64,000 nt of DNA. Origin: Planctomycetota bacterium. Its GTDB lineage: Bacteria; Planctomycetota; Phycisphaerae; UBA1845; UTPLA1. The notes beneath the pieces are model-generated. The model was not told the origin of the DNA, made no database searches, and saw only the letters and a list, made by a program, of their open reading frames with translations. Position 1 is the stretch's first letter, and every line of letters begins with the position of its first letter. Of the stretch, positions 1 through 64,000 are shown in pieces. The stretch is from positions 124,001-188,000 of the forward strand of contig QEVG01000005.1 in NCBI GenBank assembly GCA_003576905.1, given 5' to 3'. A program made the position numbers and the translations under genes.

Positions 1-385
1 CCTGCTCGCCGCAGTCCGGCTGGCTGACCAGCAGCGTTTCCGGGTTCACGCCGCACCGCTTCATCCACGCTGGGTCGAGGGCGTGTTCCGCGTCGACAAA
101 GGCGGCCACGCCGTCTCCGCGCTGCGCCGAAGCGACAATGTGCAGGGCCAGCGTCGTCTTGCCGCTGGACTCGGGGCCGAAGATCTCCACAATGCGCCCG
201 CGCGGCACGCCGAAGCCGCCCAGGGCGATATCCAGCGAAAGCGCCCCGGTGCTGATTCCGTCCATGGACGGCGCGGCGTTGGCATCGAGCTGCATGATGG
301 AGCCTTTGCCGTATGCCTTTTCGATCTGCTGTAGCGCCCGGTCGAGCGCCTGCTGGCGCTTGCTGTCTGCCTGAGGTGTGGACAT
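1..385 (-). CDS. recA: RecA recombinase, N-terminal part (cut by window edge)
   Basis: RecA forms ATP-dependent filaments on single-stranded DNA for homologous recombination and drives self-cleavage of LexA-type repressors. The visible 128 residues begin [18 protein letters not shown] and run through the family hallmarks: KAYGKGSIM near residue 25, the Walker A loop GPESSGKT at 70-77, and VDAEHALDP near 100. The ATG at 385 is preceded by AGGAGA at good spacing. The C-terminal two thirds lie beyond base 1. A perfect 16-bp palindrome sits about 64 bases upstream and may be a regulatory site. The identification is essentially certain; only regulation is open. Confidence 0.97.
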
Positions 386-448
386 CGAGCCGTCTCCTGG
401 AAGACTTGTTCGGTTGTGCTTTCGCGCTGCCTGGGGTCGCCGGCGGAC

Positions 449-464
449 GGACGTGGCCACGTCC
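449..464. promoter_or_regulatory. Perfect palindrome upstream of recA
   Basis: GGACGTGG is followed directly by its reverse complement CCACGTCC, giving a 16-bp perfect palindrome about 64 bases before the recA start. A second, interrupted inverted repeat (ATATC, 7 bases, GATAT) lies at 476-492. Either could bind a regulator such as a LexA-type repressor, but neither matches a LexA box I know, so this is position-based inference. Confidence 0.35.
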
Positions 465-657
465 CGCGACTTTCCATATCATGACACGATATCGGCGGGC
501 AGGCAAGCGGTTTTTTAGGAAAATGTTAGGTATTGTTCGGACCCTGTTCGGGGCCGGCCCGCCGAGGCGAAGACTTGTGCCTAACTCCCTGTGGATTCAC
601 GGCTAAGCGACGGGCGGCGAACGGGCGTCCCGGCGGATCGCGTGCCAGCGAGGTCAA

Positions 658-1752
658 TTGAACCGGCTCCACGTGCATCGGATTCGTGGTCCCCTCCGTC
701 GGCCCCATCCGCTTCGATCGCGGTGGCGCCGCGAGTGGTGCTTCGTCCGCGCCGCGGCGAAGCACCTGCGAAACCGCGTCATCCTGATGGCGGCCATACT
801 CATCGGGGGCGGCCTGTCGTTTCAGTACCTTGAGCCGGAGAAACAGCACACGCTTCCCCGGGCGACCTATTACGCCTGGTCCCTCGTGTTCGGTGAAGCC
901 CCCGAGGAGTTCCCCAACTCACCGTTTCTTCAGTTGCTCTTTTTCCTCGTGCCCGTGCTGGGGCTTACGGTCATCATCGAGGGCATCGTCGACCTGGCCC
1001 TGATGCTGCGCGATCGGCGGAGATACGAAAGGAGCTGGTGTGTCATGATGGCGGCATCTCTTTCCGACCACATCGTCCTCGTCGGCCTGGGCAAGCTCGG
1101 CTTTCGCACCTATCGCCTGCTTCACCAGCTCGGCGAGCCCGTCGTCGTCATCGAGCGGAATCCCGATTGCCAGTTTCTCGAAGAAATCCGCCGTGACGGG
1201 ACTCCGGTCCTGATCGGCGACGCCCGGCGCGAGTTGCTCCTCAACGATGCCAACGTGGCCAGGGCCAAAAGCATCGTCCTCGCGACCGACGACGACCTCG
1301 CCAACCTGGAGATCGCCCTCGACGCCCGCAAGCTGTCCCACGACATTCGCGTCGTCCTGCGCATGTTCGACCAGAACATGGCCGACAAGATCCGCGAAGG
1401 GTTCAACATCCACATCGCCATGAGCCAGTCGGCGATCAGCGCCCCGGCCTTCGCCGTCGCGGCCATCGAATCCTCCATCGTCGGAAGCTTCGTCGTCGGC
1501 GAGCAGCTCGTCGTCATGCAGAACTGGGAGGTCTGGGAGTCCGGGCGGCTCGCCTTTCGCACCGTGGGGCAGGTCATGTCTGGACACGGCATTTGCATCA
1601 TCGAGCGCCGCCCCGCAGGAAGCGCGGGCAGTCCGCAACTATTCCCGCCACCGGACACCCAGCTTCAGCCTGGCGACATGCTTCTGATTCAGGCGCCCTA
1701 TGAAAAGATCCAGTCGCTCAGGGTTCAGAAAGACGCCGCCCCGGTGCGATGA
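658..1752 (+). CDS. TrkA-N/TrkA-C protein with a channel-like membrane region
   Basis: This 364-residue protein has two hydrophobic segments (about residues 41-57 and 91-113), then a Rossmann RCK/TrkA-N domain starting at DHIVLVGLGKLG (about 137) and a TrkA-C-like domain near the end (QPGDMLLIQAP). This is the layout of two-helix potassium channels gated by nucleotide-binding RCK domains. However, the loop between the helices reads AWSLVFGEAPEEF where a potassium channel should have a TxGYG filter, so ion selectivity cannot be assumed. The chosen start is TTG at 658 behind a weak GAGG; an in-frame ATG at 787 would remove the basic N-terminal stretch and is possible. It stands alone and converges on the minus-strand sigma-factor operon across a hairpin. 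Confidence 0.75.
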   Translation: MNRLHVHRIRGPLRRPHPLRSRWRREWCFVRAAAKHLRNRVILMAAILIGGGLSFQYLEPEKQHTLPRATYYAWSLVFGEAPEEFPNSPFLQLLFFLVPVLGLTVIIEGIVDLALMLRDRRRYERSWCVMMAASLSDHIVLVGLGKLGFRTYRLLHQLGEPVVVIERNPDCQFLEEIRRDGTPVLIGDARRELLLNDANVARAKSIVLATDDDLANLEIALDARKLSHDIRVVLRMFDQNMADKIREGFNIHIAMSQSAISAPAFAVAAIESSIVGSFVVGEQLVVMQNWEVWESGRLAFRTVGQVMSGHGICIIERRPAGSAGSPQLFPPPDTQLQPGDMLLIQAPYEKIQSLRVQKDAAPVR

Positions 1753-1797
1753 CGCCTATGCGCGTGCTGGTTGGCCCCTCAGATTCAAGATGAAAGA

Positions 1798-1825
1798 GCG
1801 GGGCGACCCATCAAAGTCGTCCCGC
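1798..1825. terminator. Hairpin between convergent genes
   Basis: A 10-bp stem (GCGGGGCGAC with GTCGTCCCGC, one G-T pair, 8-base loop) lies between the convergent TrkA-type gene and the secretin-N-domain gene. There is no clean T run, so it is a plausible but not classical bidirectional terminator. Confidence 0.5.
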
Positions 1826-1862
1826 CCATTGCTTAGCCCCTGAGGACCGCGGCTCCAGACAG

Positions 1863-2849
1863 TCAGCGACGTACCTGTACCACGAGGATGATCGACTGCC
1901 CCTCGGCGAGGCCGGCCGGCGATCCGCCCACGACGTAATACTCTCCCGAATTCATTGTGAGCCGTGTTTCGATTTCAAACGACCCGCTGAGTGACTGCTG
2001 CCCTCCGGCATCAGTTCGGTAAAAGGACTCGACGTTTGCCCTCGCCTGGAATCTCAGAAGGACCGGCTGGCCTTCTTCGGCGTTCTCGACGTCGCCCTGC
2101 ACCTTGGCAGTGACGTGTTGATGAATGCGACCTTCCACCCTGAACCTTCCGCCGTCGACCGAGTCGGCGAAGAGCCGCCCCAGAAGCCGGATTTCGCCGA
2201 ATCGGCTCAGCTCGCCGGCAACTTCCTGCAAGTCCGCCGGGATGACGGACTTCTCTTCCGCGGGATTCAGGTCCGCCTGAAAGTAAACGAACTCCATCGA
2301 AACACGCGCCGCGGGCGTATCGATTTCCTTGAGAATGCTGTGCATCGCGGCCATCCGCGCGCTCGAGCGGCCGAGCGCGATGATGCAGCCGCGACTTTCG
2401 TCCGCCGAGATGCGAAGAAGGCTGTCGCCGCCGATGGTCTTTTGAAGTTGGTCCAGCACTTCGCCTGCCGGTCGGTGCTTCACGGGAGTGATCACGAGCG
2501 TCGGTTCTGCGTTGACCTGGTCCGGCAGGTCTATCTCTTTGAGCAGGGCCTCCACCTGCGCGATCTCCGCCGGCGTTCCCATGAACACCAGCTTGCCGGT
2601 CGAGGGGACATCCACGACGCGGCCGCGGCCGTAAAGCTGGCCCACAATATCCGCGATCTTCGTTGGATTGCTCTGTCGAATGTCAAAACACCGGACGGCC
2701 GGGGCGTCCTGTTCGGCGACGGAAGGGGGAGCCGCACCGCGACCGCCGCGCCGACCGGGGGCGTCCGATGCCTCTTGCGCATGGGCCGGCCCGACGAAGC
2801 CGACGGCGACAAGCTGTGCGAGGGCGATGACAAGCGTTCGTAGAAACAT
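1863..2849 (-). CDS. Exported protein with secretin-N-type repeats
   Basis: The 328-residue product has a signal peptide (MFLRTLVIALAQLVAVGF..AHAQ), a low-complexity Gly/Arg linker, then two tandem modules (about 55-110 and 120-180) resembling secretin N0/N1 (NolW-like) domains: DIRQSNPTKIADIVGQLY..VFMGTPAEIAQVEALLKEID, then a similar VITPVKHRPAGEVLDQLQ unit. The C-terminal half is beta-rich and ends YYVVGGSPAGLAEGQSII..VQVRR, which is like secretin-associated beta domains, but no complete pore domain is evident. ATG 2849 is chosen because AGGAG lies 9 bases upstream; TTG at 2855 would be too close to it. It is the third gene after the sigma and anti-sigma genes, 2 bases past the anti-sigma stop, so it is probably a target or sensor of that switch. 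Confidence 0.65.
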   Translation of the reverse strand: MFLRTLVIALAQLVAVGFVGPAHAQEASDAPGRRGGRGAAPPSVAEQDAPAVRCFDIRQSNPTKIADIVGQLYGRGRVVDVPSTGKLVFMGTPAEIAQVEALLKEIDLPDQVNAEPTLVITPVKHRPAGEVLDQLQKTIGGDSLLRISADESRGCIIALGRSSARMAAMHSILKEIDTPAARVSMEFVYFQADLNPAEEKSVIPADLQEVAGELSRFGEIRLLGRLFADSVDGGRFRVEGRIHQHVTAKVQGDVENAEEGQPVLLRFQARANVESFYRTDAGGQQSLSGSFEIETRLTMNSGEYYVVGGSPAGLAEGQSIILVVQVRR

Positions 2850-2851
2850 GG

Positions 2852-3424
2852 TCAAAGTCTCCTTGTGTCACGAGGTTCGGGCATTTCTGGTTCCGCCGGC
2901 GGCGCGCTGGCCGGCTGGTTCAGGCATTGGCCGTAAAGCCACACGATGTGGACCTTCGGATTCGAGGACCGGACATCGACGGCGACGCAGTCGTCCGCGC
3001 CGATCAGACGTACCCGGTCAGACTTCAGCCGGCGGACCATCAGGTCGCCGAGCGGTATCAGTTCGCTGTCGCGGACGTCGCCCGCTGCAATCGGCTCTCG
3101 GCCCCCCGGCGCAACGCCGGTCCGGACCGGTCGGGTCATCAGGTATCCAGCGCCGACCATGAGCACGACCGCCGCCGCGGCGGCGAACCGCGTCAGCCGC
3201 CAGATCGTGCGCGGTCGGGACGCGCGATCTTCGACCGCCACGCGGTCGGCAATGGACCCCAGCCGCGCGAGATCGTCCTGAAGCGCGAGGGCACGCTGGA
3301 ACCGATCGCGGCACTCGTCGCAGAAAGCCAGGTGATCGCTGACCTCGGCAAGCGCCTCGGCCTCCAGGGCGCCGTCGAGCCAGTCGTCCAGCCGGATTCG
3401 CGTCTTTTCGCAGCCGAGCATCAT
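2852..3424 (-). CDS. Membrane-anchored zinc-finger anti-sigma factor
   Basis: This 190-residue protein carries a zinc-finger anti-sigma motif near the N-terminus (HLAFCDECRDRF, residues about 31-42; H-x3-C-x2-C), a single transmembrane segment (AAAAAVVLMVGAGYLM, about 82-97) and a C-terminal extracytoplasmic domain with VHIVWLYGQ. This layout holds an ECF sigma factor inactive until an envelope signal arrives. Its ATG overlaps the sigma gene's stop (ATGATG over TGA at 3421-3424), implying translational coupling, and the next gene starts 2 bases after its stop. The envelope domain is not a family I recognise. Confidence 0.85.
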   Translation of the reverse strand: MMLGCEKTRIRLDDWLDGALEAEALAEVSDHLAFCDECRDRFQRALALQDDLARLGSIADRVAVEDRASRPRTIWRLTRFAAAAAVVLMVGAGYLMTRPVRTGVAPGGREPIAAGDVRDSELIPLGDLMVRRLKSDRVRLIGADDCVAVDVRSSNPKVHIVWLYGQCLNQPASAPPAEPEMPEPRDTRRL

Positions 3425-3921
3425 TCATCCTCCCCCAGAAGTTCGATCAGCCGCCGCCGCGCCAGGTGTACGTGCGTCCGCACTGCCGGCACCGACAGTT
3501 CCATCACCGACGCGATCGCCTCGTAGCTCATCTGCTCCATCGTCCGCAGCACGAGGGCCAGCCGCTGCCGGTCCGGCAGCGCGGCGACAGCCTCGCGCAC
3601 GCGCTCCAGCCGTTCCGCCGTCTCCGCGCGATCCTCAGCGGCTCGGCCCGGCGGCCGCTCAAGGTGCCATTCAAGCGGCACCCACCGTGTCTTTCGTCGC
3701 CGGTGATTCAGACACAGGTTTCCGACCGTCCGCAGCAGCCAGGGCACAAAACGCTCTTCGCCCGGCGAGACCCCCGCCGCCGCCGCGAGGCGAAACGCCT
3801 CTTGCGCAAGGTCCTCCGCGTCGTCGCGCCGCCAGACCAGCTTCACTGCCAGCCCGACGACCCGGCGACGGACCTGCTCAATGGCCGCGCCGCCTTCCCC
3901 GTCGCGCCCGGAGCCGGCCAT
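3421..3921 (-). CDS. ECF-type RNA polymerase sigma factor
   Basis: The 166-residue protein has sigma region 2 (RRRVVGLAVKLVWRRDDAED, then LAQEAFRLA; about residues 18-47) and region 4 (AVAALPDRQRLALVLRTMEQ followed by a helix-turn-helix MSYEAIASVMELSVPAVRTH), with no region 3, as in ECF sigma factors. ATG 3921 is chosen over upstream ATGs at 3939 and 3954 because AGGAAG sits 6 bases before it. It heads a three-gene unit with its anti-sigma factor and a secretin-N-domain protein. ECF genes usually control their own operon; I could not pick out a promoter. Confidence 0.9.
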   Translation of the reverse strand: MAGSGRDGEGGAAIEQVRRRVVGLAVKLVWRRDDAEDLAQEAFRLAAAAGVSPGEERFVPWLLRTVGNLCLNHRRRKTRWVPLEWHLERPPGRAAEDRAETAERLERVREAVAALPDRQRLALVLRTMEQMSYEAIASVMELSVPAVRTHVHLARRRLIELLGEDE

Positions 3922-4208
3922 GTGACTTCCTGATTGCATCGAGCCACCCGGCATCCTGGCCGTCCGTTTCCGTTTCTTGCGGACATCAAGAGGGAACTGT
4001 CGCCCGACGATCGGGCGTTTAGTTGTACCGGCGATTTTTCGCCGGGTCCCCTAAAAAGCGACACGCCGTCCGACGCGCGGCACAAGTGGGCCGAGTGCAG
4101 AACCGTTTGCGGAATAAGCAGTTATCGCTCGCGTGCCTGCGTCGGCCGTATCGTACGTTTGAGGTGTCCGGCGAGCGCGTTTCGCCGCCGGTATTCGGGG
4201 GGTTGAGC

Positions 4209-4466
4209 ATGTCTTGCGACTTCCGCCACATCGCTGCCAACGCCGGAAGGCGGCGCGCGATTCCGTGGGCCGCCTGGGCGGCGATCGTCGCGATTGTGCT
4301 GCTGTTTCTTCTTGCCCCCGCGCCCCAGGCTTGCGCCGACAATCTCGGCGTGACCGAGTCGGCGCCCGCAACCATGACGGTAGTGCCGGAGCCGGCGACA
4401 CTCGTTTTCTTCGGCGCGGCTGCCGCCGCGATCTTCCGCCGCCGCCGCCGGATACGAATCCGCTGA
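4209..4466 (+). CDS. Very small PEP-CTERM protein
   Basis: This 85-residue protein has an N-terminal basic region, a signal peptide (IPWAAWAAIVAIVLLFLLAP..ACA) and a complete PEP-CTERM tail: VPEPATLVFFGAAAAAIF followed by RRRRRIRIR. PEP-CTERM tails direct exported proteins to exosortase for cleavage and surface release or anchoring. Once both ends are removed only about 15 residues would be left (DNLGVTESAPATMTV), far shorter than usual members. ATG 4209 is preceded by GGGGGG about 6 bases upstream. No exosortase gene is in this window. It could be a decayed remnant, or a peptide whose tail is the functional part. Confidence 0.75.
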   Translation: MSCDFRHIAANAGRRRAIPWAAWAAIVAIVLLFLLAPAPQACADNLGVTESAPATMTVVPEPATLVFFGAAAAAIFRRRRRIRIR

Positions 4467-4473
4467 CCGCAAG

Positions 4474-6177
4474 TCACCTCATGATCGGCGGGCGAGCTGC
4501 CTCGGCCCGCTTTCCGCGCAGATAATAAATCCCGCGCACCGGGCTTTCCTCCGCCGCGAGGTCGGGCGGATAGGGGGGCTCGGCGGCGTCCGGCTGCGGC
4601 GTCTCCGCGATCTTTCGGAACACCCAGAGTTCGAGCGGCTCGCGCCCGTGGCTGCGGATGATGCGCACCGTTTCATAATGAGCCGCGTCGCCGGCAAAAG
4701 AGTCCCGCGGCAGGCGGTGAAAGTCGTTCGCGCTGTACTTGGAATCCCAGAAGAAGATCGTGCCGACCGGCAGGGAGGCCAGAAGCGCCGCGCCCTTATG
4801 GGCGCGCGGATGTTCGATCAAATCAAGATAAAGCGCGAACCACGGATTCGTGCCGAACACAGGTCCGGCGGCGTAGGGGCTTTGCATGAGCCACTGGCAC
4901 GCGTCGCGCACGGTGCGCTGGTCGTCGCGCTCCCCCAGCGGCCGGAAAATCGCGCACCACTGCCCCGCGCAGGTCAGCGCCAGAATCAGCAACCCGGCCC
5001 GCGCCGCCTGCGCCCGCGCCGCGGCAATGAGTCCCACCGCGAGCGCGATCAGTGCCGCCGCGCCGCCGCGCAGCAGCCAGAGCGTGCGCTCGGAAAAATG
5101 AAAACGACCCGCGTGGTTCTGCTCCTCGAGCGCCAGCCACCCGAGCGCGCACACGCCCGCGAAGACCAGCCATATCACCCGGCACGAGAGTCCCTCCCGG
5201 ACGCGCCGGTCGATTTCGTTCCAGCCCGCCAGGGCGAGGATCGCCACCAGTGGAAAGACGGTCACGAGGAACCGCCCGTACCCTCCGCTGGCGAATACCC
5301 CGATCGCCTTCACGACGATGTGCGCCAGCAGAAACACGCCGGCCAGCGCGGGTATGAGCGGCATGCGCCGCCGGATAAACCATGCGCCTCCGACAATGGC
5401 CAGCGAGAGAAGCGCCGGCGTCAGCGCGTACAGCGCGTCGGGGATGTATGCGAGCGGCCCTCCGGCGGGGTATTCGGTCGACCCGTGCGGCCGCGTGAAG
5501 ATCGCCACGGGCCACCGCCGAAACACGGCGAAGAACAGGGCGTTATGCACGAGCGGCGCCCAGACCGAACACAGCGCAGGTAGCAGCCATCGGCGCGGGC
5601 GGGTGCGCGCGGCATACAGCCCCGCGAGCCATACGGGCCACAGGATGACCGCTTCGTGCCGCGTGACGAAAATGAGCGAAAACACCAGCGAGGCAGACAC
5701 GGGCCGCCGGGATTGGAGCAGGAACACCGCCGAGACCAGGTACAGCGCCGCGAAGTTTTCGGTGAGTGTCGTCAGTGCCAGCACGGCGACCAGTGGCTGC
5801 GCATACGCGAAGAGCACTGCGAGCTGCGGCCGCGCCAGGCCCAGCCGGAGCGCCAGCCGCCCGGTCAGCAGTGCGGCCGCTGCCGTCACCATCGCCGAAA
5901 GAACCCGCGCGGCGCGCCACGCCGTTTCGACGTCTTCGGCCCCCGCGACCGACGCAAGCGGAACCGTCAGGCCCGGTCGGCCCCAGATGTGCAGGAGATA
6001 GGACGGAAACCACCGCGACCACCGCGCCACGAGAAAGTGCGTCAGGTCGTCATCGTGGTAGACGCCGTCCGAGAGCAGGCCCGCGACGAGCGTCAGCCCG
6101 AACAGCGGCGCAAGCGCGAAGAGAAGGCGCCGGTTCGCGCGGACCGGTTCGGGCGTTACGTTAATGCCTGTCCCCAT
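4474..6177 (-). CDS. GT-C fold multi-pass membrane glycosyltransferase (ArnT/PMT-like)
   Basis: This 567-residue protein has about ten hydrophobic segments and, in the first outside loop, the acidic cluster HDDDLTHFLVAR (residues 41-52). That is the place and kind of motif used by GT-C transferases, which take sugars from polyprenyl-phosphate donors. A second feature is TRHEAVILWPVW (about 175). The C-terminal third is a soluble domain. Its ATG lies inside the end of nadK (22-base overlap), so the two are probably co-transcribed. The sugar and acceptor cannot be inferred; it could equally be an oligosaccharide or protein mannosyltransferase-like enzyme. Confidence 0.7.
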   Translation of the reverse strand: MGTGINVTPEPVRANRRLLFALAPLFGLTLVAGLLSDGVYHDDDLTHFLVARWSRWFPSYLLHIWGRPGLTVPLASVAGAEDVETAWRAARVLSAMVTAAAALLTGRLALRLGLARPQLAVLFAYAQPLVAVLALTTLTENFAALYLVSAVFLLQSRRPVSASLVFSLIFVTRHEAVILWPVWLAGLYAARTRPRRWLLPALCSVWAPLVHNALFFAVFRRWPVAIFTRPHGSTEYPAGGPLAYIPDALYALTPALLSLAIVGGAWFIRRRMPLIPALAGVFLLAHIVVKAIGVFASGGYGRFLVTVFPLVAILALAGWNEIDRRVREGLSCRVIWLVFAGVCALGWLALEEQNHAGRFHFSERTLWLLRGGAAALIALAVGLIAAARAQAARAGLLILALTCAGQWCAIFRPLGERDDQRTVRDACQWLMQSPYAAGPVFGTNPWFALYLDLIEHPRAHKGAALLASLPVGTIFFWDSKYSANDFHRLPRDSFAGDAAHYETVRIIRSHGREPLELWVFRKIAETPQPDAAEPPYPPDLAAEESPVRGIYYLRGKRAEAARPPIMR

Positions 6178-7001
6178 TTAAGCTTCTGTACGAGGGTCTC
6201 CCAGCTCTTGCGCCGCGGATTGCGGACCAGCAGAAACGACTCGCTGGAGCGGTTCACGTGCAGGTGCGATCCGCCGGGAATGGGGCAGACATAGTGGCCG
6301 TCGAGCACCAGAGAGGCCCCCGTGTCGGTCTTGCGCACCGCGATGCCCACGTGCGTCTGCGGACCGACCACGATGGGCCGGTGAGTCAGGGAGTGCGGGC
6401 ACAGTGGTGTCAGGATGATGGCTTCAACGTCGGGCTGAACGATCGGTCCCCCGCAGGCCATGTTGTGCGCCGTCGAGCCGGTCGGCGTGGAGAGGATCAG
6501 CCCGTCGCTGACGATCGTCGTGACGGGCCGGTCATCCATGTACACGGTCAGTCCGACCGTCCGAAACGGCTCGGCCACGCGGATCACGCAGTCGTTCAGG
6601 GCGATGCCGTGCTCAAAGGTCGAATCGGGCCGACTCAGCCGGACATCGAGCATCATGCGCCGGCTGACCAGCTCATGATCGTTCAGGATCATGTCAAGGT
6701 GCTCTTCCACCTCGACGGCGGAAAAATCCGCGAGATAACCGAGCTTGCCCATGTTCACGCCCACGATGGGGATCTGCCGGTCGCGCAGCGCCTGGCCGAC
6801 CGCAAGGATCGTGCCGTCGCCGCCGAGGGCGATGATCAGGTCGGGGTCCGCCTTCTTGATTCGGTCCGGCTGGCAGTCCAGGTCCGACCCCGCCAGAACG
6901 CCGAGGCCGGTGAGCCAGGCGGAGAACTTTTCGAAGGTCTCGATCACGTGCGGCTTTTGAGCGTTACCGATCAGAAAGATCCGTTTGCGGGGTGGGGGCA
7001 T
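6156..7001 (-). CDS. nadK: NAD(+) kinase
   Basis: NAD kinase phosphorylates NAD+ to NADP+ in the cytoplasm. The 281-residue sequence shows the ATP-site motif GGDGT at 60-64, VNMGKLGYLADF (about 83-94), the STPTGSTAHNMACGGP block (about 171-186) and a C-terminal beta region ending WGQALT. The usual NE motif appears as ND in ALNDCVIR, a conservative change. ATG 7001 has GGAAGG about 9 bases upstream and a TATAAT box at 7040-7045. The downstream membrane glycosyltransferase overlaps its end by 22 bases. Confidence 0.93.
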   Translation of the reverse strand: MPPPRKRIFLIGNAQKPHVIETFEKFSAWLTGLGVLAGSDLDCQPDRIKKADPDLIIALGGDGTILAVGQALRDRQIPIVGVNMGKLGYLADFSAVEVEEHLDMILNDHELVSRRMMLDVRLSRPDSTFEHGIALNDCVIRVAEPFRTVGLTVYMDDRPVTTIVSDGLILSTPTGSTAHNMACGGPIVQPDVEAIILTPLCPHSLTHRPIVVGPQTHVGIAVRKTDTGASLVLDGHYVCPIPGGSHLHVNRSSESFLLVRNPRRKSWETLVQKLKWGQALT

Positions 7002-7374
7002 TCGAAAGACCTTCCCTTCGACGACCTTGAAGCGGGCTGATTATACGTCGCGGGCGGCGCTTTGTGCGGGATAATCCCGGCCCTCGAACGGCTGATTTCG
7101 ATCGCCCGCGCGTGATCTTAACCTGTTTTCTTATAATGTTTTATAGCGGCATGCTCATCACTGGTTCGCCGCCAGAAGCAGGCGGTTTTCCCCTCGTCAG
7201 ACACCTTGCTGACCCGAATAATTCGCCGCAACGAGGATGACGTACGTCCGATTGCCTTCCCGATTTCGCGGTTCTCCGGCAAGAAGGCCGGGCCGCTCGG
7301 CGGGGCGGGGGCGCAGTTGTTCTCGTTTCGTGTATTCGGGCGCGAACAGTTGTCGGTTCGTGGAGTGCGCAGTC
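7002..7374. other. Divergent intergenic region between nadK and pilC-like gene
   Basis: This 373-base region holds the nadK promoter (minus-strand TATAAT at 7040-7045) and an AT-rich stretch with another TATAAT at 7132-7137 reading toward the pilC-like gene. The latter is about 240 bases before that gene's start. I see no gene. Confidence 0.5.
7040..7045 (-). promoter_or_regulatory. -10 element of nadK
   Basis: A consensus TATAAT on the minus strand lies 39 bases from the nadK ATG, within a CGTATAAT context. The -35 region at the right distance is weak (CGCACA). Confidence 0.5.
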
Positions 7375-8670
7375 ATGCCCAAGTTTCAGTATGAGGCGAT
7401 GAACGCCGCCGGGCAGGAGGTCAAGGACGAGATCGACGCACAGACGTCGGAAGACGCGATTGCGAAGATCCGGGCCCTCGGCTACTTCCCGACGAAGGTC
7501 AAGCAGAAGGGCGGCGCGAAAAAGGCGGCGACCGCCGCAGCCGGGCCGAAAAAGCGCACCGCCAAGCTCGGCAAGGTCTCGGTCAAACAGCTCACGCAGT
7601 TCACGCGTCAGCTCTCGACCCTGATGGACGCGGGTCTGCCGATTCTTCGCTCCATCCGCATCCTCGAACAGCAGCAGAAGCCCGGCACGCTTCGCGTGGC
7701 GCTTCGCTACGTCGGCGAGGATGTCGAAGGCGGCGCGACGCTTTCCGAGGCAATGGCCCGGCACCCCAAGGTCTTCGACCGCCTGTTCACCAACATGATC
7801 GCCGCCGGCGAGGCGGGCGGTGTGCTCGACGTCATTCTCCAGCGCCTCGCGGACTTCATGGAAAAGGCCCAGAAGCTCAAGCGGAAGGTCATCGGAGCGA
7901 TGATCTACCCCGTCTGCGTCATCGGCTTCGCCTTCCTGATCGTCGCGGGCATCATGTATTTCGTCGTTCCGAAGTTCAAGACGATCTTCGCCGACTTCGA
8001 CACCACCCTCCCCGGCATTACGCAGCTCCTTCTGGACCTGTCCGACTGGATGGTCGGCAAGACCACCGACGAAAGCGGCGCCGAGAAGGACATGCTCATA
8101 CCGGGCTGGTTGATCATTATCCTTTCGCCCCTCGCGTTCATCGGCACCTACAAGGTTGTGCGTAAGTTCGAGGGCGGACGCCTGTTCCTCGACATCGTGA
8201 AGCTCAAGGTCCCGATCCTTGGAACGATCCTCAGCAAGTCCGGCATCGCCCGCTTCACGCGAACCCTTGGCACCCTGGTCGCGGCCGGCGTGCCCATCCT
8301 GGAAGCGTTGAACATCACCAAGGACACCTCCGGCAACGAGGTGTATTCCAGGGCGCTGGCCAAGGTGCACGACTCGATCCGCGAGGGCGAGAGCTTCGCC
8401 GTGCCGCTCAAGGCCACAAAGGTCGTCGACAACCTCGTCGTCAACATGATCGACGTCGGCGAAGAGACGGGAGACCTCGACAAGATGCTCATCAAGGTCG
8501 CCGACAACTACGACGACGAAGTCGAAACGCTGGTCGCCGGCCTCGTCAGCCTGCTCGAGCCGGTCATGGTCATCGTGCTCGGCGGCATCGTCGGCTTTAT
8601 CGTCATCGCCCTCTTCCTCCCGATGGTCAGCTTGGTCAACAGCCTGACCGGCGGCGGGGCGGGCGGCTGA
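7375..8670 (+). CDS. Type II secretion / type IV pilus inner-membrane platform protein (GspF/PilC family)
   Basis: The 431-residue protein has the GspF/PilC plan: an N-terminal adaptor domain (MPKFQYEAMNAAGQEVKDEI), then two T2SSF domains, each a helical bundle before membrane helices. The first starts at LTQFTRQLSTLMDAGLPILR (about 78) and the second at RFTRTLGTLVAAGVPILEAL (about 295). The hydrophobic C-terminus is VMVIVLGGIVGFIVIALFL. This protein is the membrane platform on which pseudopilins are assembled by the cytoplasmic ATPase. ATG 7375 follows GGAG. It heads a run of pseudopilin genes; no secretin or GspE gene is in the cluster, so those must be elsewhere. Confidence 0.92.
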   Translation: MPKFQYEAMNAAGQEVKDEIDAQTSEDAIAKIRALGYFPTKVKQKGGAKKAATAAAGPKKRTAKLGKVSVKQLTQFTRQLSTLMDAGLPILRSIRILEQQQKPGTLRVALRYVGEDVEGGATLSEAMARHPKVFDRLFTNMIAAGEAGGVLDVILQRLADFMEKAQKLKRKVIGAMIYPVCVIGFAFLIVAGIMYFVVPKFKTIFADFDTTLPGITQLLLDLSDWMVGKTTDESGAEKDMLIPGWLIIILSPLAFIGTYKVVRKFEGGRLFLDIVKLKVPILGTILSKSGIARFTRTLGTLVAAGVPILEALNITKDTSGNEVYSRALAKVHDSIREGESFAVPLKATKVVDNLVVNMIDVGEETGDLDKMLIKVADNYDDEVETLVAGLVSLLEPVMVIVLGGIVGFIVIALFLPMVSLVNSLTGGGAGG

Positions 8671-8735
8671 TCGCCACGTACCCGGCGTCCGGCAAGGTGC
8701 TCGGACATGACGTGGCGGATTGAAGGTGAATGAAC

Positions 8736-9605
8736 ATGCGGCTCGCGATCGAACGGCTCAGGACGGTCAGATGCGGCGGCTGGACGCTCGTGGAGGTCCT
8801 TGTCGGCGTGTCGATCCTCGCCGTGCTCGCCGGCACGCTGGCCTTCTCCAGCCGCCTCATGCAGAACTCGCGCCGAAAGGCCACGGCCCAGAGCCAGCTT
8901 CGCCTGATTGCCACGGCCATCGACCAGTACGCCGACTTCTGGCCGAAGTGGAAGGTCGGCAGCGTTGTCATCGCCGACAAGGGCTGGCCCGATTTCGTGC
9001 CCGGCCGGCTTTTCGCCGCGTGCGGCAATCCCCTCGGCGTCTATCAGGCCATCCCCGGCTACAACGACTTCGTCGACCTGGGCGGTGGCGACTGGATTCA
9101 GGACAACGTGCTCGTGCTCAACGCGAATTCGACACTGGCCTTCGCCCTGCTCGCCGAGTCGGGCAAGGGTCCGCACGTTCGCGACCGCCGCGGCGCAAAC
9201 ATGCAGGAAGGCCGGAACTTCGTCAGCGGTTCGGGCCGCATCCTGTACCCCCCGTTTGATCCCGTCTGCGTGCCGGGCGCAGCCGACGCGGCAAAAACCA
9301 CCGAGGTATTTGTCGATCCGTGGGGAACGCCCATCCGCTATTTCTGGGTTTATCGCGATGCCTCGCGGACGTCACATCGCGGATGGCTCCCGGTGGATTT
9401 CGCACCGTTCGTCGCCGACTCCGGTCCGCTCGGCGTCTTCAACGGCGCCTTCAATCAGGACGCCGCGCCCGCCGCCACGCAGATCGCCGCGGGCTTTGTG
9501 CTGGAGTCCGCCGGTCCCGACAAGCGTTTTGGAAACGTCTGGAAAATCAACCCGACCCAGCAGGAGATCGCCGACGCGGAGGACAACCTCTTCATCGCGC
9601 CATGA
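8736..9605 (+). CDS. Prepilin-like protein (pseudopilin 1 of cluster)
   Basis: This 289-residue protein starts with a short basic leader and a prepilin site (RCGG then WTLVEVLVGVSIL), with Glu at +5 and an N-terminal hydrophobic helix. The large globular part contains FVDPWGTPIRYFW, a pattern common in planctomycete GspG/H-like proteins. ATG 8736 is chosen because AAGGTG lies 7 bases upstream, while ATG 8730 would touch it. Its stop overlaps the next start (ATGA at 9602-9605). It is probably a minor pseudopilin of a T2SS-like machine; which one is unclear. Confidence 0.8.
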   Translation: MRLAIERLRTVRCGGWTLVEVLVGVSILAVLAGTLAFSSRLMQNSRRKATAQSQLRLIATAIDQYADFWPKWKVGSVVIADKGWPDFVPGRLFAACGNPLGVYQAIPGYNDFVDLGGGDWIQDNVLVLNANSTLAFALLAESGKGPHVRDRRGANMQEGRNFVSGSGRILYPPFDPVCVPGAADAAKTTEVFVDPWGTPIRYFWVYRDASRTSHRGWLPVDFAPFVADSGPLGVFNGAFNQDAAPAATQIAAGFVLESAGPDKRFGNVWKINPTQQEIADAEDNLFIAP

Positions 9606-10537
9606 GTGAATTCGCCATGAAAACGTGCCCGGCACAGTTCGAAGACCTCCGATCGATCGCATTGCCATCGATGCGCTCGAACGGTCGCCCTCCGCGCCGG
9701 GCCTTCACCCTGGTCGAAATGCTCATCGTCATTGCCATCATTTCGACCCTGATGTCGATCAGCACCTATGCCTTCAGCAAGGCCCGTGAGACCAACGTCC
9801 TCGCCCAGGCCCGCAACGCCGTGCTCACCTACGCCAAGCTCGCCCGCAGCTATGCGATCGCCAACCAGATCGAAACGATGATGGTGGTCAATCCGTTCAA
9901 CGGGCGCTTCGAAATCTGGCATCTCAACCCGCCGCCCGGCGGCGGACCGTGGGACCCGCTCTCGTCCGGCACGGCGATTCCCTTCACCGACGGCTATGCC
10001 TGCGCCCCGGTGCTCGATTCCGGCGCGCGGCTGCCGGTCGATGCCAACGGTCGGCCCCTCGCCGTCGTTCATCCCATCGACTTCGGCGACGATGAGACCC
10101 GGCCGTACCTGACCGACAACGATCAGAATTTCGACAACAACACCTGGGCCGCCTTCTGTTTCGACAAGACCGGAAAGCTCGTGGTCCGCACGCGGCGGAT
10201 CGCCACCCGCACCTACACCTTGCGCGACGGAACGACCCGAAACGCGGCCGATCGCAACCGGCTTATCGACGAGTCGCCGGACTTCACCGTGTTTGACGTG
10301 CCCCCGTTCGTGATGGTCCGGGGCGGCGCGAGCCCCGATACACCGATTACCTCGACGCTGGGCTTTGTGATCTCCGAAGGGCCGAAGATGCGCCAGGTCC
10401 TCGGGCCGAGGCCCACCAGCCTGGACATTGTGAACAACTGGCTGATCCAGACCCGGCCGGGCGGCCGCTATGCCGATTTCGCCGATACCGTCCTCCTCAA
10501 TCGATACACGGGCGATGATCTCGTGGGAGCGTTTTAA
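9602..10537 (+). CDS. Prepilin-like protein (pseudopilin 2 of cluster)
   Basis: The 311-residue product has a roughly 35-residue basic leader ending PPRRA, then FTLVEMLIVIAIISTLMS with Glu +5. The residue before the cleavage point is Ala rather than Gly. The rest is a soluble domain with no motif I can name. ATG 9602 overlaps the previous stop, showing translational coupling. It resembles GspH-type proteins in size and position. Confidence 0.8.
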   Translation: MSEFAMKTCPAQFEDLRSIALPSMRSNGRPPRRAFTLVEMLIVIAIISTLMSISTYAFSKARETNVLAQARNAVLTYAKLARSYAIANQIETMMVVNPFNGRFEIWHLNPPPGGGPWDPLSSGTAIPFTDGYACAPVLDSGARLPVDANGRPLAVVHPIDFGDDETRPYLTDNDQNFDNNTWAAFCFDKTGKLVVRTRRIATRTYTLRDGTTRNAADRNRLIDESPDFTVFDVPPFVMVRGGASPDTPITSTLGFVISEGPKMRQVLGPRPTSLDIVNNWLIQTRPGGRYADFADTVLLNRYTGDDLVGAF

Positions 10538-10538
10538 C

Positions 10539-11702
10539 GTGACACACACGCTGCGCCATCCGGAACGACACGCCTCGGGCCGCCGCCCCGCCCGAATCGA
10601 CGCCCCTGCGCGCCGCGCCGCATGGCCTCGCGCTGCCTTCTCGCTCCTCGAGACGACCATCGCCGTCGGAATCCTCGGCATCGGCCTGATCCTCGTCGCC
10701 GCCATCTTCCCGGCCGCGCTGACGCAGCACCGCGAAAGCACCGACCAGGCCCGCGCCATCGAGACGATCGCCAAGGCCCAGGCCCTCATCGGCGCCAAGG
10801 TCGAGACGGGCAATCTGTGGGTGCACACCGACTACCTGCCGGGCGGATTATTGGCCCATCGCGATTCGCCGTGGTACCTGCTTCCGACGGTCAATCTCCG
10901 CGTGGGCAACGACTGCTGGGACGTCATGGTTCAGGGGACCGGCGTCAATGCCGGGCTCTTTGCGAATTTTGCCAACGGCGCCCCGGTCGGCGCGGGAAAC
11001 ACTTGGAACCTCCACGGGCTGGACATCCTCAGCGATCGTGTCGCGCCGTTCACGCTCTTTAACAGCGGATCAAGCTGCACCTCGACAGGTGACGGGCTTT
11101 TGTCACCCGCCGGCTCGCCCTTCACCGACGCGGAGCTGATGGAAGCCCCCAACCGACAGGTCTGGTACGGCTTCTACCGCCGCCTGGCCACCGGCTCCTT
11201 CGAATTCGCCGCCGCCGCCTGCAAGCAGCGAAAAAATCAGATCTTCGCGGAGCAGGATGCGACCGTTTCGACCTTCACAAGCAATCTATCCGTCTATGCG
11301 ACGAACAGGAGACTGCCCGTTCCGTGGCGTGTCCTCGTCTCATGGGAGGGCGGTAATGTGCTGACCAACGCCCTTTCGGTTCAGCCGGCGCCGCCAAATG
11401 GGATTGGACTCGCGGAGCTTGCCCCGGTCGGCACAAAGCTGATCGTCCGCGGCGGGGTGGATATCGTTCCGTCGGTGCCGATTCCGCCGCCGATTGGCGC
11501 GGGCGTGGTGCTGACCGTCTCGGACATCATCGACAATTACACCGTGGAGTTCGTCGGCGATTCGAGCGGTCTGCTCCTGCGCGATCCGCTGCCCGCCGGC
11601 CCGCCGCAGGCCTTCTTCGACGTCTGGGTCTTCCCCCCGTCGGTTGAGACCGGCGGCTTCGGCCGCGTCTCCCCGCTGCTCGATTGGAGGGTGCCTCTCT
11701 AA
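10539..11702 (+). CDS. Prepilin-like protein (pseudopilin 3 of cluster)
   Basis: This 387-residue protein has the prepilin segment PRAA then FSLLETTIAVGILGIGLI, with Glu +5 and Ala at -1; it is GspI/J-like in the helix. The start chosen is GTG 10539, one base after the upstream stop, with GGGAG inside the upstream gene at good spacing; an ATG at 10515 would overlap that gene by 23 bases. The middle contains a Cys-containing loop and the C-terminal half looks beta-rich. It is coupled to the next gene through TAATG at 11700-11704. Confidence 0.78.
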   Translation: MTHTLRHPERHASGRRPARIDAPARRAAWPRAAFSLLETTIAVGILGIGLILVAAIFPAALTQHRESTDQARAIETIAKAQALIGAKVETGNLWVHTDYLPGGLLAHRDSPWYLLPTVNLRVGNDCWDVMVQGTGVNAGLFANFANGAPVGAGNTWNLHGLDILSDRVAPFTLFNSGSSCTSTGDGLLSPAGSPFTDAELMEAPNRQVWYGFYRRLATGSFEFAAAACKQRKNQIFAEQDATVSTFTSNLSVYATNRRLPVPWRVLVSWEGGNVLTNALSVQPAPPNGIGLAELAPVGTKLIVRGGVDIVPSVPIPPPIGAGVVLTVSDIIDNYTVEFVGDSSGLLLRDPLPAGPPQAFFDVWVFPPSVETGGFGRVSPLLDWRVPL

Positions 11703-13252
11703 TGGCACGTATCCGCACCGCCTCCCGGTCTGCCTCCTCCCGCCGCGCGGCCCCGCCCCGCCCGCGCCGCCGCGCCTTCACCCTCGTCGAGCTCAGCGTG
11801 TCTGTCGGCCTGCTGATCCTTGCCATGGTCACCGTCGCCGGAATCTTCAGCATCAGCTCCGACGCCGCCGGCCGCACCGCCTCCCACGCCGAACTCCTCG
11901 AAGCCTCCGCCGCCCTCCATCAACGCCTCGGAGACAACCTCTCGCGCATCGTCCCCGGCCTCCTCATCATCGAAAGCCCGCCGCCGACCCAGGCCCGCGC
12001 CGAAACGACGCAGGGACCGCGCTATTTCCGCCTCCGCCACGACCGCCTCGTCTTCGTCGCCTCCTACGGCGGCGAAGGCGCCTTCGAATCCGTCACCGAC
12101 CCCACACGCGGCACGCCGCAGCTTCCGCTCCGCGAGCCTGCCGCCGCTTCTGATGCCCTCGTCTATTTCGGCCCCGGCATCCCCGTCGTCGGAGACGGCA
12201 CCCCCGCCGGAATCCGACGCGATTTCGCCGACGAATCCATCGCCCTGACCGCATCCGAATGGGTCTTTCTCCACCGCGCCATCCTCCTCCTCACCAGCTA
12301 CAACCCCGCCGATCACCCCGACTGGTCGCCCGCCACCAGCGGCCCGCGCCACATGGGACAGGTCTTCACCACCGGCGCCCTGCCGCCCTTCCCGGGCGGT
12401 ATGCTCGGCGGCGGCTCGCTGGAGACCAACTTTCCCGAGTATTACGAGGGCCGCCTCGATGCCGTCGTCTCCGACCCCGTGGCGGGGGGACTTGATGCCA
12501 CGGGTGCGTCACTCATCTCCTTCATCGAGGGCCACACGGTCACCGACGCCGACTTCGCCCAGATGTTCCGGGAAAACCTCGGCCCCGCCCGGGCTTCCGC
12601 CCTCTGGGAGCCGAGCCTGGCCCCGATCACCGCCAGCTTCACCGACGTAAACGCCGCCGATCACTTCCAGCGCGCCGCCGCGACTTTCCTCCCGCGCCTG
12701 GCGGACTTCCGCATCGAATGGACCGACGGCGGACGCATCGACCCGCTCGGCCCCGATGACCTGCCCAACACCGGCGACGAAGACTTCAGCACGCGCTGGT
12801 TCGGGCTCGGCCCTTCGCCCATTCGCGTCGACGGCACCAATGTTCCCGACATCACCGCCCCGGACGACCTGCGCTACCAGGCGAAGATGCGCGCCATCGC
12901 CGGCCCGCAGAACCCGGCAAACCCGAACGACGACACTGCCAGCCCCGCAAACCCGGACAACGACGCGCTCGCCACCGCCGCTTTCGTCAATCGCATCGAG
13001 TGGTCGCCCTTCGGCGTCAGTCCGAATGTCGACGCGCGATATCGCGCCGTGTGGCGCGGCTCCGACTACGATCGCTATCGCCCCAGGGCCCTGCGCTTCA
13101 GCTACCGCCTCTACGACGCCAACGGCCGGATACAGAAGCCCGCCCACCTCGATCTCAACGATGACGGCGTCGCCGACCCGGAGCCCGGCGTCACTCCGTT
13201 CAACGTCGTCCGCTGGGGCCAGGAGTTTTCAGTCGTCGTCGCCCTGCCGTGA
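11702..13252 (+). CDS. Prepilin-like protein (pseudopilin 4 of cluster, GspJ-like)
   Basis: The 516-residue protein has an Arg/Pro-rich leader ending PRRRA, then FTLVELSVSVGLLILAMV (Glu +5, Ala -1). The large soluble region includes acidic stretches such as LDLNDDGVADPEPG, which could bind calcium. It starts at ATG 11702 overlapping the preceding stop, with GGAGG upstream. Position before a GspK-like gene suggests a GspJ-like role in the pseudopilus tip, but its size is well above the usual GspJ length. Confidence 0.78.
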   Translation: MARIRTASRSASSRRAAPPRPRRRAFTLVELSVSVGLLILAMVTVAGIFSISSDAAGRTASHAELLEASAALHQRLGDNLSRIVPGLLIIESPPPTQARAETTQGPRYFRLRHDRLVFVASYGGEGAFESVTDPTRGTPQLPLREPAAASDALVYFGPGIPVVGDGTPAGIRRDFADESIALTASEWVFLHRAILLLTSYNPADHPDWSPATSGPRHMGQVFTTGALPPFPGGMLGGGSLETNFPEYYEGRLDAVVSDPVAGGLDATGASLISFIEGHTVTDADFAQMFRENLGPARASALWEPSLAPITASFTDVNAADHFQRAAATFLPRLADFRIEWTDGGRIDPLGPDDLPNTGDEDFSTRWFGLGPSPIRVDGTNVPDITAPDDLRYQAKMRAIAGPQNPANPNDDTASPANPDNDALATAAFVNRIEWSPFGVSPNVDARYRAVWRGSDYDRYRPRALRFSYRLYDANGRIQKPAHLDLNDDGVADPEPGVTPFNVVRWGQEFSVVVALP

Positions 13253-13411
13253 TCCTGCTCGGCCCGGGAAGGGGGGGCGGGAGCTTTCGCCGGCGCCGGG
13301 CCGCTCGCGGTTTTTCGGCGAATCCCGGCCGCGAATCGCTCTCCCGCCGGGTCGTCGGACGCCTGGGGGGTTCGTAGGATGGGGCAGGGGGGATTGGCGG
13401 AGAATGCACCG

Positions 13412-16400
13412 ATGACCCGATTTGCCCATGAACGTCTCCGAGTTCAACGATCCGCGCAGCGACGCGGCACGATCATGGTCTTCGTGCTCGGCGTGCTTAC
13501 CCTGCTCGCGCTTGTCGGCCTGGTGCTGATCGCCCGGACCCACGGCGAGTCGCGCCGCGTGCGGCTCGACATGACCGCCCAGACCGCCGATTCGACCCTC
13601 GCGAACGTCGTCCGCGGCATTCAGGAGACACTCTGGCGAGACATCTGGGGCCCCGCGCCCAACACCAATGACCCGCGCCCGCTGGACTCCAATCGCCCCG
13701 CGTCGGCCGCGGCTGTCCTTGAAAACAACGAGGCCTTCGACGCCCCCGGCGACAACGACCGCTGGCTCGCATCGACCGTTCCGTACATGCTGTACGAAAC
13801 CAATCCGACAAATCCGCTGTACGGTACTCCGCTCTCGGTTCGAACATTCACCGGCGCGTCGCCGCCGCCGACATATCCGATTTCAGAGAGCAACGTCCTT
13901 GCCTGGAAGAATGTCAGCTACGTCGGGACCGACCTGTTCAACAACGACCCGCTTCAGCCTTTCGCTTGGGCGACCAATTCGCGCTTCGAAGCGCCCCTTC
14001 CGGTTGCATACGCGACGGGCAAACTTTCGGATGTAATGGTCCTTCAAACTCCTCCCCCGGGGGATTGGGCGACCGGCGGGCCGATGATTCCTGGTTCGAC
14101 AACCAATGTCACCATCGCTGACGCCTTTGCGCGATGGGCCGATTCTTCACCCGGTGGACATCAAGACCAGCTCTTGGCGGCGTTTCCCGGCACCTCCCCG
14201 CGCTTCCCCTATTTCGATACCAACGCCGACGGCGAACTCGACCTCTACGACGCCGACGGCGATGGCGTTCCCGACTCGCCCCTCAGCCTCGAAATTCCGA
14301 TTGACACCCCCAACCCGAGCGCCCCGCGCAAACTCTATGCCGCCGTGCGCATCGTCGATCATTCCAGCATGCTCAATCTCAACGTCGCCTCGAGCGCCAC
14401 ACTCCCCGACGGCAGCGCCACCTTCGACGAACGCCTCCCCGGCTACCAGCGCCGCGGACAACGCGCCACCGAGCTCATGCTCGACGACCTCATCCACCGC
14501 AAGGACAGCTTCCTGACGACCGCCAACCGCTCCGGCCGGATGGTCAGTCACCGCAACAAGGCGGCCATTCCCGACCCCACGGTCTACGACGCCAACGTCG
14601 TGCGCCGAACCCTCGCCGGCGGCCCCGCGAATCCAAACGTCGTCCTGTACGGCCTCGCCGACGAAGCCTCCCTCCGCCATCGCGGCGTCCTCGTTCCCCA
14701 CGGCCGCCGCTTCGAGTTCTCGTTCAACTCCTACGAAACGGTCGACCGGGCTCTGCCCGCCACGCTCCAGTGGACGCGCGAGATCGAAACGACCGACTAC
14801 GGCTACGTCGGCCCCGAGTCGCGCTGGGTCCGCTTCAACGCCCAGTGGGGCGATCCGCAGGGCCTGTACGAGGGCAACGACGTAGGCGGCGTGACCAACC
14901 CCGTCATGGGCTGGCGCACGCTCATGCAGGAGGACGAACCCTTTTCCATCAAGCGGCAGCTCGTGACGACCGTCAGCCACGCCGTCGAGGTCCCGCCGGA
15001 CATCCGATACGGACTGGCCACAACCGATGCCCGGCTCGCGCAGCTCCGTAGCATCGGCATGGACTGGCCCGTTCTGAACACGCCCGGCCACGGACAGTCG
15101 CCGACGCTCTCCGGCGCTTTTGACCCCGCGAATGTTAATGACGCTGTTCCCGAATGGGCGCGCGTGCTCCGCATCGACCTCAACATGGGCAGCGCCGCGA
15201 ACCCCGCCGCGGCCAGGGATGACTTCCTTCGCTATGCCGCCGCCGCCATGTACCTGGCCCTCGAGGGCGTCCCGAGCGTCCAGGGCATTCCGGTCAGCGG
15301 CCAGCCCCTCAATCGCGAGTGGCTCGCCTGGCAGTTCGCGGCGAACCTCGTCGACTACCGCGACTACGACAACGATCCGACAATCATCTACTGGCCGACC
15401 CAGCCGGGCAGGGTCATCTACGGCGTCGAAAAGCAGCCGTTCCTCACCGAGGCCTACGCCCATTTGCGCGCCGGAGATACGAGCGGCGGACCCTCGCCGA
15501 CGAGCCGGCCGGGCGATCGCTGGTTCTTCGCCGTCGAGTTGTTCGTGCCGCCATACTGGCAGCTCAGCACGAACAATCTCTACATCCGCACGCCGGTAAC
15601 CGGCTCCGGCCCTGCCGAGCTGATGCCGCTTTCCAGCTTCCTGAGCGTCTCGGGGAACTTCCCTCCGCCGATGGACGGCGGACCGACCGGCCGGTGGATC
15701 GTCCTCTGCGGCTCCACCACCAATCCTCCGACGACAATCTCGCCGGTAACGCTGTCGACGTTCTACAGCAATCCCAGGTTCCGCATCGCCACCGACGGAA
15801 ACGGCTCCGTTGAACTGGTGTATTCCCTGACCGGCGCTGCGAACGACCCGTCCGAACATGTCATTGACGCCATCGGCCCGCACTACTCGGGACAGGGCAA
15901 TACCAGCGCGATGAGCGTCTTTTCAGGCAATAGCGCCGTCGATACCTGGGCCCGAAAGCCCGCCGGAATGGCGGTCGACACACGCATGGACTTCTCCCTC
16001 ATTCGCAGCACCAAGGGCTGGCGGTTTACCACCGCCTGGCACCGCTACGGCGAAGTCCCGCCGCCCCCGCGCCCGGCCAGCCGGCCCCCGCTCGGACAGT
16101 CCCTCGGCCGCGCCAACAGCGCCACCGACAACCTCGATAAGTTCATTCCGGAGTCCGTCTGGCCCGGCCGCGCCCCGATCAACGGCGTCTTTCCGCCCGG
16201 CGCGGGCGGGACCTTTGGCTCCGAAGTCCCGTTCCGCGATTTCGACTCGCCCGCGGACCTGAGCCGCCTGCTCATCGTCGGCCCGATTCACCGAGTCGCC
16301 CCGACCGATCCGCCTTTCCTTCTTGACCAGAACGGCGCGCCCCTCGGAGAGGGCCAGATTCCTGTCACCGAGGTGCTTGCCGAGTTGACCGCGTCCACCT

Positions 16401-17503
16401 TTGTCAGCGATCCGCCCGCCGGCGACTTGCCGTCGACCACTCTTGAGCGCGTGGCCGTCGGCCGCATCGACTTCGAAGACGCCCTTTCGGCCGGCGCCAA
16501 GCCTTGGACCCATCGCCTCATGGACTTCTTCACCACGCGCAGCCCCGTGTGGGACGGCATCGACAACGACGGCAGCGGCCAGGCCGACCTCGCCGACCCC
16601 GCCGAGGGCGCGCGGCTGCTCTACCGTGTCGCCGGAGGAATCAACATCAACACCGCGCCCGTCAGCGTTCTGCGGACGATTCCCTTTGTCAGCATGCTGC
16701 CCAGCTCTGTGGAATTCATGCTTCGCGTGTCGACTGCCGTGAACGCGGCAATTGAGTTTGACAACGCGGCCAACGCCGGCGTCTACTGGGACCTCGCCTC
16801 GGCCATTGTCGCCCGGCGCGAGTTGCGCCATGTCCCGGTGCGCCTCTGGAATCCCGCGAACCAGCGTATGGAGATGGCTACCGTCGCGCGGCGCGGCACC
16901 GGACTGGGCCGGCCCACCCCGGCCGATTCAGGACCCTTCGGCCGCGCGATTGAGCTTTCGTCGCTCAAGCACATTACCGGCGACACGGGGACCTTCGCCG
17001 ATCAGCACGCCCCGGCCTTTCGGATCGATCGCTTCTACTCCGATCCGGCCAACCCCGTCCTGCGCCTGGTTAATCACAAAGTCATTCCTTCCGACCCCGA
17101 TGCCGGACCGTGGTCGCCCCTGTCGCCCGACTTCCGCATGCGCCGGCTCGACAACGACGAAGACGGCAATTTCGACACCGGCCAGGGCGACGACTACATG
17201 GTTGACTACATGCCCCTCCCGGTCCCCGTCGGCGCGCCGGCGGACTACTTCGAGACCGGCGGCATTCGCGCGAGGGATATCCTCCTGACGCGCTGGCAGA
17301 ACCAGATGCAGACCCGGTCCGACGTATTCACCGCCTACATCGCCCTGATCGACGAGAACGGAAACTACGTTCAGCGCGGCCAGGTCACGCTCGATCGCAG
17401 CGACTGCTTCCGCAAGCCGCCGATCGTCGGTTCCGTCGGCGGCGCGGTCTTGCCGCGGATCCTGACCCGCGAAGAGGGCAGCTACGCCGAGGCCGTCCGC
17501 TAG
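13412..17503 (+). CDS. Giant GspK-like pseudopilus tip protein
   Basis: This protein has 1363 residues; typical GspK is about 330. It begins with a leader and QRRGTIMVFVLGVLTLLALV, a hydrophobic helix with no Glu at +5, as in GspK. Near residue 1076 it has GGININTAPVSVLRTIPFV, the helix-hairpin-helix signature of GspK. Asp-rich segments (DTNADGELDLYDADGDGVPD near 270, LDNDEDGNFDTGQGDDYM near 1245) look like calcium-binding loops. ATG 13412 has GGAGA 8 bases upstream. In T2SS, GspK caps the pseudopilus with GspI and GspJ. The intervening several hundred residues are unassigned and may be a substrate-binding or surface domain. Confidence 0.8.
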   Translation: MTRFAHERLRVQRSAQRRGTIMVFVLGVLTLLALVGLVLIARTHGESRRVRLDMTAQTADSTLANVVRGIQETLWRDIWGPAPNTNDPRPLDSNRPASAAAVLENNEAFDAPGDNDRWLASTVPYMLYETNPTNPLYGTPLSVRTFTGASPPPTYPISESNVLAWKNVSYVGTDLFNNDPLQPFAWATNSRFEAPLPVAYATGKLSDVMVLQTPPPGDWATGGPMIPGSTTNVTIADAFARWADSSPGGHQDQLLAAFPGTSPRFPYFDTNADGELDLYDADGDGVPDSPLSLEIPIDTPNPSAPRKLYAAVRIVDHSSMLNLNVASSATLPDGSATFDERLPGYQRRGQRATELMLDDLIHRKDSFLTTANRSGRMVSHRNKAAIPDPTVYDANVVRRTLAGGPANPNVVLYGLADEASLRHRGVLVPHGRRFEFSFNSYETVDRALPATLQWTREIETTDYGYVGPESRWVRFNAQWGDPQGLYEGNDVGGVTNPVMGWRTLMQEDEPFSIKRQLVTTVSHAVEVPPDIRYGLATTDARLAQLRSIGMDWPVLNTPGHGQSPTLSGAFDPANVNDAVPEWARVLRIDLNMGSAANPAAARDDFLRYAAAAMYLALEGVPSVQGIPVSGQPLNREWLAWQFAANLVDYRDYDNDPTIIYWPTQPGRVIYGVEKQPFLTEAYAHLRAGDTSGGPSPTSRPGDRWFFAVELFVPPYWQLSTNNLYIRTPVTGSGPAELMPLSSFLSVSGNFPPPMDGGPTGRWIVLCGSTTNPPTTISPVTLSTFYSNPRFRIATDGNGSVELVYSLTGAANDPSEHVIDAIGPHYSGQGNTSAMSVFSGNSAVDTWARKPAGMAVDTRMDFSLIRSTKGWRFTTAWHRYGEVPPPPRPASRPPLGQSLGRANSATDNLDKFIPESVWPGRAPINGVFPPGAGGTFGSEVPFRDFDSPADLSRLLIVGPIHRVAPTDPPFLLDQNGAPLGEGQIPVTEVLAELTASTFVSDPPAGDLPSTTLERVAVGRIDFEDALSAGAKPWTHRLMDFFTTRSPVWDGIDNDGSGQADLADPAEGARLLYRVAGGININTAPVSVLRTIPFVSMLPSSVEFMLRVSTAVNAAIEFDNAANAGVYWDLASAIVARRELRHVPVRLWNPANQRMEMATVARRGTGLGRPTPADSGPFGRAIELSSLKHITGDTGTFADQHAPAFRIDRFYSDPANPVLRLVNHKVIPSDPDAGPWSPLSPDFRMRRLDNDEDGNFDTGQGDDYMVDYMPLPVPVGAPADYFETGGIRARDILLTRWQNQMQTRSDVFTAYIALIDENGNYVQRGQVTLDRSDCFRKPPIVGSVGGAVLPRILTREEGSYAEAVR

Positions 17504-17768
17504 GACCACCCGGAACCGACGGCGAGGTGCACGAACCCCGCCTGCGCAAGCCGCGCTTCCGGCGTCGTTTACCGTCCGAGGTCCGCGAAATCCCGCGTTT
17601 CACGTTGTTTTTTGCTGGCCGGACACGTGGGCCGGTTGAACAATAAGGTGAGGGCCCGCGAGGGGCCGATTGTGCTTTACCCGGCCCCCGGCCAGACCCT
17701 AAGATGAAGGCAGGCATCGGGGGCCCCGGCAAGAAATGAATTCATCCCACCGCAAGGAGCGATCCATC

Positions 17769-18794
17769 ATGAGAACCCGGGCACAACGAAAGGCATTCAC
17801 CCTCATCGAGCTGCTCACGGTCATGGCCATCATCACGCTGCTCATCGGCATCCTGACGCCGGCCCTGGGCGCCGCCCGCGACCGCGCCCGCGCCACCGCC
17901 GTCCGCGCGCAGCTCAACGCCATGGAAGTCGGCCTCGAGGCGTTCAGCAGTGATGAGGACGAGTTTGCGCCTTCAAATGCAGTCCTCTACGCAAATGACA
18001 TCAACAATACGCAGGGTAACCTCGATCAGGAAATGCAGAACTGGGAGGTGGGAACCCTGAATGCCCCGTTACAGGGTGCTCACCTGATCGTGGACGCATT
18101 GGTCGGCCGAGATTTCCTGGGATACGACCCAAAGGCGCCAGGTGCAGGCGCACCACTCACGTATGATCGTTGGGCCTCCAACAATGATCGGCGAAAGCCG
18201 TACATTCCGGCTGACGGTGTTGATGTGACATCCGTCAATGAAGCGCCGGAGGATGGCTTCGGTAGAATTCCCACCACACTTGGAAATCCTCAACCGCAGA
18301 TTACGGGGGCCGGCGCCGAGCAGCTTCTGTGTCGCGTGTTTCGGGATAAGTTTGGCTGGCCAATTCTCTACTACCGAGCCAGTTCGACTGCAACGCAGAA
18401 CACGGAGATGATGCAGACTTCCGAGCCGCCTCCGGCCCAGTTTTACAGCGACGGTATTTACGATGGTAAAGACAATGAGGTTTTTACCAGCTATGACACA
18501 ACCAACTGTCCAGCCGGTGGTCCGGCGTCAAACCTGTCTCATCGGGTCTGTGACGCGAATCAACCGCTGCCGAATCAGGCCAATCATGGCCCGACGCTGG
18601 AGGACGAAAATCGGTTCGCCGAGTTCATTCGATCGTTCCGCGCGAGTACGTATAGCCCGACGAATCCGAACGACATCATCCAGCCCCGGCCTGTCAAGGC
18701 CGACCGCTTCATTCTCTGGTCCGCCGGCAAGGACGGCATCTGGGGCAACCTCGACGACGTGGCGAACTTCCAGGTGCTCTCGACCGAGCGCTAA
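17769..18794 (+). CDS. Prepilin-like protein (GspG-like, last of cluster)
   Basis: The 341-residue protein has a short leader RTRAQRKA and then FTLIELLTVMAIITLLIGIL, the best prepilin signature in the cluster, with Glu +5 and Ala -1. The soluble part ends with FILWSAGKDGIWGNLDD, a SAGxDGxxGxxDD pattern often seen in GspG-like proteins. ATG 17769 has AAGGAG 9 bases upstream. It lies 265 bases after the GspK-like gene, so it may have its own promoter, and it is followed by a strong terminator. Confidence 0.85.
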   Translation: MRTRAQRKAFTLIELLTVMAIITLLIGILTPALGAARDRARATAVRAQLNAMEVGLEAFSSDEDEFAPSNAVLYANDINNTQGNLDQEMQNWEVGTLNAPLQGAHLIVDALVGRDFLGYDPKAPGAGAPLTYDRWASNNDRRKPYIPADGVDVTSVNEAPEDGFGRIPTTLGNPQPQITGAGAEQLLCRVFRDKFGWPILYYRASSTATQNTEMMQTSEPPPAQFYSDGIYDGKDNEVFTSYDTTNCPAGGPASNLSHRVCDANQPLPNQANHGPTLEDENRFAEFIRSFRASTYSPTNPNDIIQPRPVKADRFILWSAGKDGIWGNLDDVANFQVLSTER

Positions 18795-18842
18795 TCAGGA
18801 CGCCCGTGCCGCTCAAACGGCACCACGCATGACGACAAAAAG

Positions 18843-18872
18843 GCCCCGGGCATCACCTGCCCGGGGCTTTTT
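18843..18872. terminator. Strong Rho-independent terminator
   Basis: A perfect 10-bp stem (GCCCCGGGCA / TGCCCGGGGC, loop TCACC) is flanked by an A run before and TTTTT after, so it can stop transcription in both directions. It ends the pseudopilin cluster and also faces the convergent mqnC gene. Confidence 0.92.
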
Positions 18873-18922
18873 CCGCGCCCCATTGCGCGAAACGTCGCAC
18901 CCTACGGAGGCCGGTGTGCCCT

Positions 18923-20200
18923 CTACGCAATCGGCCGATAGTAATAATCCCGCTTCTGCGCCCGCCAGCCTGCATCCTCGATCAGCCGGCGGATCTCCGG
19001 CTCCGCCAGCCGATAGGTCGTCCCCGCCGCGCTGACGACATTCTCCTCCATCATCACGCTGCCCATGTCGTTCGCGCCGAAAAAGAGCGCCAGCTGCCCG
19101 ATCTTCGGGCCCATCGTCACCCAGCTCGACTGTATGTTCGGAATGTTGTCCAGGTACATCCGCGACAGCGCCAGCATCGTCAGGTATTCGTTGGCATCGG
19201 CGAGCAGCAGATGCTTCCCGTCATTTACCGGCCTGCGCCGCATCGCAAGCGCATCGCCCTTCCGGCCGGCCCGGCCCCCGACCGTGTCCCGCTCGCCAGA
19301 GCCCGCGAACGGATTCGGCCCATCACCGCCTTCATTTTGCCGTTTTGACGTTTCTTCCGGCAGCGGCTTCATCCGCCCCAGCGGCGTGTTGTCCGGCTGA
19401 AACGTCCAGCAGATATACGCTCCGAACCCGCCGCCGTTCCCCCGCGCCAGCGACTCATCCTGCAGCTCCCGCAGAAGCCGCAGATGCTCAAACCGCTCGT
19501 CCAGCGTCTCCATGTGCCCGAACATCATCGTGCAGCTCGTCTGCATGCCGAGCTTGTGGCACTCCCGCATGACCTCCAGCCATTCCGCCGTCCGCGTCTT
19601 CCCGATGCCGATCTTCTCCCGCACCCGGTCGCTCAGAATTTCTCCGCCGCCCCCCGGCACGCTCGCCAGCCCCGCTTCCATCAGCCGCGCGAGCACATCG
19701 TGAATCGACATATTGAAAATCTGGTGAAACGCGAAAATCTCCGGCGGGCTGAACGCGTGAATGTGAATCGTCGGGTAGTTCCTGCGGATGAACCGCATCA
19801 GCCCCAGGTACCACTCAAAGCTCAGCCCCTCCGGCCCGTCCGCCGGCACCAGCCCGCCCTGCATGAGAAGCTGCGTCCCGCCGATCGCGATCAGCTCCTC
19901 GATCTTCTGCCCGATCTGCCCATATGTCAGCGTGTACCCCGCCGGAAGGTCCGTCCGCCCCGTGTTCATCCCCGGCGGGTCCGCCTTGAAGTTGCAGAAA
20001 ATGCACTTCGCCGTGCACCAGTTCGCGTAGTTGATGTTCCGATCGACGACGTACGTCCGGTAGTCCTCCGGGTGCAGCCGCTCCGTCATCGCAAACGCCC
20101 GCGCCCCCAGCGCGTGGATCGACTCCTCGAAGTACATCGCCCGCAGGTCATCGGTGGTCAGCCGCGCCGCCGCGGTGGGGGGTGTCTGAAGCAGCGTCAT
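18923..20200 (-). CDS. mqnC: Cyclic dehypoxanthinyl futalosine synthase (radical SAM)
   Basis: MqnC cyclises dehypoxanthine futalosine in the futalosine route to menaquinone. The 425-residue protein has the radical SAM cluster motif CTAKCIFC (Cys 62, 66, 69) within the MqnC-type context NINYANWC, then QGGLVPADGPEGLSFEWYLG, SVPGGGGEILSDRVREKI, WTFQPDNTPLG and the C-terminal NIQSSWVTMGPKIGQ. Compared with my memory of the family there is an extra Gly/Arg-rich stretch of about 45 residues around 277-330. The ATG overlaps the mqnA stop (ATGA at 20197-20200), so the two are translationally coupled. The third gene, mqnE, is at 33162. Confidence 0.92.
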   Translation of the reverse strand: MTLLQTPPTAAARLTTDDLRAMYFEESIHALGARAFAMTERLHPEDYRTYVVDRNINYANWCTAKCIFCNFKADPPGMNTGRTDLPAGYTLTYGQIGQKIEELIAIGGTQLLMQGGLVPADGPEGLSFEWYLGLMRFIRRNYPTIHIHAFSPPEIFAFHQIFNMSIHDVLARLMEAGLASVPGGGGEILSDRVREKIGIGKTRTAEWLEVMRECHKLGMQTSCTMMFGHMETLDERFEHLRLLRELQDESLARGNGGGFGAYICWTFQPDNTPLGRMKPLPEETSKRQNEGGDGPNPFAGSGERDTVGGRAGRKGDALAMRRRPVNDGKHLLLADANEYLTMLALSRMYLDNIPNIQSSWVTMGPKIGQLALFFGANDMGSVMMEENVVSAAGTTYRLAEPEIRRLIEDAGWRAQKRDYYYRPIA

Positions 20201-21000
20201 GTCTCAAAAAGCCCGCGGCGCTCGGCCATGTGAAAGAACCGGTCCATGCCCGCCCGCATCCCCGGCGTCAGCTTGAATTTCATGATCTCGCACAGGTACT
20301 TCACCGCCAGCTCCGCCGGCCAGCCGTGCTCCGCCGCCGCCCGAAGCGCGATCCCCCGCGCATCCGATACGCCCTTGTCCCGCGCCGCGTTCAGGATCCG
20401 CGCCGCCCGCGACAGGTCCGCTTCCTTCCGCCCGTACCACGCCGCGAACACGAACGGCAGATCGGTCAGATGCTTCCACGCCGCCCCCAGGTCCACCTCA
20501 AAACCGAACCCCCGCGGCGCCCGTGTCACCACCTTGTCACCAATCAGCAGGATCGCGTCCACGCTCCGGTCGTCGTCCGGCGTCCCGCCGCCCCACGCCA
20601 CGACCTCCACCCGCCGGTCGTACAGCTCCAGCCAGATCAGCCGCGCCAATACGACCGACGTATGCGAATCCCCGTCCACGTGCAGCCGTTCCACCCGGTC
20701 CGGCGGACGACGCGAATACACCCGAACCGTCAGCGTCTCCCCGTCGCTCGCGATGCATCCGTCCGAGACCGCCCGTAGCCGCTCCCGGTTCCGCCAGTAA
20801 TCCACCACCGGCAGAAGCGCCGCCTCGCATTCCCCCCCGTCCAGCATCCCGATCAGCCGGGAGGGCACCTCCGGCCGAACCGCCACCGCCTCATACCCCG
20901 GAAGGTACTCCCGCAGCGGACGCGAATTCAGAAATGATACGACGCCGAACGTGATGAGCCGTGGGGCAGGGGGGCTTGCCAGAACCGAGCTTTGCGACAT
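20197..21000 (-). CDS. mqnA: Chorismate dehydratase
   Basis: MqnA removes water from chorismate to give 3-enolpyruvyl-benzoate, the first step of futalosine-dependent menaquinone synthesis. The 267-residue sequence matches the family in GVVSFLNSRPL (about 18-28), ALLPVVDYWRN, VDGDSHTSVVLARLIW and FVFAAWYGRK. ATG 21000 is chosen (MSQSS...); the reading frame is open further upstream but that part is low-complexity. An AAGGA lies very close to the ATG. A TATAAT box is at 21046-21051. It is the first gene of an mqnA-mqnC pair. Confidence 0.92.
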   Translation of the reverse strand: MSQSSVLASPPAPRLITFGVVSFLNSRPLREYLPGYEAVAVRPEVPSRLIGMLDGGECEAALLPVVDYWRNRERLRAVSDGCIASDGETLTVRVYSRRPPDRVERLHVDGDSHTSVVLARLIWLELYDRRVEVVAWGGGTPDDDRSVDAILLIGDKVVTRAPRGFGFEVDLGAAWKHLTDLPFVFAAWYGRKEADLSRAARILNAARDKGVSDARGIALRAAAEHGWPAELAVKYLCEIMKFKLTPGMRAGMDRFFHMAERRGLFET

Positions 21001-21045
21001 CTTCCTTGCTTTCTCTCGCGCCGGGCGGCCCGTGCCGGCAGGCGG

Positions 21046-21051
21046 ATTATA
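21046..21051 (-). promoter_or_regulatory. -10 element of mqnA-mqnC
   Basis: A consensus TATAAT in a CGTATAAT context on the minus strand lies 46 bases before the mqnA start, the same context as the nadK -10. No good -35 is visible at 17 bases. Confidence 0.45.
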
Positions 21052-21206
21052 CGTCCCCCCGCCCGCCCGGCCATTCGCCCCGCGGCCCCACGGTATTTTC
21101 ATCCGCTTTGAAAGCCACCGCCCCGCGCCCATTGCGGTATCACTCTGCGGACGCTACTTATTGTGTCGGGCTCGCGGATTGGCGTTTTGCGGCAAGGAGT
21201 CGCCTC

Positions 21207-21368
21207 ATGGATACCGGGACCGAAAACCAGTTTCAACTGGCCCTGATCGACCTCGCCTTTCAGTTCGTCGGCCTCTTTCTGAACATCATCCTCAGCCTCT
21301 TCCAGGGCATTACCACCGAGGCCCTCACGCAGCTCTTCAACAGCCTCTTCGGCGGCACGTCCGCCTGA
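21207..21368 (+). CDS. Small hydrophobic protein, 53 residues
   Basis: This very short gene is supported by AAGGAG 7 bases before ATG 21207. The product is MDTGTENQF followed by a strongly hydrophobic stretch (LALIDLAFQFVGLFLNIILS) and a polar tail ending NSLFGGTSA. It is probably a single-pass or peripheral membrane peptide. I recognise no family. It lies between mqnA (divergent) and a convergent DinB-like gene, with only 4 bases to the latter's stop. Confidence 0.55.
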   Translation: MDTGTENQFQLALIDLAFQFVGLFLNIILSLFQGITTEALTQLFNSLFGGTSA

Positions 21369-21372
21369 CCCG

Positions 21373-21900
21373 CTACGGCACGTCCGCCTTCCGCCCGTCG
21401 CGCCGGTGCCCCTTCTCGTCGTACAGGCTCAGGTCAACGTCCAGCAGCCATTTCGTCGTCGTCACGATCTGCCCCGTATGAAACGCGAAGTGCTCCACCA
21501 CGTGCATCACCGCCGCCACCCCGCTCACCGTGTACGCCTGAATCCGGTACTCCCGCATCAGGTCATCCGGCGTCAGCCCCTCAATCACCCCGCAGACCTC
21601 GCGCACCGCCGCATCCAGCCCCGCGACGGCCTCCTCCTTCCGCACGCTCTCCCGCGCGTCGAATTCTCCCTGCCGATCGCGCTCGACCGGCCGCCCGGCC
21701 AGCCCCCCGAGAATCCACTGCCGGATGTTCCCCGTCAGGTGCAGCACCAGGTTCGCGACGCTGTTGCTCCGCTCGTTCGGCCGATACCACGCCTGCTCCT
21801 CCGAAAGGAGCGCCGCGCAGCGCTTTATCTGCGCCAGATGGTCCCGCAGCTTCTCCCCCGCATAGCCGCAGAACTCCCTGCATACATCCCTCTCGCTCAT
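21373..21900 (-). CDS. DinB-like (DUF1572-type) metal-binding four-helix protein
   Basis: The 175-residue protein matches DinB/YfiT-like four-helix bundles: SNSVANLVLHLTGNIRQWI supplies the first histidine, and MHVVEHFAFHTGQIV supplies two more, a three-His metal site. Many relatives are thiol transferases, others have no known activity. Two starts are possible (21909 and 21900); neither has a strong ribosome site. It is divergent from pdxB, with the start codons about 50 bases apart. Confidence 0.8.
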   Translation of the reverse strand: MSERDVCREFCGYAGEKLRDHLAQIKRCAALLSEEQAWYRPNERSNSVANLVLHLTGNIRQWILGGLAGRPVERDRQGEFDARESVRKEEAVAGLDAAVREVCGVIEGLTPDDLMREYRIQAYTVSGVAAVMHVVEHFAFHTGQIVTTTKWLLDVDLSLYDEKGHRRDGRKADVP

Positions 21901-21949
21901 GCCCGCCATGATACGCCGCGCCCCCTCGCCCGGCTATGATGCCTCCGCC

Positions 21950-23077
21950 ATGCGCATCCTCATCGACGAAGCCGTCTGGCAGGCCCGCGCCCTCTTCTCC
22001 GATCTCGGCGAGATCCGCACCTTCTCCGGCCGCGCGCTCTCCCCGGACGATCTCCGCGCCGCCGATGCTCTCATCGTCCGCTCCGTCACCCGCGTCGATG
22101 CCGCGCTCCTCGCGGGGTCCCCTGTCCGCTTCGTCGGGACGGTCACCAGCGGCGCGGATCACATCGACACCGCACTCCTCGCCGAACGCGACATCCGTTT
22201 CGCCGACGCCGCCGGCACCAACAGCCGCCCCGTCGCCGAATATGTCCTCGCCGCCATCCTCCTGCTCTGCGAGCGCGCCGCGGTGGTTCCCGCCTCGCGT
22301 ACCCTCGGCGTCGTCGGTGTCGGGCGGATCGGCTCGATCGTCCGTGAGTGGGCCGCCGCCCTCGGCATGTCCGTCCTCGCCTGCGATCCGCCCCTCGCCG
22401 CGTCCGGCCGCCCCGGTCTGGTGGACCTCTCCGCCCTCGCCTCCGCCGATATCCTCACCTTCCACGTCCCCCTGACCGACACCGGCCCATACGCCACCCG
22501 CGGCATGCTGGACCATGCCTTCCTTGCCCGCCTCCGCCCCGGAACCATCCTCATCAACACCGCCCGCGGAGAGATTTTCCGCCCGCCCGCCCTCCTCGCG
22601 TCGCTTCCCGGTTTGAGCCTCGGCCCCGCCGTCGTGGATGTCTGGCCGGGCGAGCCGCGGGTCGATCCTGCATGCGTCCGCGCGGCCGCCGTCGCCACGC
22701 CCCACGTCGCCGGCTACACCGCCGAGGCCAAGGAGCGTGCCGCCGTGTTGATCCGCGAAAAGCTCGCCGCCTGGCTCGGCCGGCCCGTCCGGCCGCCCCC
22801 GGCGCGGCCCCCGTCCGACGCCGGTGACATTACTGTGTCACCTGCAAAAAAGGCCTGGCCCGCCGCCGCCGAAGTCCTGTGCCGCGCCACCGGCATCCTC
22901 GACGCCGACCGCCGCTTCCGCGCGTCCCTCGCCGCAGAGGACCCCGCCGCCGCCTTTGACGCCCTTCGGGCCGCCTGCGCGCGGCGCAGAGAGTTCGCCG
23001 CGTTCCGCGTCCGCGGCCTCGATGCCGGCGACCCCGCCGCGGTTTGGCTCTCGTCAGTCGGCTTTCGCCTGGGCTGA
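21950..23077 (+). CDS. pdxB: 4-phosphoerythronate dehydrogenase-like enzyme
   Basis: PdxB oxidises 4-phospho-D-erythronate in the DXP-dependent pyridoxal phosphate pathway. The 375-residue protein opens MRILIDEAVW and has VTSGADHIDT, the NAD-binding GVVGVGRIGSIV (about 123-134), and the D-2-hydroxyacid dehydrogenase catalytic set Arg in NTARGEIF, Glu in WPGEPRVD and His in TPHVAGYT. After HVAGYTAEAKERA it continues into a C-terminal region like the PdxB dimerisation domain, which plain hydroxyacid dehydrogenases lack. The length matches E. coli PdxB (378). GC and third-position bias are extreme. A related D-2-hydroxyacid dehydrogenase of other substrate remains possible. Confidence 0.85.
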   Translation: MRILIDEAVWQARALFSDLGEIRTFSGRALSPDDLRAADALIVRSVTRVDAALLAGSPVRFVGTVTSGADHIDTALLAERDIRFADAAGTNSRPVAEYVLAAILLLCERAAVVPASRTLGVVGVGRIGSIVREWAAALGMSVLACDPPLAASGRPGLVDLSALASADILTFHVPLTDTGPYATRGMLDHAFLARLRPGTILINTARGEIFRPPALLASLPGLSLGPAVVDVWPGEPRVDPACVRAAAVATPHVAGYTAEAKERAAVLIREKLAAWLGRPVRPPPARPPSDAGDITVSPAKKAWPAAAEVLCRATGILDADRRFRASLAAEDPAAAFDALRAACARRREFAAFRVRGLDAGDPAAVWLSSVGFRLG

Positions 23078-23786
23078 GGGCCGCGCGCCCGGCCCGCTTT
23101 CCGCGTGAGTCCCGCGCCCGAAAGCTCGCATGAAAGAGGGCAGGGGCCTTCGTCCCGGCTGCCGGGCATCCCCGGCAGGCCGCGCAAAACCGGCCCCCGG
23201 CCCCCGAAAGCGGGGCGGCCCGAAGTCAGGATTTCCCGTAACCTGCGGCCCTGCAATAGGTTAAGGCTATGGTAAAAATGACGTTTTCAACCCCTGGACG
23301 GCTTGAATTGGTCATGCCCGTCCGGGTATGATGGTTGTCGAGGGTATGTGCCCGGTTTCGGGTGTCGCCCCGTGGTGCCTTTGCAGAGTCACCGCGCGGC
23401 GTGCATATCCTCAAAGCGTTCCCGCGGCGTCGTGCCGCGCGGGAGCGCCGATCGGGTGAAGCCCTTTACCGGCCTTTTGCAAGAGGGTCGGTCCTGCGGC
23501 TTCTAAAAGCGCGCAACGCTCCGCAAGAGTAACTTGCCGCCGCTTTTATGCAGGCCCGCTTGGTGTTCTCGGCAGTGCGGCGTGTCGGGTGCGCGGGTCA
23601 GGGTGGCTCGGGCGGTATGCAGAACCGGCCGTGTCAGCCTCGCAATGGAAGGACGGTCCTTCACGCGAGGTTCGAGAGAAGTAACGAGCGACTCATCGCC
23701 CCCGGTAAGCATGGGTCGAAGACATCCGGCACTCCGCCGGCTGTCGTCAGAAAAAGTTGCTCGTGAGAGCAGGGAGATTTGAAGTC
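23078..23786. other. Long gene-free leader region before the dockerin-like gene
   Basis: No convincing gene is present in these 709 bases. A promoter candidate TTGAAT, 18 bases, TATGAT lies at 23303-23332 and would give a leader of about 450 bases. The leader contains GC-rich inverted repeats, for example CCCGCGGC...GCCGCGCGGG around 23421-23443. I compared it by eye with tmRNA, SRP RNA, RNase P RNA and common riboswitches and found no match. Confidence 0.5.
23303..23332 (+). promoter_or_regulatory. Candidate sigma-70 promoter with long leader
   Basis: TTGAAT at 23303-23308 and TATGAT at 23327-23332 with an 18-base spacer form the best promoter match upstream of the secreted protein at 23787. 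Confidence 0.45.
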
Positions 23787-24890
23787 ATGAATAAGAGCTC
23801 AATGTTTTTGGGCGCCGCTCTGCTGGCCGTTGTGACCTCGGTCACCGTCGCCCAGGAATCGGCCATCTGGATGGACGCCCGACCGAACAATGCGGCGGGT
23901 AATAGCGTGAACAATATTACGGGTTCCCTCGGTGCTGTGAATCCGTACATTCCCGACAACGTCAACGGCGGCCGCAAGGGCGCGGGCCAGATCCTTCGCC
24001 TCGAGCCGGTGCATGCGGATAGCTCGCACACCGCCAATCCGACGGCCTTCCCGAACCACGACGGCGACGGCGACCGCTCGACCGGTGACCTCTGGGTGTA
24101 TGTGGACATGAACGATGATGCCGCCGGCACCGGCGACGTCCTCGCTTCGCTCGGTCTCGATCTCGACCTGACCGCGTCGGGCACCCTCGTCCGCAACACG
24201 ATCAGCGCGATCAGCTTCGAGCTGTTCAACGACGGCTCGGTCTTTAACTCGGTCACCCCCACGGGCGGAACGCCCTGGAACAACAAGATCAACGGCTCGC
24301 TGGTCGCCGGCTCCCCGCCGGATTGGGCCGGCGCCAAGGCCGTCCGCGTCCCGGTCGATCCGGGTCCTGTCTACAATGCCAGCCTCGGCCTCCAGCCGAA
24401 CAACGGCGTCGGTGCCAACACCACGCTGCCCTACCGCGTGGGCAAGCTCCGCGTCACCTCTGGCACGCGAAATTGCTCCTTTGGTGCTCCGTTCAATGCG
24501 AATTCGACTTTCACCGTCAAGATGAAGGTCAACAACCTGCTCGTCGCCCGCGTCTTCAACGGCGCTGGTGATGTCCCCCCGCAGGAAAACATCAGCTTCG
24601 GTTATGACAGCCTCGGCGCGGTCGAGCTTCCGACCGTCAGCGGCAGCATGAACGGCGCGACCTCGGCCCTGCCCGACGCCACCATCGAGATCCGCATGAA
24701 GGGCGACTTCACGGGTGATGGCCGCGTAACTGGTGGTGACAACGGCGCTTACGCCAACGCCGCCAACGTCGATGCGAGCGATAACCTGCTCCAGACATTC
24801 TGTGGCGACTTCACGGGTGACAACCGCGTAACGGGCGGTGATACCGGTGGATACAACGCTGCAACGACCGCTTCGGTAAGCTGTCCGTAA
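23787..24890 (+). CDS. Secreted protein with C-terminal dockerin-like repeats
   Basis: The 367-residue product has a signal peptide (MNKSSMFLGAALLAVVTSVT..AQ), a central beta-rich domain and two near-identical C-terminal calcium-loop repeats, GDFTGDGRVTGGDNGAYANA and GDFTGDNRVTGGDTGGYNAA (about 320-360). These resemble the two loops of type I dockerin modules, which bind cohesins in cellulosomes; in planctomycetes such modules are common on exported proteins with unknown partners. ATG 23787 has AGGGAG about 10 bases upstream. It follows a long leader and is followed by a strong hairpin, so it is probably a single-gene transcript. The central domain is unassigned. Confidence 0.75.
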   Translation: MNKSSMFLGAALLAVVTSVTVAQESAIWMDARPNNAAGNSVNNITGSLGAVNPYIPDNVNGGRKGAGQILRLEPVHADSSHTANPTAFPNHDGDGDRSTGDLWVYVDMNDDAAGTGDVLASLGLDLDLTASGTLVRNTISAISFELFNDGSVFNSVTPTGGTPWNNKINGSLVAGSPPDWAGAKAVRVPVDPGPVYNASLGLQPNNGVGANTTLPYRVGKLRVTSGTRNCSFGAPFNANSTFTVKMKVNNLLVARVFNGAGDVPPQENISFGYDSLGAVELPTVSGSMNGATSALPDATIEIRMKGDFTGDGRVTGGDNGAYANAANVDASDNLLQTFCGDFTGDNRVTGGDTGGYNAATTASVSCP

Positions 24891-24906
24891 TTCGTTGAGA
24901 TTCAGG

Positions 24907-24935
24907 CCCGGGGGGCAAGAAAATAGCCCCCCGGG
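24907..24935 (+). terminator. Hairpin after the dockerin-like gene
   Basis: A perfect 10-bp stem (CCCGGGGGGC / GCCCCCCGGG) with a 9-base A-rich loop begins 16 bases after the stop codon. There is no T run, but its position and stability suggest a transcript end. Confidence 0.6.
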
Positions 24936-25106
24936 ACCCTTGAATCGCTCGGTTCAGACTGGTAAACTAGGAGACGAGACATAGGGTCTCGTCCAAAGAG
25001 AATCGATAGGTTATTTCTCGTCAGCTTCGCCAGTTTCGGTCGCCCCCAGAGGATGGATGACGGTCGGCCGGAAGCGAGGGGAAAAAGCGGGAAAGAAAAA
25101 TTAGAT

Positions 25107-25120
25107 CTCAGACATCTGAG
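25107..25120. repeat. CTCAGA inverted repeat, copy 1
   Basis: CTCAGA-CA-TCTGAG lies in the leader of the PEP-CTERM gene at 25140, just before its ribosome site; with the flanking bases the arms are 7 bp. Related copies occur at 25881-25895 and 62019-62034, each next to an envelope-protein gene. Confidence 0.5.
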
Positions 25121-25139
25121 AGAAAAGGAGATGGAGAAA

Positions 25140-25865
25140 ATGAAGGGTGCAAGAATCTTAGCATTGGCCGCCGCTGCGGTGATCGCAGTGAACGCCTCGG
25201 CGAACGCCGCCGGCCGTGTCTGGTTCGAAGCTGGCGCTGCCAGCCCGAATGGTACGGTCCTGTCGCAGCCCGGCTCCCCCGTGCTGGAACTCCAGTGCGA
25301 CATCAGCCAGGGTCTCCGCTGTGACTGGGTCATCACTGTCCTGTACGAGAACTTCGACGGTGGCGCGTTTAGCTGGGGACTCGATGTTGGTACGACGAGC
25401 CCTGAGGATGATGGCAAGTTCACGATCAAGAACATTGCCCTCAACACTTCCAGCGCCCTCGTTGCTGGTGGCACCACCCTCGGCGGCATCAATCAGCCCG
25501 GTGGCTTGCTCATCAACGCTGCTGGTGGCGGAAACACCGCCGCGACGGGTGCTCCCGCTGGTCTCTATCAGCTGATGACGTTCACGCTGTCGAAGAACAA
25601 GCTGCCCGGCGAGCTCAACACGAGCCTTATCTATGCCGGTATCCAGGTGCCGGAGTTCGGCGGCAACGACGCCGAAGGTTTCGGTGCTTACGAAGTGATT
25701 CAGGTCGGCCCGAATGCTCCGGTCGCTGGCTACAATCCTTCGCCGTTCTACTGGCCGGGCATCGCCCTTCCGGGCGCTGTCATCGTCGTCCGCAACGTTC
25801 CTGAGCCCGCCACCCTCGGCCTGATCGGCCTGGGCGCCCTGGCTCTGATCCGCCGCCGCAAGTAA
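25140..25865 (+). CDS. PEP-CTERM secreted protein
   Basis: This 241-residue protein has a signal peptide (MKGARILALAAAAVIAVNAS..NAA), a beta-rich body of about 185 residues, and the exosortase-sorted tail VPEPATLGLIGLGALALIRR at the end. The body resembles generic cohesin-like or PEP-CTERM beta domains but has no motif I can name. ATG 25140 is chosen because AAGGAG is 9 bases upstream; an ATG at 25131 touches that site. The leader has an 8-bp hairpin at 24973-24993 and the CTCAGA inverted repeat. A strong terminator follows. It should be processed by an exosortase encoded elsewhere. Confidence 0.88.
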   Translation: MKGARILALAAAAVIAVNASANAAGRVWFEAGAASPNGTVLSQPGSPVLELQCDISQGLRCDWVITVLYENFDGGAFSWGLDVGTTSPEDDGKFTIKNIALNTSSALVAGGTTLGGINQPGGLLINAAGGGNTAATGAPAGLYQLMTFTLSKNKLPGELNTSLIYAGIQVPEFGGNDAEGFGAYEVIQVGPNAPVAGYNPSPFYWPGIALPGAVIVVRNVPEPATLGLIGLGALALIRRRK

Positions 25866-25880
25866 TTGCCATCGGCTGAT

Positions 25881-25895
25881 TTCAGAACGTCTGAG
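25881..25895. repeat. CTCAGA inverted repeat, copy 2 (degenerate)
   Basis: TTCAGA-ACG-TCTGAG, one G-T pair short of perfect, lies between the PEP-CTERM stop codon and its terminator. Confidence 0.4.
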
Positions 25896-25905
25896 ATAGT
25901 CAATC

Positions 25906-25948
25906 ACGCGGCCGAGTCGACACCCGTCGCTCGGCCGCGTTCCTTTTT
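25906..25948 (+). terminator. Rho-independent terminator of the PEP-CTERM gene
   Basis: A perfect 11-bp stem (ACGCGGCCGAG / CTCGGCCGCGT, 13-base loop) is followed within a few bases by TTTTT. Confidence 0.9.
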
Positions 25949-26424
25949 GCGCTGCCCCCATCTGTCTTATCGCCCCGTGCAGGACGCAGGTACCGTGCCC
26001 ACAGAACCCTGAGCAAAGGCGACCGCGGATTCCCGGCGCGGCCATCCGATCCCGCGCGAGCGCTGGGCAAGCAGTGTGGGCAAAGCCCGGGAGCGCCGCC
26101 GCGCCCGGGGGAGGACGCCGTTATGCCGTCAATCCGTCATTCGCCCGACCCTGGGACCATTCAGGTTGTTCAGGTTCCATTCAGCTTTCCTGCGCAAGGA
26201 AGGCCGACTTTCAGGCAAAAAAAATATTATGCGTGCCCCCGTTCAGGTTTGCTTATCCGGACCTGCCCGTCCCCCCTCCGACCCCAGCCCGACCGGCCCG
26301 GTTTTCGTTCTTCCGGTTTTTTCTGCCCCCTGTTTTCCCTGTTCCCTGTTTCCTCACTCTTCCCTTCCCCCGCGTGTATAATCCCGTGAAGAACCGTTTT
26401 CCCACGTTTCTCGAGGGTATTGGC
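25949..26424. other. Gene-free stretch with promoter for the next gene
   Basis: There is no convincing gene here. A consensus TATAAT at 26377-26382 lies 42 bases before ATG 26425. The stretch just upstream of it (about 26260-26372) is unusually pyrimidine-rich on the plus strand. Confidence 0.5.
26377..26382 (+). promoter_or_regulatory. -10 element of the exported helical-protein gene
   Basis: TATAAT lies 42 bases before the start of the gene at 26425; the -35 region is weak. Confidence 0.5.
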
Positions 26425-27672
26425 ATGACCCGTCATCCCGCACGGCTCTTGATCGCTTTTCTCGCCGCCTTGGGTGCGGCCGCTTTCCCCGCCGCGGTCC
26501 CGGTGCCCGCCCAGCAGGGCGGTGACTACCGCGAGGCCCTGGGCGACGCCGACCCCGGAGTCGTTGATTCGTGGGAGGGCGAGATCGACGTGCGACTGGG
26601 TTTGCTCAGCTCGGCGTATGGCTTGGACGCGGATACCGAGGCAGCATTGCGTGCCGAGATGAACGCCCGCCTCGTAAGTCAGATTGAGTACGAGCGCATG
26701 ATGAATGCGGAAATGCAGAAACTCGCCGCTGAGATCCAGGCTGCTGGCGTCGCGTTTGAGGACGAAGAGAACCCCCTCGTTATTAAGTACAACGAAGCTT
26801 TCCTTTCTTTGACGCGGGGAATGCCGCTCGACGAGGCTCAAGTTGCGGAATGGCTGGATGCTCGTGTTCCCTCCGAGGTTGCACAGGAAGGGCGATCGCG
26901 CCTTAACGAACTGATTACCCGCCGGTTTACGGTGATGGCTACGCAGATGGAAGACACGAACCTTCTCTCAGGAAAGAAGGCCACGCTTTCGCAGGAAGCC
27001 CTCCAGATGACCGCTCAGGAGTCCCCCATTCACTCGCGGCCCATGCCGCCGGGCGATCTCGCCGAGGCCGTCGAGGCCCAGGACCGCGTCGACCGCCTCC
27101 AGCGCTACTCCGACCCCGGCCGCCCGAAGCGACGCAGCGAGCAGGCCGATGCCGCCGCCGCCGTGCCCGTCATTGCGGCCCCGGCCGTCTCCGAGCCGCC
27201 CCCGGTCCAGGTCGTCGCCCAGCCTGCTGCCGCCCCGGCCGCGCCGCCGGTTGCCCCGTCGCCGCCGCGGCCCGCCATTCAGCCCCCGGCCGACAGCAAG
27301 GCCGCCGCCGCGCCGCCGAAAGCCCCGGAGGCCGCCAAGCTCCCGCCCGTCCAGCCGGCCCCGCCGCTCGACGAATGGGAAAAGCACATGCTCGCCACCG
27401 CCGACAAGTACGGCTTCGACCAGGCCCAGTTGACCAACGCCCGCTCCGTCCTCAGCGACCTCCGCCGACGGGCATATCAGTACCAGGCCAGCCGGGCGGA
27501 GGACTACGCCCGCGCCGAGCTTCAGACCGATCCGAAGGTCCGCTCCGAGCAGTTGAAGGCCCTGAACAAGCCCCTCGACGCCCTCTTCGAGGAGCTGAAG
27601 CAGCGCCTGGAAAGCCTTCCGACCCAGGCCCAGAAACAGCGCGCCGGCGCCCGGCCCCCCGCGAAAAAGTAG
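26425..27672 (+). CDS. Exported helical protein with Pro/Ala-rich linker
   Basis: This 415-residue protein has a signal peptide (MTRHPARLLIAFLAALGAAA..PAQQ). A helical N-terminal domain (about 30-230) is rich in charged residues, and a long Pro/Ala/Val linker (about 242-320) separates it from a C-terminal helical domain (EWEKHMLATADKYGFDQAQL onward) that ends in a basic tail. The two helical parts look alike in style: the first has LGLLSSAYGLDADTEAALRA, the second has ATADKYGFDQAQLTNARSVL, possibly a duplicated helical repeat. It is probably periplasmic, with the linker spanning the cell envelope. I recognise no family. Confidence 0.65.
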   Translation: MTRHPARLLIAFLAALGAAAFPAAVPVPAQQGGDYREALGDADPGVVDSWEGEIDVRLGLLSSAYGLDADTEAALRAEMNARLVSQIEYERMMNAEMQKLAAEIQAAGVAFEDEENPLVIKYNEAFLSLTRGMPLDEAQVAEWLDARVPSEVAQEGRSRLNELITRRFTVMATQMEDTNLLSGKKATLSQEALQMTAQESPIHSRPMPPGDLAEAVEAQDRVDRLQRYSDPGRPKRRSEQADAAAAVPVIAAPAVSEPPPVQVVAQPAAAPAAPPVAPSPPRPAIQPPADSKAAAAPPKAPEAAKLPPVQPAPPLDEWEKHMLATADKYGFDQAQLTNARSVLSDLRRRAYQYQASRAEDYARAELQTDPKVRSEQLKALNKPLDALFEELKQRLESLPTQAQKQRAGARPPAKK

Positions 27673-27823
27673 TCCCGCCCGCCCGGCGGGTTTCGGCGCG
27701 GGTCGGCCCCGGCCGCGCCGGTGTCGTACATTTGGCATTCGTGAGATGCCGCCTTGGAGGCACTCGACGGGGCGCCGGCGAGCGTCCCCGGCCCGTCGGC
27801 TCGGCGTCCCGCCGCGGCCCCCT

Positions 27824-29797
27824 TTACGGCACGCAGTAGATCGACGCCGCGCAGTGGATCGCCCCCAGCCGCCGCTGCGTCTCCCCGCACAGGATGGGCA
27901 CGACCTTGACACTCCCCCCGAACGCCGCGCCGATCGCCCGCGCCGCCGCCGCGTCCACCTCGGCATAGACCCCGCCGTACGCCGGCATCAGGTACCGGTC
28001 CGGCAGGTGGAACCCGTTCACGTTGCACACGCTCCGCGTCTCGTCCGAAAGGCTCGGTACCGCCGCGACCCTCCAGCCCAGCCCCCGCAGCCGCGCGTGC
28101 AGCGCCGCCCGGTCCGCCGCCCGCCGCTGAAGCGCCTGGATGTACATCCGCGCCGCCGGATCGCGCGGCATGTCGTCCGGCGTGATCGACCGCGCCGCGA
28201 GGATGTCCATCGCCAGCAGCAGCCGCTCGAGGTTCGCCGGCCCGGAGTCGGTCGGCCCCGCCGAGAGCTTCTCGGCGACCTCCGGCGGGTACGTCCCGCC
28301 CGCCCCCGCCAGCCGCGCCAGCGCCGGCGCGACCAGGTCAACCAGCCGGTCGTCCGCGCCCGCCTCCGCCGCCGAGCGGGCGTCATCCGCCAGCTTCGCC
28401 TCCAGCGCCCCGGCCTTCGCCAGCGCCCGCGCCGCCGCCGCGACGATCAGCCGCGCCGCCGCCGCGTCGTCGTTCACCAGCGCCACCACCTGCCCCTCGT
28501 GCGTTCGGCAGCACAGCTCCATGTCGATGTGGAACGACACCGCCGGCAGGACGACCACCCGCGTCGGCCCGCCGCCCGCCGTGTAGACCGGCAGCTCTGC
28601 CAGCGCCGCGATCACCTGCTCCTCGCTCAGCCCCAGCGCCCGGTTCCGCGCGATCTCCGCCTCACCCACCAGCACGACCGCTCCCGTCGGCGTCGCCACG
28701 CACAGCACGTTGCCGCCCTGGAACAGGAGCGGCGTCTGCGCCAGCGCGTGCCCCGCCGCCTCCAGCGCCGCGATCGTGCACGACTCCGCCGGATCGAGCA
28801 CCGTCCGTTCCTCGCCGCGGCTTGCGTACCGCGGCACGAGCGTCGCGGCCGCGACCCGCCCGTCGGGCGTGCGCACGAAGCCCGGCTTGCCGTTGTCCTG
28901 CGCCCACTGCTGCGGCGTCCACGGCGACGCGACGAGCGTGAGCTGCCCGTCGCGCGTCAGCGGCCACGTGGCCGCGGCCTCCTCGGCCACAGCGTCCACC
29001 GCCGCGTAGCTGGTCGACAGGATGAAGTCCGCCTCCGGCATCGCCGCGACCAGTTGCGCCGCGACGTCGATCGCGCTGCCGTCTCCCGGCCCGCGCCAGT
29101 AGGAGGCGTTGGCCAGTTGCATGCGCACCAGCCGCGCCGGCGCGGCGCCGTCCTCCGTTGCGAGCGTGATGGGCGATGTCAGCGGCAGCCCGGCGAACAG
29201 GGCCGATGGAAGCTCACGTGCCAGGTCCGTCCCCGCCGCATCGGCCCTGCCGCCGTCGAGGAGGTACCGGCTGATGATCCGAACCACCGCCGCCGCCCCG
29301 CGCTCCGTCGGGCCGATGGCAAGTGGCTTTCCCGGCTCGGCGGCGATCCGCCGTCGCGGCAGGGGGGTGTATCCGTCGAACAGGTCCGTGGGCAACCCCA
29401 CGGCGCGAAGCATCAGGAGCTGTTCCTCGCCCGCCTCCTTGAACAGCGGCGGGCCGAGCATCTCGATGACCCGGGCCGTCGTCGTGAGCAGCCCGTCGCA
29501 GGCGAGACGCTCGGCGACATGGCGCGTCGCGGCATGCATCTCCGGCGGCACCGAAGCCCCTGGTGGAAGCGTGGGCCACTCTCCGACGACGCTCCGCGAT
29601 GTCAGGTTCAGCCGGACACCCCGCAGCAGGGGCGCCTCTTCGCGCAGAGCCTTCTGCGCGGTCAGCGTGTCCGGGGGCAGTTCAACGCGGACGATCCGGA
29701 TCTTCCCGTCGGCGGCCGATGAGGTCTGCGCTGGCGCCTGCAGTGCGACCACGATCACGGCGACTGCGGCGAGCGCAAGCGGTCCGAGGCGCGTCAT
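27824..29797 (-). CDS. Secreted guanidino-group-modifying enzyme fold protein (agmatine/peptidylarginine deiminase-like)
   Basis: The 657-residue protein has a signal peptide (MTRLGPLALAAVAVIVVALQ..AQ). From about 260 on it carries landmarks of the agmatine deiminase/PAD fold in order: WAQDNGKPGF (about 297; agmatine deiminases have WxRDxGP), LLFQGGNVLC (about 360), FHIDMELCC (about 422), and at the very end GAIHCAASIYCVP (Cys about 649), matching the terminal catalytic IHC. Asp, His and Cys are present, but the Arg before the first Asp is Gln. The N-terminal 250 residues are extra. ATG 29797 has AGGAGG 8 bases upstream and overlaps the preceding gene's stop. Substrate is unknown: peptidyl-arginine, free arginine or agmatine are all possible. 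Confidence 0.65.
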   Translation of the reverse strand: MTRLGPLALAAVAVIVVALQAPAQTSSAADGKIRIVRVELPPDTLTAQKALREEAPLLRGVRLNLTSRSVVGEWPTLPPGASVPPEMHAATRHVAERLACDGLLTTTARVIEMLGPPLFKEAGEEQLLMLRAVGLPTDLFDGYTPLPRRRIAAEPGKPLAIGPTERGAAAVVRIISRYLLDGGRADAAGTDLARELPSALFAGLPLTSPITLATEDGAAPARLVRMQLANASYWRGPGDGSAIDVAAQLVAAMPEADFILSTSYAAVDAVAEEAAATWPLTRDGQLTLVASPWTPQQWAQDNGKPGFVRTPDGRVAAATLVPRYASRGEERTVLDPAESCTIAALEAAGHALAQTPLLFQGGNVLCVATPTGAVVLVGEAEIARNRALGLSEEQVIAALAELPVYTAGGGPTRVVVLPAVSFHIDMELCCRTHEGQVVALVNDDAAAARLIVAAAARALAKAGALEAKLADDARSAAEAGADDRLVDLVAPALARLAGAGGTYPPEVAEKLSAGPTDSGPANLERLLLAMDILAARSITPDDMPRDPAARMYIQALQRRAADRAALHARLRGLGWRVAAVPSLSDETRSVCNVNGFHLPDRYLMPAYGGVYAEVDAAAARAIGAAFGGSVKVVPILCGETQRRLGAIHCAASIYCVP

Positions 29798-30225
29798 GCC
29801 GTCTTCCTCCTGCGTGACAGCATCACCGCGGCCGCCGCGATCACCGCCGCAACGACGACCCAGTTCCACACGGCGGTCGTCGCGCCGCCGCCGGTTCTCG
29901 CGCCGGGCGGATCGGCCGCGGGCGATTGTCCGCTGCCGGCCGTCGGAAGCGCGCCGCCGGCCCCGCCAGTGACCGAAGCGCGCACAGTGCGGAAGCGACG
30001 CTGATAGTCGATGCGGACGATTCGATCGCCGACGCGTCCCAGGAACTCGTCGGGCAGGCAGAAGGCCTCAAGCGTGACGCCCGCAACCGGCTGCGCGCGA
30101 AGCTGCCGAATGATCTCCGCATGCGCGGCTTTCGCGCTCGCCGACGCCTCCGCCGGCGCGGTAGCCGTCTGGCCTGAAGCCATCGCCACGCCGACACCGC
30201 AGATGAAGATGTTGATGCCGCACAT
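29794..30225 (-). CDS. Small membrane-anchored partner of the deiminase-like protein
   Basis: This 143-residue protein has an N-terminal hydrophobic segment (INIFICGVGVAMASGQ), a short soluble domain (about 30-80, LRAQPVAGVTLEAFCLPDEF), a Gly/Ala/Pro-rich linker and a C-terminal transmembrane helix (WNWVVVAAVIAAAAVML) ending SRRRKTA. The helix with a basic end recalls surface-sorting tails but there is no PEP or LPXTG motif. Its stop overlaps the start of the deiminase-like gene (ATGA), so the two are made together and may form a complex at the membrane. No family recognised. Confidence 0.55.
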   Translation of the reverse strand: MCGINIFICGVGVAMASGQTATAPAEASASAKAAHAEIIRQLRAQPVAGVTLEAFCLPDEFLGRVGDRIVRIDYQRRFRTVRASVTGGAGGALPTAGSGQSPAADPPGARTGGGATTAVWNWVVVAAVIAAAAVMLSRRRKTA

Positions 30226-30446
30226 CCTAGTGCCGTTATCCTCTGGGGGGCTATTCGAACCGAGCGCGGCCGATCTGTGAAGCGGGCGGCGGCGGGTTTT
30301 GCCGCTCCCCCGTCGATTTCCGCCGGTTCAAGCGGCGGCGTCAGCCCGGTCGATGCGCCATTCGGCCCGCCCCCGGCGCGCGGGCAGCGGACTCGGCTCT
30401 TTCCCGTGAACATCGGCGGGCAGGTGAAGTGCGGGTGTGCAAGGCT

Positions 30447-30452
30447 TATAAT
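30447..30452 (+). promoter_or_regulatory. -10 element of the TPR-protein gene
   Basis: TATAAT lies 50 bases before the start at 30503; the -35 region is weak (GTGAAG at 17 bases). Confidence 0.5.
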
Positions 30453-30502
30453 GTGGCGGGTCACATGTGCGCGCCGTCAAACCGCGAGCGAGGGTTTTGA
30501 AC

Positions 30503-32167
30503 ATGAGGCGGACATGGCACATCCGGTTAGGGCTGATCGTCACGGGCGCTCTTGCCTGGGCCGAAGCGGGCGTGGCGCAGATTGATCATCGTGTCAACCA
30601 AGGAAACTCCGGAACCGCCGGTCGGGCGTTGGACGCGAATTCCGCCGTCGGCAGCAGCGGATTCAACCTCACGCGGCCGGGGCTTTCCTCGCCGGGAACC
30701 GCGTCAAACGCAATCATCACCGGCAATGTCACTGGCCTCGCCGGTTTCAAGGGCTATTCGCCGATCCCGTCGGTCAACGCGTTTCGCGACACGCTTCCGT
30801 CGTCGAATCTGTCGGGGTTTCAGGCCCGGTCGGTCGGAATCAGTGACGTCCAGGCGAGCCGGACGCTGCGGCCCACATACTTCTTCGATCAGACGCAGAC
30901 AATCTCCGACCTCGGCTACATTCGCCAGGGCCTGAACCAGCCGGGCTCTTCGACGATCCGTTCGACGAGTCTCGCCCCGCCGGACAACTTCAAGTCTGAC
31001 AATAACTCCGCGTACCTGCTTCAGCAGATTCGGCAGCCCGAGGATCTGCGCGTCAACATCTCGCGACCCGACCCGAAGCCGGGCATCTCGCAGACGGACC
31101 TCACGGGCAGTCCGCTCGCAAAACCCGCTTCGACGGTTAACCCGACCTACCGCTCCGCGATGACATCGTCGATCTTCGGCTCACCGCTCCCGGCGGCGAC
31201 GAGCCGGACGGGCTCCGGCCTGAGCGGAACGATGCCGGAAGACGATCTGCTTCGCCTTGCGGAGCGATCGGTGGCTGGAGATCCGGCCGATCGGCGGATC
31301 GAGGGGATGACGAATCCGCCGGAGACGACGCCCCAGGATGCCCCGCCGCCGCTCGACGTGCCCGTGGAAGTAGCAATTGCGGCGGCCCCGCCGGTCGAAA
31401 CACCGGCAAATCTCGGCGCGGACCGGTTTGCCGATCTGTATAATGCCGTCGGTGTGGCACAATCGATGGGCGTGAGCCGGCTCGGGTTCGACGTGACTGT
31501 TTCGCCCGCCTCACCTGCTGCACAGCCTCAGGCGGCCCCAGCGCCGCCGCCCGAGGAATCGCGCCGGCCCGGCATTCCGAAGAGCCTGATGCGCAAGCCC
31601 AGCGAAGGGCTCAGCCAGTTAGCGACGGCAGCACAGTGGGCGTCGACCGTGATCGAAGATCCGATTCAAACGTTTGCGGGAGCCAATGAGAACCGCCTTA
31701 ACCAGACGATGCGCCAGGGCGAGGATGAGCTGCACAAGGGGCGGTACTACAGTGCGGCGGGCCACTTCGAGATCGCCGCGGCGATTGATCCGATGAATCC
31801 GCTCCCGCTTCTGGCGCGGGGCCATGCACTTGCGGCGGCCGGGGACTATCGTTCGGCGGTGCGATTCCTCCTTCAGGGTATTGAGCGCTTCCCGCAGATT
31901 GCGGCGTTTCGCATTGACCTGCCTGCCATGATCGGGCAGCCGGATGTGTTTGACATCCGCCGCGCGGACCTTGAAAGCAAGCTGGCGAAGACAGAGAACC
32001 CGGAATTGCGTTTTCTCCTCGGCTACCTGGAGTTCTATTCGGGTCTGCCGGAAGAGGGGCTCAAGAACCTTCGCATGGCGGCGACCGCGTCGCCCCCCGA
32101 TAGTGTCATTGGCATGTTCGCTGATCTGCTGACGGGCCAGCGCGAACTGCCGCCCCTTGCTAAGTAG
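30503..32167 (+). CDS. Exported protein with disordered region and TPR-like C-terminus
   Basis: The 554-residue protein has a signal peptide (MRRTWHIRLGLIVTGALAWA), then about 350 residues rich in Ser, Asn, Gly and Pro with little predicted fold, then a helical C-terminal part (about 405-545) with TPR-like pairs: DELHKGRYYSAAGHFEIAAA, PLPLLARGHALAAAGDYRSA and later LGYLEFYSGLPEEGLKNLRM. TPRs mediate protein contacts. ATG 30503 follows GAGGG, and TATAAT is upstream. It is divergent from the deiminase-like pair and transcribed alone. A role in envelope assembly is a guess. Confidence 0.65.
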   Translation: MRRTWHIRLGLIVTGALAWAEAGVAQIDHRVNQGNSGTAGRALDANSAVGSSGFNLTRPGLSSPGTASNAIITGNVTGLAGFKGYSPIPSVNAFRDTLPSSNLSGFQARSVGISDVQASRTLRPTYFFDQTQTISDLGYIRQGLNQPGSSTIRSTSLAPPDNFKSDNNSAYLLQQIRQPEDLRVNISRPDPKPGISQTDLTGSPLAKPASTVNPTYRSAMTSSIFGSPLPAATSRTGSGLSGTMPEDDLLRLAERSVAGDPADRRIEGMTNPPETTPQDAPPPLDVPVEVAIAAAPPVETPANLGADRFADLYNAVGVAQSMGVSRLGFDVTVSPASPAAQPQAAPAPPPEESRRPGIPKSLMRKPSEGLSQLATAAQWASTVIEDPIQTFAGANENRLNQTMRQGEDELHKGRYYSAAGHFEIAAAIDPMNPLPLLARGHALAAAGDYRSAVRFLLQGIERFPQIAAFRIDLPAMIGQPDVFDIRRADLESKLAKTENPELRFLLGYLEFYSGLPEEGLKNLRMAATASPPDSVIGMFADLLTGQRELPPLAK

Positions 32168-32980
32168 AACCGACTCAGCGTAGCCGAGATCTGCTGCGAC
32201 CGATCGCTTTCCGGGCGAACGGTCATTAGCGATGCGCCACATTCGGATTGATCCGTACGATCCGAAGAGATTCCCTGTTTTGTCATTGATGGTGATTGGC
32301 GCAAAAAGAAAGCACCGAGCGCCTCAAGGGCATTCCCGGTGCTTTCCGGAGGGGAAAGAAGCCGAATGAAATTGGCTCACCTTGCGAGCCTGATTTCGAA
32401 CTTAGGACCTCCGGATAATCACGCTATCATTATGTCCCAGCACAATTATATGCTGCGTGCGACCGATATCCACTTTATCGGCAGGATTCTCCAAGTCCTA
32501 CAATCGTTTCAATTGGCGCTGACTCTACCTGATCATTTGCCGACGTCAAGGGTCTTATAAAAATTCCATTGGCGAGCAATTCACAGGCTGTGCCCGCCAC
32601 TCTTATATACCCTTACACCGGCGTCGCGGTTCAATTATTGCAGAAAAAGCGATGAGGACTGGAATGTAAATCTATTTAATGAAGACAGTTACAGTCTGAT
32701 TTGTCCCCGGGCACGAGCGAGACTGGCTGGGTGCTCAATCCGAAATCCGACGTCGGGAGACGAGTCCGTTGAAGCTGCAGTTACGCTCTATCCGTGACCA
32801 TTTCTGACTTTCCTTAGCTGAATCGGGCTGTAGGTGAGCTGGGATCGTTGGTGTGATGCTGATCATTCACATACGCGCAGTCGTGCCGAATCGGCTTCTC
32901 GACAGACGCAGGCTTTTTGGGTATCTAGGGGAGTTCGTCGAAAGACGGCCCGACCCGGTGGGAAGCCGGGTCAGGCGCGA
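32168..32980. other. AT-richer gene-free region
   Basis: About 810 bases without a credible gene and with visibly lower GC than the neighbours. It contains a perfect 10-bp inverted repeat (GAAAGCACCG / CGGTGCTTTC, 19-base loop) at 32308-32346; on the minus strand that is followed by TTTTT, so it could end a minus-strand transcript, but no such gene is seen. A 7-bp hairpin (GACCCGG / CCGGGTC) lies at 32952-32972 just before the tRNA. It may be the remains of decayed DNA. Confidence 0.5.
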
Positions 32981-33054
32981 GACCCCGTAGCTCAGCTGGA
33001 TAGAGCGCAGCCCTGCGAAGGCTGAGGTCGGACGTTCGAATCGTCTCGGGGTCG
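32981..33054 (+). tRNA. tRNA-Arg, anticodon GCG
   Basis: The cloverleaf is complete: acceptor GACCCCG/CGGGGTC, D stem GCTC/GAGC, anticodon stem CAGCC/GGCTG with loop CTGCGAA, T stem GGACG/CGTCT and T loop TTCGAAT. The anticodon at 33015-33017 is GCG, reading CGC (and CGU by wobble). CCA is not encoded. Most bacteria use ACG, edited to ICG, for this box, so GCG is uncommon. Confidence 0.93.
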
Positions 33055-33161
33055 GTTCACCGGCGGCAGGCGAGGCAGATGGGGGCGCCGGGTCTGCGTC
33101 AGTTATTTCAAAAGCCCTGAAGGCGCGACGGTTCCCTCGTCAGCCCGCTAAGATCGATTTG

Positions 33162-34400
33162 ATGATGACGCTGACGCTGCATCGATCGCCGCTTACCGAC
33201 ATCGCGCGAAAAGTCGAGTCCGGTCAGCGACTAACCTACGAGGATGGAGTGCGCCTTTATGCCGCGCGCGACATCCACGAGATCGGCCGCCTGGCGAACA
33301 TGGTCCGCGAGCGGCTGCACGGGAACCGCGCCTACTACAACATAAATCGCCACATCAATTACACGAACTACTGCGTCCTGAGATGCAAGTTCTGTTCGTT
33401 TTTCCGGCCCTATGGAGGTGACTCCGCGGCCGCGCGAGGCGGCGCGGCCGGTGTCAGACAAGATGGCACGATCTCGCTGCCGATCGCCGACGGAAAGCCG
33501 GAGACGGATGCCTATGAACTGCCGGTCGAGAAGATCGCCGAGCTGGCCCGGCAAGCCCGCGACACCGGCGCGACCGAGGTCCATATCGTCGGCGGACTCC
33601 ATCCCCGCCTGCCCTTCGAATACTATCTCGACATGTGCCGCGCGATCCGTTCGGCGTGCCCCGAGATCCATGTCAAGGCCTTTACCGCCATCGAGATCAT
33701 TCATTTCACGCGCATTGCGCGGCCGCGGCGGAGCATTCGTGATGTACTCGAGCTGCTGCGCGAAGCCGGCCTCGGAAGCCTGCCCGGCGGGGGGGCGGAG
33801 ATTTTCGACGATCGGGTGCACGACGAGGCATACCGGAACAAGGTGGGCGAAGCGGGCTGGTTCGACGTGCACCGCACGGCCCACGAGATCGGCATGTGCT
33901 CGAACGCGACGATGCTTTATGGGCATGTGGAGCGCCCCGAAGAACGTATCACCCACATGATCAAGCTTCGGGAACATCAGGACGCGTCGCTTGCCACTCG
34001 CGCGGCGTCGTTCAACTGCTTTATTCCGCTGTCATTCATCCCGGAGGGGAGCGAGTTGGCAGGTCTGCCCGGACCGACGGGACTGACCGACCTGAAAACC
34101 CTGGCCATCAGTCGGTTGATGCTGGACAACATCCCGCACATCAAGGCCTTCTGGATCATGCAGTCCGCGAAGCTGGCGCAGGTGGCCCTGAACTTCGGGT
34201 GCGACGATCTGGACGGGACCGTGGTGTGGTACGACATCACCAAGCGCGAGGGGGGCGAGGGCGTTCGACATCAGGAGATGTCGGTGGAGCGGATGCGCCG
34301 GTTGATCCGCGAGGCCGGCCGCGTTCCCGTCGAGCGGGATACGCTGTATCGGCCTGTTGTACGCGGCGCGGAGCGCGAGGCTGCGGTCGCGTCACTCTAG
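33162..34400 (+). CDS. mqnE: Aminofutalosine synthase (radical SAM)
   Basis: MqnE joins the MqnA product to SAM to form aminodeoxyfutalosine. The 412-residue protein has the motif CVLRCKFC (Cys 71, 75, 78) in the MqnE context INRHINYTNYC, VHIVGGLHPRLPFEYYLDM, KAFTAIEIIHF, SLPGGGAEIFDDRVH, NIPHIKAFWIM and VWYDITKREGG. A Gly/Ala-rich insertion of about 30 residues (about 83-115) follows directly after the cluster motif. ATG 33162 is one of three adjacent possible starts and has no strong ribosome site. The stop overlaps the convergent glycosyltransferase stop at a shared CTAG. It works with mqnA-mqnC, 12 kb away. Confidence 0.92.
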   Translation: MMTLTLHRSPLTDIARKVESGQRLTYEDGVRLYAARDIHEIGRLANMVRERLHGNRAYYNINRHINYTNYCVLRCKFCSFFRPYGGDSAAARGGAAGVRQDGTISLPIADGKPETDAYELPVEKIAELARQARDTGATEVHIVGGLHPRLPFEYYLDMCRAIRSACPEIHVKAFTAIEIIHFTRIARPRRSIRDVLELLREAGLGSLPGGGAEIFDDRVHDEAYRNKVGEAGWFDVHRTAHEIGMCSNATMLYGHVERPEERITHMIKLREHQDASLATRAASFNCFIPLSFIPEGSELAGLPGPTGLTDLKTLAISRLMLDNIPHIKAFWIMQSAKLAQVALNFGCDDLDGTVVWYDITKREGGEGVRHQEMSVERMRRLIREAGRVPVERDTLYRPVVRGAEREAAVASL

Positions 34401-36016
34401 GGTGTTTTTCCGCCGGGTTCGTGCGCCGGCTCGGCTCTGCGCCGAACGAAGTAATGCAGATAGCCGCCGTTTTCCAGTCGCGCGACGGCTGGAATATATT
34501 GCGCTTGCAACTCGGGGGTGAAGATGTCGCCTTCGCGCTGCGCGATGTTCGGGTTCGGCGGCTTTGCAAAGTACTTGTCTCCCGCAGGCAACTGCCGCGC
34601 AAGGACCTGGATATTTCCCAGAAGCAGGTAGGTCGGCCGGCGCGAAAGTATGTACGGACCGTCATGTTTTTCGTGCCCGACCCAGCCGCCGCCGAGCGGC
34701 ATTTCCCTGTGGGCAATGTGAGGGTCGGTCAGCCCGAGCATGTCGTAGACGGTAAGGCGCGAGTAATAGCCGACGGCGCCGATCGGCACGCACGCGACCG
34801 AGGCGTCCGGCGGGGCGTTCTCGTGAAGCCAGCGGCCCACGGCGATCCAGTCGGGCACTTCGACAGCGTGCTCGGTATAGAGCAGGTATTGCCGCGCCGC
34901 GCGGGGTTTGAACGCCAGCGACGCCGCGAGTGCAATAGTAATGACACACACAAGAACTCGGCCCGCGCCGGCGGGACTCCGCGGCAGGGTACGGGTGAGC
35001 CAACCCGGAAATTCGGCGAGAAGCTTGATCCACAGCATCAGCCAGAGCGGAATAACCGGCACGATGAACCGATGCATGGCAAGTCCGTCGCCGCCGACAA
35101 AGATCACCCCGGCGATGAGGGTGAGCCCCACGACGGCGAGACCCGCCGCTTCGCGATGGCGATAGAACAGCCACGGGCCGATGAAGGGCAGGGCCCACGC
35201 GGCGAATCCGCCGTTGTCGGAGATGCACTCCCAGACATAGCGAGCCCCGGCGCGCCACACCGCGGGGCCGTGGCCCACCTTGGCGTAATAGGTATTCGGG
35301 AGCCAGTCGCCGTAATAGGCGCGCCGCCATGCCAGTTGCGCGAGCGCGATGAGTGTCAATACTGCGGCATACTCGGACAGGCGCCGCGCGTTGCCCCTCC
35401 CGGGCCGCGTAACGAAGTACAGACCCGCGATAACGGCGACGGCAAGGCCCTCGGGCCGCGTCAATGCGCAGAATCCCGCGGCGAAACCGGCGGCCGGCGC
35501 CGAGGTTGCATGCCGCGTGAGAATGAAAAGGAGCAGCAGGATTGAGAATGCGAATCCGCAGGTCTCCAGCCCTCCGAGTGCCCAGCATGCGACGCTCGCG
35601 CTGAGAGCGAAAAGAGCGGGAGCGGCAACGGCAAGCCCGGCGTTCCGTGCCAGCCCCAGGGGACTGGCAAGACGGATCATTACGATCACGCACCCGGCTG
35701 CTCCAAGAAATGACAATCCACGTGCGGCAATGGCGTAGTCGAGGCCGGTCCGTCCGATCCCTGCGCACAGCAGGACCCAGACAATGCTTGTGTATCCCTC
35801 GACCCGCTCGCCGGGATTCCAGACGCAGCCACGGCCCTCCGCAAGATGGCGCGCGTATCGTGCCACGATAAAGGCATCGTCGCTGGTGAAGTCGTACCAG
35901 AGGGCGTGGAGAACGAGCGCGCCGAGAGTCGCCGCGGCAGGAAAAAACCTCGCCGGCGAATGCGGGCGGTCGAACATGCGGGATCGCGCGGTCGGCGTGA
36001 GACGCTGGTCCGTCAT
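34397..36016 (-). CDS. GT-C membrane glycosyltransferase resembling arabinofuranosyltransferase AftB
   Basis: This 539-residue protein has about ten membrane segments. In the first outer loop it carries TSDDAFIVARYARHLAEG (Asp 46-47) followed by NPGERVEGYTSIVWVL, a pattern I associate with the mycobacterial AftB (terminal arabinofuranosyltransferase) group. Others are ALGGLETCGFAF, LTRPEGLAVAV and GDWLPNTYYAKVG. A soluble domain forms the C-terminal third. GT-C enzymes take sugar from decaprenyl-type phosphate donors outside the membrane. The actual sugar in a planctomycete is unknown. The stop overlaps mqnE's. The start at 36016 lacks a good ribosome site, and ATG at 35977 is an alternative. 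Confidence 0.7.
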   Translation of the reverse strand: MTDQRLTPTARSRMFDRPHSPARFFPAAATLGALVLHALWYDFTSDDAFIVARYARHLAEGRGCVWNPGERVEGYTSIVWVLLCAGIGRTGLDYAIAARGLSFLGAAGCVIVMIRLASPLGLARNAGLAVAAPALFALSASVACWALGGLETCGFAFSILLLLFILTRHATSAPAAGFAAGFCALTRPEGLAVAVIAGLYFVTRPGRGNARRLSEYAAVLTLIALAQLAWRRAYYGDWLPNTYYAKVGHGPAVWRAGARYVWECISDNGGFAAWALPFIGPWLFYRHREAAGLAVVGLTLIAGVIFVGGDGLAMHRFIVPVIPLWLMLWIKLLAEFPGWLTRTLPRSPAGAGRVLVCVITIALAASLAFKPRAARQYLLYTEHAVEVPDWIAVGRWLHENAPPDASVACVPIGAVGYYSRLTVYDMLGLTDPHIAHREMPLGGGWVGHEKHDGPYILSRRPTYLLLGNIQVLARQLPAGDKYFAKPPNPNIAQREGDIFTPELQAQYIPAVARLENGGYLHYFVRRRAEPAHEPGGKTP

Positions 36017-36130
36017 GCGAGAGAGCCCGGCGCAAGGGGGCCGGGAAACTGTCCGCCCCTGTTGGCTGCGCCGCCCGCCGCCGAAGAGGTCATGGAATCA
36101 GGGGTCAAATCGCGGCGTCAGATGCGCGGA

Positions 36131-36325
36131 TCAATCATCGACATCCACGTCGACCTCCACTTCCTCGTCGTCGTCGTCGGGAAGGTACACGTCCACCTTC
36201 GTAAAAGGAGCGCGGACCCGAACGTCCGGCTTGCGTTCCTGGACCTCTTCTTCATCCTCGCCGCAGGCGGGCATGAGCAGTCCGAGCATGATCAGTCCGA
36301 CCCAAATGACGCATCGGCGCGGCAT
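36131..36325 (-). CDS. Small acidic lipoprotein
   Basis: The 64-residue protein has a lipoprotein signal (VIWVGLIMLGLLMPAC, Cys 21) followed by an extremely acidic tail: GEDEEEVQ early and DDDDEEVEVDVDVDD at the end. ATG 36325 has AGGAGA 6 bases upstream. The mature peptide would be about 44 residues with a large negative charge, perhaps binding metal ions or basic partners. No family recognised. Confidence 0.6.
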   Translation of the reverse strand: MPRRCVIWVGLIMLGLLMPACGEDEEEVQERKPDVRVRAPFTKVDVYLPDDDDEEVEVDVDVDD

Positions 36326-36496
36326 GGCGTTCTCCTGTTGATTCGGTCGAGCCGTTCATCATGATACGCCCGGGCAATCCGGGATGAAACACCCGGGTTT
36401 TCCGCACGGGCGGACGACGACTTGCCCGGCGCGTCGGGCATTCCCCGCAAGCGCTCCGGGAACTGCCGGATCAGGCCCTGAGAGGATATACTGACA

Positions 36497-36514
36497 TCGG
36501 CTATTTTCAGCCGA
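36497..36514. promoter_or_regulatory. Hairpin in the pilT leader
   Basis: TCGGCT / AGCCGA with a 6-base loop sits 14 bases before the pilT ATG, close to the ribosome-binding region; it could affect initiation. Confidence 0.3.
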
Positions 36515-36527
36515 CGGGACCCATTCC

Positions 36528-37601
36528 ATGGACCTTCACAATCTGCTCAAGTTCGCGGTGGAGAGCAAGGCGTCGGATCTTCACATTCAGGCAGGCTCGG
36601 CGCCGATGCTGCGGATCGAGGGAGAATCGCGGTTTCTCGAATCCGAGCCGCTGACGAACGACGCGACGCGGGGGTTCGTGCTTTCCATCCTCCCGGAGAA
36701 CCTGCGGGCCGACGCCGACCGCAACATCCGCGAGGGAATTGACTTTTCCTACGATGCACCGGGAATCTCGCGGTTTCGGTGCAGCGCACATAGCCAGCTC
36801 GGCAGGTACGGCATCGTGCTTAGGGTCATCAAGGCACGAATTCCGACGTTTGACGAAATGAACCTGCCGCCGGTCGTTCAGGAGGTGGCCCTCTCTCAGC
36901 GCGGTCTGACCCTGGTCACGGGCACGACGGGCTGCGGAAAGAGCACGACGCTGGCCGCGATGATCGACCTGATCAATCAGAAGTACCGCAACAAGATCAT
37001 CACAATCGAGGACCCGGTTGAGTTCATACACACGAACAAGAAGTCGATGATCTCGCAGTTGGAAGTGGGGACGGACACAACGTCGTTCGACCAGGCGCTT
37101 CGGCAGGCGCTGCGGCAGGATCCGGACGTGATCCTCGTGGGCGAGCTTCGCGACGTCGAGACGCTACGGATGGCGCTGCGGGCGGCGGATACGGGGCACC
37201 AGGTTTTCTCGACGCTGCACTGTCAGAACGCGGCGCAGGCGGTGGAGCGCATCATCGCGATGTTTCCGAAGAACGAGCACGACATCCTGCTCTCCCAGCT
37301 CGCCGACTCGATCGAGGCGATCATCTCGCAGCGGCTGGTCATGACCGCCGAGGGGAAGCGCCGCCCGGCGGTCGAGGTGCTCCGCGGCTCGCCGGTGACG
37401 GAGAAGTTCATCTTCGAGAACCGGCTGGGAGAGTTGCTGAGCTACATCGAGACGGGCGAATCCGGCATGCAGAGCTTCGATCAACACCTTCTCCGCATGT
37501 ACAACGATAAGGTCATAACGGGCACCGAGGCGCTGCGCTGGGCGACGAACCCGGAGGCCCTGGCGATGGCTTTCCGCGGCATTCGCCGAATCGGCGGCTA
37601 G
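36528..37601 (+). CDS. pilT: Type IV pilus retraction ATPase
   Basis: PilT is a hexameric ATPase that depolymerises type IV pili for twitching. The 357-residue sequence has the PilT N-terminal ASDLHIQAGSAPMLRI, Walker A GTTGCGKST (132-140), the Asp box IEDPVEFIH, Walker B VILVGELRD, the His box TGHQVFSTLH and the C-terminal IISQRLV. The AIRNLIRE motif of classical PilT is replaced by other sequence near the end, so it may be a PilT-like variant. No other pilus gene adjoins it; the pilC-like gene is 29 kb away. Confidence 0.9.
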   Translation: MDLHNLLKFAVESKASDLHIQAGSAPMLRIEGESRFLESEPLTNDATRGFVLSILPENLRADADRNIREGIDFSYDAPGISRFRCSAHSQLGRYGIVLRVIKARIPTFDEMNLPPVVQEVALSQRGLTLVTGTTGCGKSTTLAAMIDLINQKYRNKIITIEDPVEFIHTNKKSMISQLEVGTDTTSFDQALRQALRQDPDVILVGELRDVETLRMALRAADTGHQVFSTLHCQNAAQAVERIIAMFPKNEHDILLSQLADSIEAIISQRLVMTAEGKRRPAVEVLRGSPVTEKFIFENRLGELLSYIETGESGMQSFDQHLLRMYNDKVITGTEALRWATNPEALAMAFRGIRRIGG

Positions 37602-37644
37602 AGTCAAGTGGGTCGGCCTGCCGGAGAGTGTCAATACATGGGCA

Positions 37645-38112
37645 CTATTCGCCGGCCACGGGGGCTTCTTTAAGAAATCGGCGCATCGCCTCGAGTGTCC
37701 TGGGGCTGATGTGATGCTCGATGCCCTCGGCGTCGGCCTCGGCATCGGGCCGCGCCACGCCCAGGGAGAGAAGGAACTCCAGCACGAGGCGGTGGCGCTC
37801 GCGCGCCCGCCGGGCCATCAGGCGTCCCTTGTCGGTGAGGAATATCGAGCGGTAGGGGGCCGACGTCACCAAGCCCTCTTTCCGGAGCCGGCTGATGCTC
37901 TTTGTGACGGTCACGTGGGTCACGCCCAGATGCCGCGCGATATCCACGGCGCGGGCCTCGCCGCATTTCTGGATGAGGTCGTCGATCAGTTCGACATAAT
38001 CCTCGGCGAGTTCGAGGGCGTGATCCTGCCGGGTCCGGCGATGGCCGTTTGCCGAGCTCTCATGTACGGGATTCCTGCGAACGTGCTTTTTGCGGGCAAG
38101 TCGGTTCGGCAT
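37645..38112 (-). CDS. mntR: Manganese-responsive DtxR-family repressor
   Basis: The 155-residue protein has a basic N-terminal tail, a winged helix (LAEDYVELIDDLIQ then HLGVTHVTVTKSISRLRKEG) and a dimerisation/metal region (RHRLVLEFLLSLGV..EADAEGIEHHIS). Metal-site residues expected of MntR are visible: Asp and Glu in EDYVE, His in RHRL, and Glu, Glu, His in EGIEHH. It lacks the SH3 domain of DtxR, like MntR. ATG 38112 has GAGGA 5 bases upstream. It is divergent from the importer operon and probably binds the palindrome over that operon's promoter. Confidence 0.9.
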   Translation of the reverse strand: MPNRLARKKHVRRNPVHESSANGHRRTRQDHALELAEDYVELIDDLIQKCGEARAVDIARHLGVTHVTVTKSISRLRKEGLVTSAPYRSIFLTDKGRLMARRARERHRLVLEFLLSLGVARPDAEADAEGIEHHISPRTLEAMRRFLKEAPVAGE

Positions 38113-38234
38113 GGGATTCCTCGGCTGGGCCACGCGGCGCGATTGGCGGCACACGATGCGGCCGGCGACGTGCCCACGGTCGCATTCCCGGATTATTGCA
38201 CGCGGCGGGGCGCGAATTCAAGGGTGAGTACACC

Positions 38235-38269
38235 TTGACGCCGATGCTCCTCAATTGTAGTATATGCTA
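38235..38269 (+). promoter_or_regulatory. Promoter of the metal importer operon with overlapping operator
   Basis: TTGACG at 38235-38240 and TAGTAT at 38258-38263 are 17 bases apart, a good sigma-70 promoter. The -10 is inside the imperfect palindrome TAGTATATGCTA (38258-38269), where a DtxR/MntR dimer bound to metal would block transcription. A perfect 7-bp hairpin (TGCCAGG / CCTGGCA) follows at 38278-38297. Confidence 0.6.
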
Positions 38270-38343
38270 AATTATTTTGCCAGGACTTTACCTGGCATGG
38301 CGGATCGGCTATGCTCAACGGGAAAGGGGGAGCGGAGAGTCCC

Positions 38344-39381
38344 ATGCGTCATTGGACCGTTCGGGTGACCTGTCTTTTTCTCGTCATGTCGGGGTGGCTG
38401 ACCGTGCACGGCTGTGCGCCCGCGACCGAGGCCGCTCCGAAGGGCGGTCCGGCGCGGGTCGTCTGCACGGTCGGCATGGTGACGGATATCGTCCGGCGCA
38501 TCGCGGGGGAGCGCGCGGAGGTGTCAGGCATCATCGGCGAGGGCGTGGACCCGCACCTGTATCAGGCGACAAGGTCGGATATCGCCGCGCTGCTGGGCGC
38601 GGATCTGGTCTTTTACAACGGCCTGATGCTGGAAGGAAAGATGGCCGACGCGCTGATCAAGGTCGGCCGGCAGCGACCGGTCTTCGCCGTGACGGAACTG
38701 CTGGACGAGTCGTTGCTGCTGGAGCCGCCGGAGTTCGCCGGGCACTTTGACCCGCACCTGTGGATGGATGTCTCGCTCTGGAAGAGGTGCGCCGAGATGG
38801 TGGCGCGGACACTGAGCGAGCGCGATACGGACGGCGCGGCGGCGTATCGGGCGAATTACGAGGCGCTTGCCGCGGAACTGGACGCGCTGCACGCCTATGC
38901 GAAACGGACCATCGCGACGATACCGGCCGAGAGCCGCGTTTTGGTCACGGCCCACGATGCGTTCAATTATTTCGGCCGCGCATACGATATCGACGTGCGC
39001 GGGATTCAGGGAATCAGCACCGAGTCCGAGGCGGGAATCGCCGATATCAATCGCATTGTCGACATGCTCGTTCAGCGAAAAGTCCGTGCGGTCTTTGTGG
39101 AGTCGTCGGTGTCGGACAAGAACGTCAAGGCGCTGATTGAGGGGGCGGCGGCGCGGGGCCATCGGGTGACTATCGGCGGCTCGCTCTTCTCCGACGCGAT
39201 GGGTCGCCCCGGCACCTACGAGGGTACTTACGTCGGGATGATCGACCACAACGTGACCACGATTGCCCGCGCCCTGGGCGGCAGCGCTCCGGAGCGGGGC
39301 ATGGCGGGCAAGCTTTCCGCGGCCGCGGCTGAAGGGAAATCGCTCCATACGGCGACGACCGCAACGGATACGGGAGGATAA
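38344..39381 (+). CDS. Metal ABC importer, substrate-binding lipoprotein
   Basis: This 345-residue cluster A-I binding protein (MntA/TroA/ZnuA type) has a lipobox ending VHGC (Cys 24) and the four ligand regions: His in VDPHLYQ, His in FDPHLW, Glu in ISTESEAG and Asp in MIDHNV. It lacks the long His-rich loop typical of zinc-specific ZnuA, which together with MntR favours manganese (or iron). ATG 38344 is chosen over 38311 because GGAGA lies 6 bases before it. It is the first gene of a four-gene importer operon. Confidence 0.88.
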
Positions 39382-39449
39382 CGGCCAGAGCCGGTCGAGC
39401 GCGCCGCTCCGAGCGGCGGCAGGCGCGGCGGGCGGTCCGAAGTCCACAT

Positions 39450-40265
39450 ATGCACGATCAAACGTCACCTTCTTCCGTTCAGCGCGCCTCGCCGGATCAC
39501 GATCCGGCCTGCCCGGTCTCGATCCACGATCTGACGGTCGCGTACCATCGTCGTCCGGTGCTGTGGGATATCGACTACGCGGGGCCGGAGGGTCAGCTTA
39601 TCGGCATCGTCGGTCCGAACGGGGCCGGCAAGAGCACGTTGATCAAGGCCTGCCTGAATCTGGTTCCCATCGCGTCGGGCAGTGTAAGTTTCTACGGCAA
39701 GCCGTATCGCCAGCAGCGGCGGTTGGTGGGATATGTGCCGCAGCGTGAAAGCGTGGACTGGGATTTTCCGGCGAGCGTGCTCGACGTCGTCACGATGGGG
39801 CGCTATGGCCGGCTTCCGTGGTGTCTTCCGCCGACCCGAGAGGACCGCCGAGTGGCGCTGCATTGCCTTGAACAGGTGGGCATGGCGGATTACGCGCGGC
39901 GGCAGATCAGCCGGCTGTCGGGAGGGCAGCAGCAGCGCGTTTTCCTCGCGCGGGCCCTGGCCCAGGACGCACGCATCTACTTCATGGACGAGCCGTTCGC
40001 GGGGGTCGATGCCGCGACGGAAACGGCGATCGTCGGGATTCTTCGCGAGCTGAGGGCTCGCGGACGCACCGTGCTGATCGTGCATCACGATCTTCAGACC
40101 GTCGCGGAGTACTTCAATCACGTCATCCTCCTCAACATGCGGATCATCGCCGCGGGGCCCACGGCGCAGGTCTTTACGCAGGAGAACCTGCAAAAAACGT
40201 ACGGCGGGCGGCTGACGCTATTGGACAAGGCGGCGCAGGCGATGGCCCTGAACGGTAATCGATAA
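39450..40265 (+). CDS. Metal ABC importer, ATPase
   Basis: The 271-residue ABC ATPase shows Walker [10 protein letters not shown] (about 55-63), the Q-loop [13 protein letters not shown] typical of manganese/zinc importers, the signature LSGGQQQR, Walker B IYFMDEP and the H-loop LIVHHD. It powers the two permeases downstream. Its stop overlaps the first permease start (TAATG at 40263-40267). Confidence 0.93.
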
Positions 40266-41728
40266 TGTGCCCGGCATTCAGACAGAGAGAGCGCGACGAA
40301 TGGCATTTGATGTCGCCGCGTGCGCGAGCGCTCGCCGCAATCGGAATGGCCGGGGTCCTCTGGTGCGGCGCGACGGTCGTCGCATCGGAGCCGGGGCGCT
40401 CCATTACGGACACCTCCATTCGATGGCCGACGTGGCCGGAGTTGGCCCGGGCGCTCGCTCTTCGCGATTACAACACGCGTGTCGTGGTTCTTGGAACGGC
40501 GCTGCTGGGAGTGGCCGCCGGGGTCGTGGGCACATTTGCCTATCTTCGCCGGCGCGCCCTCATGGGCGACGCCCTCAGCCACGCCACGCTGCCGGGCATC
40601 GCGATCGTGTTTCTGCTGACCGGTGCCAAGAGCATGCCGCTGCTGCTGATGGGGGCAACGATTAGCGGCGTTCTGGGCGTGCTGGCGGTGCTCGGGATGC
40701 GGCGAATGCCGCGGATCAAGGAGGACGCGGCGATCGGAATCGTTTTGAGCGTCTTCTTTGGATTCGGCATGGTGCTTTTCGGGCTGATTCAACAGATGCA
40801 GACCGGCAACGAGGCGGGCCTGGCGGGGTTCATTTACGGCAAGGCGGCGGCGATGGTGGCGGGTGACGCCCGGCTGATCGGCGTCGTGGCGGCGGTCGTG
40901 GTCGCGGCCTGCGCGGCGCTGTTCAAGGAGTTTCGAGTCATCTGTTTCGATCAGGAATACGCTTCGTCGCAGGGTTTCCGCGTTCCGCTCATCGATCTGA
41001 TCATGATGGGACTGGTGGTCATGACAACGGTCGTGGGGCTTCAGGCGGTGGGGCTGATCCTGATCGTCGCGCTGCTGATCATTCCTGCCGCCGCGGCCCG
41101 GTTCTGGACCGATGACCTTTTGGTCATGGTGGCGCTGTCGGGGCTGTTCGGGGGCATGTCGTCCCTGATCGGCGCGACGCTCAGTGCGATTGTGTCGGGC
41201 CTTCCGACCGGGGCAATGATCGTTCTTTGCGCGGGTGTTTTCTTTTTTTTCAGCATGTTGATCGCACCGCGGCGAGGGGTGATTGCGTCGGCGGCGCGGC
41301 ACTGGCTGCTCCGAAGGCGCGTCGCATATCAGCACCTGCTACGAGCCCTCGCTGAGTATGAGGAGACACACGGCGAAGGGGCGGCGATCGGCCGAAAGGA
41401 CCTTTTCTCCGTCCGAAGCTGGTCCGCCGCGCAGGTGCGCCGAACGCTGGCGCGCGCGGTGCGGTCGGGCGATCTGGCGGTATTGGCGGATGGGTCCGTG
41501 CGCCTGACGCAGCGGGGCCGCGTCGAGGCACTTCGCATCCTGCGAAACCATCGACTGTGGGAACTCTACCTGATACGGCATGCGGACGTTGCGCCGTCGC
41601 ACGTGGATCGCGACGCGGATGAAGTCGAACACGTTTTGTCGGAGGCGATCGTGCGCGATCTCGAGCGGGCGCTCGATGAAGTCGCGCGCGTGCCGCCTTC
41701 GCCGCACGTGCGGGAACCGGCGCCATGA
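40265..41728 (+). CDS. Metal ABC permease fused to a DtxR-like domain (1)
   Basis: The first ~335 residues form a ZnuB/MntC-type permease with about eight to nine membrane helices, including LMGDALSHATLPGIAIVFLL and the coupling region DQEYASSQGF. From about 340 a winged-helix domain follows (SWSAAQVRRTLARAVRSGDL), then a DtxR-type dimerisation/metal region: RNHRLWELYLIRH..DADEVEHVLS, with the His, Glu and His expected of MntR-type metal binding (one Glu replaced by Asp). This permease-repressor fusion is like chlamydial YtgCR, which is known to release a repressor. Its stop overlaps the next start (ATGA). The domain may sense cytoplasmic metal and gate transport, or be cleaved off. Confidence 0.88.
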   Translation: MCPAFRQRERDEWHLMSPRARALAAIGMAGVLWCGATVVASEPGRSITDTSIRWPTWPELARALALRDYNTRVVVLGTALLGVAAGVVGTFAYLRRRALMGDALSHATLPGIAIVFLLTGAKSMPLLLMGATISGVLGVLAVLGMRRMPRIKEDAAIGIVLSVFFGFGMVLFGLIQQMQTGNEAGLAGFIYGKAAAMVAGDARLIGVVAAVVVAACAALFKEFRVICFDQEYASSQGFRVPLIDLIMMGLVVMTTVVGLQAVGLILIVALLIIPAAAARFWTDDLLVMVALSGLFGGMSSLIGATLSAIVSGLPTGAMIVLCAGVFFFFSMLIAPRRGVIASAARHWLLRRRVAYQHLLRALAEYEETHGEGAAIGRKDLFSVRSWSAAQVRRTLARAVRSGDLAVLADGSVRLTQRGRVEALRILRNHRLWELYLIRHADVAPSHVDRDADEVEHVLSEAIVRDLERALDEVARVPPSPHVREPAP

Positions 41729-43059
41729 CGGGATGGAACTGGCATCTCGACGGCTGGATCGTGCTGGCGGGCGTCCTCAGCGCATGTTCCTGCGCGCTGT
41801 TGGGCAACTATCTCGTGCTGCGCCGCATGAGCCTGATGGGCGACGCGATTTCACACGCGGTTCTGCCGGGGCTGGCCATTGCATTCCTGGTGACGCACAG
41901 CCGGTCGGCGGTGCCGATGTTTGCCGGCGCGGTCATCGCGGGCGTCGTGACGGCCGTCCTGTCGCAGGCAGTGAACCGGCACGGCAAGGTGGAACATGGG
42001 GCGGCGATGGGCGTCGTTTTCAGTGTACTGTTCGCGCTGGGGTTGATCCTCATTCGCCAGGCCGCCGATCATGTGGACCTTGATCCGGGCTGCGTTCTCT
42101 ACGGGAACATCGCCCAGATTCCGCTTGAGGCGATCGGCGGACGCGTTCCGCCGCAGGTCGTGAACCTGGCCGTCGTGCTGGTTGTTGACGTGCTCTTCGT
42201 GGTACTTTTCTACAAGGAGCTGAAGATTTCCACGTTTGATCCGGAACTGGCGACGACGCTGGGGTACAACGCGGATACCCTGCACTACGCGCTGATGGTC
42301 CTCGTCTCCGTGACAACGGTCGCCAATTTCGAGTCGGTGGGGTCGATCCTGGTTATCGCCATGCTCATTGTGCCCGCCGTGACGGCGCACCTCCTGACGG
42401 ACCGGCTGAGCGCCATGATCGGTGTCAGCCTGATGGCCGCGTGCCTGTCGGCGATCGGCGGCCATGTCTTCGCCGCCTTCGGTCCGGGCTGGCTCGGCAT
42501 GAAGGCGGCGACCAACACATCCGCGATGATGGCCGTCGTAGCGGGACTGCTTCTCTGCGCGGCAGTGCTCCTGGCCCCGCGGCATGGACTCGTCAGCAGG
42601 CTTCTGCATCGCAGGCAGATGCGGATGACAATCCTTCGCGAGGATATTCTGGGTCTGCTCCATCGGTGGCAGGAGATGCGGGCCGAAGGCGGCAGGGCAA
42701 TGACGCATCGCGAAGTGCTCGCGGCCGTTGGAGATACTCGTTCCGTGCGCCAGGCCATCCGTTCGCTGCTTCGAAAGCAGTTTGTCGAGAAGGCTTCCGG
42801 CCCCCCGGACGCGGGGCACACCTACCGCCTAAGCGGAGACGGGCAGGCCCGAGCCGCCCGCCTGATTCGATCGCACCGACTGTGGGAATCCTACATCGAT
42901 CGCCACTTCAACCTGCCGCCGGACCATGTACATATGTCCGCGGAACGGGTCGAGCACTTCCTCACTCCGGAGTTGCGCCACGAAATTGAGGCCGACCTGA
43001 CGTCTCCGCGAACGGATCCCCACGGGCGCGAGATCCCGCCGGAGTCAATCGGGGGGTGA
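41725..43059 (+). CDS. Metal ABC permease fused to a DtxR-like domain (2)
   Basis: The 444-residue protein again joins a membrane permease (residues ~1-288, LMGDAISHAVLPGLAIAFLV, DPELATTLGY) to a C-terminal winged helix (~305-365, MTHREVLAAVGDTRSVRQAI) and a DtxR metal/dimer region (RSHRLWESYIDRHF..SAERVEHFL). His, Glu and Glu-His metal ligands are present, and a leading REDILG partly keeps the MntR N-terminal Asp site. The two permeases are presumed to form the heterodimeric channel, which would place two DtxR modules side by side in the cytoplasm. It is the last gene of the operon; a 7-bp hairpin follows at 43070-43096. Confidence 0.88.
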   Translation: MTGWNWHLDGWIVLAGVLSACSCALLGNYLVLRRMSLMGDAISHAVLPGLAIAFLVTHSRSAVPMFAGAVIAGVVTAVLSQAVNRHGKVEHGAAMGVVFSVLFALGLILIRQAADHVDLDPGCVLYGNIAQIPLEAIGGRVPPQVVNLAVVLVVDVLFVVLFYKELKISTFDPELATTLGYNADTLHYALMVLVSVTTVANFESVGSILVIAMLIVPAVTAHLLTDRLSAMIGVSLMAACLSAIGGHVFAAFGPGWLGMKAATNTSAMMAVVAGLLLCAAVLLAPRHGLVSRLLHRRQMRMTILREDILGLLHRWQEMRAEGGRAMTHREVLAAVGDTRSVRQAIRSLLRKQFVEKASGPPDAGHTYRLSGDGQARAARLIRSHRLWESYIDRHFNLPPDHVHMSAERVEHFLTPELRHEIEADLTSPRTDPHGREIPPESIGG

Positions 43060-43507
43060 ACGGTCCCAGGGCACCGGAGGGACGGGGTACGGTGCCGTTC
43101 GGGCGATTTCAGATCAAACGGGCTGCGACTGAACCCTCTGGCCGCAAGCCGCCCTGCCGGCGGTGCGTCTCATACTCCCGAAACCTGGGATTTATCGGGT
43201 CTATCGGGTCTGTGTGGCCCCCTCCGGTTACGCAGTTCCGGTCGGCCCCTTATTTGCGGGACCGAACACGGGGCCTTTGGAACAGGGATTGCTCAATGGA
43301 GCATCGGCTGGGTTTGGCATGATGGCGATGGTTTTGATATAAGAGTATATTTTTAAATAGTTTATGACGTTGTTGTGTGCCAAGTAGCCGGGTCGAGTGG
43401 CCCTGTTTCGGACCCGGCAATGTGCACTGAAACACACTTCGCTTGTGTGATAATACACAGCGATCCTGATTAGGGGTTGGAAATCGAGTCGGACCGGAGT
43501 CGCACTC
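43060..43507. other. Gene-free region before the histidine kinase
   Basis: This 448-base stretch contains a hairpin (GGCACCG / CGGTGCC, 43070-43096) that may end the metal operon, and an AT-rich patch around 43335-43365 that could hold the kinase promoter. No credible gene is seen. Confidence 0.5.
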
Positions 43508-44932
43508 GTGTCCCGCATCCGCTGGTATCACTACTACTTCCTGCTCGCGCTGTTTGACGTCTTTGTCATTCTGCTGAGCCTCCACCTGCATAGCCGGACG
43601 GTCGCCAGCGCGTCTGAACTCATCCATGCGGCTACGGACCTCGACGAGCAGTCACGGTGGCTGCAACTGGCGCAACAGAGAATCCTGGAATTGAACGCTC
43701 CCGGCAACGACCTCTTCCGTATGGAGGACTATCGCCTCCAGATTGCGCGGTTCGAGGTGGCTCGCCGGAACATGGACGAGGCGCTTCGGCAGGCGAGGAA
43801 GCTGCACATTCCCGTCGACCTGCCGACGCGTGAGATTGGGGAGATGGTGGCATCGGCGGAGACGGTCTTCGCGGAGTTCGCGTCGATCCAACGCGCGGAT
43901 GTGACGGAGGACGTGAGGCGGGAGGCCATAGGCCGGGCCGGCAAGGCGATGGCACGGATGGATCAGTGGCAGCATGAATCGCTCTCGCGGCTGGGTCTGG
44001 TGCTCGCGAAAAACGCGGAAGTGCGCGATCGCCTTCTCCAGGAACACGAAAGCGACCTTCAGGCGCGCATTACCTATGAGCGGTATTTCATCGCGGCGGT
44101 CATCCTTATCCTTGTGGGCATTCTGTGGTTCGGCCGCCGATTGCAGGAATACGACCGTGCCCTTCAGGAACAGCGGCGCCGGCTGGCCGAGGAGCGCCGC
44201 GAGCGTCTGGCGGCGATCGGCGAACTGTGCTCCAGCGTCGCCCATGGGATTCGAAATCCGCTCGCGGCGATCCGCAGTTCCGCGCAGCTTACTCTCGAGC
44301 TCGGCCGGATGGACGACGCCTCGCAGGCACGGCTCAAGGACATCCTGGAGGAAGGCAAGCGGCTGGGCGATCGCGTCACGGGCCTCCTGGGAATGGCGCG
44401 GGCCAACGCTGAGGGCTTTGAATCGGTCAATCTGGGCGAACTGGTCGCAGGGGCGGTTATGGAACTGCGCCCGGAACTGGAGCGCCGGCAGATCGGAATT
44501 CAGGTCGAAATCGCTCCGGAGGAAATCCACGTGCACGGCGACCGCCATCAGCTTGCGCAGGTCGTTGTCGAATTGCTTTCCAATTCAATGGATCACGCCA
44601 AGGCGGGAGACTGCATCCACGTCGCCTGCCGCAGGCCGTCGGCCAACGGTACGGCCGCCATCGAGGTCGCTGACGAGGGGCCCGGCGTGCCGGAGGAAAT
44701 CCGATCACGTGTTTTTGATCTGTTCTTTACGACGAAGCCGGGCGGAACGGGTATCGGGCTGGCGACGATCAAGCGATATGCCCGGCTGCACGGTGGGGAC
44801 GTGACACTGGCGCCGTCTCACAGGGGAGCGCGGTTTCTCGTCACGCTTCCGGTGGCGCGCAGGGGTGATTCGGCGGCCCCGGAGGGGCATACGCCGCGGG
44901 ATGAGCCGGAGGCACAAGCGGGCAAACAGTGA
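43508..44932 (+). CDS. Membrane sensor histidine kinase (NtrB-like)
   Basis: This 474-residue kinase has an N-terminal membrane helix (YYFLLALFDVFVILLSL), a helical outside domain (about 30-195), a second helix (YFIAAVILILVGILWF, about 196), a coiled coil, then the phospho-acceptor box VAHGIRNPLAAIRSSA (His about 246) and the ATPase boxes LLSNSMDHAKAG, VADEGPGVPEE, FFTTKPGGTGIGLA. The two-helix layout fits sensing of an envelope signal. Start is GTG 43508. The NtrC-type regulator starts 54 bases after its stop, so they form a two-component pair likely controlling sigma-54 promoters. Confidence 0.92.
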   Translation: MSRIRWYHYYFLLALFDVFVILLSLHLHSRTVASASELIHAATDLDEQSRWLQLAQQRILELNAPGNDLFRMEDYRLQIARFEVARRNMDEALRQARKLHIPVDLPTREIGEMVASAETVFAEFASIQRADVTEDVRREAIGRAGKAMARMDQWQHESLSRLGLVLAKNAEVRDRLLQEHESDLQARITYERYFIAAVILILVGILWFGRRLQEYDRALQEQRRRLAEERRERLAAIGELCSSVAHGIRNPLAAIRSSAQLTLELGRMDDASQARLKDILEEGKRLGDRVTGLLGMARANAEGFESVNLGELVAGAVMELRPELERRQIGIQVEIAPEEIHVHGDRHQLAQVVVELLSNSMDHAKAGDCIHVACRRPSANGTAAIEVADEGPGVPEEIRSRVFDLFFTTKPGGTGIGLATIKRYARLHGGDVTLAPSHRGARFLVTLPVARRGDSAAPEGHTPRDEPEAQAGKQ

Positions 44933-44986
44933 ATGTCGAGCGGCGGCAGAGCCGGTCGCCGCTTGTCTGATTTCGGAGACAGTGCG

Positions 44987-46399
44987 ATGGCACGAATACT
45001 GGTTGTTGAAGATGAGCGCGTTCTTGCGAAGAACGTGCGCGAAAAGCTGGCGGCGCATGGACACGAGGTTCGAATCGCGCATAGCGGACGCGAGGCGACG
45101 GCGACCAATGCCGAGTTTCTGCCCGAGGTGGTGATTCTCGACCTGCGCCTGCCGGACACCGACGGGCTGAAGATCCTGCCGCAGCTCAAGGCGGAGTCGC
45201 CCTTCACCAACGTGGTGGTAGTCACGGCCCACGGCAACGAGCGCATCGCGGTGGATGCCATGAAGGCGGGGGCGTGCGAGTATCTCACGAAGCCCGTCGA
45301 CCTTGACGAGCTCCTCATGGTCGTGGGGCGGGTTGTCGATCTCCAGCAGATCAATGACAACCTGACGTTTCTCAAGAGCCGCGAGGAAGAGAGCAGCGGG
45401 CTGGACCGCATCATCGGCGATTCGGAACCGGTACGGGCGCTCAAGGAAAGCATCCGCCGGCTTACGCGAACCGAAGTGCTGAGCCTGCCCGATCCGCCGA
45501 CGGTGCTCATCACCGGCGAGACCGGAACCGGCAAGGATCTCGTCGCACGGGCGATTCACTACCAGGGGCCGCGACGGGGCCGGCCGTTCATTCACGTCAA
45601 TTGCACTGCGCTTCCGTCGACGCTGTTTGAATCCGAACTGTTCGGGCACGTACGCGGGGCATTCACAAGCGCGACCCAGGCGAAGCGCGGACTGTTTGAG
45701 GTGGCCCAGGGCGGAACGATATTCCTCGATGAAATCGGTCACCTTGAGGCCGACATGCAGGCGAAGCTGCTGCAGACCATCGAGCACCGCGAGATACGCC
45801 CGGTGGGCGCGACGCAGACACGGCCGATCAACGTGCACATCGTGGCGGCGACGAATCGAGACCTCTCGGCCGCCGTGGAAAGCGGCGAGTTTCGGCGCGA
45901 CCTGTACCATCGCCTGCGCGTCGTGCACCTCCATCTCGCGCCGCTGCGGGACAGGCCGGAGGATATTCCGCTGCTTGCCACGCACTTCCTGAACCTTCAC
46001 TGCCGGCGGTTCGGGCTCGGCGCGAAGCACTTTTCGGAAGAGGCCCTGCGCGCACTTCGCCGTTTTGACTGGCGCGGAAACGTCCGCGAACTGTCGCACA
46101 CGATCGAGAGCTGTGTGCTCCAGGCGGATTCCGACGTGGTCGAGCCGGGCCACCTCCCGATGCCGGGCGAGGGCAAGGCGGCCGACATGACGATCGAGCT
46201 GCCGCACAACCGCGTGATTCAGATGGATTTTGAGCGTGAGCGGCCCACCCTGGACGAGGTGGAGCACGCCATACTCGTTGCGGCGTTCGAATACACTGGC
46301 CAGAACCTGAGCCGGGCCGCGCGAATCCTTGGCATTACGCGGGAAGCCCTGCGTTACCGGCTTAACAAGTCGATGGAGACGACGCGCCATGCGCAGTAA
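44987..46399 (+). CDS. NtrC-family sigma-54-dependent response regulator
   Basis: The 470-residue protein has a receiver domain (phospho-acceptor Asp 52 in [12 protein letters not shown]), an AAA+ domain with Walker A GETGTGKD (177-184), the sigma-54 contact loop as GAFTSA (224-229; usual form GAFTGA), Walker [11 protein letters not shown], and an Arg-finger region RRDLYHRL. It ends with a Fis-type helix-turn-helix ([19 protein letters not shown]). ATG 44987 has GGAG 8 bases upstream. Ser in place of Gly in the contact loop is tolerated in some activators. The gene overlaps the dockerin protein gene by 11 bases. A good sigma-54 promoter match lies at 49119-49134. Confidence 0.93.
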
Positions 46400-47996
46400 C
46401 TCCGTAACTCGTTTCAGCGCACGTTCCTCGAACCGCGCCGCGTCTCTGCGCCCGAGAGCGCGCGGCCGGGCGCCGGCTATTCTCGCGTCGTGCCTGGTCT
46501 TTGTCTCCAGCGCGGAACAATCTGTCCGCGCGCAGCCCGCCGTGCTCGTGGATGCGACCGGCGAAGCGGTGATTCGTCGAACGGACCTTGGCGCGGATGG
46601 ACCGCTTGATCCGGAGCTTCACCGGCTGCCCGATGTGGTCGAAATGCGGCTCGGCGCGTTTGCTCCGGTAGATCCTGACAACGCGCTTTTTGATGGAATA
46701 TGGAATCCGTCCGGCGCGTTCATGCGGTTCGACCTTGTGCTCGTGGGGTTGATCAATCCGCCCGGCCCGCTTGCATTCGATGACGACGATCCGGACTACG
46801 ACCCCTTTCGATTTGGCCCGAATCCGATCTTCGGATGGATTGAGTTTGATTTGGATGCGGATGAAGACACGGGGGGAGAATTGGAGTATCCGCAGAAGCG
46901 TTACCTGGGAAACGTCGGACGGTTCGGCGGACTTCCATCGGACGGGCGCTTCGCGGGTCGCGCCGCGAAGCACCACCACCAGTTTGACGGCGATGTGACG
47001 ACGCCCCCATATGTCGATCGGAGCGGCGAGGAGTTTCATCTTTCGATCAACGCCGAAGACGTTGACGAGATATTCGTCCTCGTCGAAAAACCGGGCGGCA
47101 CGACGGGACTCTTTGAGACGGGCGAGACATGGCTACTGCACGGTGACCTGTTTCATCGGGCCCACGGATTCGAGAGTTTCGCGTTCGGGTGCCCGGATCG
47201 ACCCGGCCGCTACAAGCCGGAGGTGTGGATTCGATTTGAGCATGACGCGCCGTCGGATCGGACGACGGTGTCGCTCGTGTATCCCCTGACAAACGCGGGC
47301 AGCGCGGCCATGATCGACCCGGGGCACCCGGTTCAGCCGAACGACGGGTGCGACCAGAATCAGAACTCGATCGAAGAGGCGCTGGATGACCTTCAAGTCA
47401 GCGCGGAGTTTGCGGATCCGTGGGACCGGATGCAGCCGGAATTCGACCTTTTGGCAGGGTGGGAGTTCAACTCGATCGGAGATCACCTCGATCCGGCGCA
47501 GTGGCGCATTTGTGGCATCATCGGAACCGCGTACCAGGCCCTACAGGAAAACAATGCGCGGTACGCCTGGACGGACGTCTGGCCCGACCCGGTAACCGGC
47601 GACTTTGACGGCAGTGGCGGCGCGGACGCCCTGGACACGCAGCTTCTGAACACATTTATCCTGAATTATGACGGCGCGGCAGGTTTCGATGACGATGGAA
47701 GCTCGGTGAACGGCTCACTGGAATGGCATGATTTTTCTCAGGGTTTTTGCGTCTATGACACAAACTACGATGGATTCGTCCATGCAAGTGATGCCGTGGT
47801 CATGGGGGACATGGACTACAACCAGTCGGTTCAGTTCGAAGATGTGGACGACTTCGTGCTGGCCCTCCTGGACCCGTCCCTGTACATGGACACACACAAT
47901 GGGGCGTTACCGCACGCCCGGGGCGACCTGAACGGTGACGGCCAGGTGAATGCGGCGGATATCGCCGACTTTGTCGATATTCTGCTTTCTCCGTGA
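46389..47996 (+). CDS. Secreted protein with dockerin-type C-terminus
   Basis: The 535-residue protein has a basic N-region with a signal peptide (ILASCLVFVSSAEQSVRAQ). A large beta-rich domain (about 55-390) includes the acidic FDDDDPDYDPFRFG and FDLDADEDTGGE. The C-terminal calcium-loop repeats are GDFDGSGGADALDTQLLNTF (about 400), YDTNYDGFVHASDAVVMGDM and a final GDLNGDGQVNAADIADFVDI, typical of dockerin-like modules. ATG 46389 lies within the end of the regulator gene, so translation may be coupled. It could be a readout of that two-component system. The N-terminal domain is unassigned. Confidence 0.75.
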   Translation: MRSNSVTRFSARSSNRAASLRPRARGRAPAILASCLVFVSSAEQSVRAQPAVLVDATGEAVIRRTDLGADGPLDPELHRLPDVVEMRLGAFAPVDPDNALFDGIWNPSGAFMRFDLVLVGLINPPGPLAFDDDDPDYDPFRFGPNPIFGWIEFDLDADEDTGGELEYPQKRYLGNVGRFGGLPSDGRFAGRAAKHHHQFDGDVTTPPYVDRSGEEFHLSINAEDVDEIFVLVEKPGGTTGLFETGETWLLHGDLFHRAHGFESFAFGCPDRPGRYKPEVWIRFEHDAPSDRTTVSLVYPLTNAGSAAMIDPGHPVQPNDGCDQNQNSIEEALDDLQVSAEFADPWDRMQPEFDLLAGWEFNSIGDHLDPAQWRICGIIGTAYQALQENNARYAWTDVWPDPVTGDFDGSGGADALDTQLLNTFILNYDGAAGFDDDGSSVNGSLEWHDFSQGFCVYDTNYDGFVHASDAVVMGDMDYNQSVQFEDVDDFVLALLDPSLYMDTHNGALPHARGDLNGDGQVNAADIADFVDILLSP

Positions 47997-48111
47997 GCCG
48001 ACCGCCCCTTGGGCGGCTTCACCCCGAGGGCAATAAGCTTTAACATGAGTGAGGTTTTCCCGGAGCCCTCGCCGGTCGAGGGCGTGGAAGGAAATCTTTT
48101 TCACGTTGCGG

Positions 48112-48879
48112 ATGATCATTCGCTCATACCATGCCAGGGGAGTGACGCTCATCGAACTGCTTGTTTCGATGGGAGTGCTCGCGCTTGTGATCTCGGTCGT
48201 CATGCCGGCGATGAGCGCCGGCCGGCATGCCGCCAAGGATCTGGAATGCCGCGCGAACTTCCGCGAGGTGTGTCAGAAGTTCATTCAGTTCGCCGACGAG
48301 GGCGGCGTCGGACTCCGCGGAGACAGCCAGCGCTTCGGCCCGGAACGATTCCTCCTCGAAGACTTCGTGGAATCGGTGTACGAAGTTCATGAGTTCTGGA
48401 CGGGGCCCGAGGCTGAACGGATTGCCATGGACGCCTCACGCCAAGTGCTCATGTGTCCGGAAAGCCCCGCTCGGCTGGAGCGCCGCTCAGGCATTCCTTG
48501 CAGCGACGGCGCGGTGGGTCCGGCCAGGAACATCAGCGCGGCCTTCAACAAGCGGCTCGAGAAGAAAACGCGCATGGCGGGGACGCGTCCGGTGGCGACG
48601 ACCGCCTATTTGACGAGTAATATTCTCCAGTATCCTGACGTGCCGCTCGTCTTTGATGCGGCGGGCGATGAGGCGTCGGCGCGCGACGTTCCCGCCCTGT
48701 ACTCGGCTCCGCCGATTCTGACCGACAAGACAACGGACATCTATGAGTCGGGCCGGAACTGGTTTCCTTCGTTCCGGCATCGCGAACGGATGAACGTGGG
48801 CTTCATCGGCGGCCATGTCCTTTCGTCCGGGCAGCCCACGACCGAACCGTGGTGGCGCTGGAGCTACCAGCCCGGTTAG
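48112..48879 (+). CDS. Prepilin-like protein with H-x9-DG type C-terminal region, orphan
   Basis: This 255-residue protein has a short leader (MIIRSYHARG) and VTLIELLVSMGVLALVISVV with Glu +5 and Gly -1, the classical prepilin cleavage site. The C-terminal region FRHRERMNVGFIGGHVLSSG resembles the RH..N..F.DGHV pattern of planctomycete DUF1559-like or T2SS-G proteins, which are very numerous in this phylum. ATG 48112 is chosen because the mature helix follows directly; an upstream GTG at 48049 is possible. It lies alone after the dockerin-protein gene. Confidence 0.78.
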   Translation: MIIRSYHARGVTLIELLVSMGVLALVISVVMPAMSAGRHAAKDLECRANFREVCQKFIQFADEGGVGLRGDSQRFGPERFLLEDFVESVYEVHEFWTGPEAERIAMDASRQVLMCPESPARLERRSGIPCSDGAVGPARNISAAFNKRLEKKTRMAGTRPVATTAYLTSNILQYPDVPLVFDAAGDEASARDVPALYSAPPILTDKTTDIYESGRNWFPSFRHRERMNVGFIGGHVLSSGQPTTEPWWRWSYQPG

Positions 48880-49260
48880 CCGCGGTCTTGCGGTCGGCTG
48901 CAATTCCGCTTCGTGATTCCGCGGGGCGCAACTTCCTTTCCTGTCGCAGCCTTTATGTGCATGAACGCACGACTTGTGTGCGATCCCAATCGCGCAAGCG
49001 CCCAATCGTAAGTGTCGAATCCTCCGGCATTCTCACGACGATCATTTCGACCGCGGTTATTCCATGCTCTGCATGCAGTTAGAGTCGCCTACGGATTTCG
49101 GCGCGGTCCATGCGTTTCTGGCACGGGAAATGCACCACGTCCCGCCCAATGAGCGGCGGATTCAGGGCCGACTTTGAAGACGATTGAGTTCTTTGTGTTT
49201 GGCGAGTCGAGTTCAAGTGCGTCGGCCGCGGCCGCGCCGAAACCATCGGGGAGATCAAAA
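48880..49260. other. Gene-free region with sigma-54 promoter
   Basis: This 381-base region holds the sigma-54-like promoter at 49119-49134 and otherwise no clear gene. An in-frame TTG at 49174 could extend the following gene by 29 residues. Confidence 0.5.
49119..49134 (+). promoter_or_regulatory. Sigma-54 promoter candidate
   Basis: TGGCAC, 5 bases, ATGCA matches the consensus TGGCACNNNNNTTGCA at all but one defined position and keeps the essential GG-N10-GC spacing. It lies 127 bases before ATG 49261. An NtrC-type activator is encoded 3 kb upstream. Confidence 0.6.
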
Positions 49261-49809
49261 ATGTCCAGTGCACACACGGTTGCCATGTGGTCCATTCTGA
49301 CGGTGATGTCCTTCGGTCTGCTGGCGCAGTCGCCGACTTGTTCGCTTGACGCCGTCATCAGTATCCTCCGTCCGGACGGCGATGCGAACAGCAACGGCGT
49401 CGATGACGACGCGAACAGCAACGGGACGGACGACGATTCCAACAGTAATGGAACCGACGATGATGCGAACTCGAACGGCACGGATGACGACAACAGTTCC
49501 GCGCTTCGCATCGTGGCGGATCTGACCGGCCCGGGGCCGGCGCACGGAGATGCGGAATACCGGGAAGAGGGCGCGCGCCGCAGTTTGAAGGTCGAGCTTG
49601 AAGATGCCGCGGCGGGCAGCACGCATGACGTGCTTGTCCGGGGAATCCTGATCGGCCAGCTTACGATCGGCGCCCTCGGCGAGGGCGAGCTGGAGTTCGA
49701 CACGAACATCGAGCCGGGGCACCTGCCCTGGCCGGCGAACCTGCCGACCGAATTGACGCCCGGCACCCAGGTTCAGGTCGGTCCGGCCAGCGGCGTACTC
49801 GGCTCCTGA
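49261..49809 (+). CDS. Exported protein with Asp/Asn repeat, possibly calcium-binding
   Basis: The 182-residue product has a signal-like N-terminus (MSSAHTVAMWSILTVMSFGL), then at 41-76 four tandem 9-residue units of the form D-A/S-N-S-N-G-T/V-D-D. This resembles the calcium loops of thrombospondin type 3 or RTX-like repeats. A beta-type domain of about 100 residues follows (LRIVADLTGPGPAHGDAEYR onward). ATG 49261 has GGGAG about 8 bases upstream. The repeat units differ at synonymous positions, so they look selected as protein. A sigma-54 promoter candidate lies upstream, and a very stable hairpin follows. Confidence 0.65.
   Translation: MSSAHTVAMWSILTVMSFGLLAQSPTCSLDAVISILRPDGDANSNGVDDDANSNGTDDDSNSNGTDDDANSNGTDDDNSSALRIVADLTGPGPAHGDAEYREEGARRSLKVELEDAAAGSTHDVLVRGILIGQLTIGALGEGELEFDTNIEPGHLPWPANLPTELTPGTQVQVGPASGVLGS
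49381..49488 (+). repeat. Four tandem 27-base units coding the Asp/Asn repeat
   Basis: Four 27-base units encode DANSNGVDD, DANSNGTDD, DSNSNGTDD and DANSNGTDD. Codon choice differs between units (AAC/AAT, GGC/GGG/GGA, GAC/GAT). Confidence 0.9.
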
Positions 49810-49830
49810 ATTTGCGCGGCAATCCAACCC

Positions 49831-49862
49831 GCAGGACCGGGCAACCAGCAGCCCGGTCCTGC
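49831..49862 (+). terminator. Very stable hairpin after the repeat-protein gene
   Basis: A perfect 12-bp stem (GCAGGACCGGGC / GCCCGGTCCTGC, 8-base loop) begins 22 bases after the stop. No T run follows. Confidence 0.65.
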
Positions 49863-50083
49863 GGCGACGCAATGTGGCAATGCCATCCGCCGGATCGAGG
49901 TTTTTCTACGCGTTTCGAAACGTTACGCGGGGATCTCGTCGAGGCCCATTTCAGCACCTGTTGTTTGCGCCCCCGGTAATGCGTTCTGCGGCACAACTCC
50001 GGTTTTTCCGTATCAGTTGAAACCCGAGTCCCGGTTCTGGATACTGGTGCGCTGGGTTTCCATGGAATGACCGGAGTCGTCTC

Positions 50084-51025
50084 TTGCGCGTGGCGTCAAT
50101 CGGTGTCGTAGTGTTTGCCTCGATTCTTGCCGGTTGCAGTGCGCCGTGTCCGACGGCAGCAGATGCCGACGATCAAATCCATGCTGTTTCAACCACGCGA
50201 TCGCAACATTCGGACCTGGAAAACGTCTTTCAGGTTACGAAAAAGCTCTACAGCGGCTCGGTGCCGGACGGCGATGAGGCATTTGACGAACTCCGCGCCA
50301 TGGGAATCCACACTATCATCTCGGTCGACGGCGCGGCGCCGGACGTAGAGCGGGCGCGGGCGAGGGGGCTCCGCTATGTCCATCTGCCCATCGGTTATCA
50401 CGGAATCGAGCCGGAACGGCGCATGACCCTTGCCCGGGCGGTGCGCGATCTTCCGGGGCCGATCTACCTGCATTGTCATCACGGAAAGCACCGTGGGCCG
50501 GCGGCGGCCGCCGCCGCAGCCGTTGTGCTGGGTTTCCTCACGCCCGCGGAGGGGCTGTCGGTGCTTAAAGAAGCGGGTACATCGCCGCATTACACGGGGC
50601 TGTACGCGTGCGTCGTTGAGGCTGAGCCGGCGCCGAGCGACATGCTCGAGTCCGTCGCGCCCGAATTTCCGGAGATTGCCCCGATGCCGGGTTTCGTGAA
50701 AGCGATGGTCGAAGCGCAGGAAGCGTACGATCACCTGGTCGAGGTCCGCGATGCGAGGTGGACTGTTCCAGTGGCGAATCCGGATATCGTGCCTCTGGCC
50801 GAAGCGGGGCGATTGGAGAACCTCCTCCGGGCATTGCGTGAGGACCCAGAAGCTCGGCGCTACCCGGCCGGATTCTCGGATATGATGCGCGCCTCGCACG
50901 TGGCAACTATGTCGTTTGAAAGGGCTTTGGGTGGCGAACTGCCGCCGGCGACGCTGACGGAGCGGCTGCGCGTCGTTGGCAGTTCATGCAGGACCTGCCA
51001 CGAGCGCTACCGGGACTCCCGCTGA
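50084..51025 (+). CDS. Lipoprotein joining a dual-specificity-type phosphatase to a cytochrome c'-like domain
   Basis: This 313-residue protein starts with a lipobox (VVVFASILAGC, Cys 18). Residues 45-180 form a cysteine phosphatase domain with VTKKLYSGSVPDGDEAFDEL and the P-loop HCHHGKHR (Cys 131, Arg 137; C-x5-R). Residues about 190-313 are helical and end VVGSSCRTCHERYR (Cys 302, Cys 305, His 306), the C-terminal heme-attachment pattern of cytochrome c'. Start is TTG 50084, 8 bases after GGAG. Heme attachment and phosphatase activity would both be outside the cytoplasm, in the envelope. The arrangement is unusual and the substrate unknown. Confidence 0.75.
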   Translation: MRVASIGVVVFASILAGCSAPCPTAADADDQIHAVSTTRSQHSDLENVFQVTKKLYSGSVPDGDEAFDELRAMGIHTIISVDGAAPDVERARARGLRYVHLPIGYHGIEPERRMTLARAVRDLPGPIYLHCHHGKHRGPAAAAAAAVVLGFLTPAEGLSVLKEAGTSPHYTGLYACVVEAEPAPSDMLESVAPEFPEIAPMPGFVKAMVEAQEAYDHLVEVRDARWTVPVANPDIVPLAEAGRLENLLRALREDPEARRYPAGFSDMMRASHVATMSFERALGGELPPATLTERLRVVGSSCRTCHERYRDSR

Positions 51026-51113
51026 CCGGGGTTGGCGCGGGACCTTCCTTCATCCGCGCATCACTCCTCAGATACATGGCCTCGCGGGTCGGCGACCGCG
51101 AGCTGCGGGCCTG

Positions 51114-51923
51114 TTACAATCGGCGAATCCATTCCCGCACGATTTTCGCAAGGGCGTGGAGGTTCCCCTTCAGCTCGCCACCGGATCCCAACGAAACGAG
51201 GCAGCGATCGTCCGCGAGCCACTTGATCAGGCCCCTGGGGTCGGAGATGTCCATCTTGCCGATCGTATTGTCCTTTTTCCTGGCGCCCGTGTGAAGGACC
51301 ATCTGGACTTGTTCCCGGCAGCGCCAGTTCAGCGTCGCGAACCAGTCCGATGTGCGGTAGCTGAGCGAGTTCCACTTGACCCCTTCACATATGCGCGGAC
51401 TTGCTCCAAGCATGCACGCGCGAACGAGTTGGATGTCGTTCTTGAACGGGTGCTTGAATTTGCGGAAATAATCTGCGGCGCCAGGGTCCGACCGCGATGC
51501 GGGTCTGGTCGGCGGCGCGGCGCGCTTTCCGTTCGACATTTTCGCCGGTCGCATCGTGGCAAGGGCGGCGTTCTCGGCGAGTCGCGCCCTTACGAGCCTC
51601 TTCACGAGCGCCGCAGGCAGGGGGCGATTCGTCTGAAATCGGATTGTCCCCTTGCTTGTGTCGCAACCTGCGAGGTCCCTTTCAAGGGCACTCATTACCG
51701 AGGGGCTCATCACGTAAAATGCGCAGTGGGCCGCGGTCGCGCCGTAGGAAACCAGCATTCGGCCGTCGTGACGAAACGCGGCAAGCTGGTAGCTGATGCA
51801 CTCTTCGGCCCCAGGGGCGGCGGCTCGGATCGCGCTTCGCAGCTTCTGAAGCGCCTTCCGCTGCGCGGGGGCAAGGCGCGAGAGGTATTCGTCATGAGTC
51901 CGTGTCGGCGCACCGGCTTTCAT
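51114..51923 (-). CDS. Protein with two DUF1801 (YdhG/YdeI-like) domains
   Basis: The 269-residue protein holds two copies of the DUF1801 fold. The first (about 8-120) includes APAQRKALQKLRSAIRAAAP, EECISYQLAAFRHDGRMLV and the end TIRFQTNRPLPAALVKRLV. The second (about 150-269) includes VRACMLGASPRICEGVKWNS and DWFATLNWRCREQVQMVLHT. The fold resembles iron chaperone-like proteins, and its molecular role is not settled. ATG 51923 has GGAG 9 bases upstream. The stop is convergent with the phosphatase fusion gene. Confidence 0.8.
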   Translation of the reverse strand: MKAGAPTRTHDEYLSRLAPAQRKALQKLRSAIRAAAPGAEECISYQLAAFRHDGRMLVSYGATAAHCAFYVMSPSVMSALERDLAGCDTSKGTIRFQTNRPLPAALVKRLVRARLAENAALATMRPAKMSNGKRAAPPTRPASRSDPGAADYFRKFKHPFKNDIQLVRACMLGASPRICEGVKWNSLSYRTSDWFATLNWRCREQVQMVLHTGARKKDNTIGKMDISDPRGLIKWLADDRCLVSLGSGGELKGNLHALAKIVREWIRRL

Positions 51924-52121
51924 GGCTGTAGACTCCGTTTCTTCCTCCCGGTTGCAGAGCAATCGTGTGCCATTGCATGAGTACGGAGCAATGGGAAACT
52001 CGGCGCGTCGAACACAACGGATCTGAATGATTAACGCAGATTGTGTACCTGGCGCAAAACGCGATTCATCAGGGACGCCGAGGGTGCCTCAATGGCACAT
52101 CCGGGTTGTCGCGTTAGACGT

Positions 52122-52652
52122 TCAGCGCTGGATCTTTTCGGCCAGGAACGCGTCGAGCTGCTGGTAGCCTGCCTCCATGCCCTGCTCCATGCCGGACGCC
52201 AACGCGGTGTCGCGCGCCTGTCTGGAGTTGAAGGCAAGGGTCATCTTCATCGCTGTGCCGCCATCCGTGTCCGTCAGTTCGAGCGTGGCAACGAGTTCCC
52301 AGGGCTCGGGCGGACCGCCGTCCGGAGCGCAAGGACCGGCGCCGGGCGCCATTTCCATCAACTCCGTGTGGACAATCTTGTTCGGCGGGTCCACCTCGCG
52401 GTGTACTCCGCGAATGGTCAATGCCAGGTCGCCGTCCGGCCCGTTCCATTCCCATCTGTAGGCGCCGCCGACGCGCACATCCATCTCACACGTAGCCCAT
52501 GACCATCCTGGCGGACAGAACATCCAGCGACGAACCAGATCGGCCCTGGTCATGGCATCCCAGACCATGCGGCGCGGCGCATCGAAGGTGCGCGTCATGA
52601 CGATCGTCGTGTCGGTGGGCGTGGCTACCTGAAGCGTGCCTGACTGTAGCAT
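52122..52652 (-). CDS. SRPBCC (AHSA1-type) family protein
   Basis: The 176-residue protein matches START-like AHSA1 proteins: RTFDAPRRMVWDAMTRADLV at the start, WMFCPPGWSW, DVRVGGAYRWEW, then the beta core GVHREVDPPNKIVHTELME and the C-terminal helix GMEQGMEAGYQQLDAFLAEK. Such proteins bind hydrophobic ligands in a deep pocket. ATG 52652 follows AAGGAGA, 12 bases after the ArsR stop, so the two form an operon, a common pairing. Confidence 0.9.
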   Translation of the reverse strand: MLQSGTLQVATPTDTTIVMTRTFDAPRRMVWDAMTRADLVRRWMFCPPGWSWATCEMDVRVGGAYRWEWNGPDGDLALTIRGVHREVDPPNKIVHTELMEMAPGAGPCAPDGGPPEPWELVATLELTDTDGGTAMKMTLAFNSRQARDTALASGMEQGMEAGYQQLDAFLAEKIQR

Positions 52653-52664
52653 CGTTTGTCTCCT

Positions 52665-53033
52665 TCAGCGTTTGGGGTGTTCCGAGTCCCTGTCTCGTTC
52701 CTCGGCATGCATCTGATCGAGCAGGGCATCAAGCCGCAGGAAGTTTCGCTCCCAGTTCCTGCGGAATTGTTCCAGCCATTGGTCGGCATCTCCCAGCGGC
52801 CTGCCCTCGATCCGGCAGATATGCTCGCGGCCTACGACGCGTCGCCGCACGAGCCTTGCCCGCTCCAGCACCTTGACGTGCTTGGACGCGGCGGGAAAGG
52901 TCATCCTCAGCGGCGCGGCCAGTTCGCTGAGGTTCTGCTCCCGGTCGGCGAGGGAACGCAGGATCGCCCGGCGGGCCGGATGGGCCAGGGCATGAAAGAC
53001 GCGGTCGAGGGCAGGCGAGCGATCTGTAACCAT
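52665..53033 (-). CDS. ArsR-family winged-helix repressor
   Basis: This 122-residue protein has the ArsR-type helix-turn-helix: ALAHPARRAILRSLADREQN, LSELAAPLRMTFPAASKHVK, VLERARLVRRRVVGREHICR. There are no obvious metal cysteines, as in the SRPBCC-linked subgroup. The ATG at 53033 is inside a palindrome AACCATATGGTT, and a second copy lies 39 bases upstream, with a promoter between them whose start point would be at or near the ATG; no ribosome site is present. The mRNA may be leaderless and autorepressed. Confidence 0.88.
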   Translation of the reverse strand: MVTDRSPALDRVFHALAHPARRAILRSLADREQNLSELAAPLRMTFPAASKHVKVLERARLVRRRVVGREHICRIEGRPLGDADQWLEQFRRNWERNFLRLDALLDQMHAEERDRDSEHPKR

Positions 53034-53078
53034 ATGGTTTAATATACATCGCGACGCGCAAAAATCAACCATTTGGTT
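53028..53078 (-). promoter_or_regulatory. ArsR promoter with two operators
   Basis: AACCATATGGTT (53028-53039, perfect) and AACCATTTGGTT (53067-53078, one mismatch) flank a minus-strand promoter: TTGATT (53063-53068), 16 bases, TATATT (53041-53046). Both palindromes are followed by TAATA/TAATAA. A repressor bound to both would cover the promoter. Confidence 0.65.
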
Positions 53079-53173
53079 TAATAATTTGTGCGCGCGGTAT
53101 CGATGCGCGGTTACACCCGGCCAGGCCGGTTCCCGTTGGTGGACGGACGTCAAGCCCCCGATATCCTCGTGAC

Positions 53174-53743
53174 ATGGAAGCAAGGCCCCGGATCGACCCT
53201 GAGCAGCTATGGCGGACTCGAGAGCCTATCGTGCTTGCCCCACACGACCCGGGCTGGCTCGCCGCCGCGGCGGACGAGGGCCGCCGGATCGCAAATGCAT
53301 GCGGGCCGGCGGTTGTTCGCGTCGAGCACATCGGCAGCACTGCGGTGCCCGGCCTGATCGCCAAGCCCGTAATTGATCTCATGCCGCTTCTCAAGTGTTT
53401 CGACGACGGCTACGCTTGCGTCGCGCCGATGCGGGCATTGGGCTACTGGTACGCGGGCGAGTTCGGGATTGCGGGGCGGCACCTGTTCATTAAGGGTTCG
53501 CCGCGAACGCATCACGCGCACATGCTGGTTGAAGGGTCGATCGAGGCACGGCGTCATGTGGCCGTCCGCGACATCTTGCGGACACATCCCGAGGCGTCCG
53601 CCCGATACGCGGCACTGAAAAAGGAACTTGCCCCGCGCTTCGGTGACGATCGGGAGGGTTTCGCCGAGGCGAAGGGGGCATTCATGCGCGAGATTTTCGT
53701 CCTTGCGGGCCTGCGCGACGAAGCGCCCGGCCCGGCGCGTTGA
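53174..53743 (+). CDS. GrpB (UPF0157) family protein
   Basis: The 189-residue protein has the family signature VEHIGSTAVPGLIAKPVIDL (about 56-75) after the N-terminal IVLAPHDPGWLAAAADEGRR, and a C-terminal YAALKKELAPRFGDDREGF. The family has a nucleotidyltransferase fold; its reaction is not established. It lies convergent to the truncated alcohol dehydrogenase. Confidence 0.88.
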   Translation: MEARPRIDPEQLWRTREPIVLAPHDPGWLAAAADEGRRIANACGPAVVRVEHIGSTAVPGLIAKPVIDLMPLLKCFDDGYACVAPMRALGYWYAGEFGIAGRHLFIKGSPRTHHAHMLVEGSIEARRHVAVRDILRTHPEASARYAALKKELAPRFGDDREGFAEAKGAFMREIFVLAGLRDEAPGPAR

Positions 53744-53755
53744 ACTCCGCCCCGC

Positions 53756-53945
53756 TCAATCAGACCTGAGCGACGCCATGTCGATACAGAATCGGTACTT
53801 CGCGTAAGATTTGGGCAGCCGCTCGCAGGCATCGTTCACCTTCTGGATTGGGATGACCTCAACATCTGCGGGGATGTTGTGCTTCCAGCAGCAGTCGAGC
53901 ATCTCCTGCGTCTGAGGGATGCCGCCGATATCGCATCCGTTGGGT
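53756..53945 (-). pseudogene. C-terminal remnant of an NAD(P)-dependent alcohol dehydrogenase
   Basis: On the minus strand the last ~62 codons read GGIPQTQEMLDCCWKHNIPA, DVEVIPIQKVNDACERLPKS, YAKYRFCIDMASL, which is the end of a zinc alcohol dehydrogenase of the YahK/cinnamyl type. Family similarity stops near 53940, and the zinc sites and nucleotide fold that should lie upstream are absent. The missing 5' part coincides with the start of the operator-like repeats and lower-GC island DNA, so the gene was probably cut by a rearrangement linked to the island. Confidence 0.75.
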
Positions 53946-53964
53946 GTCGAAGGCGACCACATGA

Positions 53965-54029
53965 GGACACAGCTTTGTCCGGCTGCATGCGGACAAATAG
54001 CCGTCGCTGCTAAGGACAGAACTTTGTCC
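53965..54029. promoter_or_regulatory. Operator-like array GGACA-N6-TGTCC
   Basis: Two inverted repeats share the same arms and 6-base spacing: GGACA-CAGCTT-TGTCC (53965-53980) and GGACA-GAACTT-TGTCC (54014-54029). A lone half site GGACAAA is at 53991-53997. They lie just upstream of the HTH gene and its promoter. Confidence 0.6.
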
Positions 54030-54092
54030 GCTATCCCAGAAGGGACCAGAAGCGTCGCCGCGCTCTGGCGGCGGGCGACGCATGCAAAAGAC

Positions 54093-54121
54093 TTGACATC
54101 GAAAGGCGGATTTGTGACAAT
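54093..54121 (+). promoter_or_regulatory. Promoter of the island HTH gene
   Basis: TTGACA (54093-54098), 17 bases, GACAAT (54116-54121): perfect -35, fair -10. The start point would be near 54128, which favours ATG 54132 as a nearly leaderless start over GTG 54114. Confidence 0.5.
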
Positions 54122-54350
54122 TGACACAAGCATGAGCAATCGAAAGAATAAAGCGACCATATCCGACGTGCTGCGGCAAGCGATAACTGCCAGTGGAAAG
54201 ACGTACCTGGAGTTGGAGCGCGAAACGGGCGTGCATCGAGCATCGATCATGCGATTCGTTACCGGGGAGCGGACCCTACGGCTCGATATGGCAGACAAGT
54301 TAACCGACTGTCTTGGAATTGTGGCTTCGGTCCGGCCGAAAAGGAGCTGA
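54114..54350 (+). CDS. Small Cro/C1-type HTH regulator
   Basis: The 78-residue protein is almost all helix-turn-helix: ISDVLRQAITASGKTYLELE, RETGVHRASIMRFVTGERTL, RLDMADKLTDCLGI. GTG 54114 has AAAGG 7 bases upstream; ATG 54132 (72 residues) is the alternative if the promoter above is right. It precedes the repeat-protein gene by 2 bases and probably regulates the element through the GGACA repeats. Confidence 0.8.
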   Translation: MTIDTSMSNRKNKATISDVLRQAITASGKTYLELERETGVHRASIMRFVTGERTLRLDMADKLTDCLGIVASVRPKRS

Positions 54351-54352
54351 GT

Positions 54353-55117
54353 ATGGACGGTATGGCAATGGTGGAGCATCGATTGCAACGCATGGAACGA
54401 CATCAGCGCATTCTTTACGGCTGGATGGTCGGCATTGTCGCCTTGGCGGGTTTGACTCTAGCAATGGGGCAGGCAGCGCAAACGTCCCGGCCCGCAACTA
54501 CCGAAGATCGCAGTGATTCGAAGCGACCAAGAGAGGACTTTCGTTTTGTGGAAACTGCTGAACGCATCCAACTCTTCGATCAAGACGAGAAACTCCGCTT
54601 AACCCTTGGCGAGTGTGGCGATGGTGTAGGACTTGCCATAGCGGATAGTCGGGGGCAGGCGCGTCTTGTGCTGGCAGTCGGGGATGGTGGTCCCTATTTG
54701 TCAATGTTCGATGATCGAGGTCAGGAGCGAGTCGGACTCATGTTTCTTGATGACGGGCAGTATCCGCTGGTTCGAATGTTCGACAAAAATGGTAAGGGTA
54801 GCGTTTTACTCGCTTCTGAAAATGAAGGGGCGACGTTGCGGTTTTCAGACAGTAACGAACGGATTCGCACTGCAATTGGCCATACTATTCATGGAAGCAC
54901 AGTTGTGATGTTTGATGACAATGGGAAGGAACGAATAGATGTAGGTACGAATAAGTTCGGACCGTCAATCAGAATATTGGATCAGGAAGGCCATGAACGG
55001 GCGACCTTGGGCGTATCGCTCATAGAGGGAAAACGGGATGGCGCAGTTACGCAACGGCCCGAGTCGTCATTCATTCTCTTCGACCGCTCAAGCTCCGTTA
55101 TTTGGAAGGCACCCTAA
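54353..55117 (+). CDS. Membrane-anchored seven-repeat protein of the island
   Basis: The 254-residue protein has a short N-terminal cytoplasmic segment, one membrane helix (ILYGWMVGIVALAGLTLAMG, about 19-38) and seven repeats of about 20-25 residues with the core D-x-x-G-x-x-R-x-x-L, for example FDDRGQERVGLMF and FDDNGKERIDVG. Such repeats suggest a beta-solenoid or propeller-like fold outside the cell. ATG 54353 has AAGGAG 6 bases upstream. Lower GC and AT-ending codons set it apart from the chromosome. Function unknown; it is the only cargo gene of the element. Confidence 0.65.
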   Translation: MDGMAMVEHRLQRMERHQRILYGWMVGIVALAGLTLAMGQAAQTSRPATTEDRSDSKRPREDFRFVETAERIQLFDQDEKLRLTLGECGDGVGLAIADSRGQARLVLAVGDGGPYLSMFDDRGQERVGLMFLDDGQYPLVRMFDKNGKGSVLLASENEGATLRFSDSNERIRTAIGHTIHGSTVVMFDDNGKERIDVGTNKFGPSIRILDQEGHERATLGVSLIEGKRDGAVTQRPESSFILFDRSSSVIWKAP

Positions 55118-55173
55118 GGCGTACGAAGCCCGAATCCGTTCTTTCAAAAATCAATCGAATATGAGATTTGAGT

Positions 55174-56952
55174 ATGGCAACCGTCTATCGAAAAACATTT
55201 ACCAAGCCGCTGCCCGAAGGCGCAGAAATCTTTTCCCGCAAAGGCGAGCAATTCGCCCGCTGGAAAGATAGCAACGGCCGGACCCGTACCGAGCGGGTAA
55301 CAATCGGCCGCGACGGCTCACCGCGCATCATCGCCGAGGCCGCGACATTCACCGCGAAGTATCGCGACGGGCAAGGGCATGTCATAGAGCTGCCGACCGG
55401 CTGCCGGGACGAAACTGCCGCCCGTGGCGTGCTGTCGCAACTGGTGCGACGGGCGGAGCTGGTGAAAGCGAACGTGATAACCGCCGACGAAAGCGCGGCG
55501 GCGGATCATCAGGACCGGCCGCTGTCGGAACACTTCGCCGCCTACATCGCACACCAGCGGGCCAAGGGACTTAGCGCCGTCCGAATCGAGAATACGCGCC
55601 GCCGTCTGGACCGCATCGCCGAGGGCTGCGACTTTCAACGGCTCGCCAAGCTAAGCGCCGCAGCTCTGGAAAAATGGCTTGCCGAGAAGAGCGCCGCGGG
55701 CATGTCGGCTGGCAATCGAAACGCATACCGGGAAGCAATCGTCGGCTTTGCCAATTGGTGCGTGCAGACATCCAGACTGGTGAGCAATCCATTCAACAGG
55801 GTGCCGAAGGCGGATGCGCGGGCAGACTGCAAGCGAAAGCGCCGGGCGCTGACCGAGGATGAATTACAGCGACTTCTCTACGTCGCTCGAAGTCGGCCGC
55901 TGGCGGAGTATGGCCGGGAGTCGATGAAAGTTGAGCCGGACCCGAAGGCGGAGAAGCCAAAGCGGGCATGCTGGACTTTCGCACCGCTGACAATCGCGGA
56001 CATGCCCGCAGCAATCGAACGCGCCCAAAAGCGATTCGAGAAGCGGTCAGACTTCATCGCCGAAGTGATAAAGCGCGGCCGGGAGCGGGCTTTGATTTAC
56101 AAGGCGCTGGTGCTGACCGGGCTACGCAAGGGCGAGCTGGCATCGCTGACTGTCGGGCAACTCGACCTGGACGGGCCGACGCCGTTTCTGGTGCTGCATG
56201 CGGCCGACGAAAAGAACCGCAAGGGCGCGGAACTGCCGCTACGGGCCGATTTGGCGAGCGACCTACGCGAATGGCTGGCTGATCGGCTGCAATCGCTCCA
56301 AGGCGAAGCAAGGCGGGTTGTCGGGGCTTCCGTGCCGCTGCGGTTGCCGCCCGAGTTGCCGCTATTCAACGTGCCGACTGGATTGGTGCGGATACTGGAT
56401 CGGGACATGAAGGCGGCGGGGATCGCCAAGCGAGACGACAGAGGCCGGACCGTCGATGTCCATGCACTTCGGCATACGTTCGGTACGATGCTGAGCAAGG
56501 GCGGAGTCGCGCCCCGAACGGCACAGGCCGCGATGCGGCACAGCTCCATCGACCTGACGATGAACACCTACACCGACCCGCGCCTTTTGGACGTGGCCGG
56601 GGCCGTGGCCGCGCTGCCCGAACTGCCGCTGGATGCGATGCCCAAGCACTCACCCGAAGTCGCCGTCGCAACCGGCACGGACGGCCGAAGCATTCCGACA
56701 AATGATGTCGATTCGCTTGCACCACCGCTTGCACCAACTTCTGACAAAACGAGCATATTGGGGGCAAGGCCGGACAAGGCGGACCCAAGCGGGGGTGCCG
56801 ACTTGGCGACATCGGCAATCGCCGTAAGTGTCGATGGCGACAGAAGAAATCGCCCGCCGTCATTCGCAGACAGCGGGCGTCAGAATGTCGGGGCGAGAAG
56901 ATTTGAACTTCCGACCTCTGCGTCCCGAACGCAGCGCTCTAAACCAGGCTGA
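55174..56952 (+). CDS. Tyrosine recombinase/integrase
   Basis: The 592-residue integrase has an N-terminal SAM-like core-binding domain (about 110-215) and a catalytic domain with Arg in TGLRKGELASLTV (about 314), the box HALRHTFGTML (about 430), His in AAMRHSSIDL and the nucleophile region MNTYTDPRLL. A roughly 100-residue tail follows. The last 20 codons are antisense to the tRNA-Pro gene and give GARRFELPTSAS, a known by-product of reading through tRNA genes. ATG 55174 is chosen over TTG 55168. It presumably integrates the element at tRNA-Pro. Confidence 0.9.
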   Translation: MATVYRKTFTKPLPEGAEIFSRKGEQFARWKDSNGRTRTERVTIGRDGSPRIIAEAATFTAKYRDGQGHVIELPTGCRDETAARGVLSQLVRRAELVKANVITADESAAADHQDRPLSEHFAAYIAHQRAKGLSAVRIENTRRRLDRIAEGCDFQRLAKLSAAALEKWLAEKSAAGMSAGNRNAYREAIVGFANWCVQTSRLVSNPFNRVPKADARADCKRKRRALTEDELQRLLYVARSRPLAEYGRESMKVEPDPKAEKPKRACWTFAPLTIADMPAAIERAQKRFEKRSDFIAEVIKRGRERALIYKALVLTGLRKGELASLTVGQLDLDGPTPFLVLHAADEKNRKGAELPLRADLASDLREWLADRLQSLQGEARRVVGASVPLRLPPELPLFNVPTGLVRILDRDMKAAGIAKRDDRGRTVDVHALRHTFGTMLSKGGVAPRTAQAAMRHSSIDLTMNTYTDPRLLDVAGAVAALPELPLDAMPKHSPEVAVATGTDGRSIPTNDVDSLAPPLAPTSDKTSILGARPDKADPSGGADLATSAIAVSVDGDRRNRPPSFADSGRQNVGARRFELPTSASRTQRSKPG

Positions 56953-56963
56953 GCTACGCCCCG
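56888..56963 (-). tRNA. tRNA-Pro, anticodon CGG
   Basis: The minus strand folds into a full cloverleaf: acceptor CGGGGCG/CGCCCCG, D stem GCTC/GAGC, anticodon stem CTGCG/CGCAG with loop TTCGGGA, T stem GGAAG/CTTCT and loop TTCAAAT, discriminator A. The anticodon CGG is at 56925-56927. CCA is not encoded. Its 3' end faces the integrase and is the likely attachment site. Confidence 0.93.
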
Positions 56964-57508
56964 TAGCGTGAGCCTTGCATCGTACCCTATCCGCCCGGGC
57001 ACGCAAGGACTCCAACCGCAAAGGGGGGTGGCGGCGCGGCTTTGCTTCGGTCGGGCGACCGATTACGTCCGATTCGTCCGGGCCATGATTCCCGTCCAGA
57101 CCTTCGGCCGCGGGGGAACGAAACACACGTTAGCCTCGAGCCAGGAATTGGGGGTTGGGCGGTGGCAAGCGGCCAGAAGTGCAACGAGTAATTCGTGGGA
57201 TTGGCCGTGCATGTTCGGCAGGGCTGTCGCCTTGTCTGGCGGGAGCGGTGGATGAATGGAACTTGGCGAAGGCATGCGTGGGAGTGTGCGTGGCATCGGT
57301 CAACTGAGGCACCCTCGCAGATGCGCCATGCGTGCCCCTGCGGTCCGGCGAGAGTGCGAAATCGATCGCCCGAAGGCCGGCGCAAATCGCGGTTTTTGAA
57401 ACTTTTGCACGTGCCACCGCTTCCCTATAATCCGCACGAACTTCGGCTTTCGCGCAACGGACAGCTTACTGCCGTCGTCAGACACAACCTACGGAGACCT
57501 ACGAACGC
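56964..57508. other. Gene-free region before sdhB
   Basis: These 545 bases contain a TATAAT box at 57426-57431 and no convincing gene. The remaining stretch shows no tRNA, repeat or coding pattern that I can see. Confidence 0.5.
57403..57431 (+). promoter_or_regulatory. Promoter of sdhB
   Basis: TTTTGC (57403-57408), 17 bases, TATAAT (57426-57431). The leader to ATG 57509 would be about 70 bases. Confidence 0.5.
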
Positions 57509-58393
57509 ATGGCCGCACAGCACGCCGAACATGCCCCCGGGGGCGCCGATCACGCCGGGCACCCTCACGAACAAGCCGTGACATTCAGAATTGCACGCCA
57601 GGACAAGCCCGGCGGGCCGCGCTACTGGCAGACGTTTGAAGTCCCCTACACGCCGGGGATGAACGTGATCTCGGCCCTTCAGTACATCGCCGCGCACCCG
57701 AAGCCGCTCGGGGCAGACAGGCCGGTGCCCCCGGTCTCGTGGGATTGCAACTGTCTCGAGGAAGTGTGCGGAGCGTGCACGATGGTCATCAACGGCCGCG
57801 TGCGTCAGGCGTGTTCGGCGCTGGTGGACAATCTCGGCCGGACAGACGCGGGCGAGATCGAGCTCGAACCGATGAGCAAGTTCCCCGTCATTCGCGATCT
57901 CGTCGTGGATCGCACGCGAATGTTCCGGGGGCTTCAGCGTGTGAAGGCTTGGATCCCGGTTGATGGGTACCATCCGGCCGGACCTGGGCCGGTCCAGAGC
58001 CCGGAAGATCAGGAAGAGGCCTATCCGCTTTCGGAGTGCATGACCTGCGGCTGCTGTATGGAGGTGTGCCCTCAATATGCGAAGGTTGAACTTGAGCGGC
58101 AGCCAGGCGAGAGCGATGGCGAGTTCGAGGCACGGTGCCACAGTGCCTTCGACAGGGCCTTCGTGGGACCGGCGGTTATCTCCCAAGCGGTTCTCTTCAA
58201 CACGCATCCGACAGGGCGGATGAGTTCCCATGCCCGGCTGGAAGGCCTGATGGGTCCGGGGGGGATAACGGACTGCGGAAATTCCCAGAATTGCGTGAAA
58301 GTTTGCCCTAAGGAGATTCCCCTGACGCGTTCGATCGCCAAGGCGGGCCGGCAGACAAGCGTGTACGCAATCGAGCGCTGGCTGCTGAAGTGA
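57509..58393 (+). CDS. sdhB: Succinate dehydrogenase/fumarate reductase iron-sulfur subunit
   Basis: SdhB passes electrons from the flavoprotein SdhA to the quinone. The 294-residue protein has a His-rich N-terminal extension (AEHAPGGADHAGHPHEQ), the [2Fe-2S] ligands CNCLEEVCGAC..QAC, the first 4Fe-4S set CMTCGCCMEVCP, and CGNSQNCVKVCPKEIP for the remaining clusters. It matches the menaquinone-linked B-type enzymes, consistent with the mqn genes here. sdhA and sdhC are not visible on either side, which is unusual. Confidence 0.93.
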   Translation: MAAQHAEHAPGGADHAGHPHEQAVTFRIARQDKPGGPRYWQTFEVPYTPGMNVISALQYIAAHPKPLGADRPVPPVSWDCNCLEEVCGACTMVINGRVRQACSALVDNLGRTDAGEIELEPMSKFPVIRDLVVDRTRMFRGLQRVKAWIPVDGYHPAGPGPVQSPEDQEEAYPLSECMTCGCCMEVCPQYAKVELERQPGESDGEFEARCHSAFDRAFVGPAVISQAVLFNTHPTGRMSSHARLEGLMGPGGITDCGNSQNCVKVCPKEIPLTRSIAKAGRQTSVYAIERWLLK

Positions 58394-58626
58394 CCGATTC
58401 TTGCGAGCAAAGATGCCGTTTTTTTGGAACATTTTTTGCTAGACACCCTCTTGCGGAATGCTTGGGGGTACGTAAGATTCCCTTCGCTGGGGGGAGAAAA
58501 GGAAGTGAATGGCCCCCTGACGGCACTATGTCCTTGCCTGCGGCGGAATCGCTTCGGCGTAGCGGTTGAATGTTCGAGCGAATGGCGCCCAGTCAGCATG
58601 AATGACTGAGTTGACGAGGTCGACTC

Positions 58627-59016
58627 TTGTCGGGCTACCCAGATTCCCATCTCGCACGTCGCGACGGTTTCGGGCCTTTCCGCAAGCAAAAGCTCATTGC
58701 ACTGATTCCGGTTGCGATCCTGCTCGGTTGGTTCTCTTACCTTTGGATCGTGAGCGGGGTGCTGGTGTCGGAAGAGCGGTACCCCAGTGGCAGGATCAAG
58801 GCCGAGGGCTATGTGAAACGACTGGGATGGACCGGCGAATATCGCCGACATGGAAGATGGAGAATCTACCATGAAAGCGGTCGGCCGGCGGGCGAGGGGA
58901 CCTATCTGAATGGCGAGCCCCAGGCGGACTGGGTTTTCTGGGATGAAAGCGGACGTGTGGTGACAGACAGCCCGCATTTGACGACACGCTCGAATGAGGC
59001 GGGCGCAACTGACTAG
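58627..59016 (+). CDS. Membrane protein with YwqK/MORN-like repeats
   Basis: The 129-residue protein has one membrane helix (LIALIPVAILLGWFSYLWIV, about 23-42) and then three YwqK/MORN-like strands: RYPSGRIKAEGYV, GRWRIYHESGRPAGEGTYL and ADWVFWDESGRV. Families with this repeat are sometimes named antitoxin, but no toxin is adjacent. Start is TTG 58627 with GAGG 7 bases upstream. Function unknown. Confidence 0.6.
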   Translation: MSGYPDSHLARRDGFGPFRKQKLIALIPVAILLGWFSYLWIVSGVLVSEERYPSGRIKAEGYVKRLGWTGEYRRHGRWRIYHESGRPAGEGTYLNGEPQADWVFWDESGRVVTDSPHLTTRSNEAGATD

Positions 59017-59727
59017 GCAGCGGCATCAAGGGGAGCCATGGGCCGGTCCGATCGTGGATCGGTTAAGAGAAAAGGGCACCAGGGACGTAGAGTGCGGCAC
59101 ACCAAAATTGCCGATTACGGCTTATCGTCCCATAAGGTGGTGCCACCGGAAGGATCTGGATTGGCGGTACCAAGTTTCGCAGGTTATAGCTACAATGAGG
59201 GGGCGGCAAGGATTGCCGCCGCCGAATCTGCAGGACGCAGAGATAATCAGTTCTTCGGCGCTGTTGCCTCAATCGCCGTGAGGCAGTACGACACCGATAA
59301 ACGTCGGTTGAGAACTGCTGTTTACAGTTTGCGTGTTTCAAGGTATTTCACGGTTTCGGCAAGAGTTGCACCGCGTTTCATCAATCACCCTGTAAACGCT
59401 GTTTCCACCGAAAGTCGCGGTGCCGGTGTGACGAATGAGATGCGCCGTCTTAGCGGTCCGTGGCACGGAATGTGCGGTAGTCGATCGGAGCAGTTTCGCA
59501 CGGGTGGAGCCTCTTTCGTCTTCATGACGGGCGAGGGTCGGCGGGACTCTCCGGGTGTCTGAAAGGCAGTAGCGGCCTCAAGGCGGAGGCCGATGGTACG
59601 CGACGAGTGGATATGGTTAACCGGACGAACAGGCTATGAGGTCGAACGCCGGTGTGGTAAAGGCGCGATATCACCAGCAGAAACGCTTGATGACGCGCGA
59701 GAGCAACATGAGATTCGGGAGGCTGGT
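59017..59727. other. Gene-free region before the DUF11 pair
   Basis: About 710 bases. A 174-codon open frame (59038-59562) exists, but its third-position GC is far below that of the neighbouring genes and its sequence looks like none I know, so I do not call it. No tRNA or strong terminator is seen. Confidence 0.45.
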
Positions 59728-62010
59728 ATGAGAGTTCAAAGGTTCCGAGGTTTTGCATGCCTGATGTTGGCCGCTACGGCGGTCTCCCTTGTGGGGTGTC
59801 GAGAAAGCATGCCCCACTCCTTCACATGGCCGGCGACGGGTGACACGATTCCCACGCACCCGAAGCCCCCGGAGGGCGGCTATTACTCCGACTGGGATCC
59901 CTACGCAGCGACGCTGGAGATCACGCCCCTTGAGGCCGTGAATCCCGTGCGCACGCAGCACGTCCTGATCGCGACGGTTCGCGACAAGGAAGGCAAGCCG
60001 CTGCCGAATCGGCGCGTCGAGTGGATGATCGCCGACCAGAGTGTGGGCAGCATTGTTGAGGTGGACGAGAGCGGTTTCCGCGCCAGCCGCGGTTACAAGC
60101 TGACCAACAGCTACGCTATCTCCCACACCAACAACTACTCGCATACGCTCACCCGCGGCACGGATGATCCGTCCGACGATATCAACCTCGAGCCCGGCCA
60201 GACATGGTGCGTGATCACCTCGGCCGTCGAGGGCGACACCCACATCATCGCGTACTGCCCGGCGATTTATGACTGGACGAAGCACAAGGTCTTCGCCGTC
60301 AAGCACTGGTACGACGTTTCGTGGGAGTGCCCGGCTCCGGACACCAACATGGTCGGCACGCCGCACGAGATGGTCACCCGGGTCTTCAAGTACTCGGATG
60401 GCTCGCCGCTGGCCGGCTACCTGGTCACCTACAAGATCATGTCCGGCCCCGGCGGTCGGTTTGATCCCGGCGCCGCCAACACCGTCACGGTCAACACCGG
60501 TGACGACGGCATTGCCCGCGTGGTCCTGAACCAGGACACGCCGATGGAAGGCGTCAATGAGATCCAGATCGACATCAATCGACCTGAGAACGCCCAGTGC
60601 TGCAAGCCCGGCGCTCATATCGCGACCTGCAACACCACCAAGACCTGGCTGGCGCCGCAGATCGATATCACCAAGAGCGCTCCGGCCCGCGCCGAAGTCG
60701 GCGACGAGTTTGACTACAGCATCGTCGTCTCGAACCCGGCCCAGATGGCTGCCGAGAACGTCACCGTCCGCGACAATCTGCCGGACGGCATCGTGTACGT
60801 TTCGAGCAACCCGGCCGCGTCCGTCTCCGGTCAGGCCCTCAGCTGGAACCTCGGCACGCTGGCCGGCGGCCAGAGCGCCGCATTGTCGGTTCGCGTCCGC
60901 GCGACCCGAACGGGCACCTTCCACAACTGTGCCGACGTGACCGCGTCGAACGGTCTGTCGGACAATGCCTGTGCCGATACGGTTGTCACGGCTCCGTCGC
61001 TGGCCCTGGTCCTCAACTGCCAGGCCGAGCTGATGCTCTGTGACAACGTTCCGTTCCGCGTGGTCGTCAGCAACAACGGCGACGGCACCGCGAAGAACGT
61101 CATGGTCACCGTGGATCTGCCGGATGGTCTGGCGAGCTCCGACGGTCGCAACCAGCTCAGCTTCTCCGCGGGCAACCTCGGAGCGGGCCAGAGCAAGGAA
61201 GCCACCTTCAACGCCAAGGCCTCGCGCGTGGGTGATTACGGAGTCCGTGCGTCGGCCACCGCCGACGGCGGTCTGATGGCCGATTCCAACTGCTCGACGC
61301 GAATCGTTTCGCCGTCGCTGGCCGTTTCCAAGACCGGTCCGGATGTCCGCTACATCGGACGCCCCGCGACCTATCAAATCACCGTCAACAACACGGGCAA
61401 CGTCCCGGCTCGCGACGTCATCCTGACTGACACGATCCCGGCCGGCCTCCAGTTCATCAGCGCCAGCGATGGCGGCCAGATGAGCGGCGGACGCGTCACG
61501 TGGAACCTGGGCACGATGGAACCTGGCTCTTCGAAGTCCGTTACGACGGAACTGAAGGCGACCGGCTTCGGCTCAGTGGTCAACACCGCGACGGTCCAGG
61601 CCTACTGTGCCGACGCGAACGCGTCGTACACGATGGAGGTCAAGGGTGTCCCGGCCGTTCTGCTTGAAGTGATCGACATGAACGATCCGATCGAAGTGGG
61701 CGGCACCGAGACGTACGAGATCGTGGTCACGAACCAGGGTTCGGCGCCCGACCTCAACACGAAGATCGTCGTCACGCTCCCGCCGGAGATGGATTACGTC
61801 TCCGCGTCGGGTCCGTCCGGCGAGCAGGCTTCGGTGGAAGGCAAGACCATTTCCTTCCCGCCGTATCCGTCGCTGGCTCCGAAGCAGCGCATCATCTACA
61901 AGGTCCAGACCAAGGCCAATGCGGTCGGCGACGTCCGCTTCCGGACCACGATGACCAGCGACATGCTTCAGACGCCGGTCGAGGAAACCGAGAGCACGCA
62001 TATCTACTGA
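59728..62010 (+). CDS. DUF11-repeat surface lipoprotein (paralogue A)
   Basis: The 760-residue protein has a lipobox (MLAATAVSLVGC, Cys 23). A region of about 280 residues follows with Ig-like invasin (Big_1) character (VLIATVRDKEGKPLPNRRVE; MVTRVFKYSDGSPLAGYLVT). Four DUF11-type beta modules start near 309, 424, 529 and 640, with signatures such as YIGRPATYQITVNNTGN and WNLGTMEPGSSKSV. It ends VEETESTHIY. ATG 59728 has GGGAGG 6 bases upstream. DUF11 modules stack as Ig-like stalks in cell-surface proteins. It is followed by the CTCAGA repeat, a strong terminator and a paralogue. Confidence 0.85.
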   Translation: MRVQRFRGFACLMLAATAVSLVGCRESMPHSFTWPATGDTIPTHPKPPEGGYYSDWDPYAATLEITPLEAVNPVRTQHVLIATVRDKEGKPLPNRRVEWMIADQSVGSIVEVDESGFRASRGYKLTNSYAISHTNNYSHTLTRGTDDPSDDINLEPGQTWCVITSAVEGDTHIIAYCPAIYDWTKHKVFAVKHWYDVSWECPAPDTNMVGTPHEMVTRVFKYSDGSPLAGYLVTYKIMSGPGGRFDPGAANTVTVNTGDDGIARVVLNQDTPMEGVNEIQIDINRPENAQCCKPGAHIATCNTTKTWLAPQIDITKSAPARAEVGDEFDYSIVVSNPAQMAAENVTVRDNLPDGIVYVSSNPAASVSGQALSWNLGTLAGGQSAALSVRVRATRTGTFHNCADVTASNGLSDNACADTVVTAPSLALVLNCQAELMLCDNVPFRVVVSNNGDGTAKNVMVTVDLPDGLASSDGRNQLSFSAGNLGAGQSKEATFNAKASRVGDYGVRASATADGGLMADSNCSTRIVSPSLAVSKTGPDVRYIGRPATYQITVNNTGNVPARDVILTDTIPAGLQFISASDGGQMSGGRVTWNLGTMEPGSSKSVTTELKATGFGSVVNTATVQAYCADANASYTMEVKGVPAVLLEVIDMNDPIEVGGTETYEIVVTNQGSAPDLNTKIVVTLPPEMDYVSASGPSGEQASVEGKTISFPPYPSLAPKQRIIYKVQTKANAVGDVRFRTTMTSDMLQTPVEETESTHIY

Positions 62011-62018
62011 TAGCGGCT

Positions 62019-62034
62019 CTCAGAGAAATCTGAG
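62019..62034. repeat. CTCAGA inverted repeat, copy 3
   Basis: CTCAGA-GAAA-TCTGAG lies 8 bases after the stop of DUF11 paralogue A and just before its terminator. Confidence 0.5.
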
Positions 62035-62043
62035 CAACCTTAC

Positions 62044-62085
62044 GGGCGGCACGATCAGGGAATCCTGGTCGTGCCGCCCTTCTTA
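62044..62085 (+). terminator. Rho-independent terminator of DUF11 paralogue A
   Basis: A 16-bp stem with one G-T pair (GGGCGGCACGATCAGG / CCTGGTCGTGCCGCCC, 4-base loop) is followed by a T-rich stretch. Confidence 0.9.
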
Positions 62086-62211
62086 TTTGGAACTACAATC
62101 TGCCCGTCAGCACGTCTTCGCGGCAACGGAGGGGGCCGGCGGTCCGTGGAGACTCGGTGGGAAGTGCCATACCAGTGGCAGATAGGACCACGATTTCCAA
62201 AGGAGATGAAC

Positions 62212-63993
62212 ATGAACCGTCAACCCCTCTTGATCCTCGCCTCGCTCGTCGCCGGGGCCGTTTTCATGGGCGCGGGCGCCCGGGCGCAGGACGCCCCGGA
62301 TCCCTATCCGCACATGGCCCGGCGGACGGCCGGCACGTCGCGCGTCCAGCCGGCCCCGGCCACGGCGGCTCAGCCGTCGGCGCACTCCGCACCCGTCGTG
62401 TCTCGTCATGGCAATCTGAGGCCCGGCGTCATTGAAGGCGCCTACGTGCGCGGCGGTGCGCAGCCGTCTGTGCAGGTTGCGTCGGCTGTACCTTCGCGGC
62501 CGACGCCTGCGGCATCCGTCGCGGCCCCGGTCATGCACGCTGCGCAGGCTGCCGCCGTGGCCCAGTCCGGTGCATCGAAAGCTCCGGCGCCGCCAAGGGG
62601 TGCCGTGAATCGAACGGAGACGTTCTTCCCGTCCGGCTCGCGCGACAGCAGTTCGATCATGCTGGAGCGAAGCGTTCCGGCTGAAGTACGGACGGGCGAT
62701 ATGTTCACCTATGAGATCAAGCTGACCAACCAGAGCAACACCGAAGTCCGCTCCGTTGAGCTCCTCGAGCGAATGCCCGCCGGATTCAAGTATGCCAGTG
62801 CGACTCCGGCGCCCACGTCGGAGGAAGGCACGGAACTGCGGTGGTCGCTTGGCAACATGGGCCCCCGGCAGTCGACTTCGCTGCGCGTCACCGGGTCTGG
62901 CGACGCCACCGGCGAACTCAGCTACTGCGCGACCGTGACCTTCCAGACACAGCTCTGCAACGCGAATCGGGTTGTCGAGCCGGCGCTCGAACTGACCATG
63001 ACTGCGACGCCGGAGGTCATCCTCTGTGACCCGGTCACCCTTCGATACGTCGTTCGGAACACCGGCTCCGGCATTGCCCGCGGCGTAAAGGTCATCGCCG
63101 TGCTGCCTGCGGGCTGGAAGACGCAGGACGGCCGGTCGGGCGTGACGTTTGACGCGGGGGACCTGCGGGCCGGGCAATCGAAAGAGGCGACGCTTGTCGC
63201 CAAGGCCTCTGAGACCGGCAGTTTTACAAACACCGCGCGTGCGACGGAAGAAGGCGGACTTTCGGCCGAGGCCAGCGCGGACACACGCGTAACAGTGCCC
63301 AGGCTCGCATTAACCAAGACAGGGCCGGATATGCGCTATCTTGGCCGCCCGGCGACCTTTGAGCTAACGGTGTCGAATGACGGCGACGGCCCCGCGCGGG
63401 ATACGGTCGTGGTCGATGACATTTCCGCCGGCACGCGGATCATCGAAGCGACACAGGGTGGACAGGTGTCCGGCGGGCGCGTGACCTGGAATCTCGGCAC
63501 GCTGGAGCCCGGGGCGCGGCAGACGTTGAGCGTTTCGCTCGTTCCTGGTCAGATCGGAACGGTGCGCAATACCGCGTTTGCCAAGGCCTACTGCGGCGAG
63601 GCAAGCGCGGAATCGTCGATGCAGGTTAGCGGCGTCTCGGCCGTTCTTCTCGAGGTGGTCGATAACGACGACCCCATCGAGGTGGGCATGAACGAGACCT
63701 ACGACATCATCGTGACGAATCAGGGTTCCGCCGATGACACCAACATTGTCATCGAGTGCACGATTCCGGATGAGCAGGAGTATGTCTCGTCCGACGGCCC
63801 GACCACGGCAGCCGTCGCCGGCAAGGTCGTGCGCTTCGCGCCGCTGGCGCGGCTCGCGCCCAAGGCAAAGGCGGTATGGCGCGTCGTGGTGCGCGGTAAT
63901 TCGGTGGGCGACGTACGATTCCGCACGACCCTGGACAGCGACCAGCTGGAAACAAACGTCGAAGAGACCGAAAGCACGCACATCTACGAATAG
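62212..63993 (+). CDS. DUF11-repeat exported protein (paralogue B)
   Basis: The 593-residue protein has a signal peptide (MNRQPLLILASLVAGAVFMG..ARAQ), an Ala/Pro/Val-rich linker (about 25-140) and four DUF11 modules starting near 146, 256, 362 and 473. Each resembles the same-numbered module of paralogue A (for example YLGRPATFELTVSNDGD), and the end VEETESTHIYE is nearly identical. ATG 62212 is chosen because AGGAG is 6 bases upstream. Unlike A it has no lipobox and lacks the Big_1-like region. The pair arose by tandem duplication and may form surface layers or fibres. Confidence 0.87.
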   Translation: MNRQPLLILASLVAGAVFMGAGARAQDAPDPYPHMARRTAGTSRVQPAPATAAQPSAHSAPVVSRHGNLRPGVIEGAYVRGGAQPSVQVASAVPSRPTPAASVAAPVMHAAQAAAVAQSGASKAPAPPRGAVNRTETFFPSGSRDSSSIMLERSVPAEVRTGDMFTYEIKLTNQSNTEVRSVELLERMPAGFKYASATPAPTSEEGTELRWSLGNMGPRQSTSLRVTGSGDATGELSYCATVTFQTQLCNANRVVEPALELTMTATPEVILCDPVTLRYVVRNTGSGIARGVKVIAVLPAGWKTQDGRSGVTFDAGDLRAGQSKEATLVAKASETGSFTNTARATEEGGLSAEASADTRVTVPRLALTKTGPDMRYLGRPATFELTVSNDGDGPARDTVVVDDISAGTRIIEATQGGQVSGGRVTWNLGTLEPGARQTLSVSLVPGQIGTVRNTAFAKAYCGEASAESSMQVSGVSAVLLEVVDNDDPIEVGMNETYDIIVTNQGSADDTNIVIECTIPDEQEYVSSDGPTTAAVAGKVVRFAPLARLAPKAKAVWRVVVRGNSVGDVRFRTTLDSDQLETNVEETESTHIYE

Positions 63994-64000
63994 GCACGGC

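Follow-up and report, generated by a model that had tools for sequence, protein, structure and literature searches.

Positions 37645 to 43059 of the window, the whole 64,000-nucleotide stretch of DNA that was analysed, hold adjacent genes for a ZnuA-type binding protein, an ABC ATPase and two permeases with ABC-3 cores, which identifies an ABC-3 metal ABC importer, with a free mntR gene upstream of the transport operon on the opposite strand. Each permease carries behind its core, in frame, a DtxR-like domain, below called tail 1 and tail 2. The features are:

37645-38154, minus strand: free MntR, a DtxR/MntR family repressor of the E. coli MntR type (NCBIfam, Pfam, 2h09 match)
38235-38263, plus strand: sigma-70-like promoter of the transport operon, TTGACG-17-TAGTAT (consensus scan)
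38252-38275, plus strand: MntR-box-like imperfect palindrome CAATTGTAGTATATGCTAAATTAT, 12-base core at 38258-38269 (motif match)
38311-39381, plus strand: ZnuA-type substrate-binding lipoprotein (Pfam PF01297, 5.4e-77)
39450-40265, plus strand: ATP-binding subunit (Pfam, NCBIfam)
40265-41728, plus strand: permease 1, first in the operon, 487 aa, fused to tail 1 (ORF, Pfam, AlphaFold2)
40475-41263, plus strand: ABC-3 core of permease 1, residues 71-333 (Pfam 1.2e-60; PsaBC Z 33.4)
41279-41371, plus strand: continuous predicted helix from the core end to helix 1 of tail 1, residues 339-369 (AlphaFold2 model)
41309-41725, plus strand: tail 1, DtxR-like winged helix-turn-helix (wHTH) and metal domain (PF02742 at 41507-41692)
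41725-43059, plus strand: permease 2, second in the operon, 444 aa, fused to tail 2 (ORF, Pfam, AlphaFold2)
41761-42567, plus strand: ABC-3 core of permease 2, residues 13-281 (Pfam 8.8e-51; PsaBC Z 32.0)
42589-42678, plus strand: continuous predicted helix from the core to helix 1 of tail 2, residues 289-318 (AlphaFold2 model)
42619-43056, plus strand: tail 2, DtxR/SloR-like domain (PF02742 at 42838-43038)

The free repressor, recognized as a third copy and as MntR already in the initial annotation, bears this name rightly, as it scores 193.9 bits with the NCBIfam model NF008273 MntR (cut-off 153), possesses both PF01325 and PF02742 and matches E. coli MntR (2h09) at 4.6e-36. The whole genome yields three PF02742 matches, every one at this locus. 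The binding protein likely starts at 38344, as read by eye from the sequence, and the frames of permeases 1 and 2 share four bases where the first ends and the second starts. The best NCBIfam models for the ATPase are manganese/iron and manganese ABC ATPases, each scoring under its own cut-off, and the importer is probably of the manganese type. As far as sequence comparison can tell, manganese is a likelier substrate than zinc because the genome possesses a separate unfused ABC-3 permease (C61) and because the free regulator is of the MntR type; C61 groups with other unfused permeases in a tree where two rows bearing the label unfused, L163_Ut and L168_Ut, represent fused copies. A manganese riboswitch was considered as well, and above gathering scores the window gave two tRNAs only.

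Pfam recognizes ABC-3 and Fe_dep_repr_C (PF02742) in each permease, the latter with E-values of 6.3e-15 in permease 1 and 3e-19 in permease 2, so that a DtxR metal-binding and dimerisation domain stands in frame behind a metal permease as in fusions of the YtgCR kind. The profile search of the C-termini that had been proposed, here run against PDB sequences, confirmed their relationship to DtxR: the alignment profile of tail 1 matched DtxR (1e-13), that of tail 2 a metal-dependent regulator (1.9e-24), DR2539 (9.5e-24) and SloR (7.9e-21), with matches that cover both the metal domain and the wHTH. The AlphaFold2 models, which are monomers, have a mean pLDDT of 84.8 (permease 1) and 91.0 (permease 2), and the structural hits were obtained with Foldseek, the VIA-align rows being a second look at the same hits. 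Residues 298-443 of permease 2 superimpose on DtxR 1p92 with Z 17.4 (2.1 Å, 137 residues), and residues 350-480 of permease 1 on DtxR 2qq9 with Z 13.2 (2.7 Å, 126 residues), where a Z near 13 may reflect a common helical-bundle arrangement and the assignment of tail 1 leans on the sequence matches too. The linker between core and tail is arginine-rich, in agreement with a cytoplasmic tail.

The candidate metal ligands of tail 1 are H429, E433, H446, D448, D452, E455, H456 and H481. In tail 2, the candidate residues fall on the positions of SloR site 2 (D307, E407, E410, H411) and site 1 (H384, E388, D431 in place of Cys123, H433), as these sites are described in PMC9253540. Across the order set and in DtxR numbers, H79, E83, H98, E105 and H106 of tail 2 occur in 32/32 sequences, D10 in 31/32 and E102 in 24/32 (plus 2 D and 6 other residues), while 30/32 terminate in DPHG; these conserved positions match both SloR sites. 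Tail 1 retains H79, E83, H96, E105 and H106 in 31/31, D98 in 30/31 and D102 in 29/31 sequences and terminates in SPH in 30/31, but site 2 is altered since Asp is missing at position 10, where H (20) or N (11) is found.

The DNA-reading parts of the tails behave differently. At an E-value of 0.01, the N-terminal DNA-binding domain PF01325 of DtxR/MntR repressors was detected in 0/120 tails scanned, while PF02742 was present in 120/120; both domains were found in 23/23 free repressors scanned as a control. The 187 tail segments cut comprise 67 of the order set and 120 of the named set, of which 65/67 (two L066 tails being left out) and 55/120 were scanned, and the control took 23 of 27 free repressors, leaving out L070-L073. 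The earlier claim of wHTH and metal-binding segments fused to both permeases thus stands with respect to fold and fusion (Pfam, profiles, AlphaFold2), but the tails hold no recognisable DtxR DNA-binding domain. Weak wHTH matches in the tails were to HVO_A0261_N (1/30, 2/31, 4/36), MarR_2 (1/30, 1/23) and GntR and PadR (1/36 each).

Over the 20 loci in which both tails occur together with a free repressor, mean pairwise identity in the wHTH and the metal part was 0.384 and 0.822 for tail 1, 0.355 and 0.667 for tail 2 and 0.618 and 0.629 for the free repressors. The respective ratios with gaps ignored are 0.48 (range in a bootstrap over loci 0.46-0.51), 0.57 (0.53-0.62) and 0.98 (0.93-1.02). For tail 1, tail 2 and the free repressor in turn, identity is 0.30, 0.38 and 0.56 in the recognition helix and 0.31, 0.30 and 0.70 in the wing, the columns of both elements being alignment-dependent, and 0.62, 0.63 and 0.68 in helix 1. 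New here is this split within the tails, with near-invariant metal ligands next to a poorly conserved recognition helix and wing, unlike in the free repressors of the same loci. Because the metal-binding part is strongly conserved and the DNA-reading part is not, the comparison suggests that metal sensing by the tails serves to control the importer rather than genes, although the low wHTH identity could alternatively reflect diverse operators.

Between mntR and the operon, the palindrome overlaps the -10 element of the operon promoter. It differs from TAGCATAGGCTA by two mismatches, a likeness that 2% of 200 mono-nucleotide shuffles also reached; this fraction is rough, as such shuffles preserve single-base composition only and the spacers are AT-rich islands in GC-rich DNA. 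In the consensus scan, positions 37500-43600 hold 8 promoter-like sites versus a shuffled mean of 1.1. The box motif was derived from L043, L047 and L059, which therefore provide no independent support; L034, L037, L046, L052, L055 and L064 show 3 to 5 mismatches to it, and searching the divergent regions for palindromes yielded few sites. We take the palindrome to resemble the E. coli MntR boxes; a literature search on MntR boxes found nothing.

The fusion is not a chance or local oddity, as fused permeases recur in at least 37/61 genomes from genus, family and order, in 30 of which both permeases are fused; the survey for double fusions proposed at the outset thus found them far beyond one locus. 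Only one of two permeases is tailed in 3/37 order loci, and L036, L041 and L043 show single permeases without a tail. The named-genome scan, which was seeded with tail 1 and covers systems possessing it, revealed double fusions among Planctomycetota, Verrucomicrobiota/Kiritimatiellota, Spirochaetota and Omnitrophota. Among the matches listed, at least 80 named loci comprise 41 double and 25 first-only fusions (L105 of these with a broken second permease), 6 loci whose second permease runs off the contig, 5 that show a single permease (L121 among them, where the contig begins inside the first permease), 1 locus with a broken frame (L104) and 2 too short to show a second permease. At least five (L074, L075, L076, L118, L123) probably stem from the same genomes as order-set regions, their contigs being equal in length to those regions. 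ORF-start ordering has interchanged the first and second labels of L060. A tail pair per transporter is not obligatory, as at least 23 Verrucomicrobiota loci among the matches listed, besides the 3 order loci, bear a tail on just one of two permeases. As judged by hand, 29/30 double-fusion genomes possess one or more PF02742 copies whose reading frames could not accommodate a fused permease; the tails thus need not serve as the sole DtxR-family repressor. As a counterpoint, some fused-permease genomes show no further copy, namely G036, G060, G199 and G028, the last a double-fusion genome that is 80% complete. In G056, one of the remaining 24 of the 61 genomes, a 463-aa frame at the edge of a contig contains a match.

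Discussion of metal ABC importers mostly centres on transcriptional control. For the present locus we lean, by a narrow balance, towards a two-layer control, with the free MntR acting on transcription and the paired tails sensing cytosolic metal and gating the importer by trans-inhibition. The system would be an Mn2+ (possibly Mn2+/Fe2+) ABC importer; with plentiful metal, free MntR would bind the palindrome at the operon promoter and repress transcription. The tails appear to be repressor-derived, with DNA-contact elements no longer conserved but metal site and helix 1 retained, and helix 1 of each tail is predicted to continue into the membrane core. At high cytosolic metal the tails may bind metal and rigidify, probably pair under the transporter like DtxR protomers and keep the importer from transporting, much as MetN and ModC do through their C-terminal domains. 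The original idea of paired tethered sensors that gate transport is compatible with the conserved ligands, the poorly conserved DNA contacts, the modelled continuous helix and a separate MntR with its likely operator.

Inhibition of transport by internal substrate via the tails is proposed by analogy with MetNI and ModABC, the precedents for trans-inhibition through C-terminal substrate-sensing domains described in PMC10710835, where the likeness is mechanistic only and the folds differ from the tails here. As a counterpoint to gating, these domains reside on the ATPase subunit and not on the permease. The PsaBC/TroCD-type manganese importers share permease cores (PsaBC Z 32-33), binding protein and ATPase with the present system, but the matched PsaBC chains have no such tail. 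TroCD is likewise not known to carry tails. SloR, DR2539 and DtxR share fold and metal-ligand positions with the tails; they are free DNA-binding proteins, whereas the tails are fused to permeases and poorly conserved in their DNA-contact parts.

A close counterpart by description is chlamydial YtgCR of the YtgABCD metal ABC importer, a permease with a C-terminal DtxR-like domain as here, and its citation in the initial annotation was apt. The present locus differs by tails on both permeases, a free MntR and the undetected PF01325 in the tails; according to PMC5599777, PMC7755916 and PMC6504234, YtgR is freed from the fusion by cleavage, binds DNA and represses its own operon. That a permease tail binds DNA in these papers is a further counterpoint to gating. 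One or both tails might likewise be cut off and act as metal-dependent repressors, as the whole wHTH fold is retained in the models and a few fused-permease genomes lack another PF02742 copy. Two cleavable repressors, however, fit worse than gating and appear unlikely in view of the undetected PF01325, the poorly conserved recognition helix and wing, the free MntR, the box-like palindrome that overlaps the operon promoter and a short linker modelled as helix. Separate translation from an internal start, as distinct from cleavage, was set aside, as Shine-Dalgarno-like in-frame starts within the first 30 codons occur in 4/31 (tail 1) and 9/32 (tail 2) and no common one is shared across the order-set tails. 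A full-length tethered protein binding DNA uncut, as raised for full-length YtgC in PMC5599777, is very improbable given the low conservation of the DNA-contact elements and the free MntR.

Ligand conservation alone fixes neither sign nor output, and a helix joins the tails to the channel, so metal binding could instead activate transport, direct assembly or proteolytic turnover of the importer, or provide an acceptor taking the ion from the channel. We regard such outputs as rather unlikely, as two DtxR domains make an elaborate acceptor and the conserved helix 1 with a metal/dimerisation domain suggests conformational coupling. A relic or artefact without function might be read from the single tail-less permeases of some relatives, but it is hardly credible given that the frames are open and the ligands almost invariant in several phyla.

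If gating by the tails holds, the DtxR domain of each permease would act as a feedback valve built into the membrane subunit, and the interpretation of known permease-DtxR fusions, so far taken as sources of cleaved repressors, would change. Single fusions were previously reported in 11 phyla (Thompson 2012, as cited in PMC5599777), while a literature search, which missed most subscription papers, found no paper on double permease-DtxR fusions. More tentatively, and with somewhat less than even confidence, a captured repressor may have lost DNA reading and become a paired allosteric metal gate, having arisen once on a single homodimeric permease before the first/second pair, with later tail losses in some lineages. 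A repressor turned gate would then span Planctomycetota, Verrucomicrobiota, Spirochaetota and Omnitrophota, and would mostly act after translation, with the cleaved repressor of Chlamydia as a special case. The tail of the L066 second permease places beside free repressors in the tree with weak support (78/16). Unfused spirochaete permease pairs nest inside fused clades, as read with the 'unfused' rows L187, L188, L190, L193-L200, L202 and L203 disregarded, these being second permeases in short loci, many of them cut by the locus end.

The importer operon encodes, in this order, a binding protein, an ATPase, permease 1 and permease 2, with mntR in divergent orientation:

37645-38154, minus strand, free mntR
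40265-41728, plus strand, permease 1 (the first permease)
41309-41725, plus strand, C-terminal domain of permease 1 (tail 1)
41725-43059, plus strand, permease 2 (the second permease), likewise with a C-terminal domain (tail 2)

That a DtxR-like domain is fused to both permeases, as the initial annotation had read, is borne out by Pfam, which finds the ABC-3 domain PF00950 and the metal-binding/dimerisation domain PF02742 in each, while structure models of both predict a PsaBC-like core followed by a DtxR-like tail. Genome-wide, PF02742 is matched three times, every one inside the importer locus. Directly downstream of the operon (43508-46399), an apparent histidine kinase and an NtrC-like response regulator can be read from the translations.

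The permease-DtxR fusion as such is already known, with chlamydial YtgCR as the precedent and, according to a review, permease-repressor fusions in 11 phyla (PMC5599777). The double fusion, for which a survey of planctomycete genomes had been proposed, recurs in related genomes. The genus, family and order are represented by 61 genomes, 55 of which match PF02742; the regions examined comprise 36 with fused permeases and four with free copies only; including the window, 30 of 37 loci with fused permeases carry a tail on both. The tail is restricted to the second permease in two of the 37 (L036, L043) and to the first in one (L041), and four (L054, L063, L065, L069) have a single fused permease with the second absent from the region; in two of the latter genomes (G036, G060) PF02742 has no further match. 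At the level of the phylum PF02742 is present in 75 of 128 genomes, and among the matches listed several genomes have paired copies, separated by 1.2 to 1.6 kb and in frames of >440 amino acids, as candidate fusions. In a search of named genomes seeded with tail 1, the best 80 of 257 relatives include 41 double fusions (32 Planctomycetota, 4 Verrucomicrobiota/Kiritimatiellota, 3 Spirochaetaceae, 1 Omnitrophota and 1 other bacterium) and 23 Verrucomicrobiota loci in which only the first permease has a tail. The latter configuration is also seen in L152, a contig labelled Hyphomicrobiaceae, which may reflect transfer or a mislabelled bin.

The tails differ from the free repressors in which part is conserved. 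At 20 loci holding tail 1, tail 2 and a free repressor together, conservation in the tails is far higher for the metal part than for the winged helix-turn-helix, the recognition helix and wing being poorly conserved but not helix 1; in the free repressors both parts are conserved about equally. PF01325, the Pfam DNA-binding domain of DtxR repressors, is matched in none of 120 tails scanned with Pfam versus 23 of 23 free repressors. Other winged-helix families give weak matches in a few tails, and the free repressors match several of them widely, for example MarR_2 in 23 of 23.

With respect to metal binding, tail positions were assigned in the DtxR ligand numbering. Tail 2 keeps the ligand positions of both metal sites of SloR type, with Asp in place of Cys123, and the ligand set of tail 1 is a derived one (HVDRDAD, SPH); the reference ligands are those of SloR, as described in PMC9253540, and of MntR, likewise taken from the literature. 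HVDRDAD and SPH are near-invariant in tail 1, which also has an R-x-W motif in the helix-2 region. None of the three belongs to the classic DtxR pattern; perhaps they touch the ATPase or tail 2.

A palindrome resembling TAGCATAGGCTA, a motif derived from three regions (L043, L047, L059), lies between mntR and the operon. Of 19 regions tested, 13 have it with 0-2 mismatches, including the three source regions and some close relatives (L036 with L043; L039 with L044). In the window the palindrome overlaps the -10 element of a predicted sigma-70-like promoter. Judged from sequence, it is probably the operator of free MntR, and the tails would therefore be free for another job.

Such a job would most likely be metal-dependent gating of the importer by the paired tails. 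Gating by the tails would resemble the trans-inhibition of MetNI and ModABC (PMC10710835), although the window importer is not a member of either family. Caution is warranted mainly because the YtgCR tail is reported (PMC5599777, PMC7755916, PMC6504234) to be cleaved and to act as a repressor.

In the permease-core tree the first and second permeases form two clades (support 100/97 and 100/100), and the four single fused permeases of the order fall outside both (99/84), a placement only weakly supported (86/42) once more unfused sequences are included. The larger tree places unfused spirochaete pairs inside both clades (L201, L224, L225; genomes G188, G218, G227), as if their tails had been lost, and in the core trees Verrucomicrobia second permeases lacking a tail nest among fused ones. 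In the tail/repressor tree one branch (100/99) has all 26 of the sampled free repressors on the same side, and the tails of the four single permeases group with tail 2 (97/86). The simplest account, moderately supported by these trees, would be one fusion predating the permease pair, followed by several losses of the tail.

Elsewhere in the window, two adjacent large DUF11-repeat proteins (59593-63993) also match the chlamydial cysteine-rich OMP6 family over the same stretches as DUF11, the first just over the cut-off and the second below it. At 55168-56963 the 3' end of a phage-type integrase frame overlaps a tRNA-Pro gene on the opposite strand, possibly marking an integration site.
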